A stretch of 64,000 nucleotides of DNA, taken from positions 1 to 64,000 of the forward strand of contig RDYP01000013.1 of assembly GCA_004293445.1 (NCBI GenBank). Direction: 5' to 3'. Shown piece by piece: positions 1 through 64,000 of this stretch. How positions within the stretch are numbered: position 1 is the stretch's first letter; each line of letters opens with the position of its first letter. Source of the stretch: Verrucomicrobiota bacterium (GTDB lineage Bacteria > Verrucomicrobiota > Verrucomicrobiia > Verrucomicrobiales > Akkermansiaceae). The position numbers and the translations under genes are program-made. The notes under the pieces were generated by a model. It was not told the DNA's origin, ran no database searches, and saw only the letters and a list, made by a program, of their open reading frames with translations.

Positions 1-1
1 C

Positions 2-31
2 CGCCTGCGCGTGATCGCCCAGTGCGGATGA
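2..31 (+). CDS. possible 3' end of an upstream gene
   Basis: The first 31 bases can be read in frame 2 as nine codons (RLRVIAQCG) closed by TGA. This would be the C-terminus of a gene starting outside the window. It is too short to identify, and its only support is an open frame with plausible codons followed by non-coding sequence and a terminator. Confidence 0.22.
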   Translation, partial: RLRVIAQCG

Positions 32-100
32 ACCCCAGCTATCAACCCACTCGCTGAAACCAAAAAATCGCCTCCTCCCCAATCTTTGGTGTAGACCCCA

Positions 101-134
101 AAAAAGGCCGGACGCATGGAAGCGGCCGGCCTTT
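101..134 (-). terminator. rho-independent terminator of the Bax-inhibitor-1 gene
   Basis: A 9-bp perfect stem pairs 103-111 (aaaggccgg) with 126-134 (ccggccttt) around a 14-base loop. Read on the minus strand it is followed by a run of T (complement of the A run at 101-105), and it lies 20 bases past the stop codon of the minus-strand gene ending at 154. Confidence 0.75.
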
Positions 135-153
135 GTGCAAGAAGTGATCCCTT

Positions 154-867
154 TCAATCGCGGCTCATGAAGAGGCGCAGGACGTAGTAGAACAGCAGGG
201 CCACGCTGGCGAAGAGCGAGAGCGACGCGGCAACGTGCTGCCCGGGAGCATAGTGATACATGATCGCGCTCGTGTTGTAGAGGATGGAGCCGGACGCGAG
301 GACGATCATCGCGATGGAAAACCACAGCCCCATCCCGCTGGCGAGGCCGGGGAAAAAGATCGAGGCCACTACGAGCCCGAGCGCGATGATGAAGCCGAGC
401 TTGAGGATGCCGCCGAGGAAGGTGAAATCCTTACGCGTGGTGAAGGCGATGGCGGTCAGGCCGAGCACCATGAAGCCGGTGACCACGCCCGCCTTACCAA
501 TGGCCGCGGGGTCGTAGAGCGTGGCCATCATCAGCATGGGCAGGAAGATCACCGCCTCCGCAACGACGTAGAGCGCGAGCCCCGCATACTGCATGGTTTT
601 CGAGGCACCGCCATAGGCCCACTTGTTCGCCAACCAAGACACGCCCATGAACGCGGCGAGCACGATCAGCCACGAGTAGGAACTGGACTTGAGCAGGCCG
701 AAAACGGCTTGGGGCGAGACGATCGAGAGGAGGACCCACTCCAGTGCCGCGAAGAGCGCGATCGCCCCAGCAAGGTGGGTGTAGGTTTTACGAACGAAGT
801 CCGTGCGGGTTTCGATTGGCGCTTCAGCGACCGGCCCGACGGCATAGGAATTGGAATGAAAGTTCAT
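154..867 (-). CDS. Bax inhibitor-1/YccA family membrane protein
   Basis: 237 residues with about seven hydrophobic membrane segments, the usual size and layout of the BI-1/YbhL/YccA family (TMBIM-like inner-membrane proteins, some of which form pH-gated calcium leak channels or interact with FtsH). A polar N-terminus (ETRTDFVRKTYTHLAGAIALF) precedes the first helix, as in YbhL. The last helix ends in a short basic tail (YYVLRLFMSRD). It is monocistronic: a terminator follows at 101-134 and the next minus-strand gene ends 88 bases upstream of its start. The bacterial function of this family is poorly defined; assignment rests on sequence pattern and topology. Confidence 0.85.
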   Translation of the reverse strand: MNFHSNSYAVGPVAEAPIETRTDFVRKTYTHLAGAIALFAALEWVLLSIVSPQAVFGLLKSSSYSWLIVLAAFMGVSWLANKWAYGGASKTMQYAGLALYVVAEAVIFLPMLMMATLYDPAAIGKAGVVTGFMVLGLTAIAFTTRKDFTFLGGILKLGFIIALGLVVASIFFPGLASGMGLWFSIAMIVLASGSILYNTSAIMYHYAPGQHVAASLSLFASVALLFYYVLRLFMSRD

Positions 868-955
868 GAGTTATGGGATTCATGAACGCCGAATCCCCAT
901 GGAGCAAGGTGTTTTCTTGAAGGCCAGGCAGCCGATGAAGAGACCGCCGCCCGGA

Positions 956-3760
956 TCATCGGGGAGTCGTGGTGTGGGATTTCACGATGCCATTGACCTT
1001 GAGTTTCACCTCGCGCGCTGCAGGCGAGGTGATGCGGTAGTCGGTGACCTTGCCTTCCTGCCAAGTGATATCGACGGTGAAGTCGCCGCGCGCCCGCAGG
1101 CCGCTGACCTTGCCGTCCTTCCACGCAGCGGGAAGGGCGGGGAGCAGCGTGATGGTCCCGTCGTGGCTCTGAACGAGCATTTCCGCGACAGCTGCGCAGC
1201 CACCGAGATTGCCATCAATCTGGAAGGGCGGGTGGAGGCAGAACAAGTTCGATGCGCCTCGGCCGATCAGCATCGACAGCAATTTCGCAGCGCGATCGCC
1301 ATCGTTCAGGCGGGCCCAGAAGTTCGCCTTCCAAGCCATCGACCAGCCCGTCGAAGCGTCGCCGCGGCGGTCGAGCGACTTGCGAGCGCCCTCTAACAGA
1401 TCCGGGGTGTTCGCGCTGATCTCATCACCGGGATAGAGCCCCCAAAGGTGCGAGCTGTGGCGGTGAGTGATTTCGATTTCCTCGTAGTCTTCCTGCCACT
1501 CCATGATGCGGCCCTCGGAGTTGAGCCTGGTCGGCGCAAGACGGGCGCTGGTGGCATCGATCAACTTCGCGAAGTCTTCATCGATGCCGAGCACGCGGGC
1601 GGCGGCAGTGGTGGCCTTGAAGAGGCCGCGCATGATTTGCATGTCGTAGGTGGAACCGGCGCAGAGCCAGCCATTCTTGCGGGAGCCGTCGGGTGCGGTG
1701 TAGGCGAAGGCGTTTTCCGGCGAGCTGGAGGGCACCGTGACGAGGTGCTTGCTGCGCGGGTCCTCGACGAGCACGGCGGCGCAGAACTCCGAGGCGCTGC
1801 GCAGCAGTGGGTAGTATCGTTTGAGGAAGTCCCTGTCCTGAGTGAATTGATAGTGGTCCCAGACATGCTGCACCAACCAAGCGCCACTCACAGGCCCGGC
1901 GGCGGCGGCGAGGTAACTGGGCGCGGTTTCAAACCATGGATTCTGCGTGTGATAGGCGACCCAGCCCGGCGCGTTATGATAGGCCTTGGCGGTCTTTTCA
2001 CCTTCTTTCGCCATGCCTTCGAGGAAGCGCATCAGCGGCAGATGGCACTCCGCAAGGTTGGCGCTGCCGGCGGCCCAGTAGTTCATCTGGAGGTTGATGT
2101 TCGTGTGGAAATCACCGCGCCAAGGGGTGGAATACTCATCGGCCCAGATACCCTGCAAGTTGCCGGGGAAGGGCGAATCCGGGCGCGAGCTGGAGACGAT
2201 CAGGTGGCGGCCGAACTGGAAATACAGCGCCGCGAGGGAGGGGTCGGGCGATGCCTCGTTGAGGCGCACGCGCTCGGGCGTGGGCAGCTTGGCATTTGGA
2301 CCGGCCGGGAGATCGAGTTGGCAGCGGTCCATGTAGCTGGCGTGGTCGCGCGTGGCTTCAGCAAGGAGGTCCGCAAAGGGCGTGGCGAGCGCGTCTTGCA
2401 GGCGGGTGTTGATTTGTTGCTCGAAGCCTTCGTTGCGCAGGTTCGTGCCGGCCGAGATCAGCAAGACCGCATCGTCCGCGCCTTCGATGCGGATGCCGGT
2501 GTCGGTGGTAGTGGATTTTCCGCCCCGATTCGAAACCGCGAGCAGACCGCGGAATTTCACACCCTCGCCCGATTCCCCACTGCCCGGTTTGTTGAAGGGG
2601 AGCTGGCCCTCCATCACGTGGATTTTCCCATCGGCGTGAACCTTCGCATCCCGGCCGCGGGAAAGCGCTGCGGTGAAATTCAGGCTGCCCTTTTTGGAGG
2701 CACGAATCCGCATGGCGATGACCTCGGCGGGCTTGGAGACGAGCAACTCGCGCTCGAATTCGACGCCATCGATCGAGAAGCGGGTGGTCGACACACCGCG
2801 CATCACATTGAGGTCGCGCCGGTAATCGGCCGGGGCGGGTGGGGCCTTGGTAAGATCCACTCCGGCAAGGGTGATTTCGCTCAGTTGGAAATAGGGATCC
2901 CGCGGAATGAAAGTGAATCGGTAGAAGCGATACTCCCCGGGTTTGGCGAGATCGAAGGACTTTTTCTCGAAGCGCTTCGGGAAGGGTTCTGGCATCGACT
3001 GTTTGTCGAGGGTGGTCCACTGCGTGCCATCGTTCGAGGCCTCCAGCGACCAAGCCTTGGGATCGCGGACGGGCATGTCGTCGGCGCTGGTCAGCGAGTA
3101 ACTGGAAATTTTCCGGGCGGCGGGCAGTTCGGCCTGCCAGCTCACTGCGGCTCCGGCGTTCGGCACGCACCACTTGGTTCGATCCGTGCCATCGATGCTG
3201 CTGCGAATCGTGTGACCCGTGGGGGCGGGGGCTGAGGCGCCACCGACCCCATCGTAGCGGATTTCCATCACGGGGCCGCCGCCATCGCCCCGGGCATGGC
3301 CACTGGGAGAACTGACATCGAGGCGCTTGCCGGAGGCTTTGAAGTGAAGCGTGAGATCTCCGAGGATCTGGTAGCAGCCAAACTGCTTGTCATCACTCCA
3401 GCCAGCAACGCCGTCCCGATACTTGAAATGCGCATCGAGCAGGCCCTTCGCGGTTTCGAGGTCACCCGAGAAAATCGCCTTTCGCGTGGCTTCCAAGCAC
3501 TGGTGGGCATCAGGTCGGTTCGCATCATAAGGGCCGCCGGACCAAACGCTGGACTCATTGAGCACGACGCGGCACTCGTCCACGCCACCGAAGTCCATCG
3601 CGCCAAGGCGGCCGTTGCCGAGCGGACAGGATTCGAGATAGCCCGTGGCGGGCGAGGTGAACCAGAGGCTCATCGGCTCGACGGGAGGTTCGACGGCGGC
3701 GAGCGGGACAATTCCGGCGATCAACCAAGCCTGAAGGCGGGAGTGGAGCGATGGGTGCAT
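956..3760 (-). CDS. secreted alpha-L-fucosidase, glycoside hydrolase family 95, with inserted F5/8C-like domain
   Basis: About 934 residues. The ATG at 3760 is chosen because it starts a signal peptide (MHPSLHSRLQAWLIAGIVPLAA); the longer reading to 3853 adds a polar 31-residue leader. GH95 landmarks: the N-terminal beta-sandwich (WFTSPATGYLESCPLGNGRLGA), NLQGIW, and TNINLQMNYW carrying the two catalytic Asn. PSSSPENAF carries the likely general-acid Glu, and FQIDGNLGG the conserved Asp near the C-terminus. Family enzymes remove terminal alpha-L-fucose (some members, alpha-L-galactose) by inversion. Unlike the minimal GH95 plan, a stretch at about residues 165-305 (SIDGTDRTKW ... WSLEASNDGTQWTTL ... 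YRFYRFTF) resembles an F5/8-type-C carbohydrate-binding fold inserted in the N-terminal domain. It suggests growth on fucosylated glycans. Confidence 0.9.
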   Translation of the reverse strand: MHPSLHSRLQAWLIAGIVPLAAVEPPVEPMSLWFTSPATGYLESCPLGNGRLGAMDFGGVDECRVVLNESSVWSGGPYDANRPDAHQCLEATRKAIFSGDLETAKGLLDAHFKYRDGVAGWSDDKQFGCYQILGDLTLHFKASGKRLDVSSPSGHARGDGGGPVMEIRYDGVGGASAPAPTGHTIRSSIDGTDRTKWCVPNAGAAVSWQAELPAARKISSYSLTSADDMPVRDPKAWSLEASNDGTQWTTLDKQSMPEPFPKRFEKKSFDLAKPGEYRFYRFTFIPRDPYFQLSEITLAGVDLTKAPPAPADYRRDLNVMRGVSTTRFSIDGVEFERELLVSKPAEVIAMRIRASKKGSLNFTAALSRGRDAKVHADGKIHVMEGQLPFNKPGSGESGEGVKFRGLLAVSNRGGKSTTTDTGIRIEGADDAVLLISAGTNLRNEGFEQQINTRLQDALATPFADLLAEATRDHASYMDRCQLDLPAGPNAKLPTPERVRLNEASPDPSLAALYFQFGRHLIVSSSRPDSPFPGNLQGIWADEYSTPWRGDFHTNINLQMNYWAAGSANLAECHLPLMRFLEGMAKEGEKTAKAYHNAPGWVAYHTQNPWFETAPSYLAAAAGPVSGAWLVQHVWDHYQFTQDRDFLKRYYPLLRSASEFCAAVLVEDPRSKHLVTVPSSSPENAFAYTAPDGSRKNGWLCAGSTYDMQIMRGLFKATTAAARVLGIDEDFAKLIDATSARLAPTRLNSEGRIMEWQEDYEEIEITHRHSSHLWGLYPGDEISANTPDLLEGARKSLDRRGDASTGWSMAWKANFWARLNDGDRAAKLLSMLIGRGASNLFCLHPPFQIDGNLGGCAAVAEMLVQSHDGTITLLPALPAAWKDGKVSGLRARGDFTVDITWQEGKVTDYRITSPAAREVKLKVNGIVKSHTTTPR

Positions 3761-3965
3761 GGGATAAGAAAGGAATTTCGGTGCTGGGCACGACAAACTC
3801 GGCGGCATGCAACTACTTTCCGCCACGAGGAATGCCGTAGAGCATTTTCCCAAGTGGTCGATATTGAAATCGCCATGCTGGTCGAAGAATCCATAGAATC
3901 AGAGAAAGTACGGAGAAGAATTTCCCGTTTCTCCCCTCCGAAAAGTCAGGCCGCTCCGACCACCG

Positions 3966-6347
3966 ATGAAGATTCGATCCATCGCCTTGCTCTCCGCCTC
4001 CGCCGTCACTGCCGTTTGCGGGGAGGTGGACTTTGCCCATCAGGTCGCACCGATTCTGAAGGAGCACTGTGCGAAGTGCCACATGGAAGGCGCGAAGAAG
4101 GGAGGCTTTTCGATGAATACCCGGGAATCCCTGCTGGAAGGCTCGGAAGATGGCGTGGTGGTCGAACCCGGCGAGGCGGACGACAGTATCTTGCTCGAGT
4201 CGATCCTCTCCGACGACAAGACCGAGCGAATGCCGCCAAAGGGTCCGCGCATGCCGGCCGAGCAGGTTGAAATCCTACGGCGTTGGATCGATGACGGGAT
4301 GGCCTGGGAGCCGGGTTTCAGCTTCGGAAAATCGGCCTACGAGCCCCCACTCAAGCCGCGCCGACCGGAACTGCCACCCGTGGTTGAAAGCCGCGAACAC
4401 CCCATCGATCGAATCGTCGACCACCACTTCGCGCAGCATAAGATTACCCGTCCCCGCCCTCTGGGTGACGCCGCCTTCATCCGTCGCCTCACGCTCGACC
4501 TCACCGGCTTGCTGCCGACACCGGACGAAGTCCAAGCCTTCGTCGCAGACGCTGCGCCGGACAAGCGAGCCAAGTGGATCGAGGCCACACTCGCACGGGA
4601 CAGCGACTACGCCGAGCATTGGATGAGCTTCTGGAACGACCTGCTGCGCAACGATTACCAAGGCACCGGCTACATTGACGGCGGCCGCAAGCCGATCACC
4701 AACTGGCTGCAGCAGGCTTTGTTGCAAAACATGCCCTACGACCGCTTCGCACGCGAATTGCTGGCTCCGCCGGACGATCGCTCACGCGGATTCATCGACG
4801 GCATCCAATGGCGCGGCAGTGTCAACGCGTCCCAAGTACGGGAAATCCAGTTTTCGCAATCGATTTCGCAGACCTTCCTCGGCCTGAACATGAAGTGCGC
4901 ATCGTGCCACGACAGCTTCGTCGACCGATGGAAGCTCGACGAGGCCTACAGTCTCGCCGCCGTGTATGCCGAACAGCCACTCGAAATCGCCCGCTGCGAT
5001 AAGCCGACGGGCCGGATGGCCAAGCCCGGATGGATCTTTCCCGAACTGGGAAACATCGATGCCTCCGCGCCGAAGCCCGAACGGCTGAAGCAATTGGCGG
5101 CGCTGATGACCCATCCCGAAAACGGCCGCTTCACCCGGACCATCGTCAACCGCCTCTGGCAGCGCATGATGGGGCGGGGCATCGTTCATCCGGTCGATGC
5201 CATGGACACCGAACCTTGGAACGGAGATTTGCTCGACCACCTTGCGACACGCTTCGCCGACGATGGCTACGACTTGAAAAAAGCGCTCGCCTACATCGCT
5301 TCGTCACAGGCCTACCAATCGGAGTCCGTCGTGACCGCCGAAGGTGCCGATCCCGCCCTATTCCGTGGCCCTCTTGCAAAACGGATGAGCGCCGAGCAAT
5401 TCGTCGACGCGGTCTGGACCCTCACCGGCAGCGCCCCCTCACAACCCCACGCCGCCATCACCCGCCGCAGTGCGGGCGACGCCACCGAACTCGCCGCGCG
5501 CTGGATCTGGTCCTACCCCACCGCATCCACTTCGGCTCCCGCAGGCGAGCGCATCGCCCTTGCCACCGAATTCGAGCTGCCCGCCACACCGAGCTCGGTG
5601 CGAGCCGTCTATCTCGCCGACAACGAGGCGCAGATCTACGTGAACGGCAAACTCGCCGATGATGGCACCAATCCCGACGCACCACTTGCCCGCGGCATCG
5701 ATCTCACCCACTTGCGCGAGGGGAGGAACTTCATCGTCATCGTCGCCCGCAATGGAGGCGAAGGCCCGAATCCCGCGGGACTGATCTTCGAGGCCCGCGC
5801 GACGCTGCCCGATGGCCGGAAAGTCACCATCGCCAGCGGCCCGGATTGGAAATGGAGCCCCAGCTTGCCGGATGCCAGCGGGCGCTACACCCGCACCCCG
5901 CGCGATTGGCAAGCGGCAGCGGAACTGGCGAATCCATCCGTGTGGGATGCCTTCGCGAACGGCTTGGCCGATCGCTTCGAACCCACCCGCATGGTCCGCG
6001 CATCGCTGGTGCCGGCCGATCTTCTGCAGCGCGCGCTCGGCCGCCCGAACCGCGAACAAATCGTCAGCATGCGGCCCGACAATATCACCACGCTTGAAGC
6101 CATCGATCTCGCCAACGGCGAGCAACTTGCCGGCCTGCTCCAGCGTGGAGCCGCGACACTCGCCGCGAACCGCATGAAACCGGCGAAATTGATCGACGCG
6201 GTCTTCGTCACCGCGCTGGGCCGCAACCCGAGCACCGCCGAAAAGTCCGCGCTGCTCGCCGAGTTGGGCAGCGCCCCCGGCCCGCAGGCCATCGAGGACC
6301 TGCTCTGGCTGGTCATCTTGCTTCCCGAATTCCAATTCGTTCGCTGA
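3966..6347 (+). CDS. PSCyt1/DUF1549/DUF1553 cytochrome-like protein
   Basis: 793 residues with a signal peptide (to about residue 19). The N-terminal PSCyt1-type domain carries the haem motif CAKCH and the typical ending (ERMPPKGPRMPAEQVEILRRWIDDGM). A DUF1549 region with the family's second CxxCH (KCASCHDSF) follows. The DUF1553 region contains NRLWQRMMGRGIVHPVDAMD. Between DUF1553 blocks, about residues 510-650, sits an inserted beta-rich segment (WIWSYPTASTSAP ... AQIYVNGKLADDG) resembling a galactose-binding-like domain. Such proteins are abundant in Planctomycetes and Verrucomicrobia, usually paired with a DUF1501 protein as here (13-bp gap), and are thought to take part in periplasmic polysaccharide breakdown or electron transfer; the exact reaction is unknown. 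Confidence 0.88.
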   Translation: MKIRSIALLSASAVTAVCGEVDFAHQVAPILKEHCAKCHMEGAKKGGFSMNTRESLLEGSEDGVVVEPGEADDSILLESILSDDKTERMPPKGPRMPAEQVEILRRWIDDGMAWEPGFSFGKSAYEPPLKPRRPELPPVVESREHPIDRIVDHHFAQHKITRPRPLGDAAFIRRLTLDLTGLLPTPDEVQAFVADAAPDKRAKWIEATLARDSDYAEHWMSFWNDLLRNDYQGTGYIDGGRKPITNWLQQALLQNMPYDRFARELLAPPDDRSRGFIDGIQWRGSVNASQVREIQFSQSISQTFLGLNMKCASCHDSFVDRWKLDEAYSLAAVYAEQPLEIARCDKPTGRMAKPGWIFPELGNIDASAPKPERLKQLAALMTHPENGRFTRTIVNRLWQRMMGRGIVHPVDAMDTEPWNGDLLDHLATRFADDGYDLKKALAYIASSQAYQSESVVTAEGADPALFRGPLAKRMSAEQFVDAVWTLTGSAPSQPHAAITRRSAGDATELAARWIWSYPTASTSAPAGERIALATEFELPATPSSVRAVYLADNEAQIYVNGKLADDGTNPDAPLARGIDLTHLREGRNFIVIVARNGGEGPNPAGLIFEARATLPDGRKVTIASGPDWKWSPSLPDASGRYTRTPRDWQAAAELANPSVWDAFANGLADRFEPTRMVRASLVPADLLQRALGRPNREQIVSMRPDNITTLEAIDLANGEQLAGLLQRGAATLAANRMKPAKLIDAVFVTALGRNPSTAEKSALLAELGSAPGPQAIEDLLWLVILLPEFQFVR

Positions 6348-6360
6348 CTCCCTTCCACTC

Positions 6361-7782
6361 ATGGATACGCCATCACGCCGCGCCTTTCTCAAGGCCCTCT
6401 CCGCATCCAGCCTCGCCGCCACCATGTCGGGCGCCCCGCGAGCCTTCGGCAACGAGATTGTCGTCCACCCCAAGGCCAGTGCCGACTGCTGCATCCTGCT
6501 CTGGATGGCCGGAGGCATGGCGGCACCGGAGACCTTCGACCCCAAAGGCTACCGCCCCTTCGAACAGGGCCTACCGGTCGAAAAAATCCTCAGCACCTTT
6601 CCCGCGATCGATACTGCAGTCGACGGCCTGCAAATCAGTGCCGGGCTGGAGGAGATCGCCAAGGTCATGGACCGTGGCACCGTCATTCGTTCGCACGTGC
6701 AGCCCGACCTCGGTTCCATCCTTCACTCGCGCCATCAGTACCACTGGCACACCGGCTACGTCCCACCGCAAACGGTTGCCGCACCGCACATCGGAGCCTG
6801 GATGGCGAAGGTGCTCGGCCCGCGGAATCCCGTGATGCCCGCTTTCATCAACATCGGCCAGCGACTCGAAGGCATCGGCGAAAGCGAAGAGCTCAAGGCC
6901 TTCACCACCGGCGGCTTCTTCGGGGCCGAGTTCGGTCCCTTCAATCTGCCCTATCCCGACGAGGCCGCACGCTCGGTGCGGCCGCCGCAGGGGATGGACG
7001 CCGGTCGCTTCGGCAATCGCTACAAGGCCTACCGCAAGCTGGTCGATGCCAATCCACACCGCGATTTCATGAGTGACTACCAGCAGGAGTCGATGCTCCG
7101 TTCGCTGGAAAACGCCCACCGCTTGCTCGGCTCGCGCGAGAAGGAGGCCTTCGATCTGGAGCGCGAACCCCAGGCCATCCGCGACGCCTACGGTGAAGGT
7201 CGCTTCGGCCGCGGCTGCCTGCTTGCCCGCCGCCTCGCGGAATCCGGCGCGCGATTCATCGAAGTCACCACCGAATACATTCCTTTCATCCACTGGGACA
7301 CCCACGAGAAGGGCCACGAAACGGTGGCTCGCCTGAAGCAGGAGATCGACCGCCCCATCGCCCGTCTGATCCGCGATCTCGAAGAGCGCGGAATGCTTGA
7401 CCGCACGCTCGTGATCATTGCCACCGAGTTCAGCCGCGACATGATGATCGAAGGCGTTCCCGGCTCCCTCGCCCAAGACCAATCGCTTGCGAAATCCGAT
7501 ACCCTGGAGCGCCCGGAACACTATGGACTGCACCGACATTTCACCGGCGGTTCCTCCGTCGTGATGTTTGGCGGCGGGGTCAAGAAAGGCCACATCCACG
7601 GTGCCACGGCCGACGAGCGCCCGCTGGTGGCGGTGAAGGACCCGGTGACCATTCCCGATCTCCACGCTACGATATTCACCGCCATGGGAATCAGCCCACA
7701 ATCGGTCTACGACATCGAAAAGCGGCCCTTCTACGCGACCGAAGACGGCAAAGGCAAAGCCGTTCGGTCGATCTTCGCCTGA
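6361..7782 (+). CDS. DUF1501 family protein, Tat-exported
   Basis: 473 residues. The N-terminus has a twin-arginine signal (SRRAFLKALSASSLAATMSG), implying export folded, possibly with a metal. The body has the DUF1501 signatures of a sulfatase/alkaline-phosphatase-like fold: LWMAGGMAAPETFDPKGYRPF near the start, HSRHQYHWHTGYVPP, TLVIIATEFSR, and a C-terminal HLHAT-like stretch (VTIPDLHATIFTAMGI). It begins 13 bases after the DUF1549/DUF1553 gene and is surely co-transcribed with it. This pairing is the rule in Planctomycetes and Verrucomicrobia. Its substrate is unknown; the neighbouring divergent fucosidase hints at sulfated fucans, which is an inference only. Confidence 0.88.
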   Translation: MDTPSRRAFLKALSASSLAATMSGAPRAFGNEIVVHPKASADCCILLWMAGGMAAPETFDPKGYRPFEQGLPVEKILSTFPAIDTAVDGLQISAGLEEIAKVMDRGTVIRSHVQPDLGSILHSRHQYHWHTGYVPPQTVAAPHIGAWMAKVLGPRNPVMPAFINIGQRLEGIGESEELKAFTTGGFFGAEFGPFNLPYPDEAARSVRPPQGMDAGRFGNRYKAYRKLVDANPHRDFMSDYQQESMLRSLENAHRLLGSREKEAFDLEREPQAIRDAYGEGRFGRGCLLARRLAESGARFIEVTTEYIPFIHWDTHEKGHETVARLKQEIDRPIARLIRDLEERGMLDRTLVIIATEFSRDMMIEGVPGSLAQDQSLAKSDTLERPEHYGLHRHFTGGSSVVMFGGGVKKGHIHGATADERPLVAVKDPVTIPDLHATIFTAMGISPQSVYDIEKRPFYATEDGKGKAVRSIFA

Positions 7783-7835
7783 AGCCACGGGCCGGGGGCC
7801 GGGGGTCGGGGGTCAAAGCCAAATCGCGGCAGCCA

Positions 7836-7868
7836 TAAGGAGCGCCGACTTGCAGTCGGCGCTCCTTA
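7836..7868. repeat. perfect 15-bp inverted repeat, REP-like
   Basis: Bases 7836-7850 (taaggagcgccgact) are the exact reverse complement of 7854-7868, with a 3-base tgc loop. The stem extends by 6 more pairs (gcagcc/ggctgc) across one bulged base. No T run follows on either strand, so although it lies between two converging genes it looks more like an interspersed palindromic repeat than a simple terminator. A degenerate relative with the core gccgactYgcaRtcggc lies near 12905-12925. Confidence 0.7.
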
Positions 7869-7900
7869 GGCTGCGGCAGATGGGCTGCTGTTCATCAGCG

Positions 7901-7932
7901 GTTTGCCGGCACCCCTCTCGGGGCTGGCGAAC
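7901..7932 (-). terminator. hairpin directly after nrdA
   Basis: A long imperfect stem (GTTCGCCAGCCCC read on the minus strand, with wobble pairs and a short GAGA loop) begins right after the nrdA stop codon. It lacks a T run, so it may be a 3'-end stabiliser or rho-assisted terminator. Confidence 0.4.
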
Positions 7933-10900
7933 TTACTGACAGGCCTCGCAGGTGCCGCCGTTCATCATGGCATCAAGAGAACAGGCCATCTTTTCTTCGG
8001 CGCTGTAGGTCTTGGGACCGTTGCCGGCCGCTAAGCCGCGGACTTCCTTTTTCACGTCGATGGTTGCCTTCTCGATGTTGGAAGCCTGAAGGGTGCGGAG
8101 GTAGTAGGTGGTCTTGAGACCCTTATCCCAGGCACGGCGATACATGTGGGACAGCGTCTTCATGTCGGGACTGGAGAGGAACAGGTTCACACTCTGACTC
8201 TGGTCAATCCACTTCTGACGACGGGCCGCGGCATCCACGATGTATTCGTGTCCAATGCCGAAGACGGTTTTGTGCTTGTGCTTGAGCGCCTCGGGGATGT
8301 CGTCGATGGCATCGAGCTCGCCATCGAAATACTTGAGCTGATCGAGCATTTCCTGATTCCAGAGGCCCGCCTTTTTGAGGTCTTTCACGAGCTCAGCATT
8401 CAGGACGATGAAGTCGCCACTGAGATTGCTCTTCACGTAGAGGTTCTTGTAGTTCGGCTCGATGCAGGGGGTGGTGCCCATGATGTTCGAGATGGTCGCC
8501 GTCGGGGCGATCGCCAGCACGTTGGAATTCCGCATGCCATGCTTGGCGATCTTTTCGCGCACGACAGACCAATCCATCTTGCCACCGCGGGGGATGTCGA
8601 TCTTGCGGCCACGCTCGTCTTCGAGCAGGTCCACCGTGTCTTGCGGAAGAAGACCGCGATCCCACTTGGAACCCTTGTAGCTGGAGTAAGTGCCGACTTC
8701 CGCAGCGAGATCGCTCGAAGCACTGTAGGCATAGTAGGCGATAGCCTCCATGAACTCGTCATTGAACTCCACTGCCGCCTCGGAAGCGAAGGCAAGGTTG
8801 CGCTTGTAGAGGGCATTCTGCACGCCCATCACCCCAAGCCCGATCGGACGGTGACGCATGTTTGCAGTTTTGGCGGCATCGGTCGGGTAGAAGTTGATAT
8901 CGATGACGTTGTCGAGGGCACGAATGGCGACGGTGATGGTCTCCTTCAGCATCTCGTGGTCGAGAGCACCGTCGCGGGTGATGTGGGTATCGAGGATGAC
9001 GGAGCCGAGATTGCAAACAGCAGTCTCCTCGTCGGAGGTGTTGAGGGTGATCTCGGTGCAGAGATTCGATGAGTGGATGACACCGCAGTGATCCTGTGGA
9101 GAGCGGACGTTGCAAGGATCCTTGAAGGTGATCCAAGGGTGGCCGGTTTCGAAGACCATCTTGAGCATGGACTTCCAGAGCTCGATAGCGGGCAACTGGC
9201 GGCCCCAGATTTTGCCTTCGGCGGCGAGAGCTTCGTATTCGGCATAACGTTGCTCGAAGGCCTTGCCGTAGAGGTCGTGGAGATCAGGGACCTCATTCGA
9301 GCGGAAAAGCGTCCAAGTGCCCCGCTCCTCCATGCGCTTCATGAAGAGGTCAGGGATCCAGTTCGCAGTGTTCATGTCATGACAGCGGCGACGCTCGTCA
9401 CCGGTGTTTTTCCGCAACTCGAGGAAGTCCTCGATGTCGTTGTGCCAGGTTTCGAGATACGCACAGCCCGAGCCGCGGCGCTTGCCGCCTTGGTTGACGG
9501 CGACGAGCTGGTCGTTGTGAAGTTTGAGGAAAGGAATGATACCCTGAGACTCACCGTTGGTGCCTTGGATGTAACCGCCGGTGCCGCGGACTGCGGTCCA
9601 GGATCCTCCGAGGCCACCCGCCCATTTGGAAAGGAAGGCATTTTCCGCAATACCGCGGATCATGATGCTCTCGATGGAGTCGTCGACCTTGTAAAGATAG
9701 CAGGACGAAAGCTGGCTGTGGAGGGTCCCGGAATTGAAGAGGGTGGGCGTGGATGAACAGAAGCGCCTGCCTTTGTAGAGGTTGTAAAGACGGATCGCCC
9801 AAGATTCGCGGTCTTTCTCCTCTTTCTTGAAGAGACCCATTGATACCCGCATCCAGAAGAACTGGGGCGTTTCGATGCGACGATGCTTGTTGCTCGTCTT
9901 GTCGACGATCAAATAGCGATCGTACATCGTCTGGATGCCGAGGTAATCGAAATCGAGATCCGCGGAGGGATCGAAGGCGTCAGCGAGCTTATCGATGTTG
10001 TAAACTTCGAGCAAATCGGGATGGAGGCGCTTGATGGCGACCCCGTGCTTGAGATAACTCTTGAATGCGGTTTTGTGAGCGACCTTGAGCTTATCGATAC
10101 CGTCCTTGAGAATACTCCAATCGAGGACTTCTTCGTAGATGTAAGAAAGCAGGATTCGGCCGGCGAATTTCGCGAAATCGGCATCCTTCTCGATCAGAGC
10201 CTTGGCGTTGAGGATGATTGTATTTTTGAGATCCTTCTGAGAGATCTCATTACCAACGGAGCGGCGGAGTTCACGCTCGATTTCAATTTCCGAGAGATTC
10301 AGGTCGAGACCGATGGACGCGTAGGAAATGCGTTTGCGGAGATCTGTGCCGTCCCAGAACGAGGAGGTCCCATCGTCACTGATGACGGTGACCATCAGCT
10401 CTTGGTTCGGGTCCTCGGCGTTTTCCTCTTCAAGCTTCCGCAGCCGGGTGCGTTCGTTGCGATAAAGAACGTAATGAGTGGCGGCCTTGAAGTGGCCTTG
10501 GCGCATGAGTTCTTCCTGCACCATGTCCTGGACGTCCTCGATGTGGACGAAGGACGATTCACCACGACGGATGCGATCGGTCACGCCCTTGGCGATGTCG
10601 ATGGCAGGTTCGGGATTCTCTTTGATCGTGAGGAAAGCTTTGCGAACGGCGATTTCGATCTTGGTTTCGGACCATGGCACCACGTTGCCATTGCGCCGGA
10701 TCAGACGAACAGGCAGAGCGTGGGGACCGCTGTGAACGTCAACGGTGCCGGTCTTTTCCATTGAGCGGCGGAAGGCGAGGGACTTGGCGACATCGTAGGC
10801 CTCGTTTTCGAGGAGAGCCTTTTCGATCAGCAGGTAGAGATCGCCTTCGGAAATACGAAGGCGGCCGTCGGCCTTGAGGGAATCCGTGAGGAAGGAGGCG

Positions 10901-11196
10901 ACCGAGTGGGCGACGTCGGCCACGAACTTGCGGTTGACGTCGGAGAAGATGGATTTCTCATCCTCGCGGCGAGAAATCAGCAGGTCTGCGAGGGAATCAC
11001 CGATGGCATCCGCAACGTCTTCGAGTGAGAAATGGGAATCGGTGGTCCCGCGGGTGATGGTGATCTCCGGGAGAGGCGTACGCTTTTCGGTGGGCAAGAC
11101 TTCGCGCCAAGCGAAGCCACGATCGGCAAGGGAGAATCGGTCGGTGACGACCTGCTTGAGAGCGAGGTCTTCATTCAGGTTCAGGGAACGGAACAT
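7933..11196 (-). CDS. nrdA: ribonucleoside-diphosphate reductase alpha subunit, class I, chlamydia-like
   Basis: 1087 residues, far longer than the roughly 760 of E. coli NrdA, because about 360 N-terminal residues hold three ATP-cone-like modules: about 42-145, 162-255 (PVRLIRRNG, the canonical one) and 268-360. The extended chlamydial enzymes have the same plan. The catalytic core has the redox pair Cys499 (SSCYL) and Cys728 (AVCNLGS), the active-site set Asn711-Cys713-Glu715 (SSNLCTEI) and the radical-relay tyrosine pair (TTYYLRT). The tail ends GGTCEACQ, the thioredoxin-accessible CxxC. It converts ribonucleoside diphosphates to deoxy forms together with NrdB, encoded 75 bases upstream in the same operon. 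Confidence 0.96.
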   Translation of the reverse strand: MFRSLNLNEDLALKQVVTDRFSLADRGFAWREVLPTEKRTPLPEITITRGTTDSHFSLEDVADAIGDSLADLLISRREDEKSIFSDVNRKFVADVAHSVASFLTDSLKADGRLRISEGDLYLLIEKALLENEAYDVAKSLAFRRSMEKTGTVDVHSGPHALPVRLIRRNGNVVPWSETKIEIAVRKAFLTIKENPEPAIDIAKGVTDRIRRGESSFVHIEDVQDMVQEELMRQGHFKAATHYVLYRNERTRLRKLEEENAEDPNQELMVTVISDDGTSSFWDGTDLRKRISYASIGLDLNLSEIEIERELRRSVGNEISQKDLKNTIILNAKALIEKDADFAKFAGRILLSYIYEEVLDWSILKDGIDKLKVAHKTAFKSYLKHGVAIKRLHPDLLEVYNIDKLADAFDPSADLDFDYLGIQTMYDRYLIVDKTSNKHRRIETPQFFWMRVSMGLFKKEEKDRESWAIRLYNLYKGRRFCSSTPTLFNSGTLHSQLSSCYLYKVDDSIESIMIRGIAENAFLSKWAGGLGGSWTAVRGTGGYIQGTNGESQGIIPFLKLHNDQLVAVNQGGKRRGSGCAYLETWHNDIEDFLELRKNTGDERRRCHDMNTANWIPDLFMKRMEERGTWTLFRSNEVPDLHDLYGKAFEQRYAEYEALAAEGKIWGRQLPAIELWKSMLKMVFETGHPWITFKDPCNVRSPQDHCGVIHSSNLCTEITLNTSDEETAVCNLGSVILDTHITRDGALDHEMLKETITVAIRALDNVIDINFYPTDAAKTANMRHRPIGLGVMGVQNALYKRNLAFASEAAVEFNDEFMEAIAYYAYSASSDLAAEVGTYSSYKGSKWDRGLLPQDTVDLLEDERGRKIDIPRGGKMDWSVVREKIAKHGMRNSNVLAIAPTATISNIMGTTPCIEPNYKNLYVKSNLSGDFIVLNAELVKDLKKAGLWNQEMLDQLKYFDGELDAIDDIPEALKHKHKTVFGIGHEYIVDAAARRQKWIDQSQSVNLFLSSPDMKTLSHMYRRAWDKGLKTTYYLRTLQASNIEKATIDVKKEVRGLAAGNGPKTYSAEEKMACSLDAMMNGGTCEACQ

Positions 11197-11271
11197 GGCA
11201 GACAGGAAGTTGAGGGTGCTGGGACAGGGCGGTTGAGCGAGATTGCCAAAAGGCGAGGACCTGCTTTTCGA

Positions 11272-12360
11272 TTAAAGATCGTCGTCGTCGACCGTGCTGA
11301 GGGCGGATGCCTTTTGATATTCCGTGACGCGACCTTCGAAGAAGTTGGTCTCCTTCTTGATATCCATCATCTCGGCCAACCACGGGAAAGGGTTGGTGAC
11401 GCTTTCGTTCAATGGGGCGAGGCCGCAGGAACTGAGACGACGGTCGGCGATGTAGTCGATGTATTGCTCGAAATCCGCGGAATTCAATCCAAGGCCGGCG
11501 ACAGGCAGGCAGTCGCGGATGAACGTCTTTTCGAGGGTGATGCCCTCCTTCATCGTCGCACGAAGGTCCTCGCGGAAGTCTTCGGTCCAAATATCGGGAT
11601 TTTCGTCGATGAGATCCATGAGGAGGTTGCGGAAGACTTCGATGTGGTTGGACTCGTCACGCAGCGTGTAGCGGAACATCGAACCGATACCGGGGAACTT
11701 GTTCTGCCGATAGAGGCTGAGGATCATGCCGAAAAGGCCGTAGAACTGGGTGCCTTCCATGACTTGGCCGAACATGAAAATGTTCTTGGCGAGGGCCTGC
11801 TTGTTGGCGGTGACGGTGAGATCGATGTCGCGGCGGAGGGCCTTGCTGTTGGAGACGACGAAATTGTTTTTCGCGGTGATCGAGGGCACATCCTCGAACA
11901 TCGCTTCGCATTCGTGCGGGTTGATGCCGAGAGAGGAAATCATGTAAACCAGCGAATCGGCATGGATGTTTTCCTCGTGAGCGTGGCGTCCGAGCACGAG
12001 CTTAAGTTCCGGTGCGGTCACGACTTCGCGAACCACGTGAAGGACATTATCGCCGACGATGCCTTCGGCAGCGGAGAAGTAGCCGATGCCCATTTTGATG
12101 ATCCACCGCTCCACATCGGTGATTTCATCCGAACGCCACTGCTCGACATCCTTTTGCATCGTGATGTCCTCCGGTTCCCAGTGGTTGTTCTTCATAGTCT
12201 TGTACAAGTCGTAAGCCCACTGGTACTTGAGCGGAAGAATGTTGAAAAACATCGTCTCCTTCCCGTTGATCACGCGCTTGGCGGCGTAGGCGGCTTCGGC
12301 CTTCTCGCGATCGAGGGTGAAAGTGCGGGATCCGAGGGAAACGGTCGTGGTGGAAGACAT
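11272..12360 (-). CDS. nrdB: ribonucleotide reductase beta subunit without radical tyrosine (class Ic-like)
   Basis: 362 residues. All six carboxylate/histidine metal ligands are present: Glu99, Glu130, His133, Glu202, Glu236, His239. In E. coli the motif E-x-x-H-x-x-x-Y carries the stable tyrosyl radical; here it reads ENIHADSL, with Leu137 (codon CTG, 11952-11950) in the Tyr position. Chlamydial R2 has Phe there and uses a Mn(IV)/Fe(III) centre instead of a tyrosyl radical. Two residues on, Tyr139 matches the chlamydial LY. Trp48 and Tyr348 of the radical-transfer path are kept, and the tail (NFFEGRVTEYQKAS) is close to the chlamydial one. I infer a class Ic-like heterometal cofactor. nrdB precedes nrdA. 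Confidence 0.95.
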   Translation of the reverse strand: MSSTTTVSLGSRTFTLDREKAEAAYAAKRVINGKETMFFNILPLKYQWAYDLYKTMKNNHWEPEDITMQKDVEQWRSDEITDVERWIIKMGIGYFSAAEGIVGDNVLHVVREVVTAPELKLVLGRHAHEENIHADSLVYMISSLGINPHECEAMFEDVPSITAKNNFVVSNSKALRRDIDLTVTANKQALAKNIFMFGQVMEGTQFYGLFGMILSLYRQNKFPGIGSMFRYTLRDESNHIEVFRNLLMDLIDENPDIWTEDFREDLRATMKEGITLEKTFIRDCLPVAGLGLNSADFEQYIDYIADRRLSSCGLAPLNESVTNPFPWLAEMMDIKKETNFFEGRVTEYQKASALSTVDDDDL

Positions 12361-12954
12361 GGAGGTGGAATGGTAAGAATGGTGGGGTAAGGGAATCGTT
12401 GCCGGACGTCGCCGACACCGCAGGAGCAGCGTTGCAAAATCTGCCGCAAAGCTTGGCAGAACTCAAGTCGATTCTGCTCATATGGTATCCACAAATTATT
12501 CACAATACCACATGTGGTGGTGTCGTATTTCTGGTGACACCGTTCTCCTGCGGCTTCTCTTCCTCAGAGCTTGAAAGGACGGGCCCAAAACTGACCACGA
12601 GCCCGATCGGCTGGCAGCGCTCTAGGGGCTTGAATTTTTCCGAGGAAAATCGCCGAACCCAAAGCACCTGGATATTTTTAATCTGTTAGATTCACGATAA
12701 ACTCAAAAATCCAATAAAGTGCTCATAATTAGATTGTTGCGATTTTAAAAAATCGCAATTCGCCGATCTCGTTGCTTCACCAAGCGGGAGCTTGAGGCAT
12801 CGCAATCAACGACTTAGATCGATCCGACGAAAAAAACGGATTCTTCGAAAAGAAGACCCGGAAGGAGTCATAAGAGCGGACGCCGCCCATAGCGGCCGCA
12901 AAGAATTGCCGACTCGCAATCGGCGGTTTGACGAACGCCGGCCCTGGCAGGGGC
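12361..12954. other. long non-coding region upstream of nrdB, AT-rich in part
   Basis: 594 bases with no convincing gene. It holds the nrd regulatory sites (12485-12518), a notably AT-rich stretch (about 12630-12770), and an inverted repeat pairing 12737-12746 (ttgcgatttt) with 12749-12758. It also holds a degenerate copy of the palindromic repeat near 12885-12930. The AT-rich tract plus DnaA-like boxes recall a replication origin, but only two boxes are visible and no dnaA/dnaN/gyrB neighbours exist, so an nrd promoter is the simpler reading. Confidence 0.6.
12485..12518 (-). promoter_or_regulatory. candidate nrdBA control region: two DnaA-like boxes and a 12-bp palindrome
   Basis: TTATTCACA at 12496-12504 fits the DnaA-box consensus TTATNCACA exactly. 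GTATCCACA at 12485-12493 differs from TTATCCACA by one base and is spaced 11 bp away, one helical turn. Right beside them 12507-12518 is a perfect palindrome, ACCACATGTGGT, which could bind a dimeric repressor. It does not match the NrdR-box consensus well. The sites lie 125-158 bases upstream of the nrdB start. E. coli nrdAB is controlled by DnaA, which makes this plausible. Confidence 0.5.
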
Positions 12955-13269
12955 TCAGTCCCGACGACGAAGTCGGTTTTGCTTTTTATCGAGGAGCTTG
13001 GGCCTTGGTTCGTTGGTTCCCAGCAGTGAGGACGATGCAGCCCTTTTGACTCGCAACTGGGTGGCACCGAGCTTGAAGCCATTCAGAGCCTCGATCATTC
13101 GCACCGCTTGATCGAGCGAGGGCATGTCGGCGAAGCCGAAGCCCTTCGACTTACCGGTCGCCTTGTCGAGAACGAGGTCGAAAGTCCGCACCTTGCCGTG
13201 GGTTTCGAGCAGCTTACGCAGTTCGTCTTCGGAAATGCTGCGGTCGATATTTCGGATCAGAATGATCAT
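12955..13269 (-). CDS. small RNA-binding protein with one RRM domain
   Basis: 104 residues from the ATG at 13269; a longer frame to 13485 adds a leader with no domain. One RNA-recognition motif fills residues 1-75: the RNP2 element is MIILIRNID and the RNP1 element KGFGFADM, with one aromatic position of RNP1 replaced by Met. A basic tail (PKLLDKKQNRLRRRD) follows. Such single-RRM proteins occur in cyanobacteria and Verrucomicrobia and may act as RNA chaperones or in cold response. It diverges from the rRNA-methyltransferase-like gene at 13430, with 160 bases between starts. Confidence 0.85.
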   Translation of the reverse strand: MIILIRNIDRSISEDELRKLLETHGKVRTFDLVLDKATGKSKGFGFADMPSLDQAVRMIEALNGFKLGATQLRVKRAASSSLLGTNEPRPKLLDKKQNRLRRRD

Positions 13270-13429
13270 GTCGTGGGAAGGACGCGGATCCTGCAACGGA
13301 CGGGCAGCGATCGCGAGACTGGATTTCAGGATCTTGTGGCGGAGAGATCCATTGTGGCTCGCGGGTCGTGCTTGGCGGCCCGTCTTCTGCCTGAAAGGGT
13401 CGTGCGAGCCTTTGCCGACCGCATTTTTC

Positions 13430-14512
13430 ATGGAATCGAACGCCTGCCAAACACTGCCATCGCCAACCGATTGGCTGCTTCGCATCCCGGACGTTTTCGC
13501 CAGCCACGCCGAGGAAATCTTGGCCGGGCTGGGTGCAAGCCCGCGGAAGATGCTGGGAAGCGACTACCGTCTGGTTCATCTGTCCGATCCGATGCCACTC
13601 CGTGACTCGGAGTGGGCCCCATTTGTCCGCTGGAACCTACCTGTCCACCATGCCTGGCCCTGCTGCCCTCAGAAAATGGAAGGATTCGTAGAAAAGGCAG
13701 CACAGGCGATTTTTCGAAAGTTCAGTCCATACGGACCCCAGAGCATTCTCATCGGCCCCCTCCAAAGCGGAGGCCACCCCTACTACAAGCATCTCGCCGT
13801 GAATCTCCGCGGGAGAACGCTGCAACTTTTCCCGGCATTGCCCGCGGCTCAAGAAGTCGAAGCCCAGGACCCCGAATCCTTCAGTTTGTTCTGCCTCGTC
13901 GGCAAAGAAGGCCTGTTTTGCGGGCTGCGCCGCCCACGCGAGGCGAATGGCTTCTACCCCGGGGGCACAAAATTCATCCGCCAGAGCTCGCCTGACACAG
14001 TCAGCCGGGCCGGAGCAAAAATCGTCGAAGCGCTGCACTACGGCAAACTCCACCACCCGGGCCTGGCCGAAGGCGCTCGCTGGCTGGAGCTCGGTGCCAG
14101 TCCGGGCGGAATGAGCTCTGAATTGCTCGCCCGTGGCTACCATGTGACCGCAGTGGACAGGGCCCCAATGGACCCACGCCTCAGGAATCACCCGGGACTG
14201 GAATTCATCCGCGCGGATGTCGGCGATTTCCACGTGCAGGAAGGACGACGATTCGATGCCCTGCTCTGCGATATGAATGGCGACGCGCTCGCCGCGATCC
14301 GGCAGGTCTCGCGGCTCGCCAAGGCCCTAGTACCCGGCGGCTGGATCATCTTCACCCTAAAAGGCGCGGGGGCCGAATCGCCACAAGAACTGATCACTCT
14401 CACCCGTGCCGCGATCGCCGATGCCAAGGCCGCCGGACTGAGATTGATCGCGCGTACCCACCTCACTTACAACCGCCACGAATTCACCCTGTTTTTCGAG
14501 CGCAGCGCATGA
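13430..14512 (+). CDS. RlmM-like (FtsJ-type) 2'-O-ribose methyltransferase
   Basis: About 360 residues from the ATG at 13430 (MESNACQTLPSP); the frame is open further upstream but overlaps the divergent RRM gene and reads as nonsense. The SAM-binding motif LELGASPGGMSSELLARGYHVTAVDRAPM parallels E. coli RlmM (VDLGACPGGWTYQLV ... VDNGPM). Candidate catalytic Lys/Asp residues appear at LLCDMNGD, FTLKGAG and the C-terminal RTHLTYNRHEFTLFF. The N-terminal half (THUMP-like in RlmM) is more divergent. RlmM methylates C2498 of 23S rRNA; the substrate here is inferred from similarity. It may be a clade-specific RlmM homologue. Confidence 0.75.
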   Translation: MESNACQTLPSPTDWLLRIPDVFASHAEEILAGLGASPRKMLGSDYRLVHLSDPMPLRDSEWAPFVRWNLPVHHAWPCCPQKMEGFVEKAAQAIFRKFSPYGPQSILIGPLQSGGHPYYKHLAVNLRGRTLQLFPALPAAQEVEAQDPESFSLFCLVGKEGLFCGLRRPREANGFYPGGTKFIRQSSPDTVSRAGAKIVEALHYGKLHHPGLAEGARWLELGASPGGMSSELLARGYHVTAVDRAPMDPRLRNHPGLEFIRADVGDFHVQEGRRFDALLCDMNGDALAAIRQVSRLAKALVPGGWIIFTLKGAGAESPQELITLTRAAIADAKAAGLRLIARTHLTYNRHEFTLFFERSA

Positions 14513-14545
14513 TGCAAGTCCCCCGGATGACCGGGAAGATCGTCC

Positions 14546-15208
14546 TCACTTCCTGATCTCGATCTTCTCTCCCGAGCCTTTCACGTCCAAGCGGACAGCC
14601 GATGGCGCAGGCTTGGTTGACTCTTCCGTCGGCGGCAATTCCCCGGCAGCCGGTTCTTCTAACAGATCCGGCCCGTTGCGGATCGCCTGAAACAGCAGAT
14701 TGTAGTTGTGGCGAACCGCCGCTGGGAAATTCACTCGACCCGGCTCGACCACCTTCTCGCGGAGTAACTTGGACGAAAGGTCGGCCGTCAGGTCCGCGCC
14801 CACTTTCACTGCCGCACCGACACCGGGAACCGCCCCACCGACACTGCCTCCGGTCCGGATCACATCGCTGGAAATCGTCCGACCCTGAAGCGCGAGATTC
14901 GACTGGGCGGACACGATCGAACCATTTTTATCGACGGTGATTTCCAGCACGGCGTGGTCGTCACTCGCCAACCAGCCGCGGCGATTGTCGATACGGATCG
15001 ATGCGAAAATCCCGCCATCAGGCGTCGGCGTGACCTCCGGCTTGTAAGTCCGATACTGCGCCCCGGACAGCGCGTAGTCGCAGGCCTCCCTGCCTTTGGC
15101 TTTCCACCCCCCGAGGCTGGTTCCGAAAGCTTCGATATCGATGCGGACACCCGCATGGAGGGATGCGACGAGCGATAGAGCCAAGGCGAGGCGGATCATG
15201 GCGAGCAT
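14546..15208 (-). CDS. secreted protein of unknown function
   Basis: 220 residues (or 217 from the second Met at 15199), starting with a clear signal peptide (MIRLALALSLVASLHAG). The mature part looks mainly beta-structured (RIDNRRGWLASDDHAVLEITVDKNG). A Gly/Val-rich segment follows (GGSVGGAVPGVGAAVKVGADLTADL), then a charged Pro/Glu-rich linker and a short C-terminal strand. I do not recognise a family. It converges with the methyltransferase gene and is followed on the same strand side by the TrmA-like gene upstream of it. No enzymatic motif is visible; an envelope or structural role is possible. Confidence 0.65.
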   Translation of the reverse strand: MLAMIRLALALSLVASLHAGVRIDIEAFGTSLGGWKAKGREACDYALSGAQYRTYKPEVTPTPDGGIFASIRIDNRRGWLASDDHAVLEITVDKNGSIVSAQSNLALQGRTISSDVIRTGGSVGGAVPGVGAAVKVGADLTADLSSKLLREKVVEPGRVNFPAAVRHNYNLLFQAIRNGPDLLEEPAAGELPPTEESTKPAPSAVRLDVKGSGEKIEIRK

Positions 15209-15274
15209 GGCGATAAAAAGATCCCTAGCACCGCCGGGGCGGATTCTTTGAATGAAAAATTCGCAATGCCCGAC

Positions 15275-16492
15275 TCACGCCCTCACCAAGGTCATCACGC
15301 ATTCGAGATGTCGGGTGTGCGGGAAGAGATCGAACGGTTGGACCTTCTCCAGCATGAATCCGCCTGCCCGCAGGATGGTAAGATCGCGGACTTGAGTCGC
15401 AGGATCGCAGGAAACGTAAACCACGCGGGCCGGGCCGTAAGCGACCAGTTGGTCGAGGAATTCCGGCGAGCAACCCTTTCGCGGGGGATCGATCACCACT
15501 GCGGTCTCAGCGGCGGGAAAGTCGATATCGGCGAAGATCGCTTCCGCCGAAGCCGCGAGAAAGCGCGTATTCCGAATGCCATTGCTTGCGGCATTCCGCC
15601 GCGCCCAATCGGCGGCCGTCTCACTGACCTCGACTCCGGCGACCTGCTCAAAGTCCTTGGCCAAAGCCAGCGCGAAGAGCCCCGATCCACAGTAGGCATC
15701 CACGAGGAAGCGGGTCGTGCCCGCACGCGCTTCCGCTGCGACATGCCCGGTAAACGACGGCAGGATGAAGGGATTGTTTTGAAAGAAATCGCCCGCGAGG
15801 AAGTCGAAAGACAAGGAACCGACCCTCTCGGTCACCACCGCGTTGGGATTGGTTTCCACCCGACCCTCGGTTGCACGTAGCAGCAAGGTAGCCCCCTTTT
15901 TGAAAGACTTCGCACGCTGCCGGGCAGAGTCACGCTCGCGCGGCAGTGCCTCATTGATTTCCGCCATCGCAATCGGACAGCGCGGAACATCGATGATCCC
16001 GCTCCTTCGACCATTCGGAAGAAATCCAATCGGGCCGATTTCGCCATCGCGCGGCCGATCAAAATGCGGCGTGATCTTGGATCGATAGTGCCACAGCTCG
16101 GGCGAGGCCATGCAAGGCTCCACCGGAAAATCGATGCCGGCCATGTGTTCCAAAAGCTCCCCGACCTGGCGGGTCTTCCACGCCAATTGAGCCGGGTAGG
16201 AGAGATGCTGGTACTGGCAGCCTCCGCATTGGCCAAAAAGGGCACAAGCTGGAGTCACGCGATCCGGCGAGGGCTCGAGCACCTCGATCAGGTCCGCTTG
16301 CGAGCAGTTCTTGTCATTCCGGAAAACCCGCGCCTTGACGAGTTCCCCAGGCAGGCAAAAAGGAACGAAGACCACCCAGCCATCGACGCGACCGATGCCG
16401 ACCCCGAGGTTGCTCAGGGCGTCGATCCGCAGCTCGATCTCCTGATGGTAGGCGAACGGATGCGGGTGAAATTTTTTCGGCGGACGTTGCAT
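15275..16492 (-). CDS. 23S rRNA (uracil-5)-methyltransferase family protein, RlmD/TrmA type
   Basis: About 405 residues from the Met at 16492 (MQRPPKKFHPH); an in-frame ATG at 16531 would add 13. An N-terminal TRAM-like domain (ALSNLGVGIGRVDGWVVFVPFCLPGELVKARV) precedes the [4Fe-4S] cysteines in CALFGQCGGCQYQH. The Rossmann methyltransferase part carries VDAYCGSGLFALALA, the QNNP motif, DPPRKG and VSCDPATQVRDL, whose Cys is the nucleophile in m5U enzymes. The family makes m5U in 23S rRNA (RlmC/D) or tRNA (TrmA); the presence of the Fe-S motif favours RlmC/D, but the exact target base cannot be read from the sequence. Confidence 0.88.
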   Translation of the reverse strand: MQRPPKKFHPHPFAYHQEIELRIDALSNLGVGIGRVDGWVVFVPFCLPGELVKARVFRNDKNCSQADLIEVLEPSPDRVTPACALFGQCGGCQYQHLSYPAQLAWKTRQVGELLEHMAGIDFPVEPCMASPELWHYRSKITPHFDRPRDGEIGPIGFLPNGRRSGIIDVPRCPIAMAEINEALPRERDSARQRAKSFKKGATLLLRATEGRVETNPNAVVTERVGSLSFDFLAGDFFQNNPFILPSFTGHVAAEARAGTTRFLVDAYCGSGLFALALAKDFEQVAGVEVSETAADWARRNAASNGIRNTRFLAASAEAIFADIDFPAAETAVVIDPPRKGCSPEFLDQLVAYGPARVVYVSCDPATQVRDLTILRAGGFMLEKVQPFDLFPHTRHLECVMTLVRA

Positions 16493-16588
16493 AGCTCGCC
16501 CCGGGTTAGGGAGCCCGGAGCTCCTTGCCAAGTCCGCGGTTGAAAGTCGGTACCTTCAGGTATCGGCATCCCACCGCAGGCCCAACGC

Positions 16589-16765
16589 TCAGTAGCTAGG
16601 CAGATTGTCCTGCGACTGCTCCTGGCCGTCCCACGCACGGCCGTGAGCCTTGTTCTCAAGGCCGGTGCCGAATTGACGCATGTCGCGGCCCAAGCCGATC
16701 GCGGTATTGCAGGAACTGAGTGAAACAACGGCGGCGAGCACCGCGAGGATCAAGCATTTATGCAT
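16589..16765 (-). CDS. entericidin-like small lipoprotein
   Basis: 58 residues from the ATG at 16765. A signal peptide ends in a lipobox (VVSLSSC), so Cys20 would be lipidated. The mature part (NTAIGLGRDMRQFGTGLENKAHGRAW) matches the EcnA/EcnB entericidin pattern (N-T-x-x-G-x-G-x-D). Entericidins are short bacteriolytic or envelope lipoproteins tied to stationary phase. It diverges from rseP (start 16905), which is fitting for envelope stress but may be chance. Confidence 0.75.
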   Translation of the reverse strand: MHKCLILAVLAAVVSLSSCNTAIGLGRDMRQFGTGLENKAHGRAWDGQEQSQDNLPSY

Positions 16766-16904
16766 GGCGCAAGGTGTTACCGCGAAATCGCCGGGATGCA
16801 ACCGACTAATTTTGACCCCCGAACTCTTCTCCCCAGCAGAGTGCTTCGAAAAGTTTAACTTCTTGAAGGGTTTAGGGCCGCAGCTACGCTACGAGTGCAA
16901 CCTC

Positions 16905-18335
16905 ATGGCAGCGCTTAGCAACCTTCCCCAGATCGCCCTCCTAATTCTCATGGTCGTGGTGATCTTCAACTTGATCATCTTCGTACACGAACTCGGCCAC
17001 TATTGGGCCGCGAAGTGGAGGGGGCTGAAAATCGACCGCTTCCAAATCTGGTTCGGGCGGCCCATTTGGAGCAAAACGATCAACGGCGTGCAATATGGTC
17101 TCGGATGGATCCCCGCAGGCGGCTTCGTTGCCCTGCCGCAAATGGCTCCCATGGAGGCCATCGAAGGCGGAAATCTCGAGCGCGACCCATTGCCGCCGAT
17201 CAAGCCTCTCGACAAAATCATCGTCGCCTTCGCCGGTCCGCTCTTTTCATTCCTGCTGGCACTGATCGCCGCGATCGGCGTCTCCATTTTCGGCAAGCCC
17301 GCCGATATCGTCCCCACAACCACTGTCGGCTGGGTCGAACCTGGTAGCCCCGGCGAGCTCGCTGGCCTGCAACGCGGCGATAAAATCAAGGCCATCAATG
17401 GCAACCCGATTCAATCGTGGGAAGGCACACTCGACAGCGTCCAACTCAACATCGTCACCAGCCGCGGCCAACACATCGAGTTCACCGTCGATCGCCCGGG
17501 CGAAGGCGAACGCACGCTGCACTCCGAATTCCAGATTCCCGAAACCAAGTGGTGGCAGCGCCGCGCGGTGCGCAAGGTCGGCATCGAACCCATGGGCAGC
17601 GGTCCCGTCAAAGTCGGCGGATTCTTCGGCCAAAACCCACCCGCAGAACGCGCCGGCCTGAAGGCCGGCGACGTGATCACCGCCCTCAATGGCCAAGCCG
17701 TCGTTTCCGACAACCAGATCATCCACTTCCTCCGCCAAAACGGCGACCGACCCGTGGAAATCGCCTACGAACGAGATGACATCGCCGCCAAGGTCACGGT
17801 CAACCCAGCCTTCCCACTCTCGCCTGTCGAAGATCCACCGCGCGCGATGATCGGTGCCTTCTTCGAAGAGGAACTCGAAATCAACCGCGACATCATCAAG
17901 CCCAGCCCCTTCAAACAAATCGGCGATACCGCCAAAATGATGTGGCTCACCATCGTCAGCGTCGTCTCGCCCGACTCTAGCATCGGCGTTCAGCACCTCA
18001 GCGGCCCCATTGGCATCGGCAAGCTGCAATATTTCATGCTCCAGATGGACTACCCGCTGCTGCGGATCATGGGCTTCCTCGTCCTGCTGAACATCAATCT
18101 GGCCATCCTCAATATGTTGCCTTTCCCGGTGCTCGATGGTGGCCACATCGTGCTCGCCACGATGGAATGGATCGCGAAACGGCCTGTGCGAGTAAAGCTA
18201 CTCGAAGTGATCCAGCTCGCCTTCGTATTTCTCCTCTTCGGCGTGATGATTTACGTCAGCTCCAAGGACGCCTTCGACGACTTCGGACGCGGCTCTGGCG
18301 GAAAGCCGAAGGAGTATGTTTTCCCGAAAAACTGA
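16905..18335 (+). CDS. rseP: RIP metalloprotease RseP (site-2 protease)
   Basis: 476 residues; the ATG at 16905 directly precedes the first membrane helix. The zinc site HELGH (His28, Glu29, His32) lies in helix 1. Two PDZ domains occupy about residues 125-215 and 215-310 (ELAGLQRGDKIKAINGNPI and ERAGLKAGDVITALNGQAVV). The third zinc ligand is in the NMLPFPVLDGGH motif, followed by the last helix. RseP cuts membrane-embedded anti-sigma factors and cleaved signal peptides. The usual neighbours (dxr, bamA, cdsA) are absent here, so the gene stands alone. Confidence 0.93.
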   Translation: MAALSNLPQIALLILMVVVIFNLIIFVHELGHYWAAKWRGLKIDRFQIWFGRPIWSKTINGVQYGLGWIPAGGFVALPQMAPMEAIEGGNLERDPLPPIKPLDKIIVAFAGPLFSFLLALIAAIGVSIFGKPADIVPTTTVGWVEPGSPGELAGLQRGDKIKAINGNPIQSWEGTLDSVQLNIVTSRGQHIEFTVDRPGEGERTLHSEFQIPETKWWQRRAVRKVGIEPMGSGPVKVGGFFGQNPPAERAGLKAGDVITALNGQAVVSDNQIIHFLRQNGDRPVEIAYERDDIAAKVTVNPAFPLSPVEDPPRAMIGAFFEEELEINRDIIKPSPFKQIGDTAKMMWLTIVSVVSPDSSIGVQHLSGPIGIGKLQYFMLQMDYPLLRIMGFLVLLNINLAILNMLPFPVLDGGHIVLATMEWIAKRPVRVKLLEVIQLAFVFLLFGVMIYVSSKDAFDDFGRGSGGKPKEYVFPKN

Positions 18336-18347
18336 AACACCGCTCGC

Positions 18348-18653
18348 TCAAGGGCCAAGCACGGCCAATCGGCGCAGATAGTCGTAGGAGTAAATTCCCG
18401 TCGAGTGCCCGTCGGCCCAAAACAATTGCAAGGCATAGCCTCCCACTGCCTCGCTCTTCAACAGTTCGAAACCACGCGAGCCGACCTGCCGGACCGGACG
18501 CAGCACACGGCCCAAAGCGTCTGGCTCTCCTTGGCAGGCGGCACAGGGGCAGGCCCTCCTTAGCAGATCTAGCGGAAGATAAATTTCTTCACCGCCGCCA
18601 AATGCAAGGGCGAGCTCCGAACCAATAACGACCGCCTGTTCGAGTCGATTCAT
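18348..18653 (-). CDS. DUF971 domain protein
   Basis: 101 residues. It carries the family marks: PLDLLRRACPCAACQGE, with three Cys as a possible metal or Fe-S ligand set, and GIYSYDYLRRL at the C-terminus. DUF971 (GBBH-like N-terminal domain) is often found next to Fe-S scaffold or assembly proteins, but its job is not settled. Its ATG overlaps the TGA of the yggS homologue by 4 bases (18650-18653), so the two are translationally coupled, and both follow the Prc protease gene. Confidence 0.85.
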   Translation of the reverse strand: MNRLEQAVVIGSELALAFGGGEEIYLPLDLLRRACPCAACQGEPDALGRVLRPVRQVGSRGFELLKSEAVGGYALQLFWADGHSTGIYSYDYLRRLAVLGP

Positions 18654-19336
18654 GCCGGGTAAAAACGATTGCCGAAGAGTGCCGATCCCACCCGCACGAT
18701 GGTCGATCCCTCCAAGATAGCCTCTTCGAAATCCGCGCTCATGCCCATGCTCAAGCCCGGCAGCGCCAAGCCCGACGCCGCAGCAAGCCGATCGCGCAAT
18801 TCCCGAGTCTTGGAAAACCAGCCTCGAGCCGCCGCAATTCCTTCCGGTGGAATGGCCATCAGACCCATCAAATCCACCTGCTGCAAACTCGCCAAAGCGT
18901 CCGCTGAAGCCAGCAAATCGTCAGGCGCAAAACCACCTTTACTCAACTCGCCCGCCACATTGACCTCCAGGTAAACACGCGGGCGACAAGCCTCTTCGCC
19001 TGCCACACGATCGATGGCCTCCAACAAACGCAGCGAATCCACGCTGTGAATCCAGCCAAAATCCCCCAGCACCTTGCGGACCTTGTTGCGCTGCAAACCT
19101 CCGATGAAATGCCAATCGATTCCAGTAGGCATGGCCGCGATTTTGGGCGCGGCTTCCTGCTGGCGACTTTCCCCAAAAATCCGCTGGCCCGCGTCGTATG
19201 CTTCCCGCACCGCTTCCACAGGAAAGGTCTTGGATACAGCGAGCAAGGATACCTCGGCCGCATCACGACCCGCGGAAGCACAGGCCTTGTCGATTCTCCC
19301 GCGCAAGGCGGCCAAACGCTCAGAAAGATCCGACAT
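18650..19336 (-). CDS. YggS/PROSC family PLP homeostasis protein
   Basis: 228 residues, the normal family length. Lys36 in LLAVSKTFPVEAV is the residue that binds pyridoxal 5'-phosphate; GQRIFGESRQQEA, WHFIGGLQRNKV, LMAIPP and the C-terminal phosphate site LSMGMSADFEEAI are all present. The family balances PLP and influences amino-acid pools without a known catalytic reaction. It is sandwiched in an operon: its start touches the stop of prc at 19336 and its stop overlaps the DUF971 start. Confidence 0.93.
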   Translation of the reverse strand: MSDLSERLAALRGRIDKACASAGRDAAEVSLLAVSKTFPVEAVREAYDAGQRIFGESRQQEAAPKIAAMPTGIDWHFIGGLQRNKVRKVLGDFGWIHSVDSLRLLEAIDRVAGEEACRPRVYLEVNVAGELSKGGFAPDDLLASADALASLQQVDLMGLMAIPPEGIAAARGWFSKTRELRDRLAAASGLALPGLSMGMSADFEEAILEGSTIVRVGSALFGNRFYPA

Positions 19337-21576
19337 CAGCGCTCAAGCATTCCTGCCATCCGCGCAGTGCGCGTGATTTCCACGAGATCCCCAAGAATCA
19401 TCACGCCCTCACGCTTGTGAGGATCGAGACCGCTCGGCCACTTCGGAGTTTCGTCCAACTCTTCCGTTTCATCCTTCGCCCGGATCATGAATTCCTCGTC
19501 TTCCTTCGAAGGATCGAAGGCACGCAGCGCCCCATCTTTCTTCACGTCGTCAAGAGTCAGCTTGAAGAATGCGAGCGATTCCTTGTCCTTTTGCTCGATC
19601 TGCTTGAAGCGCTCCTTCCGCTCGTCGTTGCGATCGCGCTCCTTCTGCTCGATTTCATCGAGCTCCTTTTTCCGCTCCGCAAGATTCAGCGAGACCTTGT
19701 TCTCACGAATCCGCGCCTTGGTCTTGGCGATGTCCTCGATCACATAAGCAAAATCCTTCGACTCGGCCAGCCGGGCACCACTCAGCTCCATCAGGCGAGG
19801 CAGGAACAACTGCTCCCGCTTCAAGGGCGCGAAATCCGGAGCCTTTCGAATCATATCATGCTCCAAAGGATGCTCCAAAAAGGCCTCCCCAACTTCCAAT
19901 GCATCGGTCAAGCTCGGCAACTTGATGTCCGGCACCACTCCAAGATTCTGGGTCGAAGAGCCCGAAGGACGGTAGAACTTCTGAATCGTCACTTTGAGCG
20001 TCCCCGCCTTGTTGCGGGCCTTCAAGAAAGGCAGCATGCGACCGATATCCATCGGCTGCTGCACCGTCCCCTTTCCGAAAGTGGAGGACTCGCCAACGAT
20101 GACCGCACGATTGTTATCCTGAAGCGCTCCCGTAAGAATCTCGCTGGCGGAGGCACTGCTTTTGTCGGTCAAAACCACGAGGGGACCATCATAAATCGGC
20201 TCCTGCCGATCGGACTCTTTGACCTGAATTTCTCCAAAGGTGTTCTTTACCTGCACCACCGGACCCCGACGCGTGAAAAACCCGGTCATCCGCCTGACCT
20301 CTTCCAGGGCACCGCCGCCATTATTGCGGAGATCCAGCAACACCCCATCGACCGATTCCGCTTTCAACCGCAACAAGAGACGCTCGACATCCACCGAACA
20401 ACGCGTCTTACCATCTTCAAAATCCGCGTAGAAAGACGGAAGGGTAATCACTCCAATCCGCTTACCCTCTCCATCATCGCCCTTGATCTGAATGACCTCG
20501 GCTCCGGCCTGCGCGTCTTTCAGCTCAACCTTGTCGCGATGGATTGTGATCAACGTGGTCTCGCCGGGCGCCCCGCCGGCCGGTTCCGCCTTGAGTTGAA
20601 CCGGCGTTCCCTGCTGGCCGCGGATCAAATCGACCACCTTGTCGATCTTCATGAACATGATGTCGACCATCTCGCGCGGTCCTTCGGCATCGGGATCCAC
20701 CGCCACCACCCGATCATTGAGCTTGAGCACCCCGTGTTTGTCTGCGGGTCCACCGACCACGATCCCCATGATTTTCGTGGCACCGTCTTCCTCCCCCTTG
20801 AGCAAGGCTCCAATGCCCACCAATTCGTTCTTCATCCCATCACGAAAGCGATCCATCTCGCGTGCGCTCATGTAATCGGTATGCGGATCAAACGAACGAG
20901 CAACCGCGCTGAGAAACATCGCCGCGACATCGTCATCGTCCACATCCTGAACCACGCTGTGCAGGAAACGCTCATAGCGCAGGGCGATCTTTTCCTTGGG
21001 ATCCTTGTCGTTCTTCAAGGGGTTCTTTTTGCCTTGCTTCACCGCCATTGCTGCAACCATGTCACGGCGCAAAACCTCCGACAGAAGAGCATCCTTGATC
21101 TGCTGTTCCCACAGCCGCATCGCCTCAGCCTCGTCTTTCGGCCATGCGGCATCCTTCCGACTGCGCTCGATCGACTCGTCTTTCGTGAAATCAAACTCCT
21201 CCGCAGCAAGAAGACGATTGGCCTCGGCGACCCTCGCCTCCACCCGCTTCCGGAAGGTCGCGTAGATGTCCTTTGCGGCCTTCATGCTGTCTTCCTGCAG
21301 CAAAAGCACCGAGAGATTTTCGCCATATTCGCGATGAAACCGATCGATATCTCCTTTGACGAAATAGACTTTCCCGGAGTCTAGGTCGCGAATGAAATCA
21401 TCGAGAAAGCGCTTGCTGAGCTCATTGAACGGAAGTCGTGCGAAATGACTGTTCTGCAGCATGATCGCCATTTGCCGTCCCACCTCGTCGAAATCCGCTT
21501 GCTGGGCGCAAGCCGTGTGGGAGGACGCCGTAAGCAAAATCGCCACGGCAGCGCTGCGAATGCGGGAAATGTTCAT
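19336..21576 (-). CDS. prc: carboxy-terminal (tail-specific) protease, S41 family, Prc type
   Basis: 746 residues from the Met at 21576 (MNISRIRSAAVAILLTASSHTACAQ, a signal peptide); a Met at 21594 adds six. An alpha-helical N-terminal region precedes the PDZ domain (about residues 245-350, GATKIMGIVVGGPADKHGVL). The S41 core follows, with the catalytic Ser in SSASASEILTGA (about residue 475) and Lys in TFGKGTVQQ (about 502). A Lys/Glu-rich C-terminal domain as in E. coli Prc is present. It acts in the periplasm on C-terminal tails, including peptidoglycan hydrolases. First gene of the prc-yggS-DUF971 run. Confidence 0.93.
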   Translation of the reverse strand: MNISRIRSAAVAILLTASSHTACAQQADFDEVGRQMAIMLQNSHFARLPFNELSKRFLDDFIRDLDSGKVYFVKGDIDRFHREYGENLSVLLLQEDSMKAAKDIYATFRKRVEARVAEANRLLAAEEFDFTKDESIERSRKDAAWPKDEAEAMRLWEQQIKDALLSEVLRRDMVAAMAVKQGKKNPLKNDKDPKEKIALRYERFLHSVVQDVDDDDVAAMFLSAVARSFDPHTDYMSAREMDRFRDGMKNELVGIGALLKGEEDGATKIMGIVVGGPADKHGVLKLNDRVVAVDPDAEGPREMVDIMFMKIDKVVDLIRGQQGTPVQLKAEPAGGAPGETTLITIHRDKVELKDAQAGAEVIQIKGDDGEGKRIGVITLPSFYADFEDGKTRCSVDVERLLLRLKAESVDGVLLDLRNNGGGALEEVRRMTGFFTRRGPVVQVKNTFGEIQVKESDRQEPIYDGPLVVLTDKSSASASEILTGALQDNNRAVIVGESSTFGKGTVQQPMDIGRMLPFLKARNKAGTLKVTIQKFYRPSGSSTQNLGVVPDIKLPSLTDALEVGEAFLEHPLEHDMIRKAPDFAPLKREQLFLPRLMELSGARLAESKDFAYVIEDIAKTKARIRENKVSLNLAERKKELDEIEQKERDRNDERKERFKQIEQKDKESLAFFKLTLDDVKKDGALRAFDPSKEDEEFMIRAKDETEELDETPKWPSGLDPHKREGVMILGDLVEITRTARMAGMLER

Positions 21577-21661
21577 GGGAAGATCGAAGATCAAAGCGAT
21601 GCGGTTTTAGAGCGTCGCAGGAGGTGATGAAATGTCGATTTTTTAAAGGTCCCTTGCAGAG

Positions 21662-22393
21662 CTATCGGGAGGGTTTTTTCGTGTCTTGATCAGCGAGCCA
21701 ACGCTCGAAAACTTTGTCCTTCGCCCGCTCCTCGAGAACCGCCGCATCCTTCGTCGACCACGGTGCTGCGAATTCCTGGAGACTCAAGGGCCGCGGACCC
21801 ACGACAATCAGAATCTTTTCCACCTTCCCGTCGCGCGCGATCGAGATCCAAGCCTCGCTCCCCGGCTTCCGGCGCTTGATCTCATCCGCGAACGATTGCT
21901 GAGCTCCGCCTCCTCTCCAAACGACCCCATCCAAGCCCACAATCACATCTCCCACCCGCAAACCCGCGCGGCTCGCCGGCGTATCGGCCTCCACTCCCAA
22001 GATCCTGACCCCACTCCGCACCGAGGAATCGCCTGGTACCATCAGCTCGACCGAAACCATCCGGATACCCACGTAGCCCATCCCGCTCTTTTGATGCTCT
22101 TCAACAACGATCCGCCTGAGCAAACCGCGAACCCTTCGTCGGATCTCGGGGTCCTTTGCCCCCTCGAACTCGAGCAATAAACTTTTGATCCCTCGCTCAG
22201 GCTGACGATCCGCCCAGCGACCAAGATCTAATTCGGCCTGCTCCCGATCTTTGAATCGATCGCTGGAGAGTGCGCCAATCAATGAGCGGGCAGGGGGCTC
22301 CGCCGCCAAAAAAATCACCGGGAACATCCAAAGGACGCTCCCGGCTACGAAAGAAGTCGTGAGGCCAAAGTGCTTCACGAGGGCCAAATTCAC
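21662..22393 (-). CDS. PDZ-domain protein of the exopolysaccharide locus
   Basis: 243 residues. An N-terminal signal or anchor helix (FVAGSVLWMFPVIFLAA) is followed by a helical region with Arg/Glu-rich repeats (SSDRFKDREQAELDLGRWA ... EIRRRVRGLLRRI), resembling an ARM/HEAT-like pair. The PDZ domain at about 100-190 has GVEADTPASRAGLRVGDVIVGLDGV. No protease motif is seen, so it is a binding or scaffold module. Its ATG overlaps the stop of the SLBB export gene by 4 bases, tying it to the polysaccharide operon. Confidence 0.8.
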   Translation of the reverse strand: MNLALVKHFGLTTSFVAGSVLWMFPVIFLAAEPPARSLIGALSSDRFKDREQAELDLGRWADRQPERGIKSLLLEFEGAKDPEIRRRVRGLLRRIVVEEHQKSGMGYVGIRMVSVELMVPGDSSVRSGVRILGVEADTPASRAGLRVGDVIVGLDGVVWRGGGAQQSFADEIKRRKPGSEAWISIARDGKVEKILIVVGPRPLSLQEFAAPWSTKDAAVLEERAKDKVFERWLADQDTKKPSR

Positions 22394-22962
22394 TGATTGA
22401 TGATGCCTTTTTGAGGAACCGTAATCGTGTCCTGTGGCTCCACCAAGATGTTCATGAATTTCACTTGGCGGAGATCATATTCCTTCAGCTGGTTCCCCCG
22501 CAACAATCCGACACGCCGCATACTCCCGAACTCGGTCGCACCACCCGCAGCCTGAACGGCATTGTAAAGAGTGAGACCACGGCTGTATTTCACCGGACCA
22601 GGACGCCGCACCTGACCACCAACGGTAACGATCAATTCCGCCAAGTCCTGACCGGAGTTCGCGATCACATTGATGCTCGGGGTCGTGTAAATCTTCTCCG
22701 CCCGGTAGGCTGCCTCGATATTGCGTGCCAACGAGGTGGGACTCATGCCTGCCGCACGGATGGCAGATGATAGAAGTGGCATGCTAATCGTCCCCCCATC
22801 CGAAACGGTGTAGGTTCCACTGATCAGGGCCATCTCTTCGGCAGGGACCCCCTTGATCTGAATCTCGATAGCGCCCCCCGAATTGATTGTAATCGCATTC
22901 TGGGCCGTAAGCCCTGAAACGGCCGAGAGAAAGACGGCTAGAATGGCAAAGATGGTTTTCAT
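22390..22962 (-). CDS. polysaccharide export protein with SLBB domain (Wza-like)
   Basis: 190 residues from the Met at 22962 (MKTIFAILAVFLSAVSGLTAQ). The first part matches Poly_export (VSDGGTISMPLLSSAIRAAGMSPTSLARNIEAAYRAE), then one SLBB region (VTVGGQVRRPGPVKYSRGLTLYNAVQAAGG). It is short compared with Wza (about 380) and has no lipobox cysteine and no C-terminal amphipathic helix. It is therefore more like the minimal periplasmic export proteins, and the outer-membrane part may be provided by the barrel protein at 25314. It lies 36 bases after the tyrosine autokinase. Confidence 0.85.
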   Translation of the reverse strand: MKTIFAILAVFLSAVSGLTAQNAITINSGGAIEIQIKGVPAEEMALISGTYTVSDGGTISMPLLSSAIRAAGMSPTSLARNIEAAYRAEKIYTTPSINVIANSGQDLAELIVTVGGQVRRPGPVKYSRGLTLYNAVQAAGGATEFGSMRRVGLLRGNQLKEYDLRQVKFMNILVEPQDTITVPQKGIINQ

Positions 22963-22998
22963 GTCTTTGTTAAAACTCAACGAATTCCGAGGCCTGTA

Positions 22999-25176
22999 TC
23001 AATAGAGATCCTGCTTCGAGTCACCCGCAGAGCCAGTCGAGGGACGTGCCTGGGCAGGTTGTGGTGCCGCGGTTGATCCACCACCCTGTGGCACAGGCTG
23101 CGAATCAGCCGGGGCATAGTAGGTGTAGTAGCTAGTGTAGTATTGATACTGACTGTCGCTCCGGACATCCACGTTGTTCAGAACCACCCCGATGACGTGA
23201 CCACCGACGTTCTCGACAGCCTGCTTGACGCGCATGAGCATGTTCCTTGGCAGCTTGCGGTGCTGCACGACAATCATCGTGAGGTCGACCTCGCTGGCGA
23301 GCACCGAGGCATCGCTCACTCCCAGGATGGGCGGAGAGTCGATCAAGACGAGGTCGAAGCGCTGCTTCACGTCTTGGATCAACTCGGACATCCGGCGACT
23401 GTTGAGAATACCCGCGGCATCCGCTGGCAAAATACCCGAGGGCATGAAGTAGAGATTGTCCACCGGGGTCTGCAAAATCACATCTTCCAGCATCAGCTCC
23501 GTGGTGAGGTAATTGGTAAGACCCACCGAGTTGTTGATGTCGAAGAACGTGTGCAAGCGGGGACGCCTCAAGTCGGCATCGATCATCAAGGTCGTGTAGC
23601 CACCTTGCGCGCAAATGTAGGCCAAGTTCACCAGAGTGGTCGACTTACCCTCACCAGCACCCCCCGACACAACGGTGATTGCGTTGTCCTCCGGGTTCTT
23701 GCGATTGAACTCGATATTTGTTCGGAGAATTCGATAGGCCTCGGCATCGGGGCTCAGACCGCTTTGCTTGTAAAGGACGCCAACGTCCTTGGGGATGACA
23801 GCAAGAACCGGAACTTGGAGGTAGCGCTCAACGTCCTCGAGGGATTTGACCGAGGTATCGAGATACTCGAGGAGGAAGGCGACTCCAACACCGAAGATCA
23901 ACCCGACCACCGCACCGAGCGCGAGATTGAGTTTCACGTTGGGACTGAAGGCGACTTGGGAAACCACCGGCTCTTCGTGAATGATGATCGGATCATCCAA
24001 AATTTTCATCTGCATGTCCTCCGAGACCTCCTTCATTTTCAGCTGCTCAAGCAACCGAGCAGCAGTTTCGAAGTCATTTTTTGCATCGACGAAGGTCTGG
24101 TTTGCAATGCCTTGCTTGATCGCATTATCCACAGTGCCTTTCTTGCGAATCTCGAGGCGCGACAGCTGCTCTTTAGACAATTCCAGCTTCGCCTTCAGGG
24201 TCTCGCGGAGATTCGCCACCGCTTCGACGAGATCTTTTTCCATAGCCTCCAGATTCTTGGCACTCGAAATCATCTTGGGATGACGCTCGCCATAACCCGA
24301 GCTCTGCATGGCCTCGAACTGGCGCTTGGCTTCTTGGAATTGAGGAAGAAGAACCGGAATGACGTTGTCGGGGAGACTCAGGCCCGATGCGTAATTCATC
24401 AGCTGCGGACCATCATACTTCAACAGGGTCTCGATCTGACTCTCGAGCGCGATCTTATCCTGCTCCAACTGATCGTAAGCCTTTGCAGCGGATTCCGCCT
24501 CGTCCGCCTCGTCATAGCCCCGGGTGCCTTGGAAAACGCTGCTGTCGCCCTGGTAAATGATCCCCTCCTGTCGGATGATCTGAGACAGGAGCTTTCGCTT
24601 ATCCTGCACCGCATCTTCCTGCTGCACCACCGCCTTGCGCAACTGCTCCATCGCCAAGTTTGCATACTGGCTCTGAAGCATCGTTCGCCGCTCGCGGTAA
24701 GCCTCCGAGACGGCCTTGGCGATCGCTTGAGCATCTTTCGCATCGTTGTAACGAACGCGAATTTCGATAAGAGTAGTACCACGAATGTTCTGGGCACTGA
24801 CGATACCGCGAAGAGTCGCCCGAACGCTCTCCGGATCGGAATTCCAACGATTGACCAAGTCGAGATTCTCGATCGCTTCATCGAGAGTCCGCTGTGCTTT
24901 GATGACCTCGAATTCGGTTGGGAAGAAGTTCGCGCCCATCTCAATGGCCGCATTGTTGTTGACCAGCCCAGGCATGAGCACGGTGCCCGTTCCCTTGGGT
25001 CGTACCTGAACCACAGCCTTGCTCTCATACTTCTTCGGCATCACGTAGGTGATGACCAGAGCCGTCATGAACACGAGGAGGAAGGTCAGGAGAATCACTC
25101 CATAGCGATTCTTGATGACCTGCCAGTAATCGACGGCATGGAGGGAGGCCTCCGAAGATTGAGTCGGTTGATTCAT
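22999..25176 (-). CDS. Wzc-type polysaccharide co-polymerase and tyrosine autokinase
   Basis: 725 residues. The N-terminal Wzz domain has a membrane helix at about 25-50 (YGVILLTFLLVFMTALVITYV), a long periplasmic coiled-coil (about 90-400) and a second helix at about 415-440. The cytoplasmic BY-kinase has Walker A (VVSGGAGEGKSTTLVNLA), Walker A' (LMIDADLRRPRLHTFF) and Walker B (LVLIDSPPILG). The tail has seven tyrosines within residues 674-687 plus a terminal Tyr725: the autophosphorylation cluster that controls polymer length. It starts the export operon with the SLBB and PDZ genes downstream. Confidence 0.93.
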   Translation of the reverse strand: MNQPTQSSEASLHAVDYWQVIKNRYGVILLTFLLVFMTALVITYVMPKKYESKAVVQVRPKGTGTVLMPGLVNNNAAIEMGANFFPTEFEVIKAQRTLDEAIENLDLVNRWNSDPESVRATLRGIVSAQNIRGTTLIEIRVRYNDAKDAQAIAKAVSEAYRERRTMLQSQYANLAMEQLRKAVVQQEDAVQDKRKLLSQIIRQEGIIYQGDSSVFQGTRGYDEADEAESAAKAYDQLEQDKIALESQIETLLKYDGPQLMNYASGLSLPDNVIPVLLPQFQEAKRQFEAMQSSGYGERHPKMISSAKNLEAMEKDLVEAVANLRETLKAKLELSKEQLSRLEIRKKGTVDNAIKQGIANQTFVDAKNDFETAARLLEQLKMKEVSEDMQMKILDDPIIIHEEPVVSQVAFSPNVKLNLALGAVVGLIFGVGVAFLLEYLDTSVKSLEDVERYLQVPVLAVIPKDVGVLYKQSGLSPDAEAYRILRTNIEFNRKNPEDNAITVVSGGAGEGKSTTLVNLAYICAQGGYTTLMIDADLRRPRLHTFFDINNSVGLTNYLTTELMLEDVILQTPVDNLYFMPSGILPADAAGILNSRRMSELIQDVKQRFDLVLIDSPPILGVSDASVLASEVDLTMIVVQHRKLPRNMLMRVKQAVENVGGHVIGVVLNNVDVRSDSQYQYYTSYYTYYAPADSQPVPQGGGSTAAPQPAQARPSTGSAGDSKQDLY

Positions 25177-25228
25177 TGCGAGCGTTTGATGGAATATTTA
25201 TTGCCGTTCCAAGCTCAAGGTTCAAACG

Positions 25229-25260
25229 AAAAACTCCCGCAATGGCAGCCATTGCGGGAG
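25229..25260 (-). terminator. rho-independent terminator after the outer-membrane barrel gene
   Basis: A perfect 12-bp stem pairs 25234-25245 (ctcccgcaatgg) with 25249-25260 around a cag loop. On the minus strand a TTTTT run follows (complement of 25229-25233). It separates the barrel gene ending at 25314 from the autokinase gene starting at 25176. Confidence 0.9.
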
Positions 25261-25313
25261 CTCGAAACCTTGAAATGTCAAGAGACTAGGCCAGCAAACT
25301 TGAGATCATCGAA

Positions 25314-26549
25314 TCAGAATTCGGCACGCAGGCCGACCGAAACTCGATTGCGTTCATAGCTCTGACCAACGAAGTCGGAACTGGTATCCGTGTAGTTGTA
25401 AGAGAGGGTTCCGTAGAGAAGCTCAGTCAACTTCACGGAGAGACCAAGGTAAGCGTTCACCACATCCTCTTCCAAGCCACCGGAACTTACAGGAGCCGCT
25501 CCGGATACAAGACGGCCGCCGTCGAAGGTCGCAGGGATATAGTCGACGCCACCAAAGACACTCAGCATTGGGGAAATCGAATACTCGCTCGAGATTCCCA
25601 AGCGGAAAGTCTGGCGATCTTCGAACTCGTAGCTACCAGCGCCAACTTGGCGGATGGTGTCGTAGCCCTCGATTCCGTAGCGCGCGAAACCGCGAACCGA
25701 GAAATCACTGTTGACCTGAGTGCGGACAGTCGCCTCAACGTAGGGACTGGTCGAATCACCGCCAGTCGCTGCTTCCGATTCGTGAAGCTGAGCACCCGCG
25801 CGGGCGATCAAAATCGTGTTCGGACTGAAGCGATGCTCAAGACCGCCAAGGAGATAGTGATCGGTGTAGTCCGAGCTGAGCCCAGAAGCGGTCGACTCGG
25901 AGTAGCGATAATCAGCAGTAGCGACAGTCTGCGGAGTGAGTTGATAACGAACTTGGTTGTAAATCGTCCAAGTGAAGCGATCTTGGTTGTTAACCGTTTC
26001 AGCGTAATCAAGGCCGGTCAACGAGAAGCCGCTGTAGGTACCCAAACGCTCGGTCCAGCGGAAGCCAACGGAATTGTCGGTCTGCCAGTAGGTGTATTCG
26101 CCAAGCTGCCGGGTCGTAGCGAAGCCATTCGCGTAATCAGGCTCAAGCTCGTAGGACAGGAAATTACGGCTGGAAAAACGAAGACGCTCGCTGACCCGGT
26201 GAGTCCAGTTCACACCGGCACGCGATTGGGTGTAGAGATCTTCGGAGCCAAATGCTTCGGGCTGATCGAAGTAGTAGATGAGGCCGAGGCGGGCGTAAAC
26301 ATCCCAAGTCGTCTGGGGGGCGATCGACACAAAAGTAGCGCCGACGTAAGGATTAACGCTCAGCGAACCCTCGTCCTGACCTGCACCTACTGCGGTAGGA
26401 TTGACATTATCGTCCCAAGTGAAATTACCCCCAACACTCCATTTCAGAGGCAGGCTCTCCTGAGCCTCATCTTGGATGTGGTAAAGGTCACCGCTGGCCA
26501 AACCAGCGGAAGACAAGAGGGCAAGGGAGTGAAAAAAACGACGTTTCAT
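25314..26549 (-). CDS. outer-membrane beta-barrel protein of the polysaccharide locus
   Basis: 411 residues from the ATG at 26549 (MKRRFFHSLALLSSAGLASG signal peptide); the longer frame upstream is a read-through. After the signal the protein is a series of amphipathic strands rich in Tyr, Trp, Ser and Thr (NQVRYQLTPQTVATADYRYSES, SVKLTELLYGTLSYNYTDTSS) and it ends in Phe (VGLRAEF), the outer-membrane barrel signature. Such barrels sit beside Wzc/SLBB genes in Verrucomicrobia and Myxococcota export loci, and may be the outer-membrane exit when the SLBB protein lacks its own. The exact family is not recognised. Confidence 0.8.
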   Translation of the reverse strand: MKRRFFHSLALLSSAGLASGDLYHIQDEAQESLPLKWSVGGNFTWDDNVNPTAVGAGQDEGSLSVNPYVGATFVSIAPQTTWDVYARLGLIYYFDQPEAFGSEDLYTQSRAGVNWTHRVSERLRFSSRNFLSYELEPDYANGFATTRQLGEYTYWQTDNSVGFRWTERLGTYSGFSLTGLDYAETVNNQDRFTWTIYNQVRYQLTPQTVATADYRYSESTASGLSSDYTDHYLLGGLEHRFSPNTILIARAGAQLHESEAATGGDSTSPYVEATVRTQVNSDFSVRGFARYGIEGYDTIRQVGAGSYEFEDRQTFRLGISSEYSISPMLSVFGGVDYIPATFDGGRLVSGAAPVSSGGLEEDVVNAYLGLSVKLTELLYGTLSYNYTDTSSDFVGQSYERNRVSVGLRAEF

Positions 26550-26608
26550 GGACGGAATTTGGGCAATCAAAAAAGTGAAAGAGATCGGGACTGCGCGGGA
26601 ACAGAGAT

Positions 26609-27175
26609 CTAGGTTGGAGGGTTCGCACGGTTGATTCGCGTCCCAACGGGAGGAACAACGATGGGTGGAACACCAATCACACCAGGAGCATTCATCGGAG
26701 CGCCGCCCGGAGTTGGAGCGATCGGCCCTTGGCCTGGGAAATCGAGAGGATTCCAAGCTGGCTTCACGGCAACGTCTTTGCCGCCCTTAGCGCCTTCGAC
26801 GAGCTCGTCGGACTCGCCACGACTTGGTTCGAGGCGGCTCATCACAGCTTGGACATCGGCCAACGATTCGGGAGCAGCTGCGACTGCGCACTGGGAAATC
26901 ATCCGCATCTGATCGGGGACCAGCGTTGCAGCGACCTCAACGATGCCGGCAACAGCCTTGGAATCAGCCGCTGAACCTTGGATCGCTGCCTTGACGATTC
27001 CGCAGGCGCAGTCGGGGTGAGCGGAAACTTGCGATTCTACCAAGGCAAGAACCTCAGCCGGCTTGGCTGCGGCAGCATTCTTTACGGTAGCGGCGAGTTT
27101 GATGCAATCCGCTCCCGCCGCGGAAGCAATGCCGAGCGCGGCAGCAAGAAAGATAGAGGAGGCGATGGCTTTCAT
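26609..27175 (-). CDS. small secreted Ala/Pro-rich protein
   Basis: 188 residues: signal peptide (AIASSIFLAAALGIASAAGA), then a helical domain with four cysteines (DCIKLAAT, DCACGIV, SQCAVA), likely two disulfides. A low-complexity tail rich in Pro, Gly and Val follows (GGAPMNAPGVIGVPPIVVPPVG). No known family. It lies 59 bases upstream of the barrel gene on the same strand and is probably in the same unit. The Cys-paired helical part is the only feature that could be searched for relatives. Confidence 0.7.
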   Translation of the reverse strand: MKAIASSIFLAAALGIASAAGADCIKLAATVKNAAAAKPAEVLALVESQVSAHPDCACGIVKAAIQGSAADSKAVAGIVEVAATLVPDQMRMISQCAVAAAPESLADVQAVMSRLEPSRGESDELVEGAKGGKDVAVKPAWNPLDFPGQGPIAPTPGGAPMNAPGVIGVPPIVVPPVGTRINRANPPT

Positions 27176-27213
27176 AAGGGAAATCAGCGTTTGAATCAGA
27201 ATTCTGCGAAACG

Positions 27214-27284
27214 AGCGGGTAGCGGGAATCGAACCCGCATAGCTAGCTTGGAAGGCTAGAGCTTTACCACTAAGCTATACCCGC
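27214..27284 (-). tRNA. tRNA-Gly(TCC)
   Basis: A full cloverleaf on the minus strand. Acceptor gcgggta pairs with tacccgc, D-arm GCTT..AAGC, anticodon arm CTAGC-CTTCCAA-GCTAG giving anticodon TCC, T-arm GCGGG-TTCGATT-CCCGC. The discriminator base is T, as usual for bacterial glycine tRNA. CCA is not encoded. Confidence 0.95.
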
Positions 27285-27434
27285 GGACGCAGGGGCGAGC
27301 TAACAGTGAAAATCCGGGAACCGCAAGCTCTTTTTCCCGGAGACCTTGCGTGTATCGGCTTCCGCGCCACCCAAGGCACAAATTCGGAGTTGCCATGACT
27401 ATCGCCACGAGATAGCCCAACAGCGCTCGACTGA

Positions 27435-27505
27435 GCGGGTGTAGTTCAATGGTAGAACGCGAGCTTCCCAAGCTTGAGGCGTGGGTTCGATTCCCATCAC
27501 CCGTA
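27435..27505 (+). tRNA. tRNA-Gly(CCC)
   Basis: Cloverleaf: acceptor GCGGGTG with CACCCGT, D-arm GTTC..GAAC, anticodon arm CGAGC-TTCCCAA-GCTTG giving CCC, T-arm GTGGG-TTCGATT-CCCAT. The first acceptor pair is G1-U72 rather than G1-C72, and position 73 is A rather than the usual U of bacterial tRNA-Gly. The 3' end reads GTATTTCC, as does the tRNA-Val gene at 51916. CCA is not encoded. Confidence 0.9.
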
Positions 27506-27561
27506 TTTCCCTGAATCTCTGCCACCCCAGCGATGGAGCATCGATTCCGGTCATCGCCACG

Positions 27562-28317
27562 TCAAAGTCCCGTCGGGTGGTCAAGAAACTGCCACGGAAC
27601 CCCGAATTGCCGACCTACAGCGGCCGCAAGGGCTTTGACGCCAAAGGTCTCGGTCGCATAGTGCCCCCCGTAAAATAGATTGATCCCGAGCTCCTCCGCC
27701 AAAGGATAACTCCAGTGGGGCCCTTCGCCGGTAATAAAGGTGTCGAGACCCGCCGCAGACGCAAGTGCCACCTCGGATCCTGCCCCACCAGTCACCAAGC
27801 CCAAGCGACGCACCCGTTCGGGACCGCCGGGACAGAGATGCACGTCGCCCCCGAGGACCGCTGCAAGCTTGTCCCGCAAATCGTCCCGCGTGAGATCGAC
27901 CTCTGCAGTCAATCCGAGCTGCAGACCCTTCCAATCGAAGAAGGTGCCATCCGGCGAGAACCCCAGTGCTTTGAGCATCAGGGCGTTGTTTCCCAAAATT
28001 GGATGGACATCGAGGGGCAGGTGAGCCGAATAAATCGCCAGTCCGCCATCCATCGCCCGCTTGATCTTACGGTAAAAAGCCCGGGTCAAAGGCTGCACCC
28101 CCTGCCAAAACATCCCGTGATGGACGAGCAATAGATCGGCTCCCGCCGCGACCGCCGACTCCACGACCGGCAAGGAGGCGTCGACCGCCGCGGCTACTCT
28201 ACACACCGACCCACCATTCTCCAACTGCAAGCCATTCACGGCCCCGGAGTAGTCCGGAACTTCGGAAATTCTCAGCTCCGCATCCAAAAACGCCACCACA
28301 TCCTGCAAGCTCGCCAT
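27562..28317 (-). CDS. NIF3-like dinuclear metal centre protein
   Basis: 251 residues from the ATG at 28317 (MASLQDVVAFLDAEL); a longer frame would overlap the pseudouridine synthase gene. The metal ligands are visible: LLLVHHGMFW (His-His), SAHLPLDVHPILGNN (His and Asp), and near the C-terminus GGHYATETFG (His and Glu). NIF3/YbgI proteins form toroidal hexamers with two metals; some members act as GTP cyclohydrolase-like or sugar-related hydrolases, but the general role is open. It starts 12 bases after the stop of the upstream pseudouridine synthase, a likely two-gene unit. Confidence 0.92.
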   Translation of the reverse strand: MASLQDVVAFLDAELRISEVPDYSGAVNGLQLENGGSVCRVAAAVDASLPVVESAVAAGADLLLVHHGMFWQGVQPLTRAFYRKIKRAMDGGLAIYSAHLPLDVHPILGNNALMLKALGFSPDGTFFDWKGLQLGLTAEVDLTRDDLRDKLAAVLGGDVHLCPGGPERVRRLGLVTGGAGSEVALASAAGLDTFITGEGPHWSYPLAEELGINLFYGGHYATETFGVKALAAAVGRQFGVPWQFLDHPTGL

Positions 28318-28328
28318 ACCCGAAGTCT

Positions 28329-29129
28329 TCACTCCCCGCAAAACCGAGTCAAATCCGACGGCAATCCCGAACGCCAATCCATTCTTTGCCCCTCCCATTC
28401 CGCCATCAGGCGACACGCGTGCAAGCCATGCCGCGGCAAGATCAACCGCGCCACCGATTCATCGGATAAATTCCCTGCAACCTGCTCCAGGTAAGCCCGT
28501 CCCTGTGTTCCATAAATTTTGTCGCCCACCAAAGGGTGCCCGACATGCTCCAAGTGGACCCGGATCTGATGCATGCGCCCCGTCTCTGGAAAACAACGCA
28601 GCACCGCGAAAAGCCCCAGCGCATTCGAGAAACGGCGCTCTACTCGCAAGCTCGTGACGCAATCACGCCCTGCCGGATCCACAGCCTGCCGCAGCCAGAT
28701 CTCGCCGCCGGCTCTCCCAATCGATGCCTCCACCCGCCGTTCCTCCCAATCGGGCCAACCATGAACCACCGCCAGATACTCCTTGCCGATCTCCCTCCGC
28801 TCGAATTGCCGCGAAAAATGCCGCGCCGCTCCCGAATGCTTCGCCACCAACACCAAACCACTGGTCTCACGATCCAAACGGGTCAAAATCGACAAGCGGG
28901 CGCCGTTCGCCCGGTCATACACCAACAATTCCTCCAAGCCGCTCAGCAAAGTCGCCTCCACCTTTCCATTCGCCGGGTGCACGGCTAATGGCGCCGGCTT
29001 ATCGACGACAATCCAATCGTCGGATTCGTCGATTACCCGAAAATCACAAATCGCCCGCACGAATCGAGCGTCCGAGTGAAACCCACCACCTGCCAATGCA
29101 GAAATCTCCAAGGCCCCGCGATTTGGCAC
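28329..29129 (-). CDS. RluA/RluD family pseudouridine synthase
   Basis: 266 residues. The catalytic motif is TRLDRETSGLVLVAK, with the Asp nucleophile (H/T-R-L-D). VVDKPAPLAVHPANG, GKEYLAVVHGWP, ETGRMHQIRVHLEHVGHPLVGDKIYG and LHACRL complete the family pattern. There is no N-terminal S4 domain, so it is a short RluA-type enzyme acting on rRNA or tRNA; the target uridine cannot be inferred. It diverges from lpxC-fabZ with 35 bases between starts. Confidence 0.92.
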   Translation of the reverse strand: MPNRGALEISALAGGGFHSDARFVRAICDFRVIDESDDWIVVDKPAPLAVHPANGKVEATLLSGLEELLVYDRANGARLSILTRLDRETSGLVLVAKHSGAARHFSRQFERREIGKEYLAVVHGWPDWEERRVEASIGRAGGEIWLRQAVDPAGRDCVTSLRVERRFSNALGLFAVLRCFPETGRMHQIRVHLEHVGHPLVGDKIYGTQGRAYLEQVAGNLSDESVARLILPRHGLHACRLMAEWEGQRMDWRSGLPSDLTRFCGE

Positions 29130-29164
29130 TTGGCACTTCCCGCTTGGAACTTTCCCCTTCCCCC

Positions 29165-30478
29165 ATGTCCGCCGACGTGCAGCACACTCTCGCCTCCTCC
29201 GCCACCCTCGAAGGCACCTCTCTTCACACCGGGGCGAAGGTCACGCTGACCCTCAAACCCGCACCCGCAGGCCACGGCTTCAAGTTTCGCCGCATCGATC
29301 TCGCCGACCAACCTTTCATCGACGCCGACGCCGACAAGGTCCAGACCGTCGAGCGCGCCACCACCATCGCGGAAGGCTCGGTTAAAGTTCACACGGTCGA
29401 GCACGTGCTCTCCGCCCTCACCGGCATGGGCGTCGACAACGCCATTATCGAAATGGACGCCAACGAGCCTCCCATCGGCGACGGCTCGTCACGCCCATTC
29501 GTCGAACTCATCAAAAAAGCAGGGCTCGCTCCCCAAGACGCCCATCGGAAGATCTGGGAAATCCGCGAACCCATCCACCAAGAGTGCGGCGACGGCACGC
29601 TGATCACCATCGTGCCATGCAAAACCTTCCGCGTCTCCGTCACCAACGTCGGCCCCGAAGGCCGCTTCACCCAGTACTTCTCCAGCGAAGTCACGCCCGA
29701 ACTCTACGAAAAGGAAATCTCCCCAGCTCGGACCTTCGTTTACTACGAGGACGTCAAACCACTCCTCGAAAAGGGCCTGATCAAAGGCGGGTCGCTCGAA
29801 AACGCCGTCGTCGTTCGCGGCAATGAAATCATGAGCAAGGAAGCCCTCCGCTTCCACAACGAGTTCGCCCGCCACAAAGCCCTCGACCTCATCGGCGACC
29901 TGATCCTTTCGGGCAAACGCATCCTCGGCCACGTCATCGCCGTCAAACCCGGCCACGGACCCAATTCAAAACTCGCCGCCACCCTCAAGCGCGAGTATGC
30001 CCGCATGCGATCCCTCGCCGCTCCCTTCGTTCTACCACGCGGCGAAACGGTCCTCGATATCAACGATATCCTTAAAATCCTCCCGCACCGCTACCCCTTT
30101 CTGCTGGTCGATCGGATCATCGATATGGTCGGCGACACCAAGTGCACCGGCATCAAAAACGTCACCATCAACGAGCCCTTCTTCCCCGGCCACTTCCCCG
30201 GCCACCCGATCATGCCCGGCGTTCTACAGCTCGAGGCCATGGCCCAAGTTTCCAGCGTGCTGATGCTCCGCAAACCGGAAAACGCGGGCAAGATCGGCTA
30301 CTTCATGAGCGCGGATAGCGTCAAATGGCGCCGACCCGTCCTCCCTGGCGACACCCTCCACATCGAGGCAGAAGTCATCAAGATCCGCGGATCGATCGGC
30401 CAAACCCGCTGCCGTTGTTTCGTCGGCGGAGAAGTCGCCTCGGAAGCCGAGCTGAAATTCGCCCTCGTCCAGCAGTAG
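29165..30478 (+). CDS. bifunctional LpxC-FabZ fusion (lipid A deacetylase and hydroxyacyl-ACP dehydratase)
   Basis: 437 residues from the ATG at 29165. The LpxC half (about 1-290) has the zinc motif HTVEHVLSAL, then DGSSRPFVE, HKALDLIGDLIL and GHVIAVKPGH. The FabZ half (about 295-437) has ILPHRYPFLLVDRI, FFPGHFPGHPIMPGVLQLEAMAQ and WRRPVLPGDTL. LpxC removes the acetyl group from UDP-3-O-acyl-GlcNAc, the committed lipid A step; FabZ dehydrates beta-hydroxyacyl-ACP. The same fusion is common in Bacteroidetes/Chlorobi and seen in other Gram-negative phyla, coupling lipid A to fatty acid supply. It demonstrates an LPS-type outer membrane. Confidence 0.95.
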   Translation: MSADVQHTLASSATLEGTSLHTGAKVTLTLKPAPAGHGFKFRRIDLADQPFIDADADKVQTVERATTIAEGSVKVHTVEHVLSALTGMGVDNAIIEMDANEPPIGDGSSRPFVELIKKAGLAPQDAHRKIWEIREPIHQECGDGTLITIVPCKTFRVSVTNVGPEGRFTQYFSSEVTPELYEKEISPARTFVYYEDVKPLLEKGLIKGGSLENAVVVRGNEIMSKEALRFHNEFARHKALDLIGDLILSGKRILGHVIAVKPGHGPNSKLAATLKREYARMRSLAAPFVLPRGETVLDINDILKILPHRYPFLLVDRIIDMVGDTKCTGIKNVTINEPFFPGHFPGHPIMPGVLQLEAMAQVSSVLMLRKPENAGKIGYFMSADSVKWRRPVLPGDTLHIEAEVIKIRGSIGQTRCRCFVGGEVASEAELKFALVQQ

Positions 30479-30555
30479 CGCATCGGCCTTCCGGCAAGCG
30501 ACACGCAGGAACCTTGCGCCCCACCCGAATTTCGCGATGGTGCTCCGCGCACCTC

Positions 30556-31425
30556 ATGAAATCCGGCCTTCTCTCCGTATTCCTTCTCACCTCCGTCACG
30601 ACCTTCGGGGCGGACGACCCCGCCAAACTCTTCGAGGTGCATTGTGGCGCCTGCCACGCTGTCGATCACATGCGGGTGGGGCCTTCACTGGTCGAAATCA
30701 CCGGCATCTACCGCAACAACCCCGACGGCTTCGTTCAGTGGTGCGTCAAACCGGGTCACAAACGCCCCGGCGTCATCGAAATGCCCTCGATGGCCCACCT
30801 CGGCGAACCCGCCCTGCGCCGCATCCACGCCCATGTGATCGCCGCCGCCGCCGGCAAGACCGAACAAAAAATCGCGGGCGGCGACCCTTATTCGATCCCT
30901 CGCCCGATGCTCCGCCGCCCGCAGGTACAGCGGATTTTCCTGCCCGACGCCTCCCCCGCCGCCATCGCCGTCGCCCTGCCCGGCGACCTCTCCTATTGCT
31001 TCGATGCCGGCGAATGCCGCCTCCGCTATCTCTGGAAAGGCGGCTTTCTCGACGGTTTCAGCTACTGGAAAGGCAACGGCAGCGAAATCGCCAAACTCGA
31101 CGGTGAAATCATCTACCGCGAAGAAGCCTTCCCCCTCACAGGGGACGCCGCAGGCAACGAAACCCGCAGCCCGAAATTCCTCGGCTACAACGTCACCAAG
31201 GACGGACTCCCATCTTTCCGCTATCGCCGCGGTGGCATCACGTGGACAGAAACCATCCAAGCTCTACCCGACGGCAGCGGCATCGAGCGCCGCTTCCAGT
31301 CGGACGCCCAAGTCCCGCTCACCCTCGCCACCCCACGCAACGCGACCCTCAGCTCCAGCCACGGCCAACCGACCCTGACAGCCGCCCAAGCGAAATCCTT
31401 CACCCTCACCCTCCGCTGGAAATGA
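30556..31425 (+). CDS. secreted c-type cytochrome with C-terminal beta domain
   Basis: 289 residues: signal peptide (MKSGLLSVFLLTSVTTFGAD), cytochrome c domain with CGACH haem site at about residues 33-37 and probable Met ligand in EMPSM. A roughly 180-residue beta-rich domain follows (LPGDLSYCFDAGECRLRYLWKGGFLDGFSYWKG), typical of planctomycete/verrucomicrobial haem proteins linked to sugar dehydrogenases. Its TGA overlaps the ATG of the next gene (ATGA at 31422-31425), so the two are translationally coupled. Probable role: electron acceptor for the propeller protein. Confidence 0.85.
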   Translation: MKSGLLSVFLLTSVTTFGADDPAKLFEVHCGACHAVDHMRVGPSLVEITGIYRNNPDGFVQWCVKPGHKRPGVIEMPSMAHLGEPALRRIHAHVIAAAAGKTEQKIAGGDPYSIPRPMLRRPQVQRIFLPDASPAAIAVALPGDLSYCFDAGECRLRYLWKGGFLDGFSYWKGNGSEIAKLDGEIIYREEAFPLTGDAAGNETRSPKFLGYNVTKDGLPSFRYRRGGITWTETIQALPDGSGIERRFQSDAQVPLTLATPRNATLSSSHGQPTLTAAQAKSFTLTLRWK

Positions 31426-32915
31426 TCCGATCCTTCGCCATCCTCAGCAGCACACTCGCACTGGCAAACGCCCAGCCCTTCGCCATCGAGAAAATGCCGA
31501 ATCCACCGGGCGTCGACCCTCAAATCGGCGGACTCGCCGTTCTCCCCGACGGCAAAGTCGCCACCGCTTTTCACCGCGGCGAAGTCATGGTCTTCGATCC
31601 CGCGACACGCGCTTGGAAAAAGTTCGCCGAAGGACTCCAAGAACCTCTCGGAATCTTGGCAGAATCGCCTTCCAGCTTCCTTGTCATGCAACGCGCGGAA
31701 CTGACCCGCCTCAAGGACCTCGACCGCGACGGCCAGGCCGATGAATACGAAACCGTCTTCGACGACTTCGGCATCTCCGGCAATTACCACGAATTCGCCT
31801 TCGGTCCTGCCCGCGGCCCCGACGGACGACTCTACATCGGTCTCAACGTCGCCTCCAACGGAGCCGGCGTCCGCCCGGAAATCCGTGGAAAATGGTCCGA
31901 CATCGGAACACTCGACCGGACGCAAATGACCCACGACGCCCAGTGGGGCAAGCGCTCCGCCAAGGCCGGCCGCATGTACTCACGGGTCGAATGGCGCGGC
32001 TGGATTCTCGCCATCAGCCCCGACGGCAAATCGATGGAGCCCTTCGCCAGCGGCCTGCGCTCGCCCAACGGCCTCGGCTTCGACCCCCAGGGCAACCTCC
32101 TCGTCACCGACAACCAAGGCGACTGGCGCGGCACCTCTCCCCTCTACGTCATCCAGCGCGGCGGCTTCCACGGGCACCCCGCATCTCTCGTCTGGCAAAA
32201 AAACTGGAATCAAGGCGACCCTCTCCGACTCCCACCCGCCGAACTCGATCGGCTCCGCGTGAAAGAAAGCGCCCGCTTCCCTCAAGGCGACCTCGCCAAC
32301 TCACCCACCGAACCGATCGCCATCCCCGACTCCTGGGGCCCATTTTCCGGCCAAATGCTGATCGGAGAAATGAACCAGCCACGACTCGTCCGCTTCCTGC
32401 CCGACGACGTCGCCGGTTTCCGCCAAGGCTGCCTGATCCCTATGTTCGATGGCACCCAACTCGGCAACGGCAACCATCGCCTCGCCTTCTCGCCCGACGG
32501 CACTCTCTGGGTCGGCAAAACCCATCTCTCTTGGGCCGGTGCCGAGGGACTGGTGAAAATCACCCCCTCCCAGCTCGACCGCCTCTTCACCGCAACGAGC
32601 GTGAAGCTCGAAAAACACGGGGCACGGCACAGCCTCGCCATCACCCTGAGCCAGCCACTCGCCAAAAACACCGCCACGGTGAAAGTCGAACGCTTCAACT
32701 ACCGCTACCATCAGGACTACGGCTCGCCGAAAACCGATGCCGCGCCGGTCGAAATCGGCAACCCCGAACCCGCTCAGGACGGTCGCCAACTCCGCATCCC
32801 CCTCCTTGCCAAAGAAGGCTTCATCCACCGCATCGACCTCTCCGCTCTGCGGGACACGCAAGGACAGGCGCTGGACGGCCGCGTTCTCTACTACCAGGCC
32901 ACCCGACTTCCCTGA
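31422..32915 (+). CDS. secreted beta-propeller, glucose/sorbosone dehydrogenase-like
   Basis: 497 residues with a signal peptide (MIRSFAILSSTLALANA). The body shows propeller-blade patterns (GLAVLPDGKVATAFHRGEVMVFD, EFAFGPARGPDGRLYIGLN, RSPNGLGFDPQGNLLVTDNQGDW, HRLAFSPDGTLWVGKTH), similar to PQQ-type L-sorbosone dehydrogenase-like proteins of Planctomycetes. Catalytic residues cannot be pinned. Its coupling to a cytochrome c gene supports a periplasmic oxidoreductase. It is followed 65 bases later by ureE but probably is a separate unit. Confidence 0.8.
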   Translation: MIRSFAILSSTLALANAQPFAIEKMPNPPGVDPQIGGLAVLPDGKVATAFHRGEVMVFDPATRAWKKFAEGLQEPLGILAESPSSFLVMQRAELTRLKDLDRDGQADEYETVFDDFGISGNYHEFAFGPARGPDGRLYIGLNVASNGAGVRPEIRGKWSDIGTLDRTQMTHDAQWGKRSAKAGRMYSRVEWRGWILAISPDGKSMEPFASGLRSPNGLGFDPQGNLLVTDNQGDWRGTSPLYVIQRGGFHGHPASLVWQKNWNQGDPLRLPPAELDRLRVKESARFPQGDLANSPTEPIAIPDSWGPFSGQMLIGEMNQPRLVRFLPDDVAGFRQGCLIPMFDGTQLGNGNHRLAFSPDGTLWVGKTHLSWAGAEGLVKITPSQLDRLFTATSVKLEKHGARHSLAITLSQPLAKNTATVKVERFNYRYHQDYGSPKTDAAPVEIGNPEPAQDGRQLRIPLLAKEGFIHRIDLSALRDTQGQALDGRVLYYQATRLP

Positions 32916-32947
32916 ACGAAAACCCAGGGTACGTTCCGCAGCGAATT

Positions 32948-32964
32948 CCGGCATGAAGACTGCT
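32948..32964 (+). promoter_or_regulatory. weak sigma-54-like site before ureE
   Basis: CCGGCATGAAGACTGCT keeps the invariant GG and GC with exact 10-base spacing (GG at 32950-32951, GC at 32962-32963) but departs from consensus at three other positions. It lies close to the ureE start, leaving only a very short leader unless ureE starts later (Met at 32999). Chance occurrence is possible. Confidence 0.25.
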
Positions 32965-32980
32965 CATGCCGTCCTGCCCG

Positions 32981-33412
32981 ATGCTCCTCGTCACCCGCAT
33001 GCTTGAAACCGCCTCCCGGAATCCCCCGGAGCGGCAAATCGTGATCACCGCGGAACGGCGCCAATTTCTCAAACGCCGCTGGCGCACTACCGCGCCCGAT
33101 GGCACCGAATTCGGCTTCGATCTTGAAAGCCGCTTGCACGACGGCGCGGTGATCCATCGCCAGGATGACATCGATTTCATCGTCCGCCAAATTCCGGAGC
33201 GGGTGTACCAAGTCCCCTTTGAAAGCCCCGCCCACGCCGCTCTTGTCGCTTGGAAGACCGGCAATCTCCACCTTCCCGCAGAGATCTTCGATGGCTTCAT
33301 CCGCGTCCTCCACGACGATGCCATGAAAGCGCTGCTCGACCGTGAAGGCTGGGCCCACAGCGAACCCGAGGTCCTCTTTCAGCCCCTCAAAGCCATCGCC
33401 CATGCCGTCTGA
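32981..33412 (+). CDS. ureE: urease accessory protein UreE
   Basis: About 143 residues from the Met at 32981 (MLLVTRMLE, the usual UreE opening); an in-frame ATG at 32966 adds five. The nickel-binding region GNLHLPAEIFDGFIRVLHDDAM has the conserved His. The His-rich tail found in some UreE is absent. UreE delivers Ni(II) to urease through UreG. It heads a tight ureEFGD series with overlapping ends; the urease subunits UreABC are not in the window. Confidence 0.92.
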   Translation: MLLVTRMLETASRNPPERQIVITAERRQFLKRRWRTTAPDGTEFGFDLESRLHDGAVIHRQDDIDFIVRQIPERVYQVPFESPAHAALVAWKTGNLHLPAEIFDGFIRVLHDDAMKALLDREGWAHSEPEVLFQPLKAIAHAV

Positions 33413-34067
33413 CCCCTGGCTCTGGCTGATGCAAGCCAACGACTCCCAATACCCCTCAGGAGCCTATGCCCACTCCTATGGGCTCGAGGAATTGGTCGAA
33501 GCCGCAGTGGTCACCGATGCCCCCAGTCTGGAACGCTTTCTCGAAACCCAAGTCATTCCCGCCCTGCTGAATTTCGACCTCCCTTGGTTCACCCTCGCCC
33601 ATCACGCCGCCATTGAAGAAGACAGCGCCCGCTTGCTGGAACTGGACAGCGAGCTCGACGCCTGGCGACTCCCTGCAGAAACCCGCGATGCCTCACGCCG
33701 CATCGGCTCGCGCCGACTCGAACTCCTCCGGCAACTCGCGCCCTCGCCACTGGTCGAAACACACCACGCCGCCCGCCCCTTCAGCCATCACCTCATCGTC
33801 ACCGCCATCGAGCTTGCCACCCTGCCTGCCGCCATCGCCGCACGCGCCTTCGCGTTCCAAACCATCAGCGGCTTCGCCACGGCCTCGATGAAACTCATGC
33901 GCCTCGGCCAAAGCGCCTGCCAAGCCATCGTCCGCCGTTCGCTCGACCGCGTCGGCAGCGAGCTCGATACCGCCCTCTCCCAGCCGCCCGATGGCTGGTT
34001 CAATCCTCTTCTCGAAATCGCCTCACTCCGCCACGCCCGCGCCCATGCACGACTCTTCATCTCCTGA
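33402..34067 (+). CDS. ureF: urease accessory protein UreF
   Basis: 221 residues from the ATG at 33402, overlapping the ureE end by 11 bases. All-alpha UreF pattern: [24 protein letters not shown], then [17 protein letters not shown] and the C-terminal [14 protein letters not shown]. UreF forms a complex with UreD(H) and UreG on apo-urease and acts as the platform for UreG GTP hydrolysis. It overlaps ureG by 23 bases. Confidence 0.93.
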
Positions 34068-34683
34068 ATCCCGTCCCGCCCAGCGACCCTTCCGCCTCGG
34101 TGTCGGCGGACCCGTCGGCTCCGGGAAAACCATGTGCGTGCTGCGCCTCTCGCAGTGGCTGAAAGACGAAATCTCTCTCGCCGTCATTACCAATGATATC
34201 TACACCCGCGAAGACGCCGAGTTCCTCCTCCGCGCCGGCGTCCTGCCCGCCGACCGCGTCCGGGGCGTGGAAACCGGCGGCTGCCCCCACACCGCCATTC
34301 GTGACGATATCAGCATGAACATGGCCGCGGTCGTCGACCTCGAACGCGCCCACCCCGACTTGAAACTCATCCTCATCGAAAGCGGTGGCGACAACCTCTC
34401 CGCCACCTTCTCCCCCGAACTCGTCGACGCCTACATCTATGTCATCGACGTCGCCGAAGGAGACAAAATCCCCCGCAAAGGCGGCCCCGCCATCCGCACC
34501 AGCGATCTTCTGTTGATCAACAAAACCGAGCTCGCTCCACACGTCGGAGCCGATCTCGATGTCATGGCTCGCGACTCCGCCCAACAACGCGGTAGCCGAC
34601 CCTTTCTCTTCGCCGATTTGAAATCCGAAAAAGGCAAAGACGAGCTCATCGCCTGGCTGAAGCATGAGTACCTCTTCGTCTGA
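34045..34683 (+). CDS. ureG: urease accessory GTPase UreG
   Basis: 212 residues from the ATG at 34045. P-loop [13 protein letters not shown] (about residues 21-33), nickel-binding CPH motif in [18 protein letters not shown], switch [17 protein letters not shown] and base motif NKTEL (a NKxD variant with Glu). UreG couples GTP hydrolysis to nickel insertion into urease. It overlaps ureF and ureD, so the four accessory genes form one translational unit. Confidence 0.95.
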
Positions 34684-35524
34684 AGTCCGCCGCCCCCCCA
34701 TCACCGGGAGCAGCATCCACGGCCACCTCGACCTCCGCAGCGACATCCGCGCGGACGGCGTCCCCTACCTTTCCCGCCAGTCCTTCCGCGCGCCCATCCA
34801 CATCGGAAAAAGCCATGTCGATTCCGGGAACCTGATCGTCCAACTCGTCAACCCCACCGCCGGTTTCTTCGACGGTGATCAACTCGACCTCAACATCACC
34901 GCGGGGGGTGGCAGCCGACTGATCCTCAGCACCCCGAGCGCCTCGCGCGTCCACCGCGCACGCGGGGACCGGCCCGCCCTGTGCAATCAAAACCTCAAAG
35001 TTGAAAGCGAAGCCTTCCTCGAGTGGATCCCCGAACCCTTCATCCCCCAAGCCGGCGCCCGCTATCACCAAAAAACCTCCATCGATATCGAAGAAAGCTC
35101 CAGCCTCCTCTTCTTCGAGTGGATCGCCCCAGGCCGCGTCGCCCGCGATGAAGTCTTCGCCTACCAAAGCCTGCGTTGGGAACTCGACCTCCACCTCGCC
35201 GGCCGCCTCGTCGCCCGCGAACGCTACGAGCTTCGCCCCGACGACCACAGCCTCGCCGCCCTGAGGGAAAAGTTCCCCGCCGCCCACTATCTCACCGCCT
35301 ACGCCGCGGGGATCAGCGCCGACCAATGGCCGGCTGCGGAGCTCGATGCCCTCAACACCGAACGCTGCTACCTCGGCCACGGCCCACTTCAGGGCCCACT
35401 CCACGTGATCCGCGCCCTCTGCGCCGACAGCCTCACCGCCCGCGCGCTGCTCTGCACGATGCGAGACCTGCTCCATCACGCGACCGGAAAGCGGCCACCC
35501 CAGCTCGGGCGACTTCTCGCCTGA
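34664..35524 (+). CDS. ureD: urease accessory protein UreD (UreH)
   Basis: 286 residues, overlapping ureG by 20 bases. Family marks: [41 protein letters not shown] and [41 protein letters not shown]. UreD is the scaffold that binds the urease apoenzyme and conducts nickel with UreF and UreG. The order EFGD ends here; a hairpin follows at 35561. Confidence 0.93.
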
Positions 35525-35560
35525 CGGAGTCTTCATTCCCGTGCGGATACACGGCATCGC

Positions 35561-35590
35561 GAATCCATGAGCTCGCCTCATGGATTCTTT
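35561..35590 (+). terminator. hairpin after ureD (terminator or upstream activator site)
   Basis: A perfect 11-bp stem, 35561-35571 (gaatccatgag) and 35577-35587, with loop ctcgc, is followed by a weak TTTC tail. It could end the ureEFGD transcript. It also lies about 70 bases upstream of the sigma-54-like site at 35640, a distance suited to an enhancer for an NtrC-type activator. Confidence 0.55.
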
Positions 35591-35639
35591 CGGATGGATG
35601 CGGCGAATTAATCCATTTCCGAGATCTTTTGAAACGAAC

Positions 35640-35656
35640 TTGGCAGCAGGATTGCT
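35640..35656 (+). promoter_or_regulatory. sigma-54 (-24/-12) promoter of the porin gene
   Basis: TTGGCAGCAGGATTGCT agrees with the sigma-54 consensus (Y-TGGCACG-R-N3-TTGC-W) except at two positions within the first block. The invariant GG (35642-35643) and GC (35654-35655) are separated by exactly 10 bases. The start codon is 46 bases downstream. Sigma-54 control fits a nitrogen-scavenging gene in a urea cluster. No rpoN or NtrC gene is in the window. Confidence 0.7.
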
Positions 35657-35701
35657 CAGTGGAATCGGCGGTAAATTTCCGCCTGAACCAAACCGACAAC
35701 C

Positions 35702-36532
35702 ATGAAGACACTTGTGAAGTCCACCGTGCTCAAAAGCGCCCTAATCTCCACCCTCCTTGGCACCGCCGCTTCGATGGCGGGCGAGGCCGAAGCCACGACA
35801 ACGACCGAGTCCGGATCGAAATTCGCCGGCACCTTGAACCTCGATCTCAACTCCCACTTCATCTCCTACGGCTTTGATGTCTGGGGCGACGGCAACGACG
35901 TCGAAGATGGAACTTTCAATCCATCTCTGGAACTGACTTGGGCTCTTCCCGCCGACTTCACCGCCATCCTCGGCACCTGGTGGGACGTCAATGACAAGGT
36001 CCCCTCGGCCATCGGCGGCAAGCTTCAAGAAGTCGACGTCTGGGCCGGTCTCGGCTACAAGGTCGGCGATCTCAGCATCACCGGTCTTTACCAAAATTGG
36101 ATCTACGGCAGCGCCAACGAGCAAATCGTCGACGTTAAATTCGCCTACGACTGCCTGCTCGCCCCCTCGCTGACCATTCACAACCGTGTCGATCCCGGTG
36201 CATCAGGCGGTCAAAACGGCACCGTGCTGGTCGCCGGCGTCTCCCACTCGGTCGAAGCAGGTCCGGTGACCTTCTCCTTCCCGGTCAACATCGCCTACTT
36301 CTTGGAGGATGATTTCCACCCCGCCAGCACCGACAGCGGCCTTGGTTACGGCTCGCTGGGAGCCACCGCTACTTACGCCTTGGGCTTCCTCGGCGAAGAA
36401 TACGGCTCCTGGAACCTCCACGGTGGCCTCACCTACTACGTGACCGACAGCGACGTCGTCGCCAACAGCGACGCTGGCCGGCCCGACAACGACTTCCTGA
36501 CTGCCAACATCGGCATCGGCTGCGCGTTCTAA
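35702..36532 (+). CDS. porin-like outer-membrane protein in the urea cluster
   Basis: 276 residues: signal peptide ([15 protein letters not shown]), then about 12 amphipathic strands ([40 protein letters not shown]) and a C-terminal Phe (IGIGCAF). It has the compact size and look of TorF-like putative porins. It sits between ureD and urtA behind a sigma-54-type site, so a role in passage of urea or other small nitrogen compounds across the outer membrane is inferred, not shown. Confidence 0.8.
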
Positions 36533-36569
36533 TTCACCCTGCTTTCCTTGGTATTAAATCGGTTGCTAC

Positions 36570-36611
36570 GGAACGGCCCGTTCCAGGCTCCCTCCGGGGA
36601 CGGGCCGTTCC
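36570..36611 (+). terminator. GC-rich hairpin between porin gene and urtA
   Basis: 36570-36580 (ggaacggcccg) pairs perfectly with 36601-36611 (cgggccgttcc) around a 20-base loop. The left arm can also fold on itself (ggaacgg/ccgttcc). No T run follows. It may attenuate read-through into urtA so that the porin is made in excess. Confidence 0.5.
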
Positions 36612-36651
36612 ACCGCTGCAACCTCCCGAATCTCATCATACTCCCAACACC

Positions 36652-37911
36652 ATGAACCGTTCCACTTTCCAACGACTGCTCGCCTCCGCCGCGATCTCCA
36701 CCGCATTCGCCACCGCCGCCACCGCCGAAGAGACCGTCAAGGTCGGCGTCCTCCACTCGCTCAGCGGCACCATGGCCATCAGCGAAACCTCGCTCCGCGA
36801 CGTTCTTCTCTACACCTTCGACGAGATCAATGCCTCCGGCGGCGTCCTCGGCAAAAAAATCGAGCCAGTCGTGGTTGATGGAGCATCCAACTGGCCGCTC
36901 TTCGCCGAGAAAGCCAAGCAACTCCTCGATCAAGACAAGGTCGCCGCCACCTTCGGCTGCTGGACCTCTGTCAGTCGGAAATCCGTGCTTCCCGTTTTCG
37001 AAGAGAAAAAGGGCCTCCTCTTTTACCCCGTCCAATACGAGGGCGAGGAAATGTCACCAAACATCTTCTACACTGCGGAAGCCGTCAACCAACAGGCCAC
37101 CCCGGCGGTCGACTACATGCTCGCGGAAGGCAAGACCAAGTTCTACCTCATCGGCTCCGACTACGTCTATCCCCAGACCACGAATCTCGTACTGCTCGAA
37201 TACCTTCTGAGCAAAGGTGTGCCCCTCGAAAACATCGGCGGCGGCTTCCGCAAAGAAGGCGATGAAATCGTCTCCGCCGGCAAATACACGCCCTTCGGTC
37301 ACACCGATTACCAACAAATCATCGCTGAAATCAAACAGTTCGCCGCCGGTGGTGGTGCCTGCGTGATCAACACCCTCAATGGCGATACCAACGTGCCCTT
37401 CTTCAAGGAGTATGCCGCCGCAGGCCTCAGCGCCGAAACCTGCCCGGTGGTCAGCTTCTCGATCTCCGAAGACGAATTCCGCGGCCTGCCCGCCAAGCAA
37501 CTGGTCGGCCAGCTCGGCTGCTGGACTTACTTCCAGTCCCTCCGCACCCCTGCCAACAAGAAGTTCGTCGACGGCTTCCAAGCCTGGCTGAAGAAGACCG
37601 ACACCCCCGGCATCGTCAAAGAAGGCCGCGTCACCTGCTCGCCCATGGTCCTCAGCTATGACGGCGTCTACCTCTGGAAAGTCGCCGTCGAAAAGGCCGG
37701 CAGCTTCGATGTCGATAAAGTGAACGCCGTTCTCGAGTCCGGCATCAGCTTCGACGGCCCCGGCGGCACGGTCACGACTCAGAAAAACCGCCACCTGACC
37801 AAAAACGTCTACATCGGCGAAACACGCGCCGACGGCCAGTTCAAGATCCTCAAGGAATACAAGGGCGTCGTCGGCGAACCCTTCCTCAAGGGCACCTTCA
37901 AGAAGAAGTAA
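36652..37911 (+). CDS. urtA: urea ABC transporter substrate-binding protein UrtA
   Basis: 419 residues with a signal peptide ending near ATAAEE. The diagnostic UrtA opening [22 protein letters not shown] is present, as are [40 protein letters not shown] and the C-terminal IDGPGGTV-like segment ([25 protein letters not shown]). UrtA binds urea (or short amides) in the periplasm for the UrtBCDE permease, whose genes are not here: an efficient terminator follows. Being alone beside urease accessory genes is unusual. Confidence 0.93.
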
Positions 37912-37942
37912 GGCCCCACCATTGCCGATTCACAGCTTCCAA

Positions 37943-37974
37943 CCCCTGTTCGCACAACGCGAACGGGGGTTTTT
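37943..37974 (+). terminator. rho-independent terminator of urtA
   Basis: An 11-bp stem (cccctgttcgc / gcgaacggggg, one G-U wobble) with acaa-type loop is followed by TTTTT. It lies 32 bases after the urtA stop codon and closes the urea cluster. Confidence 0.9.
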
Positions 37975-38050
37975 CTTTCCACCCATCCGCCCCCTCGCCG
38001 CGGACTTCCGCCTTGTCCCCGGGACCTGCCTCGCCTAATCCCCCTTCCAC

Positions 38051-38656
38051 ATGGATCCAATGCACCTCTACGAGCGCCTGCCCCTCTTCGGCACCGGCAT
38101 CACGCTGGGACTCTGGCTGGTCGCGATCCATCTGCTGATGCTGCTCAAAGCCGAGTCGACCCAGACCTTTCTGAAAAAACTCCCCCGTAACCACCCGCTC
38201 GGCCAAGTCATCCTCGCCTTTGGCCTGCTTTGGTTCTGGCTGCTGGTCGCCCCACCCGGCAAAGGCATCCTCCACGCCCTATCCATGGACCTCGGGGAGT
38301 TCAACGGACTGAAACGATACCTCCGCTACCTCGTCCCCCTCTCGATCATCGCCGTCGGCATCGCCGTGAAAGAATTCCTCGCCGTTCGCGCCCTCGGCCT
38401 CGTCGGGCTCATGGCCGCCGCGCCACTCCTCAACGCCGCCTTCCTGAAAGACCCTCAAAGCCGCCTTCTCATCCCTATCTTCGCCTTCGCCCTGATCATC
38501 GCCTCACTTTATTGCGTCGGCATGCCCTACCTCTTCCGCGACGCGGTGACTTGGGCCACCGCCACCCGCACCCGCTGGCGCGCGCTCTGCCTTGGCGGAC
38601 TCGGATACGGCATCGCCGTCATCGCCTGCGCCCTGCTGTTCTGGAGAGGTTTCTAG
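38051..38656 (+). CDS. multi-pass membrane protein of unknown function
   Basis: 201 residues (198 from the second Met) with about five to six hydrophobic helices (GITLGLWLVAIHLLMLL, LGQVILAFGLLWFWLLVAP, YLVPLSIIAVGIAV, LIPIFAFALIIASLY, IAVIACALLFW). No charged catalytic cluster or known family. It lies after the urea terminator and converges with the next minus-strand gene. Not an MlaE permease: it is shorter and lacks that fold pattern. Confidence 0.7.
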   Translation: MDPMHLYERLPLFGTGITLGLWLVAIHLLMLLKAESTQTFLKKLPRNHPLGQVILAFGLLWFWLLVAPPGKGILHALSMDLGEFNGLKRYLRYLVPLSIIAVGIAVKEFLAVRALGLVGLMAAAPLLNAAFLKDPQSRLLIPIFAFALIIASLYCVGMPYLFRDAVTWATATRTRWRALCLGGLGYGIAVIACALLFWRGF

Positions 38657-38669
38657 GCGAAGGCGCTCG

Positions 38670-39269
38670 TCAATCGACAGTCGGTGCGGAAATCAATTCA
38701 TCCCCCGCCGAAGGCTTCAAATCGCCAAAGCCCGACAAGGGGGTCGCAATCGCTCCCTCGGGCAGCACCTCACCGACCTCCAATCGCCCGAGAATTCCCG
38801 AGTTCCGCCGCACGCAAAGCACGCTACCAACCTTCACGGCGGCGTCCATGACCTCGACCGTCGCGAACGAACCCAGCGCGGGATCCTCCACCCACTCGGC
38901 GATCTTCCCAAGCACGGGTGCTGCCGCAATCGCACGAACCCGCGCCGCCTCGTCCACCACCGGCAAAGACAAACGCTCCTCCGGTAGGGCTTCCACCCGC
39001 TCGACATTGCCTGAACCAGGCGCGACCGATTCCTCCACAGCCGGCTCTTCCGGCACGGAAGACGACGACGGCACCTCTGAAACAATTCGCTCACGCTCCG
39101 CTTTGAGACGCTCTCGATCCGCCCTGATTTCATCAATCTGGCGCCTTTGTTCCCCCAATTCGGCCGGCGAAGCGTTCTTCACCTCACTCCGAAAGCCCTT
39201 CCATGAAACCCCCAAGGCCCCAAGCAACAAGGCCACCATTCCGGCCAGCAAGATCTTGATCGCATCCAC
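38670..39269 (-). CDS. membrane-anchored coiled-coil protein of unknown function
   Basis: 199 residues if a GTG at 39269 is the start; this directly precedes a membrane helix (IKILLAGMVALLLGALGVSW), while the longer ATG frame to 39389 would run into the divergent mlaF gene. After the helix comes a coiled-coil (GEQRRQIDEIRADRERLKAERERI), an acidic Pro/Ser linker, and a C-terminal beta domain (KVGSVLCVRRNSGILGRLEVGEV). Function unknown; the start codon is uncertain. Confidence 0.6.
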   Translation of the reverse strand: MDAIKILLAGMVALLLGALGVSWKGFRSEVKNASPAELGEQRRQIDEIRADRERLKAERERIVSEVPSSSSVPEEPAVEESVAPGSGNVERVEALPEERLSLPVVDEAARVRAIAAAPVLGKIAEWVEDPALGSFATVEVMDAAVKVGSVLCVRRNSGILGRLEVGEVLPEGAIATPLSGFGDLKPSAGDELISAPTVD

Positions 39270-39350
39270 TGCTGCAGCATCCGAAAGCCCGCGCCCTTTG
39301 CAAGCGCCATGGCACTTGCAAAAAGCCGACTCTTTCCAAAGCTTCCCAAC

Positions 39351-40103
39351 ATGGCCACGCCCTTCATCCGCGTCCGAGGACTCGAACAAAAATTCGGCTC
39401 ACAAGTCGTGCTCCGCGGCATCGACCTCGACATCTTCCAAGGGGAAACCTTGGTCCTCCTCGGAGGCTCGGGAGGCGGGAAATCCGTCCTGCTCAAACAT
39501 CTCCCCGGACTGCTCCGCCCCTGGAAAGGCAGCGTCGAAATCGATGGCGTCGAAATTTCCCACCTCGATGAACGCGAACTTTCCCCCTACCGCCGCAAGG
39601 TCGGCATCATGTTTCAAGGCAGCGCCCTCTTCGACTCCATGAGCGTCGGCGAAAACATCGCTTTCCCCCTGCGCGAATCCGGCGGCATGAGCGAATCCGC
39701 CATCCAGAAACGCGTCACGGAAGTGCTCGATATCGTCCGCCTTCACGGCCAACACCAAAAAATGCCCGCCGAACTTTCCGGTGGGATGCGCAAGCGTGTC
39801 GCCCTCGCCCGCGCCGTCGTCGGCCAACCCGCCTGCGTCCTCTACGACGAACCCCACGCCGGTCTCGACCCCATCACCGCCGATTCCATCGACCACCTCA
39901 TCAAGGACCTGCAAATCCACCACGGCATGACCAACGTGGTCGTCACCCACGAAATGCGCAGCGTCTTCCACATCGCCGACCGCGTGGTCTTCCTCCAACA
40001 GGGCCGCATTCACTGGAGCGGCAGTCCCCGCGAACTCATGATCACAGAGGACCCTATCCTCCGACCCTTCATCGACGGCAATTCGGGCGAACCCTGGCCC
40101 TGA
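39351..40103 (+). CDS. MlaF-like ABC transporter ATP-binding protein
   Basis: 250 residues from the ATG at 39351. Walker A GGSGGGKSVLLKH, Q-loop MFQGSALFDSMSVGENI, signature LSGGMRKRVALARA, Walker B CVLYDEPHAGLDP and H-loop THEM. The FDSMSV and LSGGMRKR details are typical of MCE-associated ATPases (MlaF/Mkl). The partner MCE protein is encoded 44 bases downstream; the permease MlaE, normally between or beside them, is missing. Role: lipid transport between inner and outer membranes. Confidence 0.9.
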   Translation: MATPFIRVRGLEQKFGSQVVLRGIDLDIFQGETLVLLGGSGGGKSVLLKHLPGLLRPWKGSVEIDGVEISHLDERELSPYRRKVGIMFQGSALFDSMSVGENIAFPLRESGGMSESAIQKRVTEVLDIVRLHGQHQKMPAELSGGMRKRVALARAVVGQPACVLYDEPHAGLDPITADSIDHLIKDLQIHHGMTNVVVTHEMRSVFHIADRVVFLQQGRIHWSGSPRELMITEDPILRPFIDGNSGEPWP

Positions 40104-40147
40104 TCTTCCCTTGCTCCCGTCGCCGCAAACGTCGAAACTCCCGCCGC

Positions 40148-41152
40148 ATGTCGGAATCGACCAAACGCACGGAACTCTGGGTCGGAGTTTTCGTTTTTAT
40201 CGGCCTCGTCCTCCTCGGAGGCTTGATCGTGCAGTTTGGACGCTTCGGCGACCGACTCCGCGGGAAATACCAATTCGTTGTGGTTTTCGACGACGCCTCC
40301 GGCCTCATCAAGGGCTCCGAAATCCGCATGGGTGGCGCGCGTATCGGCAAAGTCGCCGAACACCCGGAACTCAATGCCGAAGTCAAAGTGCAGGTGACCC
40401 TCAACGTCGACGATCCGATCCGCATCCCGCGGGACTCGATGATCCAAATCGCCTCCGCCACCCTGCTCGGAGACAAGATGATCGTCATCACCCCACCACC
40501 CGGCGGTGCCGCCAGCGGCGAATACATTCCACCGGGCTCCGTCATCCAAGGCGGCGGCCCCTCGGGTCTGGATGCCATTCAAAACAACGCGGAATCCATC
40601 AGCCGCGACGCACGCCGCCTCATTCAGGAGGCCGAAGGCACCTTCAAAAAAGTCGATGCCGGGGTCGACGATATCCGACTCGCCACACAACGCCTCACCG
40701 AGACGCTGACCAAAATCAACGACTCCATCCTCTCCAACAAAAACCTCGCCAGCATCGACCGCACCCTCGCCCACCTCGAACAGGCCACAGCCCAATGGGC
40801 AACTGCCAGCACCGAACTGAAACCCACCTTGGCCGATGCCCGCCAAGCGCTGCAGTCCATCGATAAGGCTGCGACCAAGGCCGGTGCTCGCATCGACGAA
40901 CTGGAACCCGCCCTCCGCGATGTGCCGAAGGCCGTCGCCTCGCTCGTACGCACCGCCGACAAAGCCGGCCAAACACTCGACCGCGTGGAAAAAGGCGAAG
41001 GCCTCCTCGGCACGCTCGCCTACGACCGAGAAGTCTCCGACGACGCCAAAGCCTTCGTCCGCAACCTCAAGGAACAGGGCATCCTCCGCTACCGCGACCA
41101 AGAGACCCCCGAAGAAGATCCGCGCAATCGCTTCCGCGGACGGCGACGCTGA
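40148..41152 (+). CDS. MlaD family (MCE domain) lipid-transport protein
   Basis: 334 residues: an N-terminal membrane helix (LWVGVFVFIGLVLLGGLIVQF), one MCE domain (about 40-130, with FDDASGLIKGSEIRMGGARIGKV and IASATLLGDKMIVITPP). A long helical C-terminal part follows (about 135-310) that could form the coiled barrel or needle of MCE hexamers. It lies in the periplasm and shuttles phospholipids with the MlaF ATPase. The missing MlaE must be encoded elsewhere. Confidence 0.9.
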   Translation: MSESTKRTELWVGVFVFIGLVLLGGLIVQFGRFGDRLRGKYQFVVVFDDASGLIKGSEIRMGGARIGKVAEHPELNAEVKVQVTLNVDDPIRIPRDSMIQIASATLLGDKMIVITPPPGGAASGEYIPPGSVIQGGGPSGLDAIQNNAESISRDARRLIQEAEGTFKKVDAGVDDIRLATQRLTETLTKINDSILSNKNLASIDRTLAHLEQATAQWATASTELKPTLADARQALQSIDKAATKAGARIDELEPALRDVPKAVASLVRTADKAGQTLDRVEKGEGLLGTLAYDREVSDDAKAFVRNLKEQGILRYRDQETPEEDPRNRFRGRRR

Positions 41153-41266
41153 ACAAGGCTCAAGCGCGGCGGAGCAGGATGTCGCCATTTGCCGAATGAA
41201 AATGCATCGCCAAAGAGCGGCTCGAATCGGTCGAACCGACTGCTGGCGAAACCGCCGCGTGCTACC

Positions 41267-41596
41267 ATGTCCGTGACTACGCGCTGCATCACCGTCGGCA
41301 TGCTGGTATTTCTCTACTGGACCGCTGCCTTTTCGGCGGCACTGCTCAGTCATTGGACCAGCGCGTCGCGCGAGGCATGGTGGACTCCGTCCTGGCTGAG
41401 GACCCCGGGTTATGAAGTGGGCGACCTCTTGCTCGACCTTCTGCGGTCGACCATCGGGCACAACAACCTCTACGCCCCCGGCAGCCCTCTTTGCTGGGCA
41501 CTAATCACCGCCGCCGCTGCCTGGCTCGGCACCGGGGCCTGGTTTCTGTGCGCGTTGCTCTCGACATGCCTGAGTCGCATTTCGAAGCGCGGGTGA
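41267..41596 (+). CDS. small membrane protein of unknown function
   Basis: 109 residues from the ATG at 41267 (MSVTTRCITVGMLVFLYWTAAF). Two or three membrane helices (also SPLCWALITAAAAWLGTGAWFLCALLS) flank a polar segment with WWTPSWLRTPGYEVGDLLLDLL. No family recognised. It converges on gltX. Confidence 0.55.
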   Translation: MSVTTRCITVGMLVFLYWTAAFSAALLSHWTSASREAWWTPSWLRTPGYEVGDLLLDLLRSTIGHNNLYAPGSPLCWALITAAAAWLGTGAWFLCALLSTCLSRISKRG

Positions 41597-41699
41597 AGAG
41601 CCCGCAAGCGCCCAAAAATCGCTTTGAGGGGCTGGGAGACACGACCCAATGAGCGGGTTGTTTTGCACCTCACTCCTTCCACAAAGCGCCGCTGGTGGA

Positions 41700-43010
41700 C
41701 TACAGGGATTCCAAAAACCGCTTCAATCTCGCCACGCATTTTTCCCGCCCGAGCAGACCGAGAATGTCACCAAGATCCGGCCCACCCGACTTGCCACTCA
41801 GCGCGACGCGAACCGGAAACATCAGCTGTCCGGCCTTCGCTCCCGCCGCCTTCGCCGTCTCGCCGATCTGATGCTTGGCAGCATCGACCGACCACTCGGA
41901 CAACCCCGCGAAGTCATCCGCCAGTGCCGCAAGCAAGCCCTTTGCAGCCGCATTGCCCTTCACCTTCTCCACCGCTTCAGGATCGAAGTCGAAGGCATCG
42001 ACAAGCAGGAACCCGATCGCCGACGGAACCTCCGATAAAAGCCGTACTTTCTCCCGTACCAAGGCGGCGACCGCGGGATATCCACCGTCCACCGGCAGGC
42101 CGGCCTGAGCGACGAAAGGCTTGGCAGCCTCGGCGAAAGCGTCCGGCGCGAGCTTCAATAGATGCTGCTGGTTGACCCAGGCGCATTTCTCGGGATCGAA
42201 ACGGGCAGGCGAACGGTTGACAGCCTCCAGCGAGAAACGCTCGACCAGTTCTTCCAGCGTGAAGATCTCATCCTCCGACTTCGGCGACCAGCCAAGCAAG
42301 GCGATGAAATTGACCACCGCCTCAGCGATGAAACCCTGCTTCGGGTAATCGCCGATCGCCGCACCAAGGTCGCGCTTCGACATCTTGGAGCCGTTCGGAT
42401 TCAGGATCAGCGGAATGTGCGCATAGTGGGGAGCCGGGGCACCCAAAGCCTCGAAAAGCTGCAAGTGCTTCGGCGTGTTCATCAGATGATCCTCTCCGCG
42501 GATCACGTGGCTGATTTGCATCTCCAAATCGTCGACCACGTTGACGAAATGGAACACATACGAACCGTCCGAACGCCGGATCACCATGTCCGGCGTGTTG
42601 GATTCATCGCGATAATCGATGGTGACCTCGCCGCAAACCAAGTCCTGCATCGTCACCGGCTTGCGCTCGAAACGGAAACGCCAAGCCCCCTCGTCCTCGT
42701 ACACGCGGCCTTTCGCACGCAGCACCTCGAACCATCGATCGTAGTTCTCCCTCCGCTCGCTTTGGTTGTAAGGACCGAAATCTCCGCCTTTCCCTTCACC
42801 CTCATCCCACTCAAGGCCCAGCCATTTCATCCCGGAGAAAATCGCATCGCGTGCCTCCTGCGTATTGCGAGCCTCATCGGTGTCCTCGACGCGCAACACA
42901 AAGCTACCACCGTGCTTCCGCGCGAAAAGGTAGTTGAACAAGGCGGTGCGGGCACCGCCAACGTGGAGATAACCGGTGGGAGAGGGAGCGAAGCGCGTGC
43001 GAACGGACAT
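41700..43010 (-). CDS. gltX: glutamate--tRNA ligase
   Basis: 436 residues, slightly shorter than most GluRS (about 470). Class I motifs: HVGG (HIGH-type, residues 16-19, within PTGYLHVGGARTALFNYL), then VLRVEDTDEARN, MSKRDLGAA (KMSKS-type) and the anticodon-binding helical C-terminus. Charges tRNA-Glu (and perhaps tRNA-Gln if amidation by GatCAB is used). The shorter C-terminus is the only departure. It diverges from dapL with 96 bases between starts. Confidence 0.95.
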   Translation of the reverse strand: MSVRTRFAPSPTGYLHVGGARTALFNYLFARKHGGSFVLRVEDTDEARNTQEARDAIFSGMKWLGLEWDEGEGKGGDFGPYNQSERRENYDRWFEVLRAKGRVYEDEGAWRFRFERKPVTMQDLVCGEVTIDYRDESNTPDMVIRRSDGSYVFHFVNVVDDLEMQISHVIRGEDHLMNTPKHLQLFEALGAPAPHYAHIPLILNPNGSKMSKRDLGAAIGDYPKQGFIAEAVVNFIALLGWSPKSEDEIFTLEELVERFSLEAVNRSPARFDPEKCAWVNQQHLLKLAPDAFAEAAKPFVAQAGLPVDGGYPAVAALVREKVRLLSEVPSAIGFLLVDAFDFDPEAVEKVKGNAAAKGLLAALADDFAGLSEWSVDAAKHQIGETAKAAGAKAGQLMFPVRVALSGKSGGPDLGDILGLLGREKCVARLKRFLESL

Positions 43011-43106
43011 GAAGCCCGAAGTCTAGGAGGCCGCATGAAAGAGTCCAGAGGGGTTTCAAGGAAGGCCTTGCCCCGCCGATGACCCGCGTCTAAACCACCG
43101 GCCGCC

Positions 43107-44339
43107 ATGGCCTCGATCAATTCGAACTTCCTCAAGCTCAAAGCCGGTTACCTCTTCCCCGAAATCGCCCGACGGGTGAAAGCTTTCTCCGATGCCAATC
43201 CGGACAAGGCCGCCAGAATCATTCGCTGCGGGATCGGCGATGTGACCGAACCCCTGCCCGCCGCCGTCCGCAACGCCATGCACGAGGCGATCGATGAAAT
43301 GGGCGTCCGTGAAAGCTTCAAAGGCTATGGTCCCGAGCAGGGCTACGAGTTCCTCCGCCAAGCCATCGTCGACCACGAATTCGCGGGCCTCGGAATCTCC
43401 GCCGACGAAGTTTTCATCTCCGACGGCTCGAAGTGCGACACCGGCAACATCCTCGACATCTTCGGCAAGGGCAACGTGATCGCCATCACCGATCCGGTTT
43501 ATCCGGTTTACGTCGATACCAATGTCATGGCGGGCAACACCGGCGATGCCGATGAAAAAGGCGCCTACGCCGGTCTCGTCTATCTGCCCTGCAACGCAGA
43601 AAACGGCTTCGTCGCTGACCTGCCGCAGGAACGCGTCGACCTCGTTTACCTCTGCTTCCCCAACAACCCAACCGGAGCCGTGGCCACCCGCGCCCAGCTC
43701 GAAGCCTGGGTGAACTACGCCAAGGAAAACGATACCGTCATTTTCTTCGACGCCGCCTACCAAGCCTTCGTCCAAGACCCCACGGTTCCCAAATCCATCT
43801 TCGAAATCGAGGGCGCCAAGGACGTGGCCATCGAGTTCCGCTCCTTCTCGAAAAACGGCGGCTTTACCGGAGTCCGCTGTGCCTACGTCGTCATTCCGAA
43901 GACCGTCAGTGGCAAGGCCGAAGACGGCACCCGCGTCCCCCTCCACCAGCTCTGGAGCCGCCGCCATAGCACCAAGTTCAACGGTGCCAGCTACCCCGTC
44001 CAAAAAGGTGCGGCCGCCATCTTTTCCGAGCAAGGCCAGGCCGAGGTCAAGGCACTCGTCGAGCACTACATGGGCAATGCCAAGCTCCTCGTCGCCGCCG
44101 CCAAGTCCGCCGGCCTTGCCGTTTTCGGCGGCGAGAACGCACCCTACGTCTGGGTCGGCTGCCCGGCCGGTATGACCTCGTGGGACATGTTCGACAAAAT
44201 GCTCGGCGAAGCCCAAGTCGTCATCACCCCAGGCTCCGGCTTCGGCGCCGCAGGCGAAGGCTGGTTCCGCATCTCCGCCTTCAACTCACGCGCCAACGTC
44301 GAAGAAGTCTGCCGGCGCCTCCACGTCGTTCTGGGCTGA
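43107..44339 (+). CDS. dapL: LL-diaminopimelate aminotransferase
   Basis: 410 residues with the full DapL pattern: [19 protein letters not shown] at the start, [54 protein letters not shown] and the PLP-binding [15 protein letters not shown]. The enzyme makes LL-diaminopimelate from tetrahydrodipicolinate in one step, a short lysine/peptidoglycan route used by plants, Chlamydiae and Verrucomicrobia. It thus supports the phylum assignment. It stands alone, followed by a hairpin. Confidence 0.96.
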
Positions 44340-44355
44340 AAAGACCGCTGCTCGA

Positions 44356-44386
44356 CCACGCCGCCGCGTCCATCCCGACGGCGTGG
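44356..44386 (+). terminator. hairpin after dapL
   Basis: 44356-44363 (ccacgccg) pairs with 44379-44386 (cggcgtgg) around a 15-base loop, 17 bases past the dapL stop. No T run, so termination strength is doubtful. Confidence 0.3.
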
Positions 44387-44492
44387 ACAAGCCTCTCACG
44401 ATCGCGCCGTCCACGAACCCCGATCCGGCCTTTTCCTTGACAACAAAAGCCCGCGGGAAAGACTCCTGCCAACTCAACGCAAGGGGGAAACG

Positions 44493-44699
44493 GTGGATAG
44501 CGATTTGTTGCATACAGAAAAAATTCTCGCGGACCGGAAGACCTTCTTCCTCGATCTGAAGCAAAACTCCCGCGGCATGGTGGTGAAAATCACCGAAGAT
44601 GTCGGCGGAAATCGCGACACCATCATGGTGCCCGCGGAAATCCTCGGCGACTTCATCGCCGCGCTGACCGACATTAAGGAAACGGCAGACAGCCACTGA
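44493..44699 (+). CDS. small PUR-alpha-like nucleic-acid-binding protein
   Basis: 68 residues starting with GTG at 44493, supported by the purine-rich aaggggga ribosome-binding sequence just upstream. The whole protein is one PUR repeat: LHTEKILADRKTFFLDLKQNS, then GMVVKITEDVGGNRDTIMVPAEILGDFIAAL. Bacterial single-PUR proteins (Bacteroidetes DUF3276-like, Borrelia BpuR) bind single-stranded DNA or RNA and can regulate translation. A homodimer would make a full PUR fold. Confidence 0.8.
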   Translation: MDSDLLHTEKILADRKTFFLDLKQNSRGMVVKITEDVGGNRDTIMVPAEILGDFIAALTDIKETADSH

Positions 44700-44841
44700 C
44701 CGCGACATCACCCGACGATGTGTTGGGATAGATCCGGTCACACCTTCCTCAAGGCATCGTTCGCCGGGAGGTCCATCAGCAGGGCGGCGAGGCACCGGAA
44801 AACATCCTCCGATTTTTCCCCTCCATTTCGTCCGGAAACCC

Positions 44842-46680
44842 ATGAAAATGGATTTCCTCAACGTATCGACGTTTGATTCGCCCCTTGATGGTCGACCTCC
44901 ATTGAAAACCTCTTTCCCAATTCCCCTCGCAAGCCTCTTCCTGCGGTGCGGGTACCTGCTTGTGTTGGGGACTTGCTGGCTGCAGGCCGCACCAGATGCT
45001 CAGCGGACCTGGCAGCCGGTGACCGATTATTCGATCTCCTTCCCCGGCGACCGGCCAAACGCCGCGCCAAGCATCAATCCCTTCGACAATTTCACCCACC
45101 TCGGCACCGACTTCGGCTGGATGGGACCCGGCCAGGCAAGACTCGACGCCCGCGCCGGAACGATCCGCACCAAGGCCGAAGGCGAATGGACCGGCGCGTG
45201 GCACTCGCTCGCCGGTCTCGCGATCGAAACGCAACGGACTTTCGATCCCACCGATCTGACCGGCCTCGGCGGCCCGGAATCGGCGCGCGCCCCGGCACTC
45301 GCCGTCACGGTGGACGCCCGAGGAAAGGGCGAACTACGCGTCGAACTGGCCGATGCCGGAAAAATGGTCCGATGGTCCCGAACCATGATGCTGAGCCCGG
45401 GCGAACGGACACGGCATCGCTTTGAAATACCGACAAAAGACCTCGGCCTCTTGAAATTCATCAACTGGGTGGCCGAACCCGGCTGCGCGGCGGAAGTATC
45501 ATCGATCGGCTTCGAAGTCGCACGTCCCTCGATGTCCGACGAAGAATGGCTGCTGCGCGTCTCCCTCGGCAAACTCCGCCGCTGCCACGACGCGGAAAGC
45601 GGCCTCACCCGCGACCGCGCCCACCTGCCAGCAGGAGCCTTCGACTCGGTCAGCGCCACCGGCCTCCACGCTCTCGCCAGCGCCGCCGCCGCCGCCGAAG
45701 GCATCCTCGACCGCGAACTCGTCGCCAGCGAAATCCGCCGCAGTACCCGCGCCGTGCTCAGCATGCCCCGAGCCGCCGGCTTCCTCCCCCACTTCACCCG
45801 CCGGAATCCCTCGGGCCTGCCCGAAATCCACCCGGGCACCGAGTTCAGCACCATCGACACCGCCATCGCCCTTCAGAGCCTCATCCTCGCCGCCGGCGTC
45901 CTTGGCTTGCCGGATGTTACCGATGCCGCGACGACGCTCATCTCCGACCTCGACTTCGATCTCGCCTCCGACCCCGCCGGCTGGATCGGCCACGGCTTCG
46001 CCCAAGACGGCACCACCCCGCTGGCAAGCCAATGGCGCGACTGGGGAGGTGAAACCGCCCTCGTTCTGGCCCTCGAAGCCATGGTCCCAAACCGCTCCCC
46101 GCGGGGCAAAATGAAACCCGGCGGCGAAGTCTTCCGCGGCGTCGCCTTCATCGCCGAAATCCAAAGCCTGTTTTACCCGGAATTCGATCGCGAAACACCC
46201 GACGCCATCAGTGGCAACAACTGGCCCACAGCACGCCGCAGCCTGCTCGAAAAACAGCGCCGCTACCCACTCCAACACTGGCCCGAAAGCCCCGCCGCCC
46301 GCTCCGGAATCTTCGGCCTCTCCGGCGGCGAATCCGGCATGCCCGGCGACGGCTACGCGGCCAATGGCACCGAACTCCCCGCCATCCGCTGGCTCCACCC
46401 CCACGCCATGGTCATGGGCCTCGCCCTCAGTGGCCGCACCAGTTTTTCCGAGGGCATCCGCCACCTCTCCCAAAGTGGCCTGCTCTTTCCCCACGGACTG
46501 CCCGAAAACATCGAAATCGGCCTCAAACTGCACAACCCCATGCAGGGCTCCCTCAACGCCGGTTTCGAATCTCTCGCCGCCTACCACGGTTGGCGCCGCG
46601 GCACCGCCGACCACATCGACGATGCCTGCCGCCGCGAACCGCTGATGAGGGCCGGCATCCGACGCTTCTGGGCCGATTGA
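44842..46680 (+). CDS. secreted glucoamylase-like (alpha/alpha) barrel protein
   Basis: 612 residues as written; the hydrophobic signal (LASLFLRCGYLLVLGTCWLQA) sits at about residues 29-50, so the real start may be a later non-ATG codon. A beta domain (about 55-230) is followed by a helical region with glucoamylase/GH144-like features: FSTIDTAIALQSLILAAGV, WGGETALVLALEAM and FGLSGGESGMPGDGYAANGTELPAIRWLHPHAM. The last parallels the LTAsdGP-GY motif of PF10091. GH144 members include beta-1,2-glucanases. No single catalytic residue can be fixed, so substrate is open. Confidence 0.6.
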   Translation: MKMDFLNVSTFDSPLDGRPPLKTSFPIPLASLFLRCGYLLVLGTCWLQAAPDAQRTWQPVTDYSISFPGDRPNAAPSINPFDNFTHLGTDFGWMGPGQARLDARAGTIRTKAEGEWTGAWHSLAGLAIETQRTFDPTDLTGLGGPESARAPALAVTVDARGKGELRVELADAGKMVRWSRTMMLSPGERTRHRFEIPTKDLGLLKFINWVAEPGCAAEVSSIGFEVARPSMSDEEWLLRVSLGKLRRCHDAESGLTRDRAHLPAGAFDSVSATGLHALASAAAAAEGILDRELVASEIRRSTRAVLSMPRAAGFLPHFTRRNPSGLPEIHPGTEFSTIDTAIALQSLILAAGVLGLPDVTDAATTLISDLDFDLASDPAGWIGHGFAQDGTTPLASQWRDWGGETALVLALEAMVPNRSPRGKMKPGGEVFRGVAFIAEIQSLFYPEFDRETPDAISGNNWPTARRSLLEKQRRYPLQHWPESPAARSGIFGLSGGESGMPGDGYAANGTELPAIRWLHPHAMVMGLALSGRTSFSEGIRHLSQSGLLFPHGLPENIEIGLKLHNPMQGSLNAGFESLAAYHGWRRGTADHIDDACRREPLMRAGIRRFWAD

Positions 46681-46764
46681 AACGCGGCCCAAGCCAGCTG
46701 CCGCCCCGTTTTTCTTCATTGCCGCAAGCCCATCCCCGGCTTCAACTTGCGCTAAGCCCAAGCC

Positions 46765-49320
46765 ATGGAGGAACGTTACGAAATTCGCGGAAAACTCGGC
46801 CAAGGCGGGCTTGGAGCCGTCTATCGCGCTTGGGATCACGCGCTGAAACGCGAGGTTGCCGTCAAACGCATCCTCACCCACGAAGACGAGACCCAGCGGG
46901 AAGAAGCAACCCGCCAAATGGAGAAGGAGACCGGAGCCCTGGCCGCCCTCCAACACCCCAACATCGTCACCATCTTCGACGTCGGCTCCGACGAAGACGG
47001 CCCCTTCGTGGTGATGGAACTCCTCAGCGGGCAAACCCTCGACGAAATCGTCGAAAAAGCCCCGCTGACTTGGACCGACTTCCGCGAGCTCGTTCTCCAA
47101 ATCCAGGAAGCCCTCATCGCCGCCCAAGACCTCGGACTCATTCACCGCGATCTCAAGCCCTCCAACGTCATGCTCAACTGGCTGCCGTCGGGACGCTTCC
47201 AGGCCAAAGTTGTCGACTTCGGCCTCGCGAAATTCGGCGGCGCTCCCTCGCCCGAAGACCTCGACCAAGCCGATGCCATCTTCGGTTCCATCTTCTACAT
47301 GGCGCCGGAACTTTTCGAGCGCGCGCCCATCGATACCCGCCTCGACATGTACGCCATCGGCTGCGTGTACTACTTCACCCTGACGGGAAAAAATCCATTC
47401 GAAGGCGAAACCGGCCCACAGGTCATGGCCGCCCACCTCGAACACCAGGTCATCCCGCTCTCACAGCTCCGGCCCGACATCCCAGCCTGGGCCTGCGACT
47501 GGGTCATGTGGCACATCAACCGAAAGCCCGACGAACGTCCCGCCAACGCCCGCGAGACCCTCAAGAATTTCATTCAACTCGACATCCCCCACACCCAACC
47601 CATGAGCACCGGAGAACCACAGCCCGAAGCCCCGAAGCGCCCACGCCTCATCATCCCCGGTGCCGCGCCCGCACCCGCGCCCGGCGCAGCCCCCGATCCA
47701 GCGCCGCCACAAGCCACTCCGCAACCCCTCGCCCCACCCGTAGGCGCACCGCCGAGCCTCCACGCCAGCAGCACACAAAACACTCCCGACAGCGAGGATC
47801 AAGCCGCCCCTGCCCTTCCCCCGCAAGCCACCCTCGTTACTCCAGCCGCTCAAGTAACTCCGGTCGCTCAAGCGACCCTCGTCACGCCCACCCAAGCTCA
47901 CAGCCCACGGCCCACCCTCGTCACTCCGGTCGCCCAAGCTACAGCACCCGTCACTCCGACCACCGCCAGCATCTCGCCCAGCCCGGCACCGCAAGCTGCG
48001 GCGACGCCCAGCACCCCGGCCGCCACCCCACAATTCCGCCTCGGCCCGGCAGCCGCGCCCAAAAGCACCGCACCCCCTGCCGCCAAACCCAGCGCCGCCA
48101 AACCCAGCGCCGCCACCCAGCCCGCGACCCCGCTAGCTCCCGCCAGTAGCAAAACCTTCGCCACACCCGCAAAAACCCAAGGCCTCGGCAACGGCGCCAA
48201 GGTCGCCATCGCCGCCGTCCTCGGCATTCTCGTCCTCGTCGTCGGCGCCCTCACCCTTTCCAAAATCAACTCTGGCAAAGCCGCCAAGGAATTCAACGCC
48301 CTGGTCAAGCTCGCCGCCGATCCCACCACCACCGAACTGCCGGTCGATCGCCAAAAATTGGAAAACCTCCTGTCCTCCGTGGTAACCCCGGGGTCCAATT
48401 CCGCCCGCGAAACCGTCTACCGCGCGCTCTTCCTCTCCCAGTCAACCGATGGCACCGATATCGACGACCTGATTGTCGAGGCCGCCATCAAGCCGGAAAC
48501 CAACACCTCGATCCGCCAAGCACTGCTCGCCCGCGTCGTCGGCCAGCGTAAAAACGCGGCCATCGTCCCCAAACTGATCGCCTTCGCCCGAAACACCGAA
48601 GATGCCCAAGGTGCCAAGGCCGCGCTCGAAGCGGCCAACACCCTCGGCGGTGACGAAGAATTTCCCCTGCTGCTCGACCTGATCCAATTCACCGGCAGCA
48701 CCCCCGTCCGCCAAGCCGCCGAAGCCTCCGCGGGGAAGGTCATCAGCAAATCCACTCAACGTGAGGAATTCGCCACCATCCTCGCCAGCGCCCACGCCAC
48801 CGCCACCAACGAGGACACCCGCCACGCCCTGCTCCGCCTGCTCGGCCGCACTGGAGGCAAGAAAGCCTCCGAAATCATCGAAAGCGCCCTCAAGGACGGC
48901 AGCGACCTCGATCGCCAGACCGCCGTCAAGGCCCTCGGACAGTGGCCGGATGACTCCATGTTCGAAACCCTCACCGATTTCATCGCGACCACCGACAACG
49001 AAAACCTGCGCACCCGCGCCTTCGACAGCGCCCTCGATTTCCTGCGCGAGCCGTCCCGCAAACGCGACGAAACCAGCCACCAAGCCCTCTGGGAAAACCT
49101 CGCCGACAAGTCAAAGACCAGCACCGAACAGCTCGCCGTCATCCGCGTCCTCGCTTCCAAGGAACCCACCGAATGGGCCATCGCTCTGGTCCAAAATTTC
49201 TTCGACAAGTCGGACAGCGATGACGTCCAGGACCTCGCCGACAAAGCGCTGACCCGCATGCGAGATCGCGCCAAAGCCCGCGGCACCAAGAGCGGCGGCG
49301 ACGCGCCCGACGCGGAATAA
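46765..49320 (+). CDS. membrane-anchored Ser/Thr protein kinase with HEAT-like repeats
   Basis: 851 residues. The kinase domain (about 5-270) has the glycine loop GKLGQGGLGAVY, catalytic Lys34 (VAVKRI), HRDLKPSN, DFGLAKFGG (DFG) and APELFE. A roughly 190-residue low-complexity linker rich in Pro, Ala and Thr (with repeated TLVTP and AQATP units) leads to one membrane helix (VAIAAVLGILVLVVGALTL, about 477-495). The C-terminal part (about 520-835) has helical repeats of HEAT/PBS type (ALLRLLGRTGGKKASEIIESALKDG, QTAVKALGQWPDDSM) facing the periplasm. Receptor-like Hanks kinase; ligand unknown. Confidence 0.9.
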   Translation: MEERYEIRGKLGQGGLGAVYRAWDHALKREVAVKRILTHEDETQREEATRQMEKETGALAALQHPNIVTIFDVGSDEDGPFVVMELLSGQTLDEIVEKAPLTWTDFRELVLQIQEALIAAQDLGLIHRDLKPSNVMLNWLPSGRFQAKVVDFGLAKFGGAPSPEDLDQADAIFGSIFYMAPELFERAPIDTRLDMYAIGCVYYFTLTGKNPFEGETGPQVMAAHLEHQVIPLSQLRPDIPAWACDWVMWHINRKPDERPANARETLKNFIQLDIPHTQPMSTGEPQPEAPKRPRLIIPGAAPAPAPGAAPDPAPPQATPQPLAPPVGAPPSLHASSTQNTPDSEDQAAPALPPQATLVTPAAQVTPVAQATLVTPTQAHSPRPTLVTPVAQATAPVTPTTASISPSPAPQAAATPSTPAATPQFRLGPAAAPKSTAPPAAKPSAAKPSAATQPATPLAPASSKTFATPAKTQGLGNGAKVAIAAVLGILVLVVGALTLSKINSGKAAKEFNALVKLAADPTTTELPVDRQKLENLLSSVVTPGSNSARETVYRALFLSQSTDGTDIDDLIVEAAIKPETNTSIRQALLARVVGQRKNAAIVPKLIAFARNTEDAQGAKAALEAANTLGGDEEFPLLLDLIQFTGSTPVRQAAEASAGKVISKSTQREEFATILASAHATATNEDTRHALLRLLGRTGGKKASEIIESALKDGSDLDRQTAVKALGQWPDDSMFETLTDFIATTDNENLRTRAFDSALDFLREPSRKRDETSHQALWENLADKSKTSTEQLAVIRVLASKEPTEWAIALVQNFFDKSDSDDVQDLADKALTRMRDRAKARGTKSGGDAPDAE

Positions 49321-49338
49321 ACCCGCCGTCCCCAAATC

Positions 49339-49372
49339 GCCCCGGTAGTCCGCACGGCCACCGGGGCTTTTT
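49339..49372 (+). terminator. rho-independent terminator of the kinase gene
   Basis: Perfect 8-bp stem gccccggt (49339-49346) / accggggc (49360-49367) with a 13-base loop, directly followed by TTTTT. It lies 18 bases after the kinase stop codon and separates it from serS. Confidence 0.88.
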
Positions 49373-49434
49373 CTTGCCCGAATGCAACGTTCGGGATTGG
49401 ACGTTCCCGCTCCAATAGGCATTTTCGCCCCGCC

Positions 49435-50718
49435 ATGCTCGATATCCGCGAGATCCGCGAAAATCCCGATGCCGTCCGCGAACGCCTCAAGCTGCGCGGC
49501 GGGAACCACTGGACCCTGATCGATCAAGTTCTCGCTTGCGACGAATCCCGCCGCCGCGCGGAAACCGACAAGCAGCTCCTCCAGTCGGAACGCAAGACCA
49601 CCTCCAAGCAAATCGGCATGCTGAAAGGCAAAGGCGAAGACACCTCCGCCATCGAAGCCGAAGTCCGCGCGATCAATGAAAAAATCGACGCCCTCGATGC
49701 CGCCGCCGATGCCGCCGGCCTGCAGCAGAACGCACTGCTGATGGAAATCCCCAACCTCCCCCATCCCGCCTGCCCGATCGGTAGCGACGAGACCGCCAAC
49801 CCGGTCGTCCGCACCTGGGGGACCCAAGCGCCGCTCGACGGACCCAAAGACCATCTCGTCCTCGCCGAAACCCTCAGCATCATCTCTCTCGAAGACGCCA
49901 CCCGCATCGCCGGCTCCGGCTTCGCGGTTTACCGCGGCCAAGGCGCTCGCCTCGAACGCGCCCTGATCTCCTTCCTCCTCGATCTTCAATCAGGCGAAAA
50001 CGGTTACGAAGAAGTCAACGTCCCCCACGTCGTGCTCCGCGAATGCATGGAAGGCACCGGCCAACTTCCGAAATTCGAGGACGATATGTACGGCACCGAT
50101 GCCGCCGACGATGGCCGCAATCAGCTCTTCCTCGCGCCAACCGCGGAAGTGCCGGTGACCAATCTCTATCGCGACACCCTCCTGTCCGAAAGCGATCTGC
50201 CCAAGAAACTCGTCGCCTGCACCCCCTGCTTCCGCCGCGAAGCAGGCAGCGCAGGCCGTGACAACCGCGGCATCATCCGCATGCACCAATTCGACAAGGT
50301 CGAGCTCGTGCAAATCGTCCACCCCGACCAGGGCCTCGCCACCTTGGAAGCCCTCACCAGCCACGCGGAATCCGCACTCCAAAAGCTCGGCCTCCACTAC
50401 CGGACCATCGAACTCTGCACCGGCGACATCGGAGCGAACTCCGCGAAAACCTACGACATCGAAGTCTGGGCACCCGGCCAGGGGAAATACCTCGAAGTCT
50501 CGAGCTGCTCATGGTTCGGCGACTTCCAGGCGCGGCGGATGAAACTCCGCTTCAAAGACGCCGAAGGAAAAAACCGCTTCTGCCACACCTTGAACGGCTC
50601 CGGTACCGCCCTTCCCCGACTCTACGTGGCCCTGCTGGAACAGTACCAACAGCCCGACGGCTCGATCCGGATCCCCGAGGCCCTCCAGCCCTACTTCGGC
50701 GCGGCGGAAATTCGCTGA
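49435..50718 (+). CDS. serS: serine--tRNA ligase
   Basis: 427 residues, normal length. The N-terminal coiled-coil tRNA-binding arm (about 25-105), then class II motif 2 (TPCFRREAGSAGRDNRGIIRMHQFDKVE) and motif 3 (LNGSGTALPRLYVALLEQYQQPDGSIRIP). VEVWAPGQ-type core (IEVWAPGQGKYLEVSSCSWFGDFQARRM) confirms bacterial SerRS. Charges tRNA-Ser and, for selenocysteine users, tRNA-Sec. Own transcription unit behind the terminator at 49339. Confidence 0.97.
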   Translation: MLDIREIRENPDAVRERLKLRGGNHWTLIDQVLACDESRRRAETDKQLLQSERKTTSKQIGMLKGKGEDTSAIEAEVRAINEKIDALDAAADAAGLQQNALLMEIPNLPHPACPIGSDETANPVVRTWGTQAPLDGPKDHLVLAETLSIISLEDATRIAGSGFAVYRGQGARLERALISFLLDLQSGENGYEEVNVPHVVLRECMEGTGQLPKFEDDMYGTDAADDGRNQLFLAPTAEVPVTNLYRDTLLSESDLPKKLVACTPCFRREAGSAGRDNRGIIRMHQFDKVELVQIVHPDQGLATLEALTSHAESALQKLGLHYRTIELCTGDIGANSAKTYDIEVWAPGQGKYLEVSSCSWFGDFQARRMKLRFKDAEGKNRFCHTLNGSGTALPRLYVALLEQYQQPDGSIRIPEALQPYFGAAEIR

Positions 50719-50989
50719 ATCAGGTCCGATAGGCTCCCGAATCTGGGCGAGTCGACCGCGAAAACATCCGCCGTACAAGAGTCGGCCGCCGGGGTCCCAC
50801 CCCCGACGGCCTGAATCATTTCCTGCCCACACCCATGGACTTGGAAGCTGATCTTGTGCTGTGTACCCTTACTTGAAGATTCGCGACGAACGCGGTCTTC
50901 AAAGGAGTAGACCTTTCCACGATCCGGATGTTCAAAGTCCGCGAAAGATTTTTCAAAAAACCTGAAATCCTTGGGATCAGGCGGCCGAA
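50719..50989. other. gap after serS with a doubtful minus-strand reading frame
   Basis: This stretch holds a GC-rich imperfect hairpin at about 50784-50811 and an open frame on the minus strand (50691-51038, 115 codons). That frame overlaps the 3' end of serS and the end of the next minus gene. Its translation (KDFRFFEKSFADFEHPDRGKV) matches nothing I know. No RNA gene is recognised. Confidence 0.3.
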
Positions 50990-51226
50990 TCAGACGAAAA
51001 ACGCGAAGTAAATTCCCAAGGCCACACCGCCCAACCACACCGCAAAGACGTGGGTGATGCCGAAAGACCGTTCACCGGGAGTTTCCGACGGGTGCTGACG
51101 ATCCGGGCCAAAAAAGTGCTGGAATCGCGCCATGAGATACAACCCCGCAATCGTCCACGGGATCAGGCCGAGGCCGATGAGAATCTTGAAAAAGAGCATG
51201 CTCGCAAAAAATCTGGCGGAAGCCAT
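50990..51226 (-). CDS. small two-helix membrane protein
   Basis: 78 residues from the ATG at 51226. Two hydrophobic segments (MLFFKILIGLGLIPWTIAGLYLM and THVFAVWLGGVALGIYFAFFV) flank a polar loop (ARFQHFFGPDRQHPSETPGERSF). No family known. It lies 21 bases downstream of the next minus-strand gene and is probably co-transcribed with it. Confidence 0.6.
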   Translation of the reverse strand: MASARFFASMLFFKILIGLGLIPWTIAGLYLMARFQHFFGPDRQHPSETPGERSFGITHVFAVWLGGVALGIYFAFFV

Positions 51227-51247
51227 CGGCGGCAACCGCTCGGATGA

Positions 51248-51712
51248 CTAACCCTCGCTCGGCGGAAAAATCACCGCGACGCGATCGATGCCGTTCTTTG
51301 AAAACTCCTCCCAGTATCGCTTCTCCAGATCCTGAGTCTGAGCGCGGCGCTGTTCCTCACTCAGCTTTTCCCACGCCTTCAGACCGATCACCCTCGCCAA
51401 ATCGCGGTCGGAGAGGCGGATCACTAGCTCTTCCCAAAACGCCTCATTACGGAATTCATCGTAGCATTGCTGATAAAAGGATCCGTCCTGATACTCCTGA
51501 CTGAGGTGGTGGCGCTGCTTCTCCTCGTCAAAGTCGACATGCTCGCCCAGTCCCGCATGTTTCGCTTTCTCCAGCACCTTGTCCTCGAGCGCCTCATAGG
51601 CGGCGAGGCTTTCCTCGGCCCCCGGGCGCTCGTTCCATGACGCGACTTCGGCGGCCAAGCTGACCATCTCGACGAGCGTCCCGAGTTCCTCTTCCGTGAA
51701 GCGCAAATGCAT
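51248..51712 (-). CDS. acidic all-helical cytosolic protein of unknown function
   Basis: 154 residues from the ATG at 51712 (MHLRFTEEELGTLVEMVSLAAEVASWN); the longer frame to 51859 runs toward the tRNA region and has an unlikely composition. It is rich in Glu, Arg and aromatic residues (YQQCYDEFRNEAFWEELVIRLSDRDLARVIG) and has no signal or membrane helix. It resembles a conserved uncharacterised family from Verrucomicrobia, by impression only. Confidence 0.65.
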   Translation of the reverse strand: MHLRFTEEELGTLVEMVSLAAEVASWNERPGAEESLAAYEALEDKVLEKAKHAGLGEHVDFDEEKQRHHLSQEYQDGSFYQQCYDEFRNEAFWEELVIRLSDRDLARVIGLKAWEKLSEEQRRAQTQDLEKRYWEEFSKNGIDRVAVIFPPSEG

Positions 51713-51915
51713 GTTGGGACCGGGAGGAAACCACCCCAGCCGCTTGCCCGCAAGCCCCACCGCAAGCGCAGCCCGGTTTTGGGGATTAGGAGAACGCACC
51801 ACGATCCACGCCGATCTGAAGCATCGCCCTCCCCTCCATGAGACCACACGCAACAGCACTCAACGCTTGCACCGTAGACCCAGAAGCGCTCAGGATCGGC
51901 GCGTCCGCAGCATAC

Positions 51916-51987
51916 GCACGAGTAGCTCAGCGGTAGAGCGGCCCGCTTACACCGGGTTGGTCGGCGGTTCGATCCCGTCCTCGTGTA
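51916..51987 (+). tRNA. tRNA-Val(TAC)
   Basis: Cloverleaf: acceptor GCACGAG with CTCGTGT (first pair G1-U72), D-arm GCTC-AGCGGTA-GAGC, anticodon arm GCCCG-CTTACAC-CGGGT with anticodon TAC, T-arm GGCGG-TTCGATC-CCGTC, discriminator A. CCA is not encoded. The 3' end and trailer read GTATTTCC, the same octamer as in tRNA-Gly(CCC). Confidence 0.93.
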
Positions 51988-52073
51988 TTTCCTCCGCATT
52001 GCTTCGACGACGGAGTGTTACCCATCGCGCGATTGGGGATTGGAAGATCGGCGATCAATGGTTTGCTCACCGA

Positions 52074-53207
52074 GTGCCTCGGGTAAATCTGCGCATCGAA
52101 CGCCGCGGCCTGCTGCTGCTGGTAGCCTCCGCGTCATTGCTAGCGGGCGGTCTTCTGCGGGTGGACGGAACGATGGCTTCACTCGGAGCCGCAGGTGCCC
52201 TGCTCGCAGGCATTGGAGCACTCGCCGCCCGAGCCAATCTCCAGCAATTGCAAATCGAGCGCTCCGGCCCGCGAACCGCGAACGCCGGGCAAATGATTCG
52301 CCTGCAACTCCGTTTGATCCATGCGCGCCGCGGTCTGGACAGCTTCCAAGTGGATGCCGCAGCGACCGCAGCCGGAGGCGGGGAAGCCAAAACCCACGCG
52401 CCCTGGATCGCCGCATCGACCTCCATCCATGCCGAGTTACGGATGGCCGCCGGAAGCCGTGGTGACCATCCGATGGCCGACCTGCGCTTGGAATCGTCGT
52501 TCCCTCTCGGCCTGTTCCAAGCGAACACCCACAGCCCCTGCTCCGAACGCATGCTGGTATTTCCAAAGCCTCTGGTGCCCATCGAACTGCTCGATCGCGG
52601 CGCTTGGAACACTGAACATCCCCGAAGCTCCATGGCAGCGGGCGATGCCCATGGCGAACCGCGCGGCCTCCGTCCCCACCGCGCTGGCGACCCCGCACGC
52701 AGCATCTGCTGGCCTGCGACCCTGCGCTCCCAAGCGCGCGGCGGCGGCCTCCTGGTCCGTGAACTCGACCCTCCCGGCTTCCAACCGAGCGAAGTGGTCG
52801 TGCTTTTCCATTCCTTCGGAAGCCAGCGCGCGCTGATCCGCCCCGACCGCTTCGAGCGCGCTCTCTCCCTCGCCTGGGGGGCGCTCCGCCATTTCCACGA
52901 CCTCCGCGTGCCCGTCCGTCTGCGGGCCGACTTCGATGCCTGGCAAGCCCGCTCGGCCACCACACGGCGACAACTCGCAGCCTGTGGGGAGCTGCTGACA
53001 AGGGCACGACGCTGCCAAAGCACCGAAGTCCACGAGCTGCAAACCCTGCTTTCATCCCTCGATCAAAGCATCGGCCTGCTCGTGATCTCTGACATGCCCC
53101 CCTCTTCCTGGAAAAACGCGCTGCCACACCGCGGACCACGCGTATGGGTCGACGTCACCCGCTACGAACCACGCTCCACCAGCTCGCGCCACCGCCACCA
53201 TGCGTGA
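52074..53207 (+). CDS. DUF58 domain protein
   Basis: About 377 residues from a GTG at 52074 (VPRVNLRIERRGLLLLVASASLLAGGLL); upstream in the frame is tRNA sequence, so earlier starts are excluded. Two hydrophobic helices at the N-terminus, a beta region (AGQMIRLQLRLIHARRGLDSF), and the DUF58 core with RSICWPATLRSQARGGGLLVRELDPPG (normally R-x-I-x-W). DUF58 proteins work with MoxR-type AAA ATPases and transglutaminases; here the transglutaminase overlaps the stop by 8 bases but no MoxR gene is adjacent. Confidence 0.82.
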   Translation: MPRVNLRIERRGLLLLVASASLLAGGLLRVDGTMASLGAAGALLAGIGALAARANLQQLQIERSGPRTANAGQMIRLQLRLIHARRGLDSFQVDAAATAAGGGEAKTHAPWIAASTSIHAELRMAAGSRGDHPMADLRLESSFPLGLFQANTHSPCSERMLVFPKPLVPIELLDRGAWNTEHPRSSMAAGDAHGEPRGLRPHRAGDPARSICWPATLRSQARGGGLLVRELDPPGFQPSEVVVLFHSFGSQRALIRPDRFERALSLAWGALRHFHDLRVPVRLRADFDAWQARSATTRRQLAACGELLTRARRCQSTEVHELQTLLSSLDQSIGLLVISDMPPSSWKNALPHRGPRVWVDVTRYEPRSTSSRHRHHA

Positions 53208-54900
53208 CTTCGCCCTCATCGCGGCCATCACCGCCGCCTACCTCCTCCTCCGCGGATTCCCCTCATGGATCCCGGAAATCGCGCGCAGCTGGATGGCCGT
53301 CATCGTGATCAGTGTCAGCCTGGGCGGCTGGAGAGGGAGAAAGCGAAAAAACCCTGATATCCCGAGCATCGGTACCCGCCCCGCTTGGCTCGATCGCGCA
53401 ACACTCGTCTGCACCCTGATGACCCTTGCCGGCGGTTTCGCCCTTTTCCTCAGCAGCACGCCTCCACCCCTAGAAAACCTCGCCGCCCGGCTCGAAACCT
53501 TTTGGCGACCCGGTGCCGCGGCCGAACGAGAAAATGCCGCGGCCACCGCCGAGACCGGCAACTGGCTGTGGAACGACCACCAACAACGCCCTCTCCCGCA
53601 AAGAACGAACCTCAAACCCGGCAATCGCCCCGAGGTCTTCCTTCAACCCCAAGACCAGGCCTCCAGCCGAAAACTGCGCGAACGCCGGATCTACGTCACC
53701 GCATTCGCCCTCGGCCGCTACCAAAACCAAGCGTGGAGCACCCTCGATCCGAAAGCCCGGACCCTTCTTGCCACTCCCGACGGATGGCTCCGACTCGACC
53801 CCAAACGCAGCGGCACGAACATCACCTGCGAAGTCTTCCACGCGGCCAACCACCCCGCCGGAAACCCCCTCACCAGCCTCCAAGGCATCGTCGCCACCGA
53901 ATTGCCGGAACTCACCCGCCTCGACCCAGGACTCTGGATCCTCCCCCCCGCGGGAAAGGACGGCTACCAATACCGCACCGTGTCGAAACCCTGCTCACTC
54001 GACGACCTGCCCAGCGACCCAAGCACCCAACCCGACACCCGCGCACCCGCCGAATACCTCGCCCTTCCTCCCGATGCCCAAGGCGAAAAACTCCGCGACC
54101 TCGCTCTCACTGTCGCCGGTGAGGGAGACCCTCTCACCCGCCTGAAACGACTTCGCGACCACTTGCGCACGAACCTCGGCTACTCGCTCCGCACCGATAA
54201 TCCACGCGACCTCGAACCTCTCGAAAATTTCCTCTTCCACGAGAAACGCGGCCATTGCGAATACTTCGCCAGCGCCGCAGCCCTCCTCGCCCGCGCCCTG
54301 GGCATGCCATCACGCATTGCCTACGGCTGGTCCGGCGGCACCTACTACGAAAACAGTAACCTCTTCGTATTCCGCTCCCGCGAAGCCCACGCCTGGACCG
54401 AAGTGCTGCTGGAGGGCCACGGCTGGACCGTGCTCGATGCCACCCCGCCCGGCGCCCTCGATCGCGAATACGCGCGCAACGCCACACCCGGCGAAAAGCC
54501 GCCCGCGCCCGAGGAACTCACCCAGCCCGAAGCCGCAGCACTCACTGAAGCCGGGCACGGTCTCCGCGGCCCACTGTGGCTCTGCACCGGATTTCTCGGC
54601 GGAGCGCTCGGCCTCGGCCTGCTCCGCCGCCGACGACGCTTGGCACGGCAAATCCCCGGCTCCCACAAACAGGTCCACGGCCGCGACAATTACCTCGCCG
54701 CCTTCCGTCGGGCCAGCAATCGCCACGGCCGACCCGTTTCCCCCTCGCTCCCTCTCCGTCGCCACCTCGCTGGACTCGATGACGCCCCGCACTTCGCCCG
54801 CGAACTCCAAGCCTACCATTACTCCGTCCGCTACGAAGGCCGACCGCCCGACCGCCGCATCGAACAGCGCCTCCGCAAGGCCGCCGAACAATGGCGATGA
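53200..54900 (+). CDS. membrane protein with transglutaminase-like domain (TgpA type)
   Basis: 566 residues. Membrane helices at the N-terminus (DFALIAAITAAYLLLRGF, SWMAVIVISVSLGG, ATLVCTLMTLAGGFALFL), fewer than the usual TgpA set. A large periplasmic domain holds the transglutaminase core: GHCEYFASAAALLARALGMPSR (Cys), EAHAWTEVLL (His) and VLDATPP (Asp). A C-terminal helix (PLWLCTGFLGGALGLGLL) and a cytosolic tail end it. Couples with the DUF58 gene. Substrate unknown; related proteins are needed for growth in some Pseudomonas. Confidence 0.88.
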   Translation: MRDFALIAAITAAYLLLRGFPSWIPEIARSWMAVIVISVSLGGWRGRKRKNPDIPSIGTRPAWLDRATLVCTLMTLAGGFALFLSSTPPPLENLAARLETFWRPGAAAERENAAATAETGNWLWNDHQQRPLPQRTNLKPGNRPEVFLQPQDQASSRKLRERRIYVTAFALGRYQNQAWSTLDPKARTLLATPDGWLRLDPKRSGTNITCEVFHAANHPAGNPLTSLQGIVATELPELTRLDPGLWILPPAGKDGYQYRTVSKPCSLDDLPSDPSTQPDTRAPAEYLALPPDAQGEKLRDLALTVAGEGDPLTRLKRLRDHLRTNLGYSLRTDNPRDLEPLENFLFHEKRGHCEYFASAAALLARALGMPSRIAYGWSGGTYYENSNLFVFRSREAHAWTEVLLEGHGWTVLDATPPGALDREYARNATPGEKPPAPEELTQPEAAALTEAGHGLRGPLWLCTGFLGGALGLGLLRRRRRLARQIPGSHKQVHGRDNYLAAFRRASNRHGRPVSPSLPLRRHLAGLDDAPHFARELQAYHYSVRYEGRPPDRRIEQRLRKAAEQWR

Positions 54901-54913
54901 TCCCCTCCCCGTC

Positions 54914-55456
54914 TCAATCGCCCGACTTGACCACGATCTCCGCCGCGGCCAAGCGCTCATAAAGGCACTTCAAGCGCAGCACCGGCCACCACCGATACAG
55001 CAAAAGCTCCAAAGGATGCCACATCGCCACCCAGCCGAGAATCACCAGACCTTCGCGCACGATCCCGTGCCACGTCCCAGACCCCGGCGCAAACAAGGAC
55101 GCCAGCCCACTGCAAACGACCAAAAAACCGAGCCCGATTCCCAAGCTCACCCTCCCCTGCTGCAGCAATTGCCGCAACTCGCGGAGGGTGATCTCAGCCC
55201 GATAGGCAAAATAATGCCGCAGCGACCCCGCCACCAGTGCCTGCGGGTCGGAATATCCCGGCAAAGGATGCGCCAGATGAACGATCAAACGAATCACCGC
55301 GCCCTTCGGACTCTCACGCGCCCAGCTGACAATGAACTCCTCGGCATCGCGATCGAGATCCCGCTCGTGAAAAGGCGATGGATCCATCGAATTGAAGAGC
55401 TGGTGCAGGTCCGAAATCTTCAGCTCGATCGGATGAACGCTGGCGGCTTGCTTCAT
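54914..55456 (-). CDS. two-helix membrane protein of unknown function
   Basis: 180 residues from the Met at 55456 (MKQAASVHPIELKISDLHQLFNSMDPSPFHERDLDRDAEEF). A soluble N-terminal half with DLDRDAEEFIVSWARE is followed by two helices (VSLGIGLGFLVVCSGLASLF and GLVILGWVAMWHPLELLLYRWW). It resembles uncharacterised bacterial proteins with the D-x-x-P-F-x-x-R-x-L-D pattern. It converges with the transglutaminase gene and diverges from the DUF4010 gene. Confidence 0.7.
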   Translation of the reverse strand: MKQAASVHPIELKISDLHQLFNSMDPSPFHERDLDRDAEEFIVSWARESPKGAVIRLIVHLAHPLPGYSDPQALVAGSLRHYFAYRAEITLRELRQLLQQGRVSLGIGLGFLVVCSGLASLFAPGSGTWHGIVREGLVILGWVAMWHPLELLLYRWWPVLRLKCLYERLAAAEIVVKSGD

Positions 55457-55502
55457 CACATCGGGTAGCTTAACCTCGAAACTTGGACTCGCGCCAGTTT
55501 CT

Positions 55503-56765
55503 ATGACCGATGCCCTCGCCTTTTCCGCCACGCCAGAGCTGCTGAAATCGCTCGGCACCTCGCTCGGGCTCGGACTGCTTGTCGGCTTGCAGCGGGAATG
55601 GACCCGCGACCGCGTTGCCGGCATCCGAACCTTCGCACTGGTTGCCCTCTTCGGCAGCTTGTCCGGCCTGCTCGCGCTGCATTTCGGCGGCTGGATCATC
55701 GCCGCTTCGCTCTTGGCCTGCGCTAGCATCGCCATCCTCGGCAATCTCGCCGCCATGCGCGGCTCGCGGCCCGACGCGGGGCTAACCACCGAGATCGCAC
55801 TGCTCCTCATGTTCGTCGTCGGAGCAGTGGCCGTGCTAGGCCATCGCTTGGAAGCGGTCGTCTGCGCCGGGACCATCATGGTTCTGCTGCAAAGCAAGAA
55901 ACCCCTCCACGGCATGGTCCGCCGCATCGGCGAAAGCGACCTCCGCGAGATCGCCCGCCTCGTCCTCGCCGGCCTCGTGATCCTGCCACTCTTGCCAAAC
56001 CGCGAACTCGGCTACCTCGGAGTGCTCAATCCCTTCAAGGCGTGGCTGATGGTCGTACTCATCATCGGCATCAGCCTCGCCGCATACCTCGCCGGCAAAT
56101 TTTTCGGCGGACTCCGCGGCAACCTCCTCGCCGGAGTGATCGGCGGTCTGATCTCCAGCACCGCGACCACTGCAAGCATCGCGCGTCGCAGTCAGACCGC
56201 TGGGAGCATCGGCCCCTCACTCGCCGCCATCGTCCTCACCGCCTCCGCGATCGTCTTCGTCCGAGTCGCGCTCGAAGTCGCCCTCGTCGCGCCCGACCAC
56301 TGGCGCGAGCTACTTCCCCCGATCGGCGCCATGATGGCGTGGACCGCTGTGGTCGCCGCCATCGCGCAAAGACATGCCGCCAAGCATGGTCGCCACAGCG
56401 AAAGCGAAGCGACGCCCTCGGAACTCAAAAGCGCGGTGGTCTTCGGGCTGCTCTACATCGCCGTCCTCCATGCCGTCGCCATTGCCAAACAGCATTTCGG
56501 CGATGCCGGCCTCTTTGCCATCGCCGCGATTTCCGGCCTGACCGATATGGATGCGATTTCTCTCAGCACCGCCGCCTTGGTTCAGGACGGCCACGTCGCC
56601 CCAGCCACCGCTTGGCGGGTGATCCTGCTTGGCGGCCTCGCCAATCTCCTCTTCAAGGCCGGCCTGATCGCAATCATCGGCACTCGTCCACTGATCCGAC
56701 CGGCACTTCTTGGAATCCTCGCCACCATCCTCGGCGGCTCCGCCATCTGGATCTTCTGGCCTTAG
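55503..56765 (+). CDS. MgtC/SapB and DUF4010 family membrane protein
   Basis: 420 residues with about 12 membrane helices. The first 140 match MgtC/SapB (LGTSLGLGLLVGLQREW ... AGIRTFALVALFGSLSG); the rest is DUF4010 (FFGGLRGNLLAGVIGGLISSTATTASIARRS, AISGLTDMDAISLSTAALVQDG). MgtC-like proteins affect magnesium and membrane energetics; the long DUF4010 form is of unknown transport function. It diverges from the gene at 55456 with 46 bases between starts. Confidence 0.9.
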   Translation: MTDALAFSATPELLKSLGTSLGLGLLVGLQREWTRDRVAGIRTFALVALFGSLSGLLALHFGGWIIAASLLACASIAILGNLAAMRGSRPDAGLTTEIALLLMFVVGAVAVLGHRLEAVVCAGTIMVLLQSKKPLHGMVRRIGESDLREIARLVLAGLVILPLLPNRELGYLGVLNPFKAWLMVVLIIGISLAAYLAGKFFGGLRGNLLAGVIGGLISSTATTASIARRSQTAGSIGPSLAAIVLTASAIVFVRVALEVALVAPDHWRELLPPIGAMMAWTAVVAAIAQRHAAKHGRHSESEATPSELKSAVVFGLLYIAVLHAVAIAKQHFGDAGLFAIAAISGLTDMDAISLSTAALVQDGHVAPATAWRVILLGGLANLLFKAGLIAIIGTRPLIRPALLGILATILGGSAIWIFWP

Positions 56766-57092
56766 ACTCGGCTAGCGATGGGCACCCAGACGCCCAAGAA
56801 TCGAAAGCATGATCACGAGAGATCCATGACAATTCTCCAATGAGCTGGGATGCGCACGCCCTCCTGTAGCGAATGTTATGATGCCCGGCCTCATCAGCCG
56901 TCGTTCACGATTCACCATCGACTTTTCTTGAGTGCCTACGGGACCTTCTCACCGCGAGAGGTGGGGCGGGGAGATAAAACCATCACCAGCCCACCCTGCA
57001 GAAAGTCAGAAATCGGTGATCGGGATGCCCGACTTTGCAGGACTACGACAGAGGCGTCGTAGTCCTCAAGCCAACTTGTTGACCGCTCGGCA
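56766..57092. other. non-coding gap between the DUF4010 gene and recA
   Basis: 327 bases with no convincing coding frame. The only structure I see is an 11-bp inverted repeat at 57039-57066 near the recA 3' end, listed separately. No promoter or RNA gene is recognised. Confidence 0.5.
57039..57066. repeat. 11-bp inverted repeat near the recA 3' end
   Basis: 57039-57049 (aggactacgac) and 57056-57066 (gtcgtagtcct) are exact reverse complements with an agaggc loop. It lies 26 bases past the recA stop on the minus strand. No T run, so it is either a rho-assisted terminator or an interspersed palindrome like that at 7836. Confidence 0.6.
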
Positions 57093-58130
57093 TCACTTCT
57101 TCTTCTTCGCCTCATCGAGCTTCTCGCGGACTTTGTCAGAGAGCTCATTGTAAAGAGCCTCATCCGTGCGGAGGGCTTCCTTCGCGGCATCCCGGCCTTG
57201 GGCAAGCTGGGTCCCATTGTAGGCGAACCAAGATCCACGCTTTTGAATCAGATCCATTTCTAGAGCAAGATCGAGCAAGGAACCCACCGAGGAGATGCCC
57301 TCGTTGTACATGATGTCGAACTCGCACTCGGTGAACGGCGGAGCCACCTTGTTCTTCACAACCTTGATCTTCGTGCGGCTACCTTGGACGGTACCGTCAG
57401 TCGCTTTGATTTGACCGATCCGACGAATGTCGACGCGGACCGATGCGAAGAATTTGAGCGCCCGTCCACCCGGAGTGGTCTCGGGATTGCCAAACATCAC
57501 ACCGATCTTTTCGCGGATCTGGTTGGTGAAGATGCAGACCGTGCGAGCCTTGGAAATGAAACTGGTCAACTTCCGCATCGCCGCACTCATCAGGCGCGCC
57601 TGGGCACCCACGGTGGAATCGCCGATCTCGCCATCCAACTCCTGCTTGGTGACCAATGCGGCCACGGAGTCGAGCACGACGACGTCGATCGCATTCGAAC
57701 GCACCAGCGCCTCGCAAATTTGCAGCGCCTCTTCACCCGAGGACGGCTGGGAAACGAGAAGATCGTCGAGATTGACGCCCAGCATCTTGGCATACTGTGG
57801 GTCCAGGGCGTGCTCCACGTCGATGAACGCCGCCAGCCCGCCCTTTTTCTGAGCCTGGGCGATGGCGGTGAGGGTCAGAGTCGTCTTACCCGAAGATTCC
57901 GGGCCGAACACTTCGATGATCCGACCGCGAGGGAAACCGCCGACCCCAAGGGCGCGGTCGATCAGCAGGTTACCGGTAGGGATCACATCGACATCAACCC
58001 GATTGCCGTCGCCCATGCGCATGATGGCGGCCTCACCAAATTCCTTCTGAATGCTGGAAATCGCCAGATCCAGATTGCGTTTGCGGGCATCGGCGAGCTT
58101 GTCGGAAGGATCTTCGGTGGTTTTGGCCAT
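57093..58130 (-). CDS. recA: recombinase RecA
   Basis: 345 residues. Walker [13 protein letters not shown] (about 68-79), Walker [14 protein letters not shown] loops [21 protein letters not shown] and [26 protein letters not shown], and a basic C-terminus (EAKKKK). It forms the filament for homologous recombination and SOS induction. An exact Verrucomicrobia-type LexA site lies 61 bases upstream with a TTGACG -35-like element between. No recX is adjacent. Confidence 0.98.
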
Positions 58131-58190
58131 AGTGTTCGTCTGAGTTCGCCGCAGCCTGTCGCAAGCGGGAGCGCCACGTCAACCAAAAGA

Positions 58191-58204
58191 TGTTCACTCG
58201 AACA
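58191..58204 (-). promoter_or_regulatory. LexA box (SOS operator) of recA
   Basis: TGTTCACTCGAACA is an exact fit to TGTTC-N4-GAACA, the LexA-binding motif established for Verrucomicrobia. On the minus strand it sits 8 bases before a -35-like TTGACG (58182-58177), 61 bases upstream of the recA start codon, where LexA would block the promoter. Confidence 0.88.
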
Positions 58205-58275
58205 AAAAAGAACTGAGGGGCCCGATCTCCTTCCGCGGTTCATCCCCCGGAAGCATCGGCCATTCCGCATGGAAC

Positions 58276-59190
58276 TCAGCGCCCCTCCGGCTCACCCGAG
58301 TCCCGGCGCTCCGCGTCGTGGATGATCTCCACCGCATGCTCCACTTCCGCAATCGGATCTGGCACGCGCGCCTTCTTGAAGAAGGCCCGGAACGGGAAAA
58401 GTAGGATCGAAAACAGCCCGCCGAGCAGGAAGTCGTAAGCCCGCACCGGCAGCATGAGCACCGCATTTACCGGCCTCATCGCTGCGCGCACCGCGGCAAC
58501 GCGGGAGTACCAAATCGTGAACGCGATGATTGCCACGATCCCGATGAATTTCTCCGTGGTGTGAATGTCCACGTGAAAGCTGAGCTCGGTCACCAACAGA
58601 AGCCCCACAAACCCGATCAACAGGAAAGCGGTATGCTCCAGCACCGGGAATTTCTCGATCAGCTTGATGCAGTGGCCCGCCACGAAACGGAGCGCCAGAA
58701 TCCCGATGAAGACACCGGTGCAGACCACCCACATTTTATCGCTCAGCGCTACCGCCGCGACCACATTGTCGACGCCAAGGCTGAGGTCCATCAGCTCGAT
58801 CGAAGCCACGGTGGCCCAGAATCCCCTTCCAGCGGATTGCGCAATCACCTCGCCCGCCTCATCCAGCTCGGGCTCGCCCGCCTTGTGACGGGACGCGAAA
58901 TGATGGGCCATGAGGTGGATGAGATAGGCCGCACCCAGCATCTTCAGCCAAGGATTGGCGATGATGTAAGTCGCCAGCAAGAGGGCCAGGCCGCGGAACA
59001 CGTAGGCACCGATGATCCCGACTTTGAGCGCCCAGTATTTCTGTTTCCCCGGCAGATGCGAGGCCATCGCGGCGATCGCCAGCGCGTTGTCCACCGAGAG
59101 CAGGCCCTCGATGATGATGAGCGAAACGATGACCGGTAGCGCCTCGACGAAGGCGGACCAAAGTTCGGGAGCGGAAAGTTCTGCAAGCAT
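58276..59190 (-). CDS. TerC family integral membrane protein
   Basis: 304 residues from the ATG at 59190 (MLAELSAPELWSAF). About seven to nine helices. The signature acidic motifs are EGLLSVDNALAIAAMA and ELMDLSLGVDNVVAAVALS, with paired Asp in membrane helices. TerC/Alx/MeeF-type proteins export Mn(II) or other metals and can supply exoenzymes with Mn; the tellurium link is historical. A cytosolic charged tail (FKKARVPDPIAEVEHAVEII) ends it. Confidence 0.92.
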   Translation of the reverse strand: MLAELSAPELWSAFVEALPVIVSLIIIEGLLSVDNALAIAAMASHLPGKQKYWALKVGIIGAYVFRGLALLLATYIIANPWLKMLGAAYLIHLMAHHFASRHKAGEPELDEAGEVIAQSAGRGFWATVASIELMDLSLGVDNVVAAVALSDKMWVVCTGVFIGILALRFVAGHCIKLIEKFPVLEHTAFLLIGFVGLLLVTELSFHVDIHTTEKFIGIVAIIAFTIWYSRVAAVRAAMRPVNAVLMLPVRAYDFLLGGLFSILLFPFRAFFKKARVPDPIAEVEHAVEIIHDAERRDSGEPEGR

Positions 59191-59334
59191 GAGTGGGCCG
59201 CAGGATCTCTTTTTATCGTAATCTGGCAAGATCCGGAAATCGACCCGACCGACTGCAATCTCATCACACCCCACAGGGCGGATCTTCACCTGTGCTCAAG
59301 CACTCTTGCCCGGTCGCACCCCGACTTCGGGATC

Positions 59335-59799
59335 TCAGGCTGGCAGGGCGCGGATCTTGCGCAGCGCGAAAAGTAAGGGAGGCAAGCTGCACAGGCCAAA
59401 CGAACAATCGATCATCCGCCACCAGAAAGGAATCCCCCGCAGCGGCCCGCAGATCAAGGCCAGAGGAATCACAAGCAGCGAGACCAACACGCCGACTTTC
59501 AGGACCCCGTCGTAGCGGCGCGGGTCCTGCCACGGGAGCACGAAAAACAACGCGATCATCAAATGAGCAAAGGCCAGCCAATCGGTTCCATAAGCGACGA
59601 AAGGATACAGCCGATACGTGGCATCGAGTCCGTCGCGGACCTTGTGGATCCAATACATGAAGCCGCCATCGCCTCCATCACCGAGCAGTGCCACCAGCAG
59701 ATTCAGTTCATGGAGTAAGGGAAACGCCGTCACACCACTGACCACCAAGCCAAAGATCACGAAACCAACAGCGATGCGGATTTGCTTCAATTCGCTCAT
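59335..59799 (-). CDS. conserved membrane protein, four helices
   Basis: 154 residues from the ATG at 59799 (MSELKQIRIAVGFVIFGLVVSGVTAF). Four hydrophobic helices and a loop with YWIHKVRDGLDATYRLYPFVAYGTDWLAFAHLM; the last helix is followed by a basic end (LRKIRALPA). The pattern with W-x-x-x-V-x-x-G and a YGTDWLAFAH stretch recurs in uncharacterised membrane proteins of this phylum and Bacteroidetes, by impression only. Function unknown. Confidence 0.65.
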   Translation of the reverse strand: MSELKQIRIAVGFVIFGLVVSGVTAFPLLHELNLLVALLGDGGDGGFMYWIHKVRDGLDATYRLYPFVAYGTDWLAFAHLMIALFFVLPWQDPRRYDGVLKVGVLVSLLVIPLALICGPLRGIPFWWRMIDCSFGLCSLPPLLFALRKIRALPA

Positions 59800-59984
59800 G
59801 CCCCGATTTTGCAAATCTCGGCGGAGAGCATCAACGCCATCTCGATGAAAATACCATGAAGCCTTGGCTCGCGGAGCAAAGTGCCATCGCGCTCCGAGCA
59901 AAGGAGTCCCCGGGAGCGCGGCTTCCCGCGTTCCGAGGCTTGATCTTGAGACGAAACTTGAAGATTCATGGTCACTCGCTTTCG

Positions 59985-60671
59985 ATGATGAACCTCTTCC
60001 GTCCTACCTTACTCGCTGTGATGGCACTCGCGGCCGCCGCGCTTTCCTCCTGCGACACCGGCTCGCTTTCGGGATCCAGCCTGGCGGCCTACAACGCCTA
60101 CGACCGACCGGCAAAATTGCCGAAAAACCCATCCAAGGTCCGGGTCAAGGTCTCGATCCAAAACCAAATGGCCTACGTCATGGAAGGCAACGAGGCCCTG
60201 TTGGTGATGCCGGTCGGCGTGGGCAAGTCCGGTTCGCCAACGCCCGTCGGCAATTTCCGCATCTTTAACAAGAAGCATCAGCAGCGAGCCAATACCCACG
60301 GCTTCGCCCACAAGGGCGACGATATCCGTCAAACCTATCTCGCGAAAAAACCGGCCGGCTATGCGTTCAAAGGCACGCCGATGCCTTACTGGTGCGAATT
60401 CAAGCCAGCCTACGGCTTTCACAGCGGCTGGATGAAACCCTACCCCTGCACCCACGGCTGCCTGCGGATGCACCACAACGTTTCGCCGAAATTCTTCAAG
60501 CTGGTGAGCAACGGCACACCGGTGAGCATCGCGCGGACCCAGCCCGAGGACTCGACGCTGGGCAAGGACATCCCCCGCCCGCCGGACTCGACGCCCCTGC
60601 CGGACTATCATCCGTCTTTCTACCTCGGCGACGGCGCGTTCAAGCAGCACAAGGCACCGAGCTTCGAGTAA
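59985..60671 (+). CDS. L,D-transpeptidase (YkuD) lipoprotein
   Basis: About 228 residues from the first of two adjacent Met codons (59985 or 59988). Signal peptide with lipobox (AAAALSSC). The YkuD domain has VRVKVSIQNQMAYVMEGN at the start and the catalytic His-Cys in CTHGCLRMHH. Makes 3-3 (mDAP-mDAP) crosslinks in peptidoglycan or attaches proteins to it. C-terminal extension (about 40 residues, Pro-rich) is unusual. DapL in the same window supplies the mDAP. Confidence 0.88.
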   Translation: MMNLFRPTLLAVMALAAAALSSCDTGSLSGSSLAAYNAYDRPAKLPKNPSKVRVKVSIQNQMAYVMEGNEALLVMPVGVGKSGSPTPVGNFRIFNKKHQQRANTHGFAHKGDDIRQTYLAKKPAGYAFKGTPMPYWCEFKPAYGFHSGWMKPYPCTHGCLRMHHNVSPKFFKLVSNGTPVSIARTQPEDSTLGKDIPRPPDSTPLPDYHPSFYLGDGAFKQHKAPSFE

Positions 60672-60707
60672 AAGCGCACCACAAGCGCCGCGTATCGGGC
60701 AGCTCTC

Positions 60708-61019
60708 TCAACGAGTCGCTGCTGCGATGAAAACGCTCAAAGCCTTTTCTTCCGCCGGGTCGATGCCGGCATTCCACGACATTCCAGGCAGGACGAGGTG
60801 CCAGTCCTCCCGGCTTAGGTCGGCTGGCAGTACCGCCTCGTGGCAGCGTTGGCAATGGACGAGGTAAAGCGTGTGGCCGCGGTGGAGTTCGTCCGTGGTG
60901 GCTCCGTTGCGCAGCGCCCTCGACTCCATCGCCGCATCGGGCCGGGGGAGCATCTTCGGCGCGCAAGCGGCGAGGACCAGACAAGCTGGCAGGCAGAATC
61001 GGAGGGGCGGAGTTTTCAT
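60708..61019 (-). CDS. monohaem cytochrome c-like lipoprotein
   Basis: 103 residues from the Met at 61019. Lipobox in CLPACLVLAAC, then a short cytochrome region: ELHRGHTLYLVHCQRCHEAVLPADL (haem site CQRCH) and a Met candidate for the sixth ligand (LPGMSW). It aligns clearly with the gene at 61063: both read G-H-x-x-Y-x-x-x-C-x-x-C-H-x-x-x-L-P. The pair is a head-to-tail duplication, 43 bases apart. Small for a cytochrome c; redox partner unknown. Confidence 0.75.
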   Translation of the reverse strand: MKTPPLRFCLPACLVLAACAPKMLPRPDAAMESRALRNGATTDELHRGHTLYLVHCQRCHEAVLPADLSREDWHLVLPGMSWNAGIDPAEEKALSVFIAAATR

Positions 61020-61062
61020 AAGGGCTACCATGTTGGAGCCGCAGTGCCGCCACGGCAATCCA

Positions 61063-61422
61063 TCACTCGCCTTTCACCGCGAGAACGTAGGCGAGGACCG
61101 CCTTCTCATCCTCCGCCGCGAGGCCGGCGTGGCGGATCATCTTGGGCATCGCGTCCTCCCATTCGTCGACGTCAACCTGCTCGGGCAGCATGTAATTATG
61201 GCATTCGCCGCACTTGAGCATGTAAGTCACGTGACCGTGCTGGAGTTTTTCGAGCGAAGTGCCGCTGCTTTTCGCCATAGCAGACGTCGGGTTCGGAACC
61301 TCGGAAATTCCGCCCTCCACAGGCTCGGTACCGGTTTCGATGTTCCCATCTGCCGGAATCCCGGTGTCGGCACAACCGGCGAGCACTGCCGCGAGCCCGC
61401 AGGCCATCATCATTCGTCGCAT
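61063..61422 (-). CDS. monohaem cytochrome c-like lipoprotein, paralogue of the next gene
   Basis: 119 residues from the ATG at 61422. Lipobox AAVLAGC, a linker, then KLQHGHVTYMLKCGECHNYMLPEQVDVDEW (haem site CGECH) and MPKMIRHAGL with Met ligands. The longer frame to 61866 is antisense to argJ. Same order and spacing as the gene at 60708, so a tandem duplicate. Located in the periplasm, likely carrying one haem each. Confidence 0.78.
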   Translation of the reverse strand: MRRMMMACGLAAVLAGCADTGIPADGNIETGTEPVEGGISEVPNPTSAMAKSSGTSLEKLQHGHVTYMLKCGECHNYMLPEQVDVDEWEDAMPKMIRHAGLAAEDEKAVLAYVLAVKGE

Positions 61423-61498
61423 GGCGCAGATTAGACCGGGCGCGAGGCCGCTGAGAAGTGCCAAGTGAGAGCGAGGAAAAGTTCGGTGCGGCGCTCGA

Positions 61499-62752
61499 TC
61501 ACACCAATCCATCCTTCCGCGCCTGCTTCCAGTAGGCGTATTCGGAACGGTTGAAGTCGATGTATTCCGGCGAGAGGTCGCTGGAATACATGGTATAATC
61601 GGCGGATCCTTGATTGAGGTGGATCTCAATGCGGAACTCGGGCTTGGCGGCGATTTCGCGCAGCTCATCCATCGCAGTCGGCGCTTGCAGGCCCCCGAGA
61701 CAGGCGGGCTTGCCGTCGTAGAAAATATCGACCAGTTCCTCACGGATTCGAGCACGCGAGTAGCCCACCGCGTGCAGCACGCGACCCCAGTTCGGATCGC
61801 CTCCATTCCACGAGGACTTGACCAAGGCCGACTTGCAGACCGCCTCGGCCACCAGCTTGGCATCAAGGTAGGTGCGCCCCCCTTTGACTTCGACCGTCAC
61901 GAATTTCGTCACCCGCTCGCCATCACGGACAACCGCTTGGGCGAGCTCGAGCATCACCCAGCGCAGCGCCTCGCGGAACTGCCGGCAATGGGCGCTGCCA
62001 CGCCGGATGGGCGGCATCCCGGAACGACCATTGGCGAGCACCAGCACGGTGTCGTTCGTGCTCATGTCGCCATCGATGGTGATGCGGTTGAAGCTTTCTT
62101 CAACTCCTTCGAGCACCGCCTTTCGCAGGCATTCACTGGGGACGTTGGCATCGGTGGTGATGAAGCAAAGCATGGTCGCCATGCTCGGCGAAATCATGCC
62201 CGCGCCCTTGACGCAGCCTCCGATGCGGACGCGATGGCCGCCGAGGTCGAAGGAGACCGCGACTTCCTTGTGGCGGGTGTCGCTCGTGATGATCGCCCGG
62301 GCCACGTCGGTGCCTCGACCCGCACCGAGACCTTCGACCAATTCGCCGAAGCGCGATTCGATCCGAAGCATCGGCATTGGCAATCCAATCACTCCGGTCG
62401 AGCAAACGCCGACCTCGCCGCGCCGCAAGCCGAGCGGTTTGGCGACGCCGTCGCACATCAGTTTGGCATCATGGATTCCCTGAACGCCGGTGCAGGCGTT
62501 GGCATTGCCGCTGTTGGCGACGATCGCACGCAGCTCGCCCTTGCGGAGATGCGCTTGGGACAACTTCACCGGCGCGGCCTTGACCCGGTTGATCGTGAAA
62601 GTTCCAGCCGAAGTGCAGGGGCTTTCCGAATAGATCAGCGCCAGATCGAGCCGTTCGACCGCAGGGTTCTTGATCCCGCAGGAAATAGCGGAGCATTGAA
62701 AGCCGCGGGGCGCGCCAACGCCTCCTTTGAGCCGGGTAAGGGGGAAATCCAT
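61499..62752 (-). CDS. argJ: glutamate N-acetyltransferase/amino-acid acetyltransferase
   Basis: 417 residues. The self-cleavage site KGAGMISPSMATMLCFITTDA holds the Thr nucleophile. FTINRVKAAPVKLSQ, IVANSGNANACTG and STGVIGLPMPM are as in other ArgJ. The enzyme recycles the acetyl group from N-acetylornithine to glutamate, and in bifunctional forms also uses acetyl-CoA. It follows argC by 42 bases, a mini arginine operon. Bifunctionality cannot be told from sequence alone. Confidence 0.95.
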   Translation of the reverse strand: MDFPLTRLKGGVGAPRGFQCSAISCGIKNPAVERLDLALIYSESPCTSAGTFTINRVKAAPVKLSQAHLRKGELRAIVANSGNANACTGVQGIHDAKLMCDGVAKPLGLRRGEVGVCSTGVIGLPMPMLRIESRFGELVEGLGAGRGTDVARAIITSDTRHKEVAVSFDLGGHRVRIGGCVKGAGMISPSMATMLCFITTDANVPSECLRKAVLEGVEESFNRITIDGDMSTNDTVLVLANGRSGMPPIRRGSAHCRQFREALRWVMLELAQAVVRDGERVTKFVTVEVKGGRTYLDAKLVAEAVCKSALVKSSWNGGDPNWGRVLHAVGYSRARIREELVDIFYDGKPACLGGLQAPTAMDELREIAAKPEFRIEIHLNQGSADYTMYSSDLSPEYIDFNRSEYAYWKQARKDGLV

Positions 62753-62794
62753 GACGGGTGTTGGCTAGGGTGAAGGGCTGACGGTGAAGAGTTC

Positions 62795-63838
62795 TCAGGC
62801 CGTTTGCAACCCGGCGGTCTCCGGGAGGCCGAAAATCAGATTGAAGGACTGAACGGCCTGCGAACCCGCACCCTTGCCGAGATTGTCCTCCGCACTGCTC
62901 AGAAGAATCCGCCCGGTGCGGGCGTCGTGGGTCCAGCCGATGTCGATGAAGTTGGTGCGGGTCACGTTTTTGCTGTCCGCGCAGCCGCCTTCGCCGAGGA
63001 GACGGACGAATGCGGCATCGGCATAGGCTGCCGTCAACGCCGAGCCGACCGTCGCCGGATCGACCCCCGGCCGCAATTTCGCGGTGGTGGTGGTGACGAT
63101 GCCCGCGTTCACAGGGATCAAGTGAGGGATGAAAGTGATCACCACCTGCTCCCCGGCGGCGAGCGACAACTCCTGCTCAATCTCCGACAAGTGGCGGTGC
63201 TTCGGAATGCCGTAGGCGCGGACGCTTTCGTTGCACTCGCAGAATAAGAGCGACACGTCCGCCTTTTTGCCGGCACCGCTGACGCCGCTCATCGAGTTCG
63301 CGACGATGGTAGCGGGGTCGATCAACCCGGCCTTCAGCAAAGGCAGGAGCGGAAGCAGGATACCGGTTGGATAGCAACCGGGCGATGCAATCAAACGGGC
63401 GGCTCGGATCTCATCGGCACGAAGCTCAGGCAATCCATAAACCGCCTCTTCGAGCAAGGCTGGCGCGGGATGCGGATGGCCGTAGAATTCCTCATAAATC
63501 GCCGAGTCGCGGAGGCGGAAGTCGGCACTCAGGTCGATCACCTTCAGCCCGCGCGCCAGCAGCGCCGTCGCGATTTCCGCTGCCACTCCGTGAGGCAGCG
63601 CGAGGAATGCCACCCGGGCACCGGTCGCGGCGATCGCATCTGGGTCGGGCGCAATGAAAGGCAGCTCGGCCCCCGGCAGCTTGCGGAAGCGTGGAAACAC
63701 GGCGGACAGCGGCCTACCGGCTTCCTGACGGGAGGTTGCGGCAACCAGATCGACCTGAGGGTGGACCAGTAGCAGGCGCAACAACTCCTGGCCCGTGTAA
63801 CCGCTGGCTCCGACGATTGCTGTCTTAATCCGCTGCAT
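62795..63838 (-). CDS. argC: N-acetyl-gamma-glutamyl-phosphate reductase
   Basis: 347 residues. NADP-binding VGASGYTGQELLRLL at the N-terminus, the catalytic Cys in IASPGCYPTGILLPL, and the His-containing FIPHLIPVNAGIVTTT. Third step of arginine biosynthesis. Its start lies 85 bases before the tRNA-Pro gene on the other strand. Type 1 ArgC length. Confidence 0.97.
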   Translation of the reverse strand: MQRIKTAIVGASGYTGQELLRLLLVHPQVDLVAATSRQEAGRPLSAVFPRFRKLPGAELPFIAPDPDAIAATGARVAFLALPHGVAAEIATALLARGLKVIDLSADFRLRDSAIYEEFYGHPHPAPALLEEAVYGLPELRADEIRAARLIASPGCYPTGILLPLLPLLKAGLIDPATIVANSMSGVSGAGKKADVSLLFCECNESVRAYGIPKHRHLSEIEQELSLAAGEQVVITFIPHLIPVNAGIVTTTTAKLRPGVDPATVGSALTAAYADAAFVRLLGEGGCADSKNVTRTNFIDIGWTHDARTGRILLSSAEDNLGKGAGSQAVQSFNLIFGLPETAGLQTA

Positions 63839-63923
63839 GGAGCCGCGGAATTTGCATGATTTTCAGGGCTTGCCAACCGGGATTTGCCCTGTTTGTCTCA
63901 CCGCCCGTCGCCGAACACGGAAA

Positions 63924-63997
63924 CGGGCTGTAGCGCAGTCTGGTAGCGCACCTGCCTGGGGGGCAGGGGGTCGTGGGTTCGAATCCCGCCAGCCCGA
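63924..63997 (+). tRNA. tRNA-Pro(GGG)
   Basis: Complete cloverleaf at the window edge: acceptor CGGGCTG/CAGCCCG, D-arm GCGC..GCGC, anticodon arm CCTGC-CTGGGGG-GCAGG with anticodon GGG, T-arm GTGGG-TTCGAAT-CCCGC, discriminator A. CCA is not encoded. All acceptor pairs are standard, unlike the Gly(CCC) and Val genes. Confidence 0.95.
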
Positions 63998-64000
63998 TCT

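Follow-up and report, generated by a model that had tools for sequence, protein, structure and literature searches.

The window, that is, the whole 64,000-nucleotide stretch of Verrucomicrobiota DNA analysed here (contig RDYP01000013.1, positions 1 to 64,000), encodes on its minus strand both subunits of a class I ribonucleotide reductase (RNR), nrdA lying 75 bases downstream of nrdB. The features discussed below are these:

7933..11196, minus strand: nrdA, R1 or alpha subunit, 1087 aa, partner of NrdB (Pfam domains; NF005544)
11272..12360, minus strand: nrdB, R2 or beta subunit, Tyr-less (Leu137), class Ic-type (open reading frame, PF00268, NF005550, structural matches)
11668..11670, minus strand: codon of Tyr231, by alignment the equivalent of C. 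trachomatis Tyr222, the activation electron relay in R2c (role from PMC4118035)
11950..11952, minus strand: CTG codon of Leu137, by alignment the radical Tyr position (E. coli Y122, C. trachomatis F127)
12064..12066, minus strand: codon of Glu99, first metal ligand, a position with Glu in class Ic (C. trachomatis E89) and Asp in class Ia/Ib
12178..12180, minus strand: codon of Trp61, which by alignment is the Trp of electron/radical transfer (C. trachomatis W51, E. coli W48)
12478..12520, minus strand: paired palindrome-like motif upstream of nrdB (CCACATGTGGTATTGTG ... TTTGTGGATACCATATG), recognised by conservation

The nrdB frame runs from an ATG at 12360 to a stop at 11272-11274 and encodes 362 amino acids; a plus-strand gene over the same interval was rejected, the plus-strand frame being a mechanical overlap of the minus-strand ORF. 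The product matches the Pfam profile PF00268 (class I RNR R2, ferritin-like) with an E value of 1e-66, scores 340.7 bits with the NCBIfam profile NF005550 (cut-off 309), and is the R2 subunit of RNR. Its partner NrdA scores 1231 bits with the NCBIfam profile NF005544 (cut-off 965) and carries an ATP-cone domain, the catalytic cysteines, a Tyr-Tyr dyad and a C-terminal CxxC (motifs SSCYLY at 497, SNLCTEI at 710, AVCNLGS at 726, TTYYLR at 1029 and CEACQ at 1083). The paired motif upstream of nrdB is kept in most of the relatives inspected and resembles NrdR boxes, making it a candidate pair of NrdR sites. The genome, which is 97.4% complete, holds a single R2 and a single R1-type barrel; neither a second R2 nor a class II enzyme or class III NrdD was found in it. 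Since NrdA/NrdB is the only RNR found, the pair must be active, supplying the dNTPs, and the idea of a pseudo-R2 backed by another RNR was discarded for the same reason.

As a preliminary description of this DNA had proposed, NrdB has a leucine where the radical tyrosine is expected: Leu137 aligns with Phe127 of the Chlamydia trachomatis R2 and Tyr122 of E. coli, and a classical tyrosyl radical at this position is impossible. The alignment offers no substitute tyrosine at the site, the nearby Tyr139 and Tyr231 being present also in the Phe-type chlamydial proteins. Likewise, the six metal ligands named in that description (Glu99, Glu130, His133, Glu202, Glu236 and His239) are intact in alignments with the C. 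trachomatis R2, whose ligands they match, and with other R2 proteins, and they follow the class I pattern D/E...ExxH...E...ExxH. The radical-transfer residues needed one correction: Tyr348, in the segment FFEGRVTEYQ, does align with the C-terminal Tyr of the C. trachomatis R2, which serves transfer to NrdA, but Trp48, although a conserved Trp, is not the pathway residue, which by alignment is Trp61, in the motif NNHWEPE. NrdB is a genuine, conserved RNR subunit that lacks the usual radical-storing tyrosine.

This leucine is a property of a lineage. It is present in 132 of 132 fetched relatives with an identity of at least 68%, all of them Verrucomicrobiota, and is written there with all six Leu codons (CTC 56, CTG 41, TTG 12, CTT 12, CTA 6, TTA 5). 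One cultured relative, Haloferula sp. BvORR071, has an NrdB that is 94% identical to this one. A residue that is universal in the clade through all six codons is kept by selection, and a sequencing error or point mutation at 137 was rejected on these grounds; the residue and codon counts indicate that Leu137 is under strong constraint. R2 proteins at least 70% identical to NrdB occur in 84 of the 388 sampled genomes of the phylum, a Tyr-less R2 being the rule in a large verrucomicrobial branch, while more distant members of the phylum have either Phe-type proteins near that of C. trachomatis (loci L117, L118 and L149-L152) or ordinary Tyr/Asp R2. At one locus (L127; G328:C32, minus strand) nrdB is split over two frames, through a frameshift or an assembly error.

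One expectation of the preliminary description has to be given up. Leucine does not widen the known natural range: R2c proteins with Leu, Ile or Val have already been recorded (Hogbom 2010, as cited in PMC3824934), and in this large clade Leu is universal, with Val and Ile versions present in viral contigs. In ferritin-like proteins of class O, too, Phe or Leu as a redox-inert residue has been called class Ic-like (PMC9531940). What is new is the size of the Leu clade and its invariant, different second shell. The interest of the system lies accordingly in the size and uniformity of this clade and in the pairing rule described below, and not in the Leu substitution. Nearly all class Ic biochemistry comes from C. 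trachomatis, and in the open-access literature we found no experiments on a Leu-type R2c. The Leu clade has many free-living relatives whose DNA precursors would all depend on a metal-centred oxidant next to an aliphatic residue, and its natural variants allow a comparison of what Phe and the second shell each contribute to the choice of Mn/Fe.

Among 80 representative R2 proteins, the residues at positions 137 and 99 combine as Tyr/Asp (34), Leu/Glu (30), Phe/Glu (12), Val/Glu (2) or Ile/Glu (2), with no exception. Tyr/Asp versus non-Tyr/Glu is thus a simple sequence rule that covers all four Tyr-less types (Phe, Leu, Val, Ile). On the tree each trait has to change four times, and only two independent pairs sit on well-supported branches, too small a number for a significance test. 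In the current scheme Tyr/Asp corresponds to class Ia/Ib, Phe/Glu to Ic and Tyr/Glu to Id (PMC8463856), and by the pairing rule Leu137 with Glu99 makes NrdB a protein of the Ic type. Together with these two residues, NrdB has the Tyr231/Trp61 electron path and Tyr348, further sequence features of class Ic. Three other assignments were considered and rejected: (i) class Id (NrdBi) by definition retains the Tyr together with a Glu first ligand (PMC8463856), whereas NrdB has Leu137. The class Id proteins of Flavobacterium johnsoniae, Leeuwenhoekiella blandensis and Facklamia ignava do share with NrdB the Glu first ligand and, as proposed here for NrdB, a metal-based oxidant, but they keep the Tyr, use Mn2(IV,III), have a Lys near the site and are only about 20% identical to the window protein. 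(ii) In class Ie three ligand Glu are replaced and a Tyr/DOPA is present, while NrdB keeps all its ligands and has no Tyr at 137. (iii) R2lox is incompatible with the presence of Tyr348 and an adjacent nrdA, and the best R2lox profile gives 50 bits against a cut-off of 194.

The kinship to class Ic put forward in the preliminary description is backed by sequence, model and tree. The closest solved relatives by sequence are the C. trachomatis R2 (E value 2e-76) and 6y2n (4e-75), the next solved R2 following at 2e-42. When an AlphaFold2 model of NrdB (mean pLDDT 86, pTM 0.84) was searched with Foldseek, the top 14 matches were all C. trachomatis NrdB, including Mn/Fe forms, and 6y2n, with 4m1i, 4d8g and 4m1h as the best; class Id structures matched far more weakly (E about 1e-11 versus 1e-22 for class Ic). 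Two trees both gather the Leu proteins into a single clade of Verrucomicrobiota (SH-aLRT 99 and 97), and the Phe-type proteins, including that of C. trachomatis, form a second group together with some Tyr/Asp proteins and the viral Val/Ile types. One tree places the Leu clade as the sister of the Phe-plus-Tyr clade, with a weak support of 82, and the other does not resolve the point.

With the C. trachomatis class Ic R2 (1syy, 4d8f, 4d8g, 4m1h, 4m1i) NrdB shares the fold, the six ligands with Glu first, a non-oxidisable residue at the radical position and equivalents of Trp51, Tyr222, Tyr338 and Tyr129. The two proteins are nevertheless only about 37% identical, fall in separate clades and differ in having Phe or Leu at the radical position, in several second-shell residues and in the C-terminal tail, which in NrdB ends in DDDL. 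The 6y2n R2 and its relatives (Phe/Glu; a plasmid copy is found in Aureimonas sp. AU20, L154) show the class Ic sequence pattern as NrdB does, but have Phe and are nested among Tyr/Asp relatives in the tree. Viral contigs L189, L190, L196, L202, L205 and L216 encode Val/Ile R2 proteins with a Glu first ligand and Tyr231 kept; these make up a separate aliphatic clade of about 40% identity to NrdB, and in L189, L190, L196, L202 and L216 Tyr139 is kept as well. R2 genes are also carried by plasmids at L153 (Acidithiobacillus caldus megaplasmid mpAca1.1), L155 and L158, with no nrdA listed adjacent to them; those of L153 and L155 lie beside partition or PRTRC genes.

In R2c, an electron travelling by way of Tyr222, which is conserved among R2c, and Trp51 reduces the Mn(IV)/Fe(IV) intermediate to the active Mn(IV)/Fe(III) form (PMC4118035). 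Because the equivalents of these two residues, Tyr231 and Trp61, are 100% invariant across the Leu clade, we infer the same oxidant here, and we hold it to be highly probable that NrdB is a functional class Ic-type protein, the radical-generating half of the sole RNR, with Mn(IV)/Fe(III) as the most likely cofactor. The six ligands would bind a dinuclear site, most probably with Mn occupying site 1 and Fe site 2, and reaction with O2 would produce Mn(IV)/Fe(IV). One electron delivered via Tyr231 and Trp61 would convert this into a stable Mn(IV)/Fe(III) centre, and this centre, not a tyrosyl radical, would reversibly oxidise the NrdA cysteine by way of Trp61, Tyr348 and the Tyr-Tyr dyad of NrdA. 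Leu137 would be a non-oxidisable residue in the place of the lost tyrosine, much as Phe127 is in Chlamydia.

The residues that lie near the ligands in the sequence set the Leu clade apart. At His126, His128, Asn131, Asp135, Thr204, Gln205, Thr232 and Asn238 the Phe group has, respectively, Gln, mostly Phe, Ala, mostly His, Ile/Met, Phe/Trp, Ile and mostly Ile, and these positions are invariant or nearly so in both groups. Thr232 aligns with an Ile that lines the Tyr122 pocket in E. coli (Ile234). So consistent a difference means that the cofactor of the Leu clade could differ from that of the Phe group; the clade is more than a Phe-to-Leu exchange, leaving room for a differently tuned centre. 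That it lost the Tyr independently of the chlamydial line and acquired such a centre (T204/Q205/T232/N238/H128), possibly not Mn/Fe, seems to us unlikely, but if true 'class Ic' would span more than one origin and chemistry. A slightly less probable variant would make NrdB a Tyr-less metal-based protein with another cofactor, Mn2(IV,III) or high-valent di-iron, that arose separately from chlamydial class Ic. It would suit a clade with its own branch and its own second shell, R2c being polyphyletic in literature trees (Lundin 2010, as cited in PMC3824934), and class Id, with its Mn2(IV,III), likewise has Glu at the first ligand (PMC8463856). Class Id, however, pairs that Glu with a retained Tyr and has a Lys near the metals, whereas NrdB has no Tyr at 137; the weaker structural match to class Id and the retention of the R2c electron-relay residues also speak against this variant.

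That the radical might instead sit on another residue next to a di-iron or di-manganese centre, with Tyr139, Tyr94 and Tyr231 as examples, we consider improbable. Tyr139, two residues past Leu137, is as invariant in the Leu clade as Tyr231, and Tyr94 is Tyr in all Leu-clade sequences and Phe in the Phe clade; yet the Phe-type class Ic proteins, which work without a stable Tyr radical, have Tyr139 and Tyr231 just as invariantly. Least probable of all, to the point of being scarcely credible, is a degenerate or regulatory R2 that has lost radical generation: such paralogues do occur in sister genera, but NrdB keeps the six ligands and Tyr348, its gene shows strong conservation, and its genome has no other R2.

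These paralogues may be more interesting than Leu137 itself. In 13 genomes of the same family (genus g206, plus G376 of g7) a second R2 gene lies directly upstream of a normal Leu-type nrdB (L115:2802-4016, L173-L183 and L186, the first R2 of each tandem pair); the window genome has no such tandem. In 13 of 13 cases the upstream copy has Glu99 replaced by Gln, His133 and His239 by Arg and Glu236 by Val, Ile or Thr, and has lost Tyr348, while Trp61, Glu130, Glu202, Asp235 and an acidic C-terminal tail are kept. With pairs restricted to dS below 3, its median dN/dS is 0.086 (17 pairs), compared with 0.027 (18 pairs) for the normal copy, and the ligand-less paralogue is under purifying selection. 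Its pattern is like that of yeast Rnr4, and it looks like a bacterial counterpart of this beta-prime subunit, which cannot assemble a cofactor but forms a heterodimer (PMC3824934). A second paralogue lineage (L184 and L185, in G406 and G439 of genus g205) carries E99G, E130Q, H133Q, E236A and H239R, and these different ligand losses suggest that the loss was repeated or has diverged. Extra copies of another kind are the second R2 of L113 (ending at 5529) and that of L114 (minus strand), both also without the FFEGRVT segment; like the R2 of L116, they have the six ligands and Leu137, with His in place of Tyr139.
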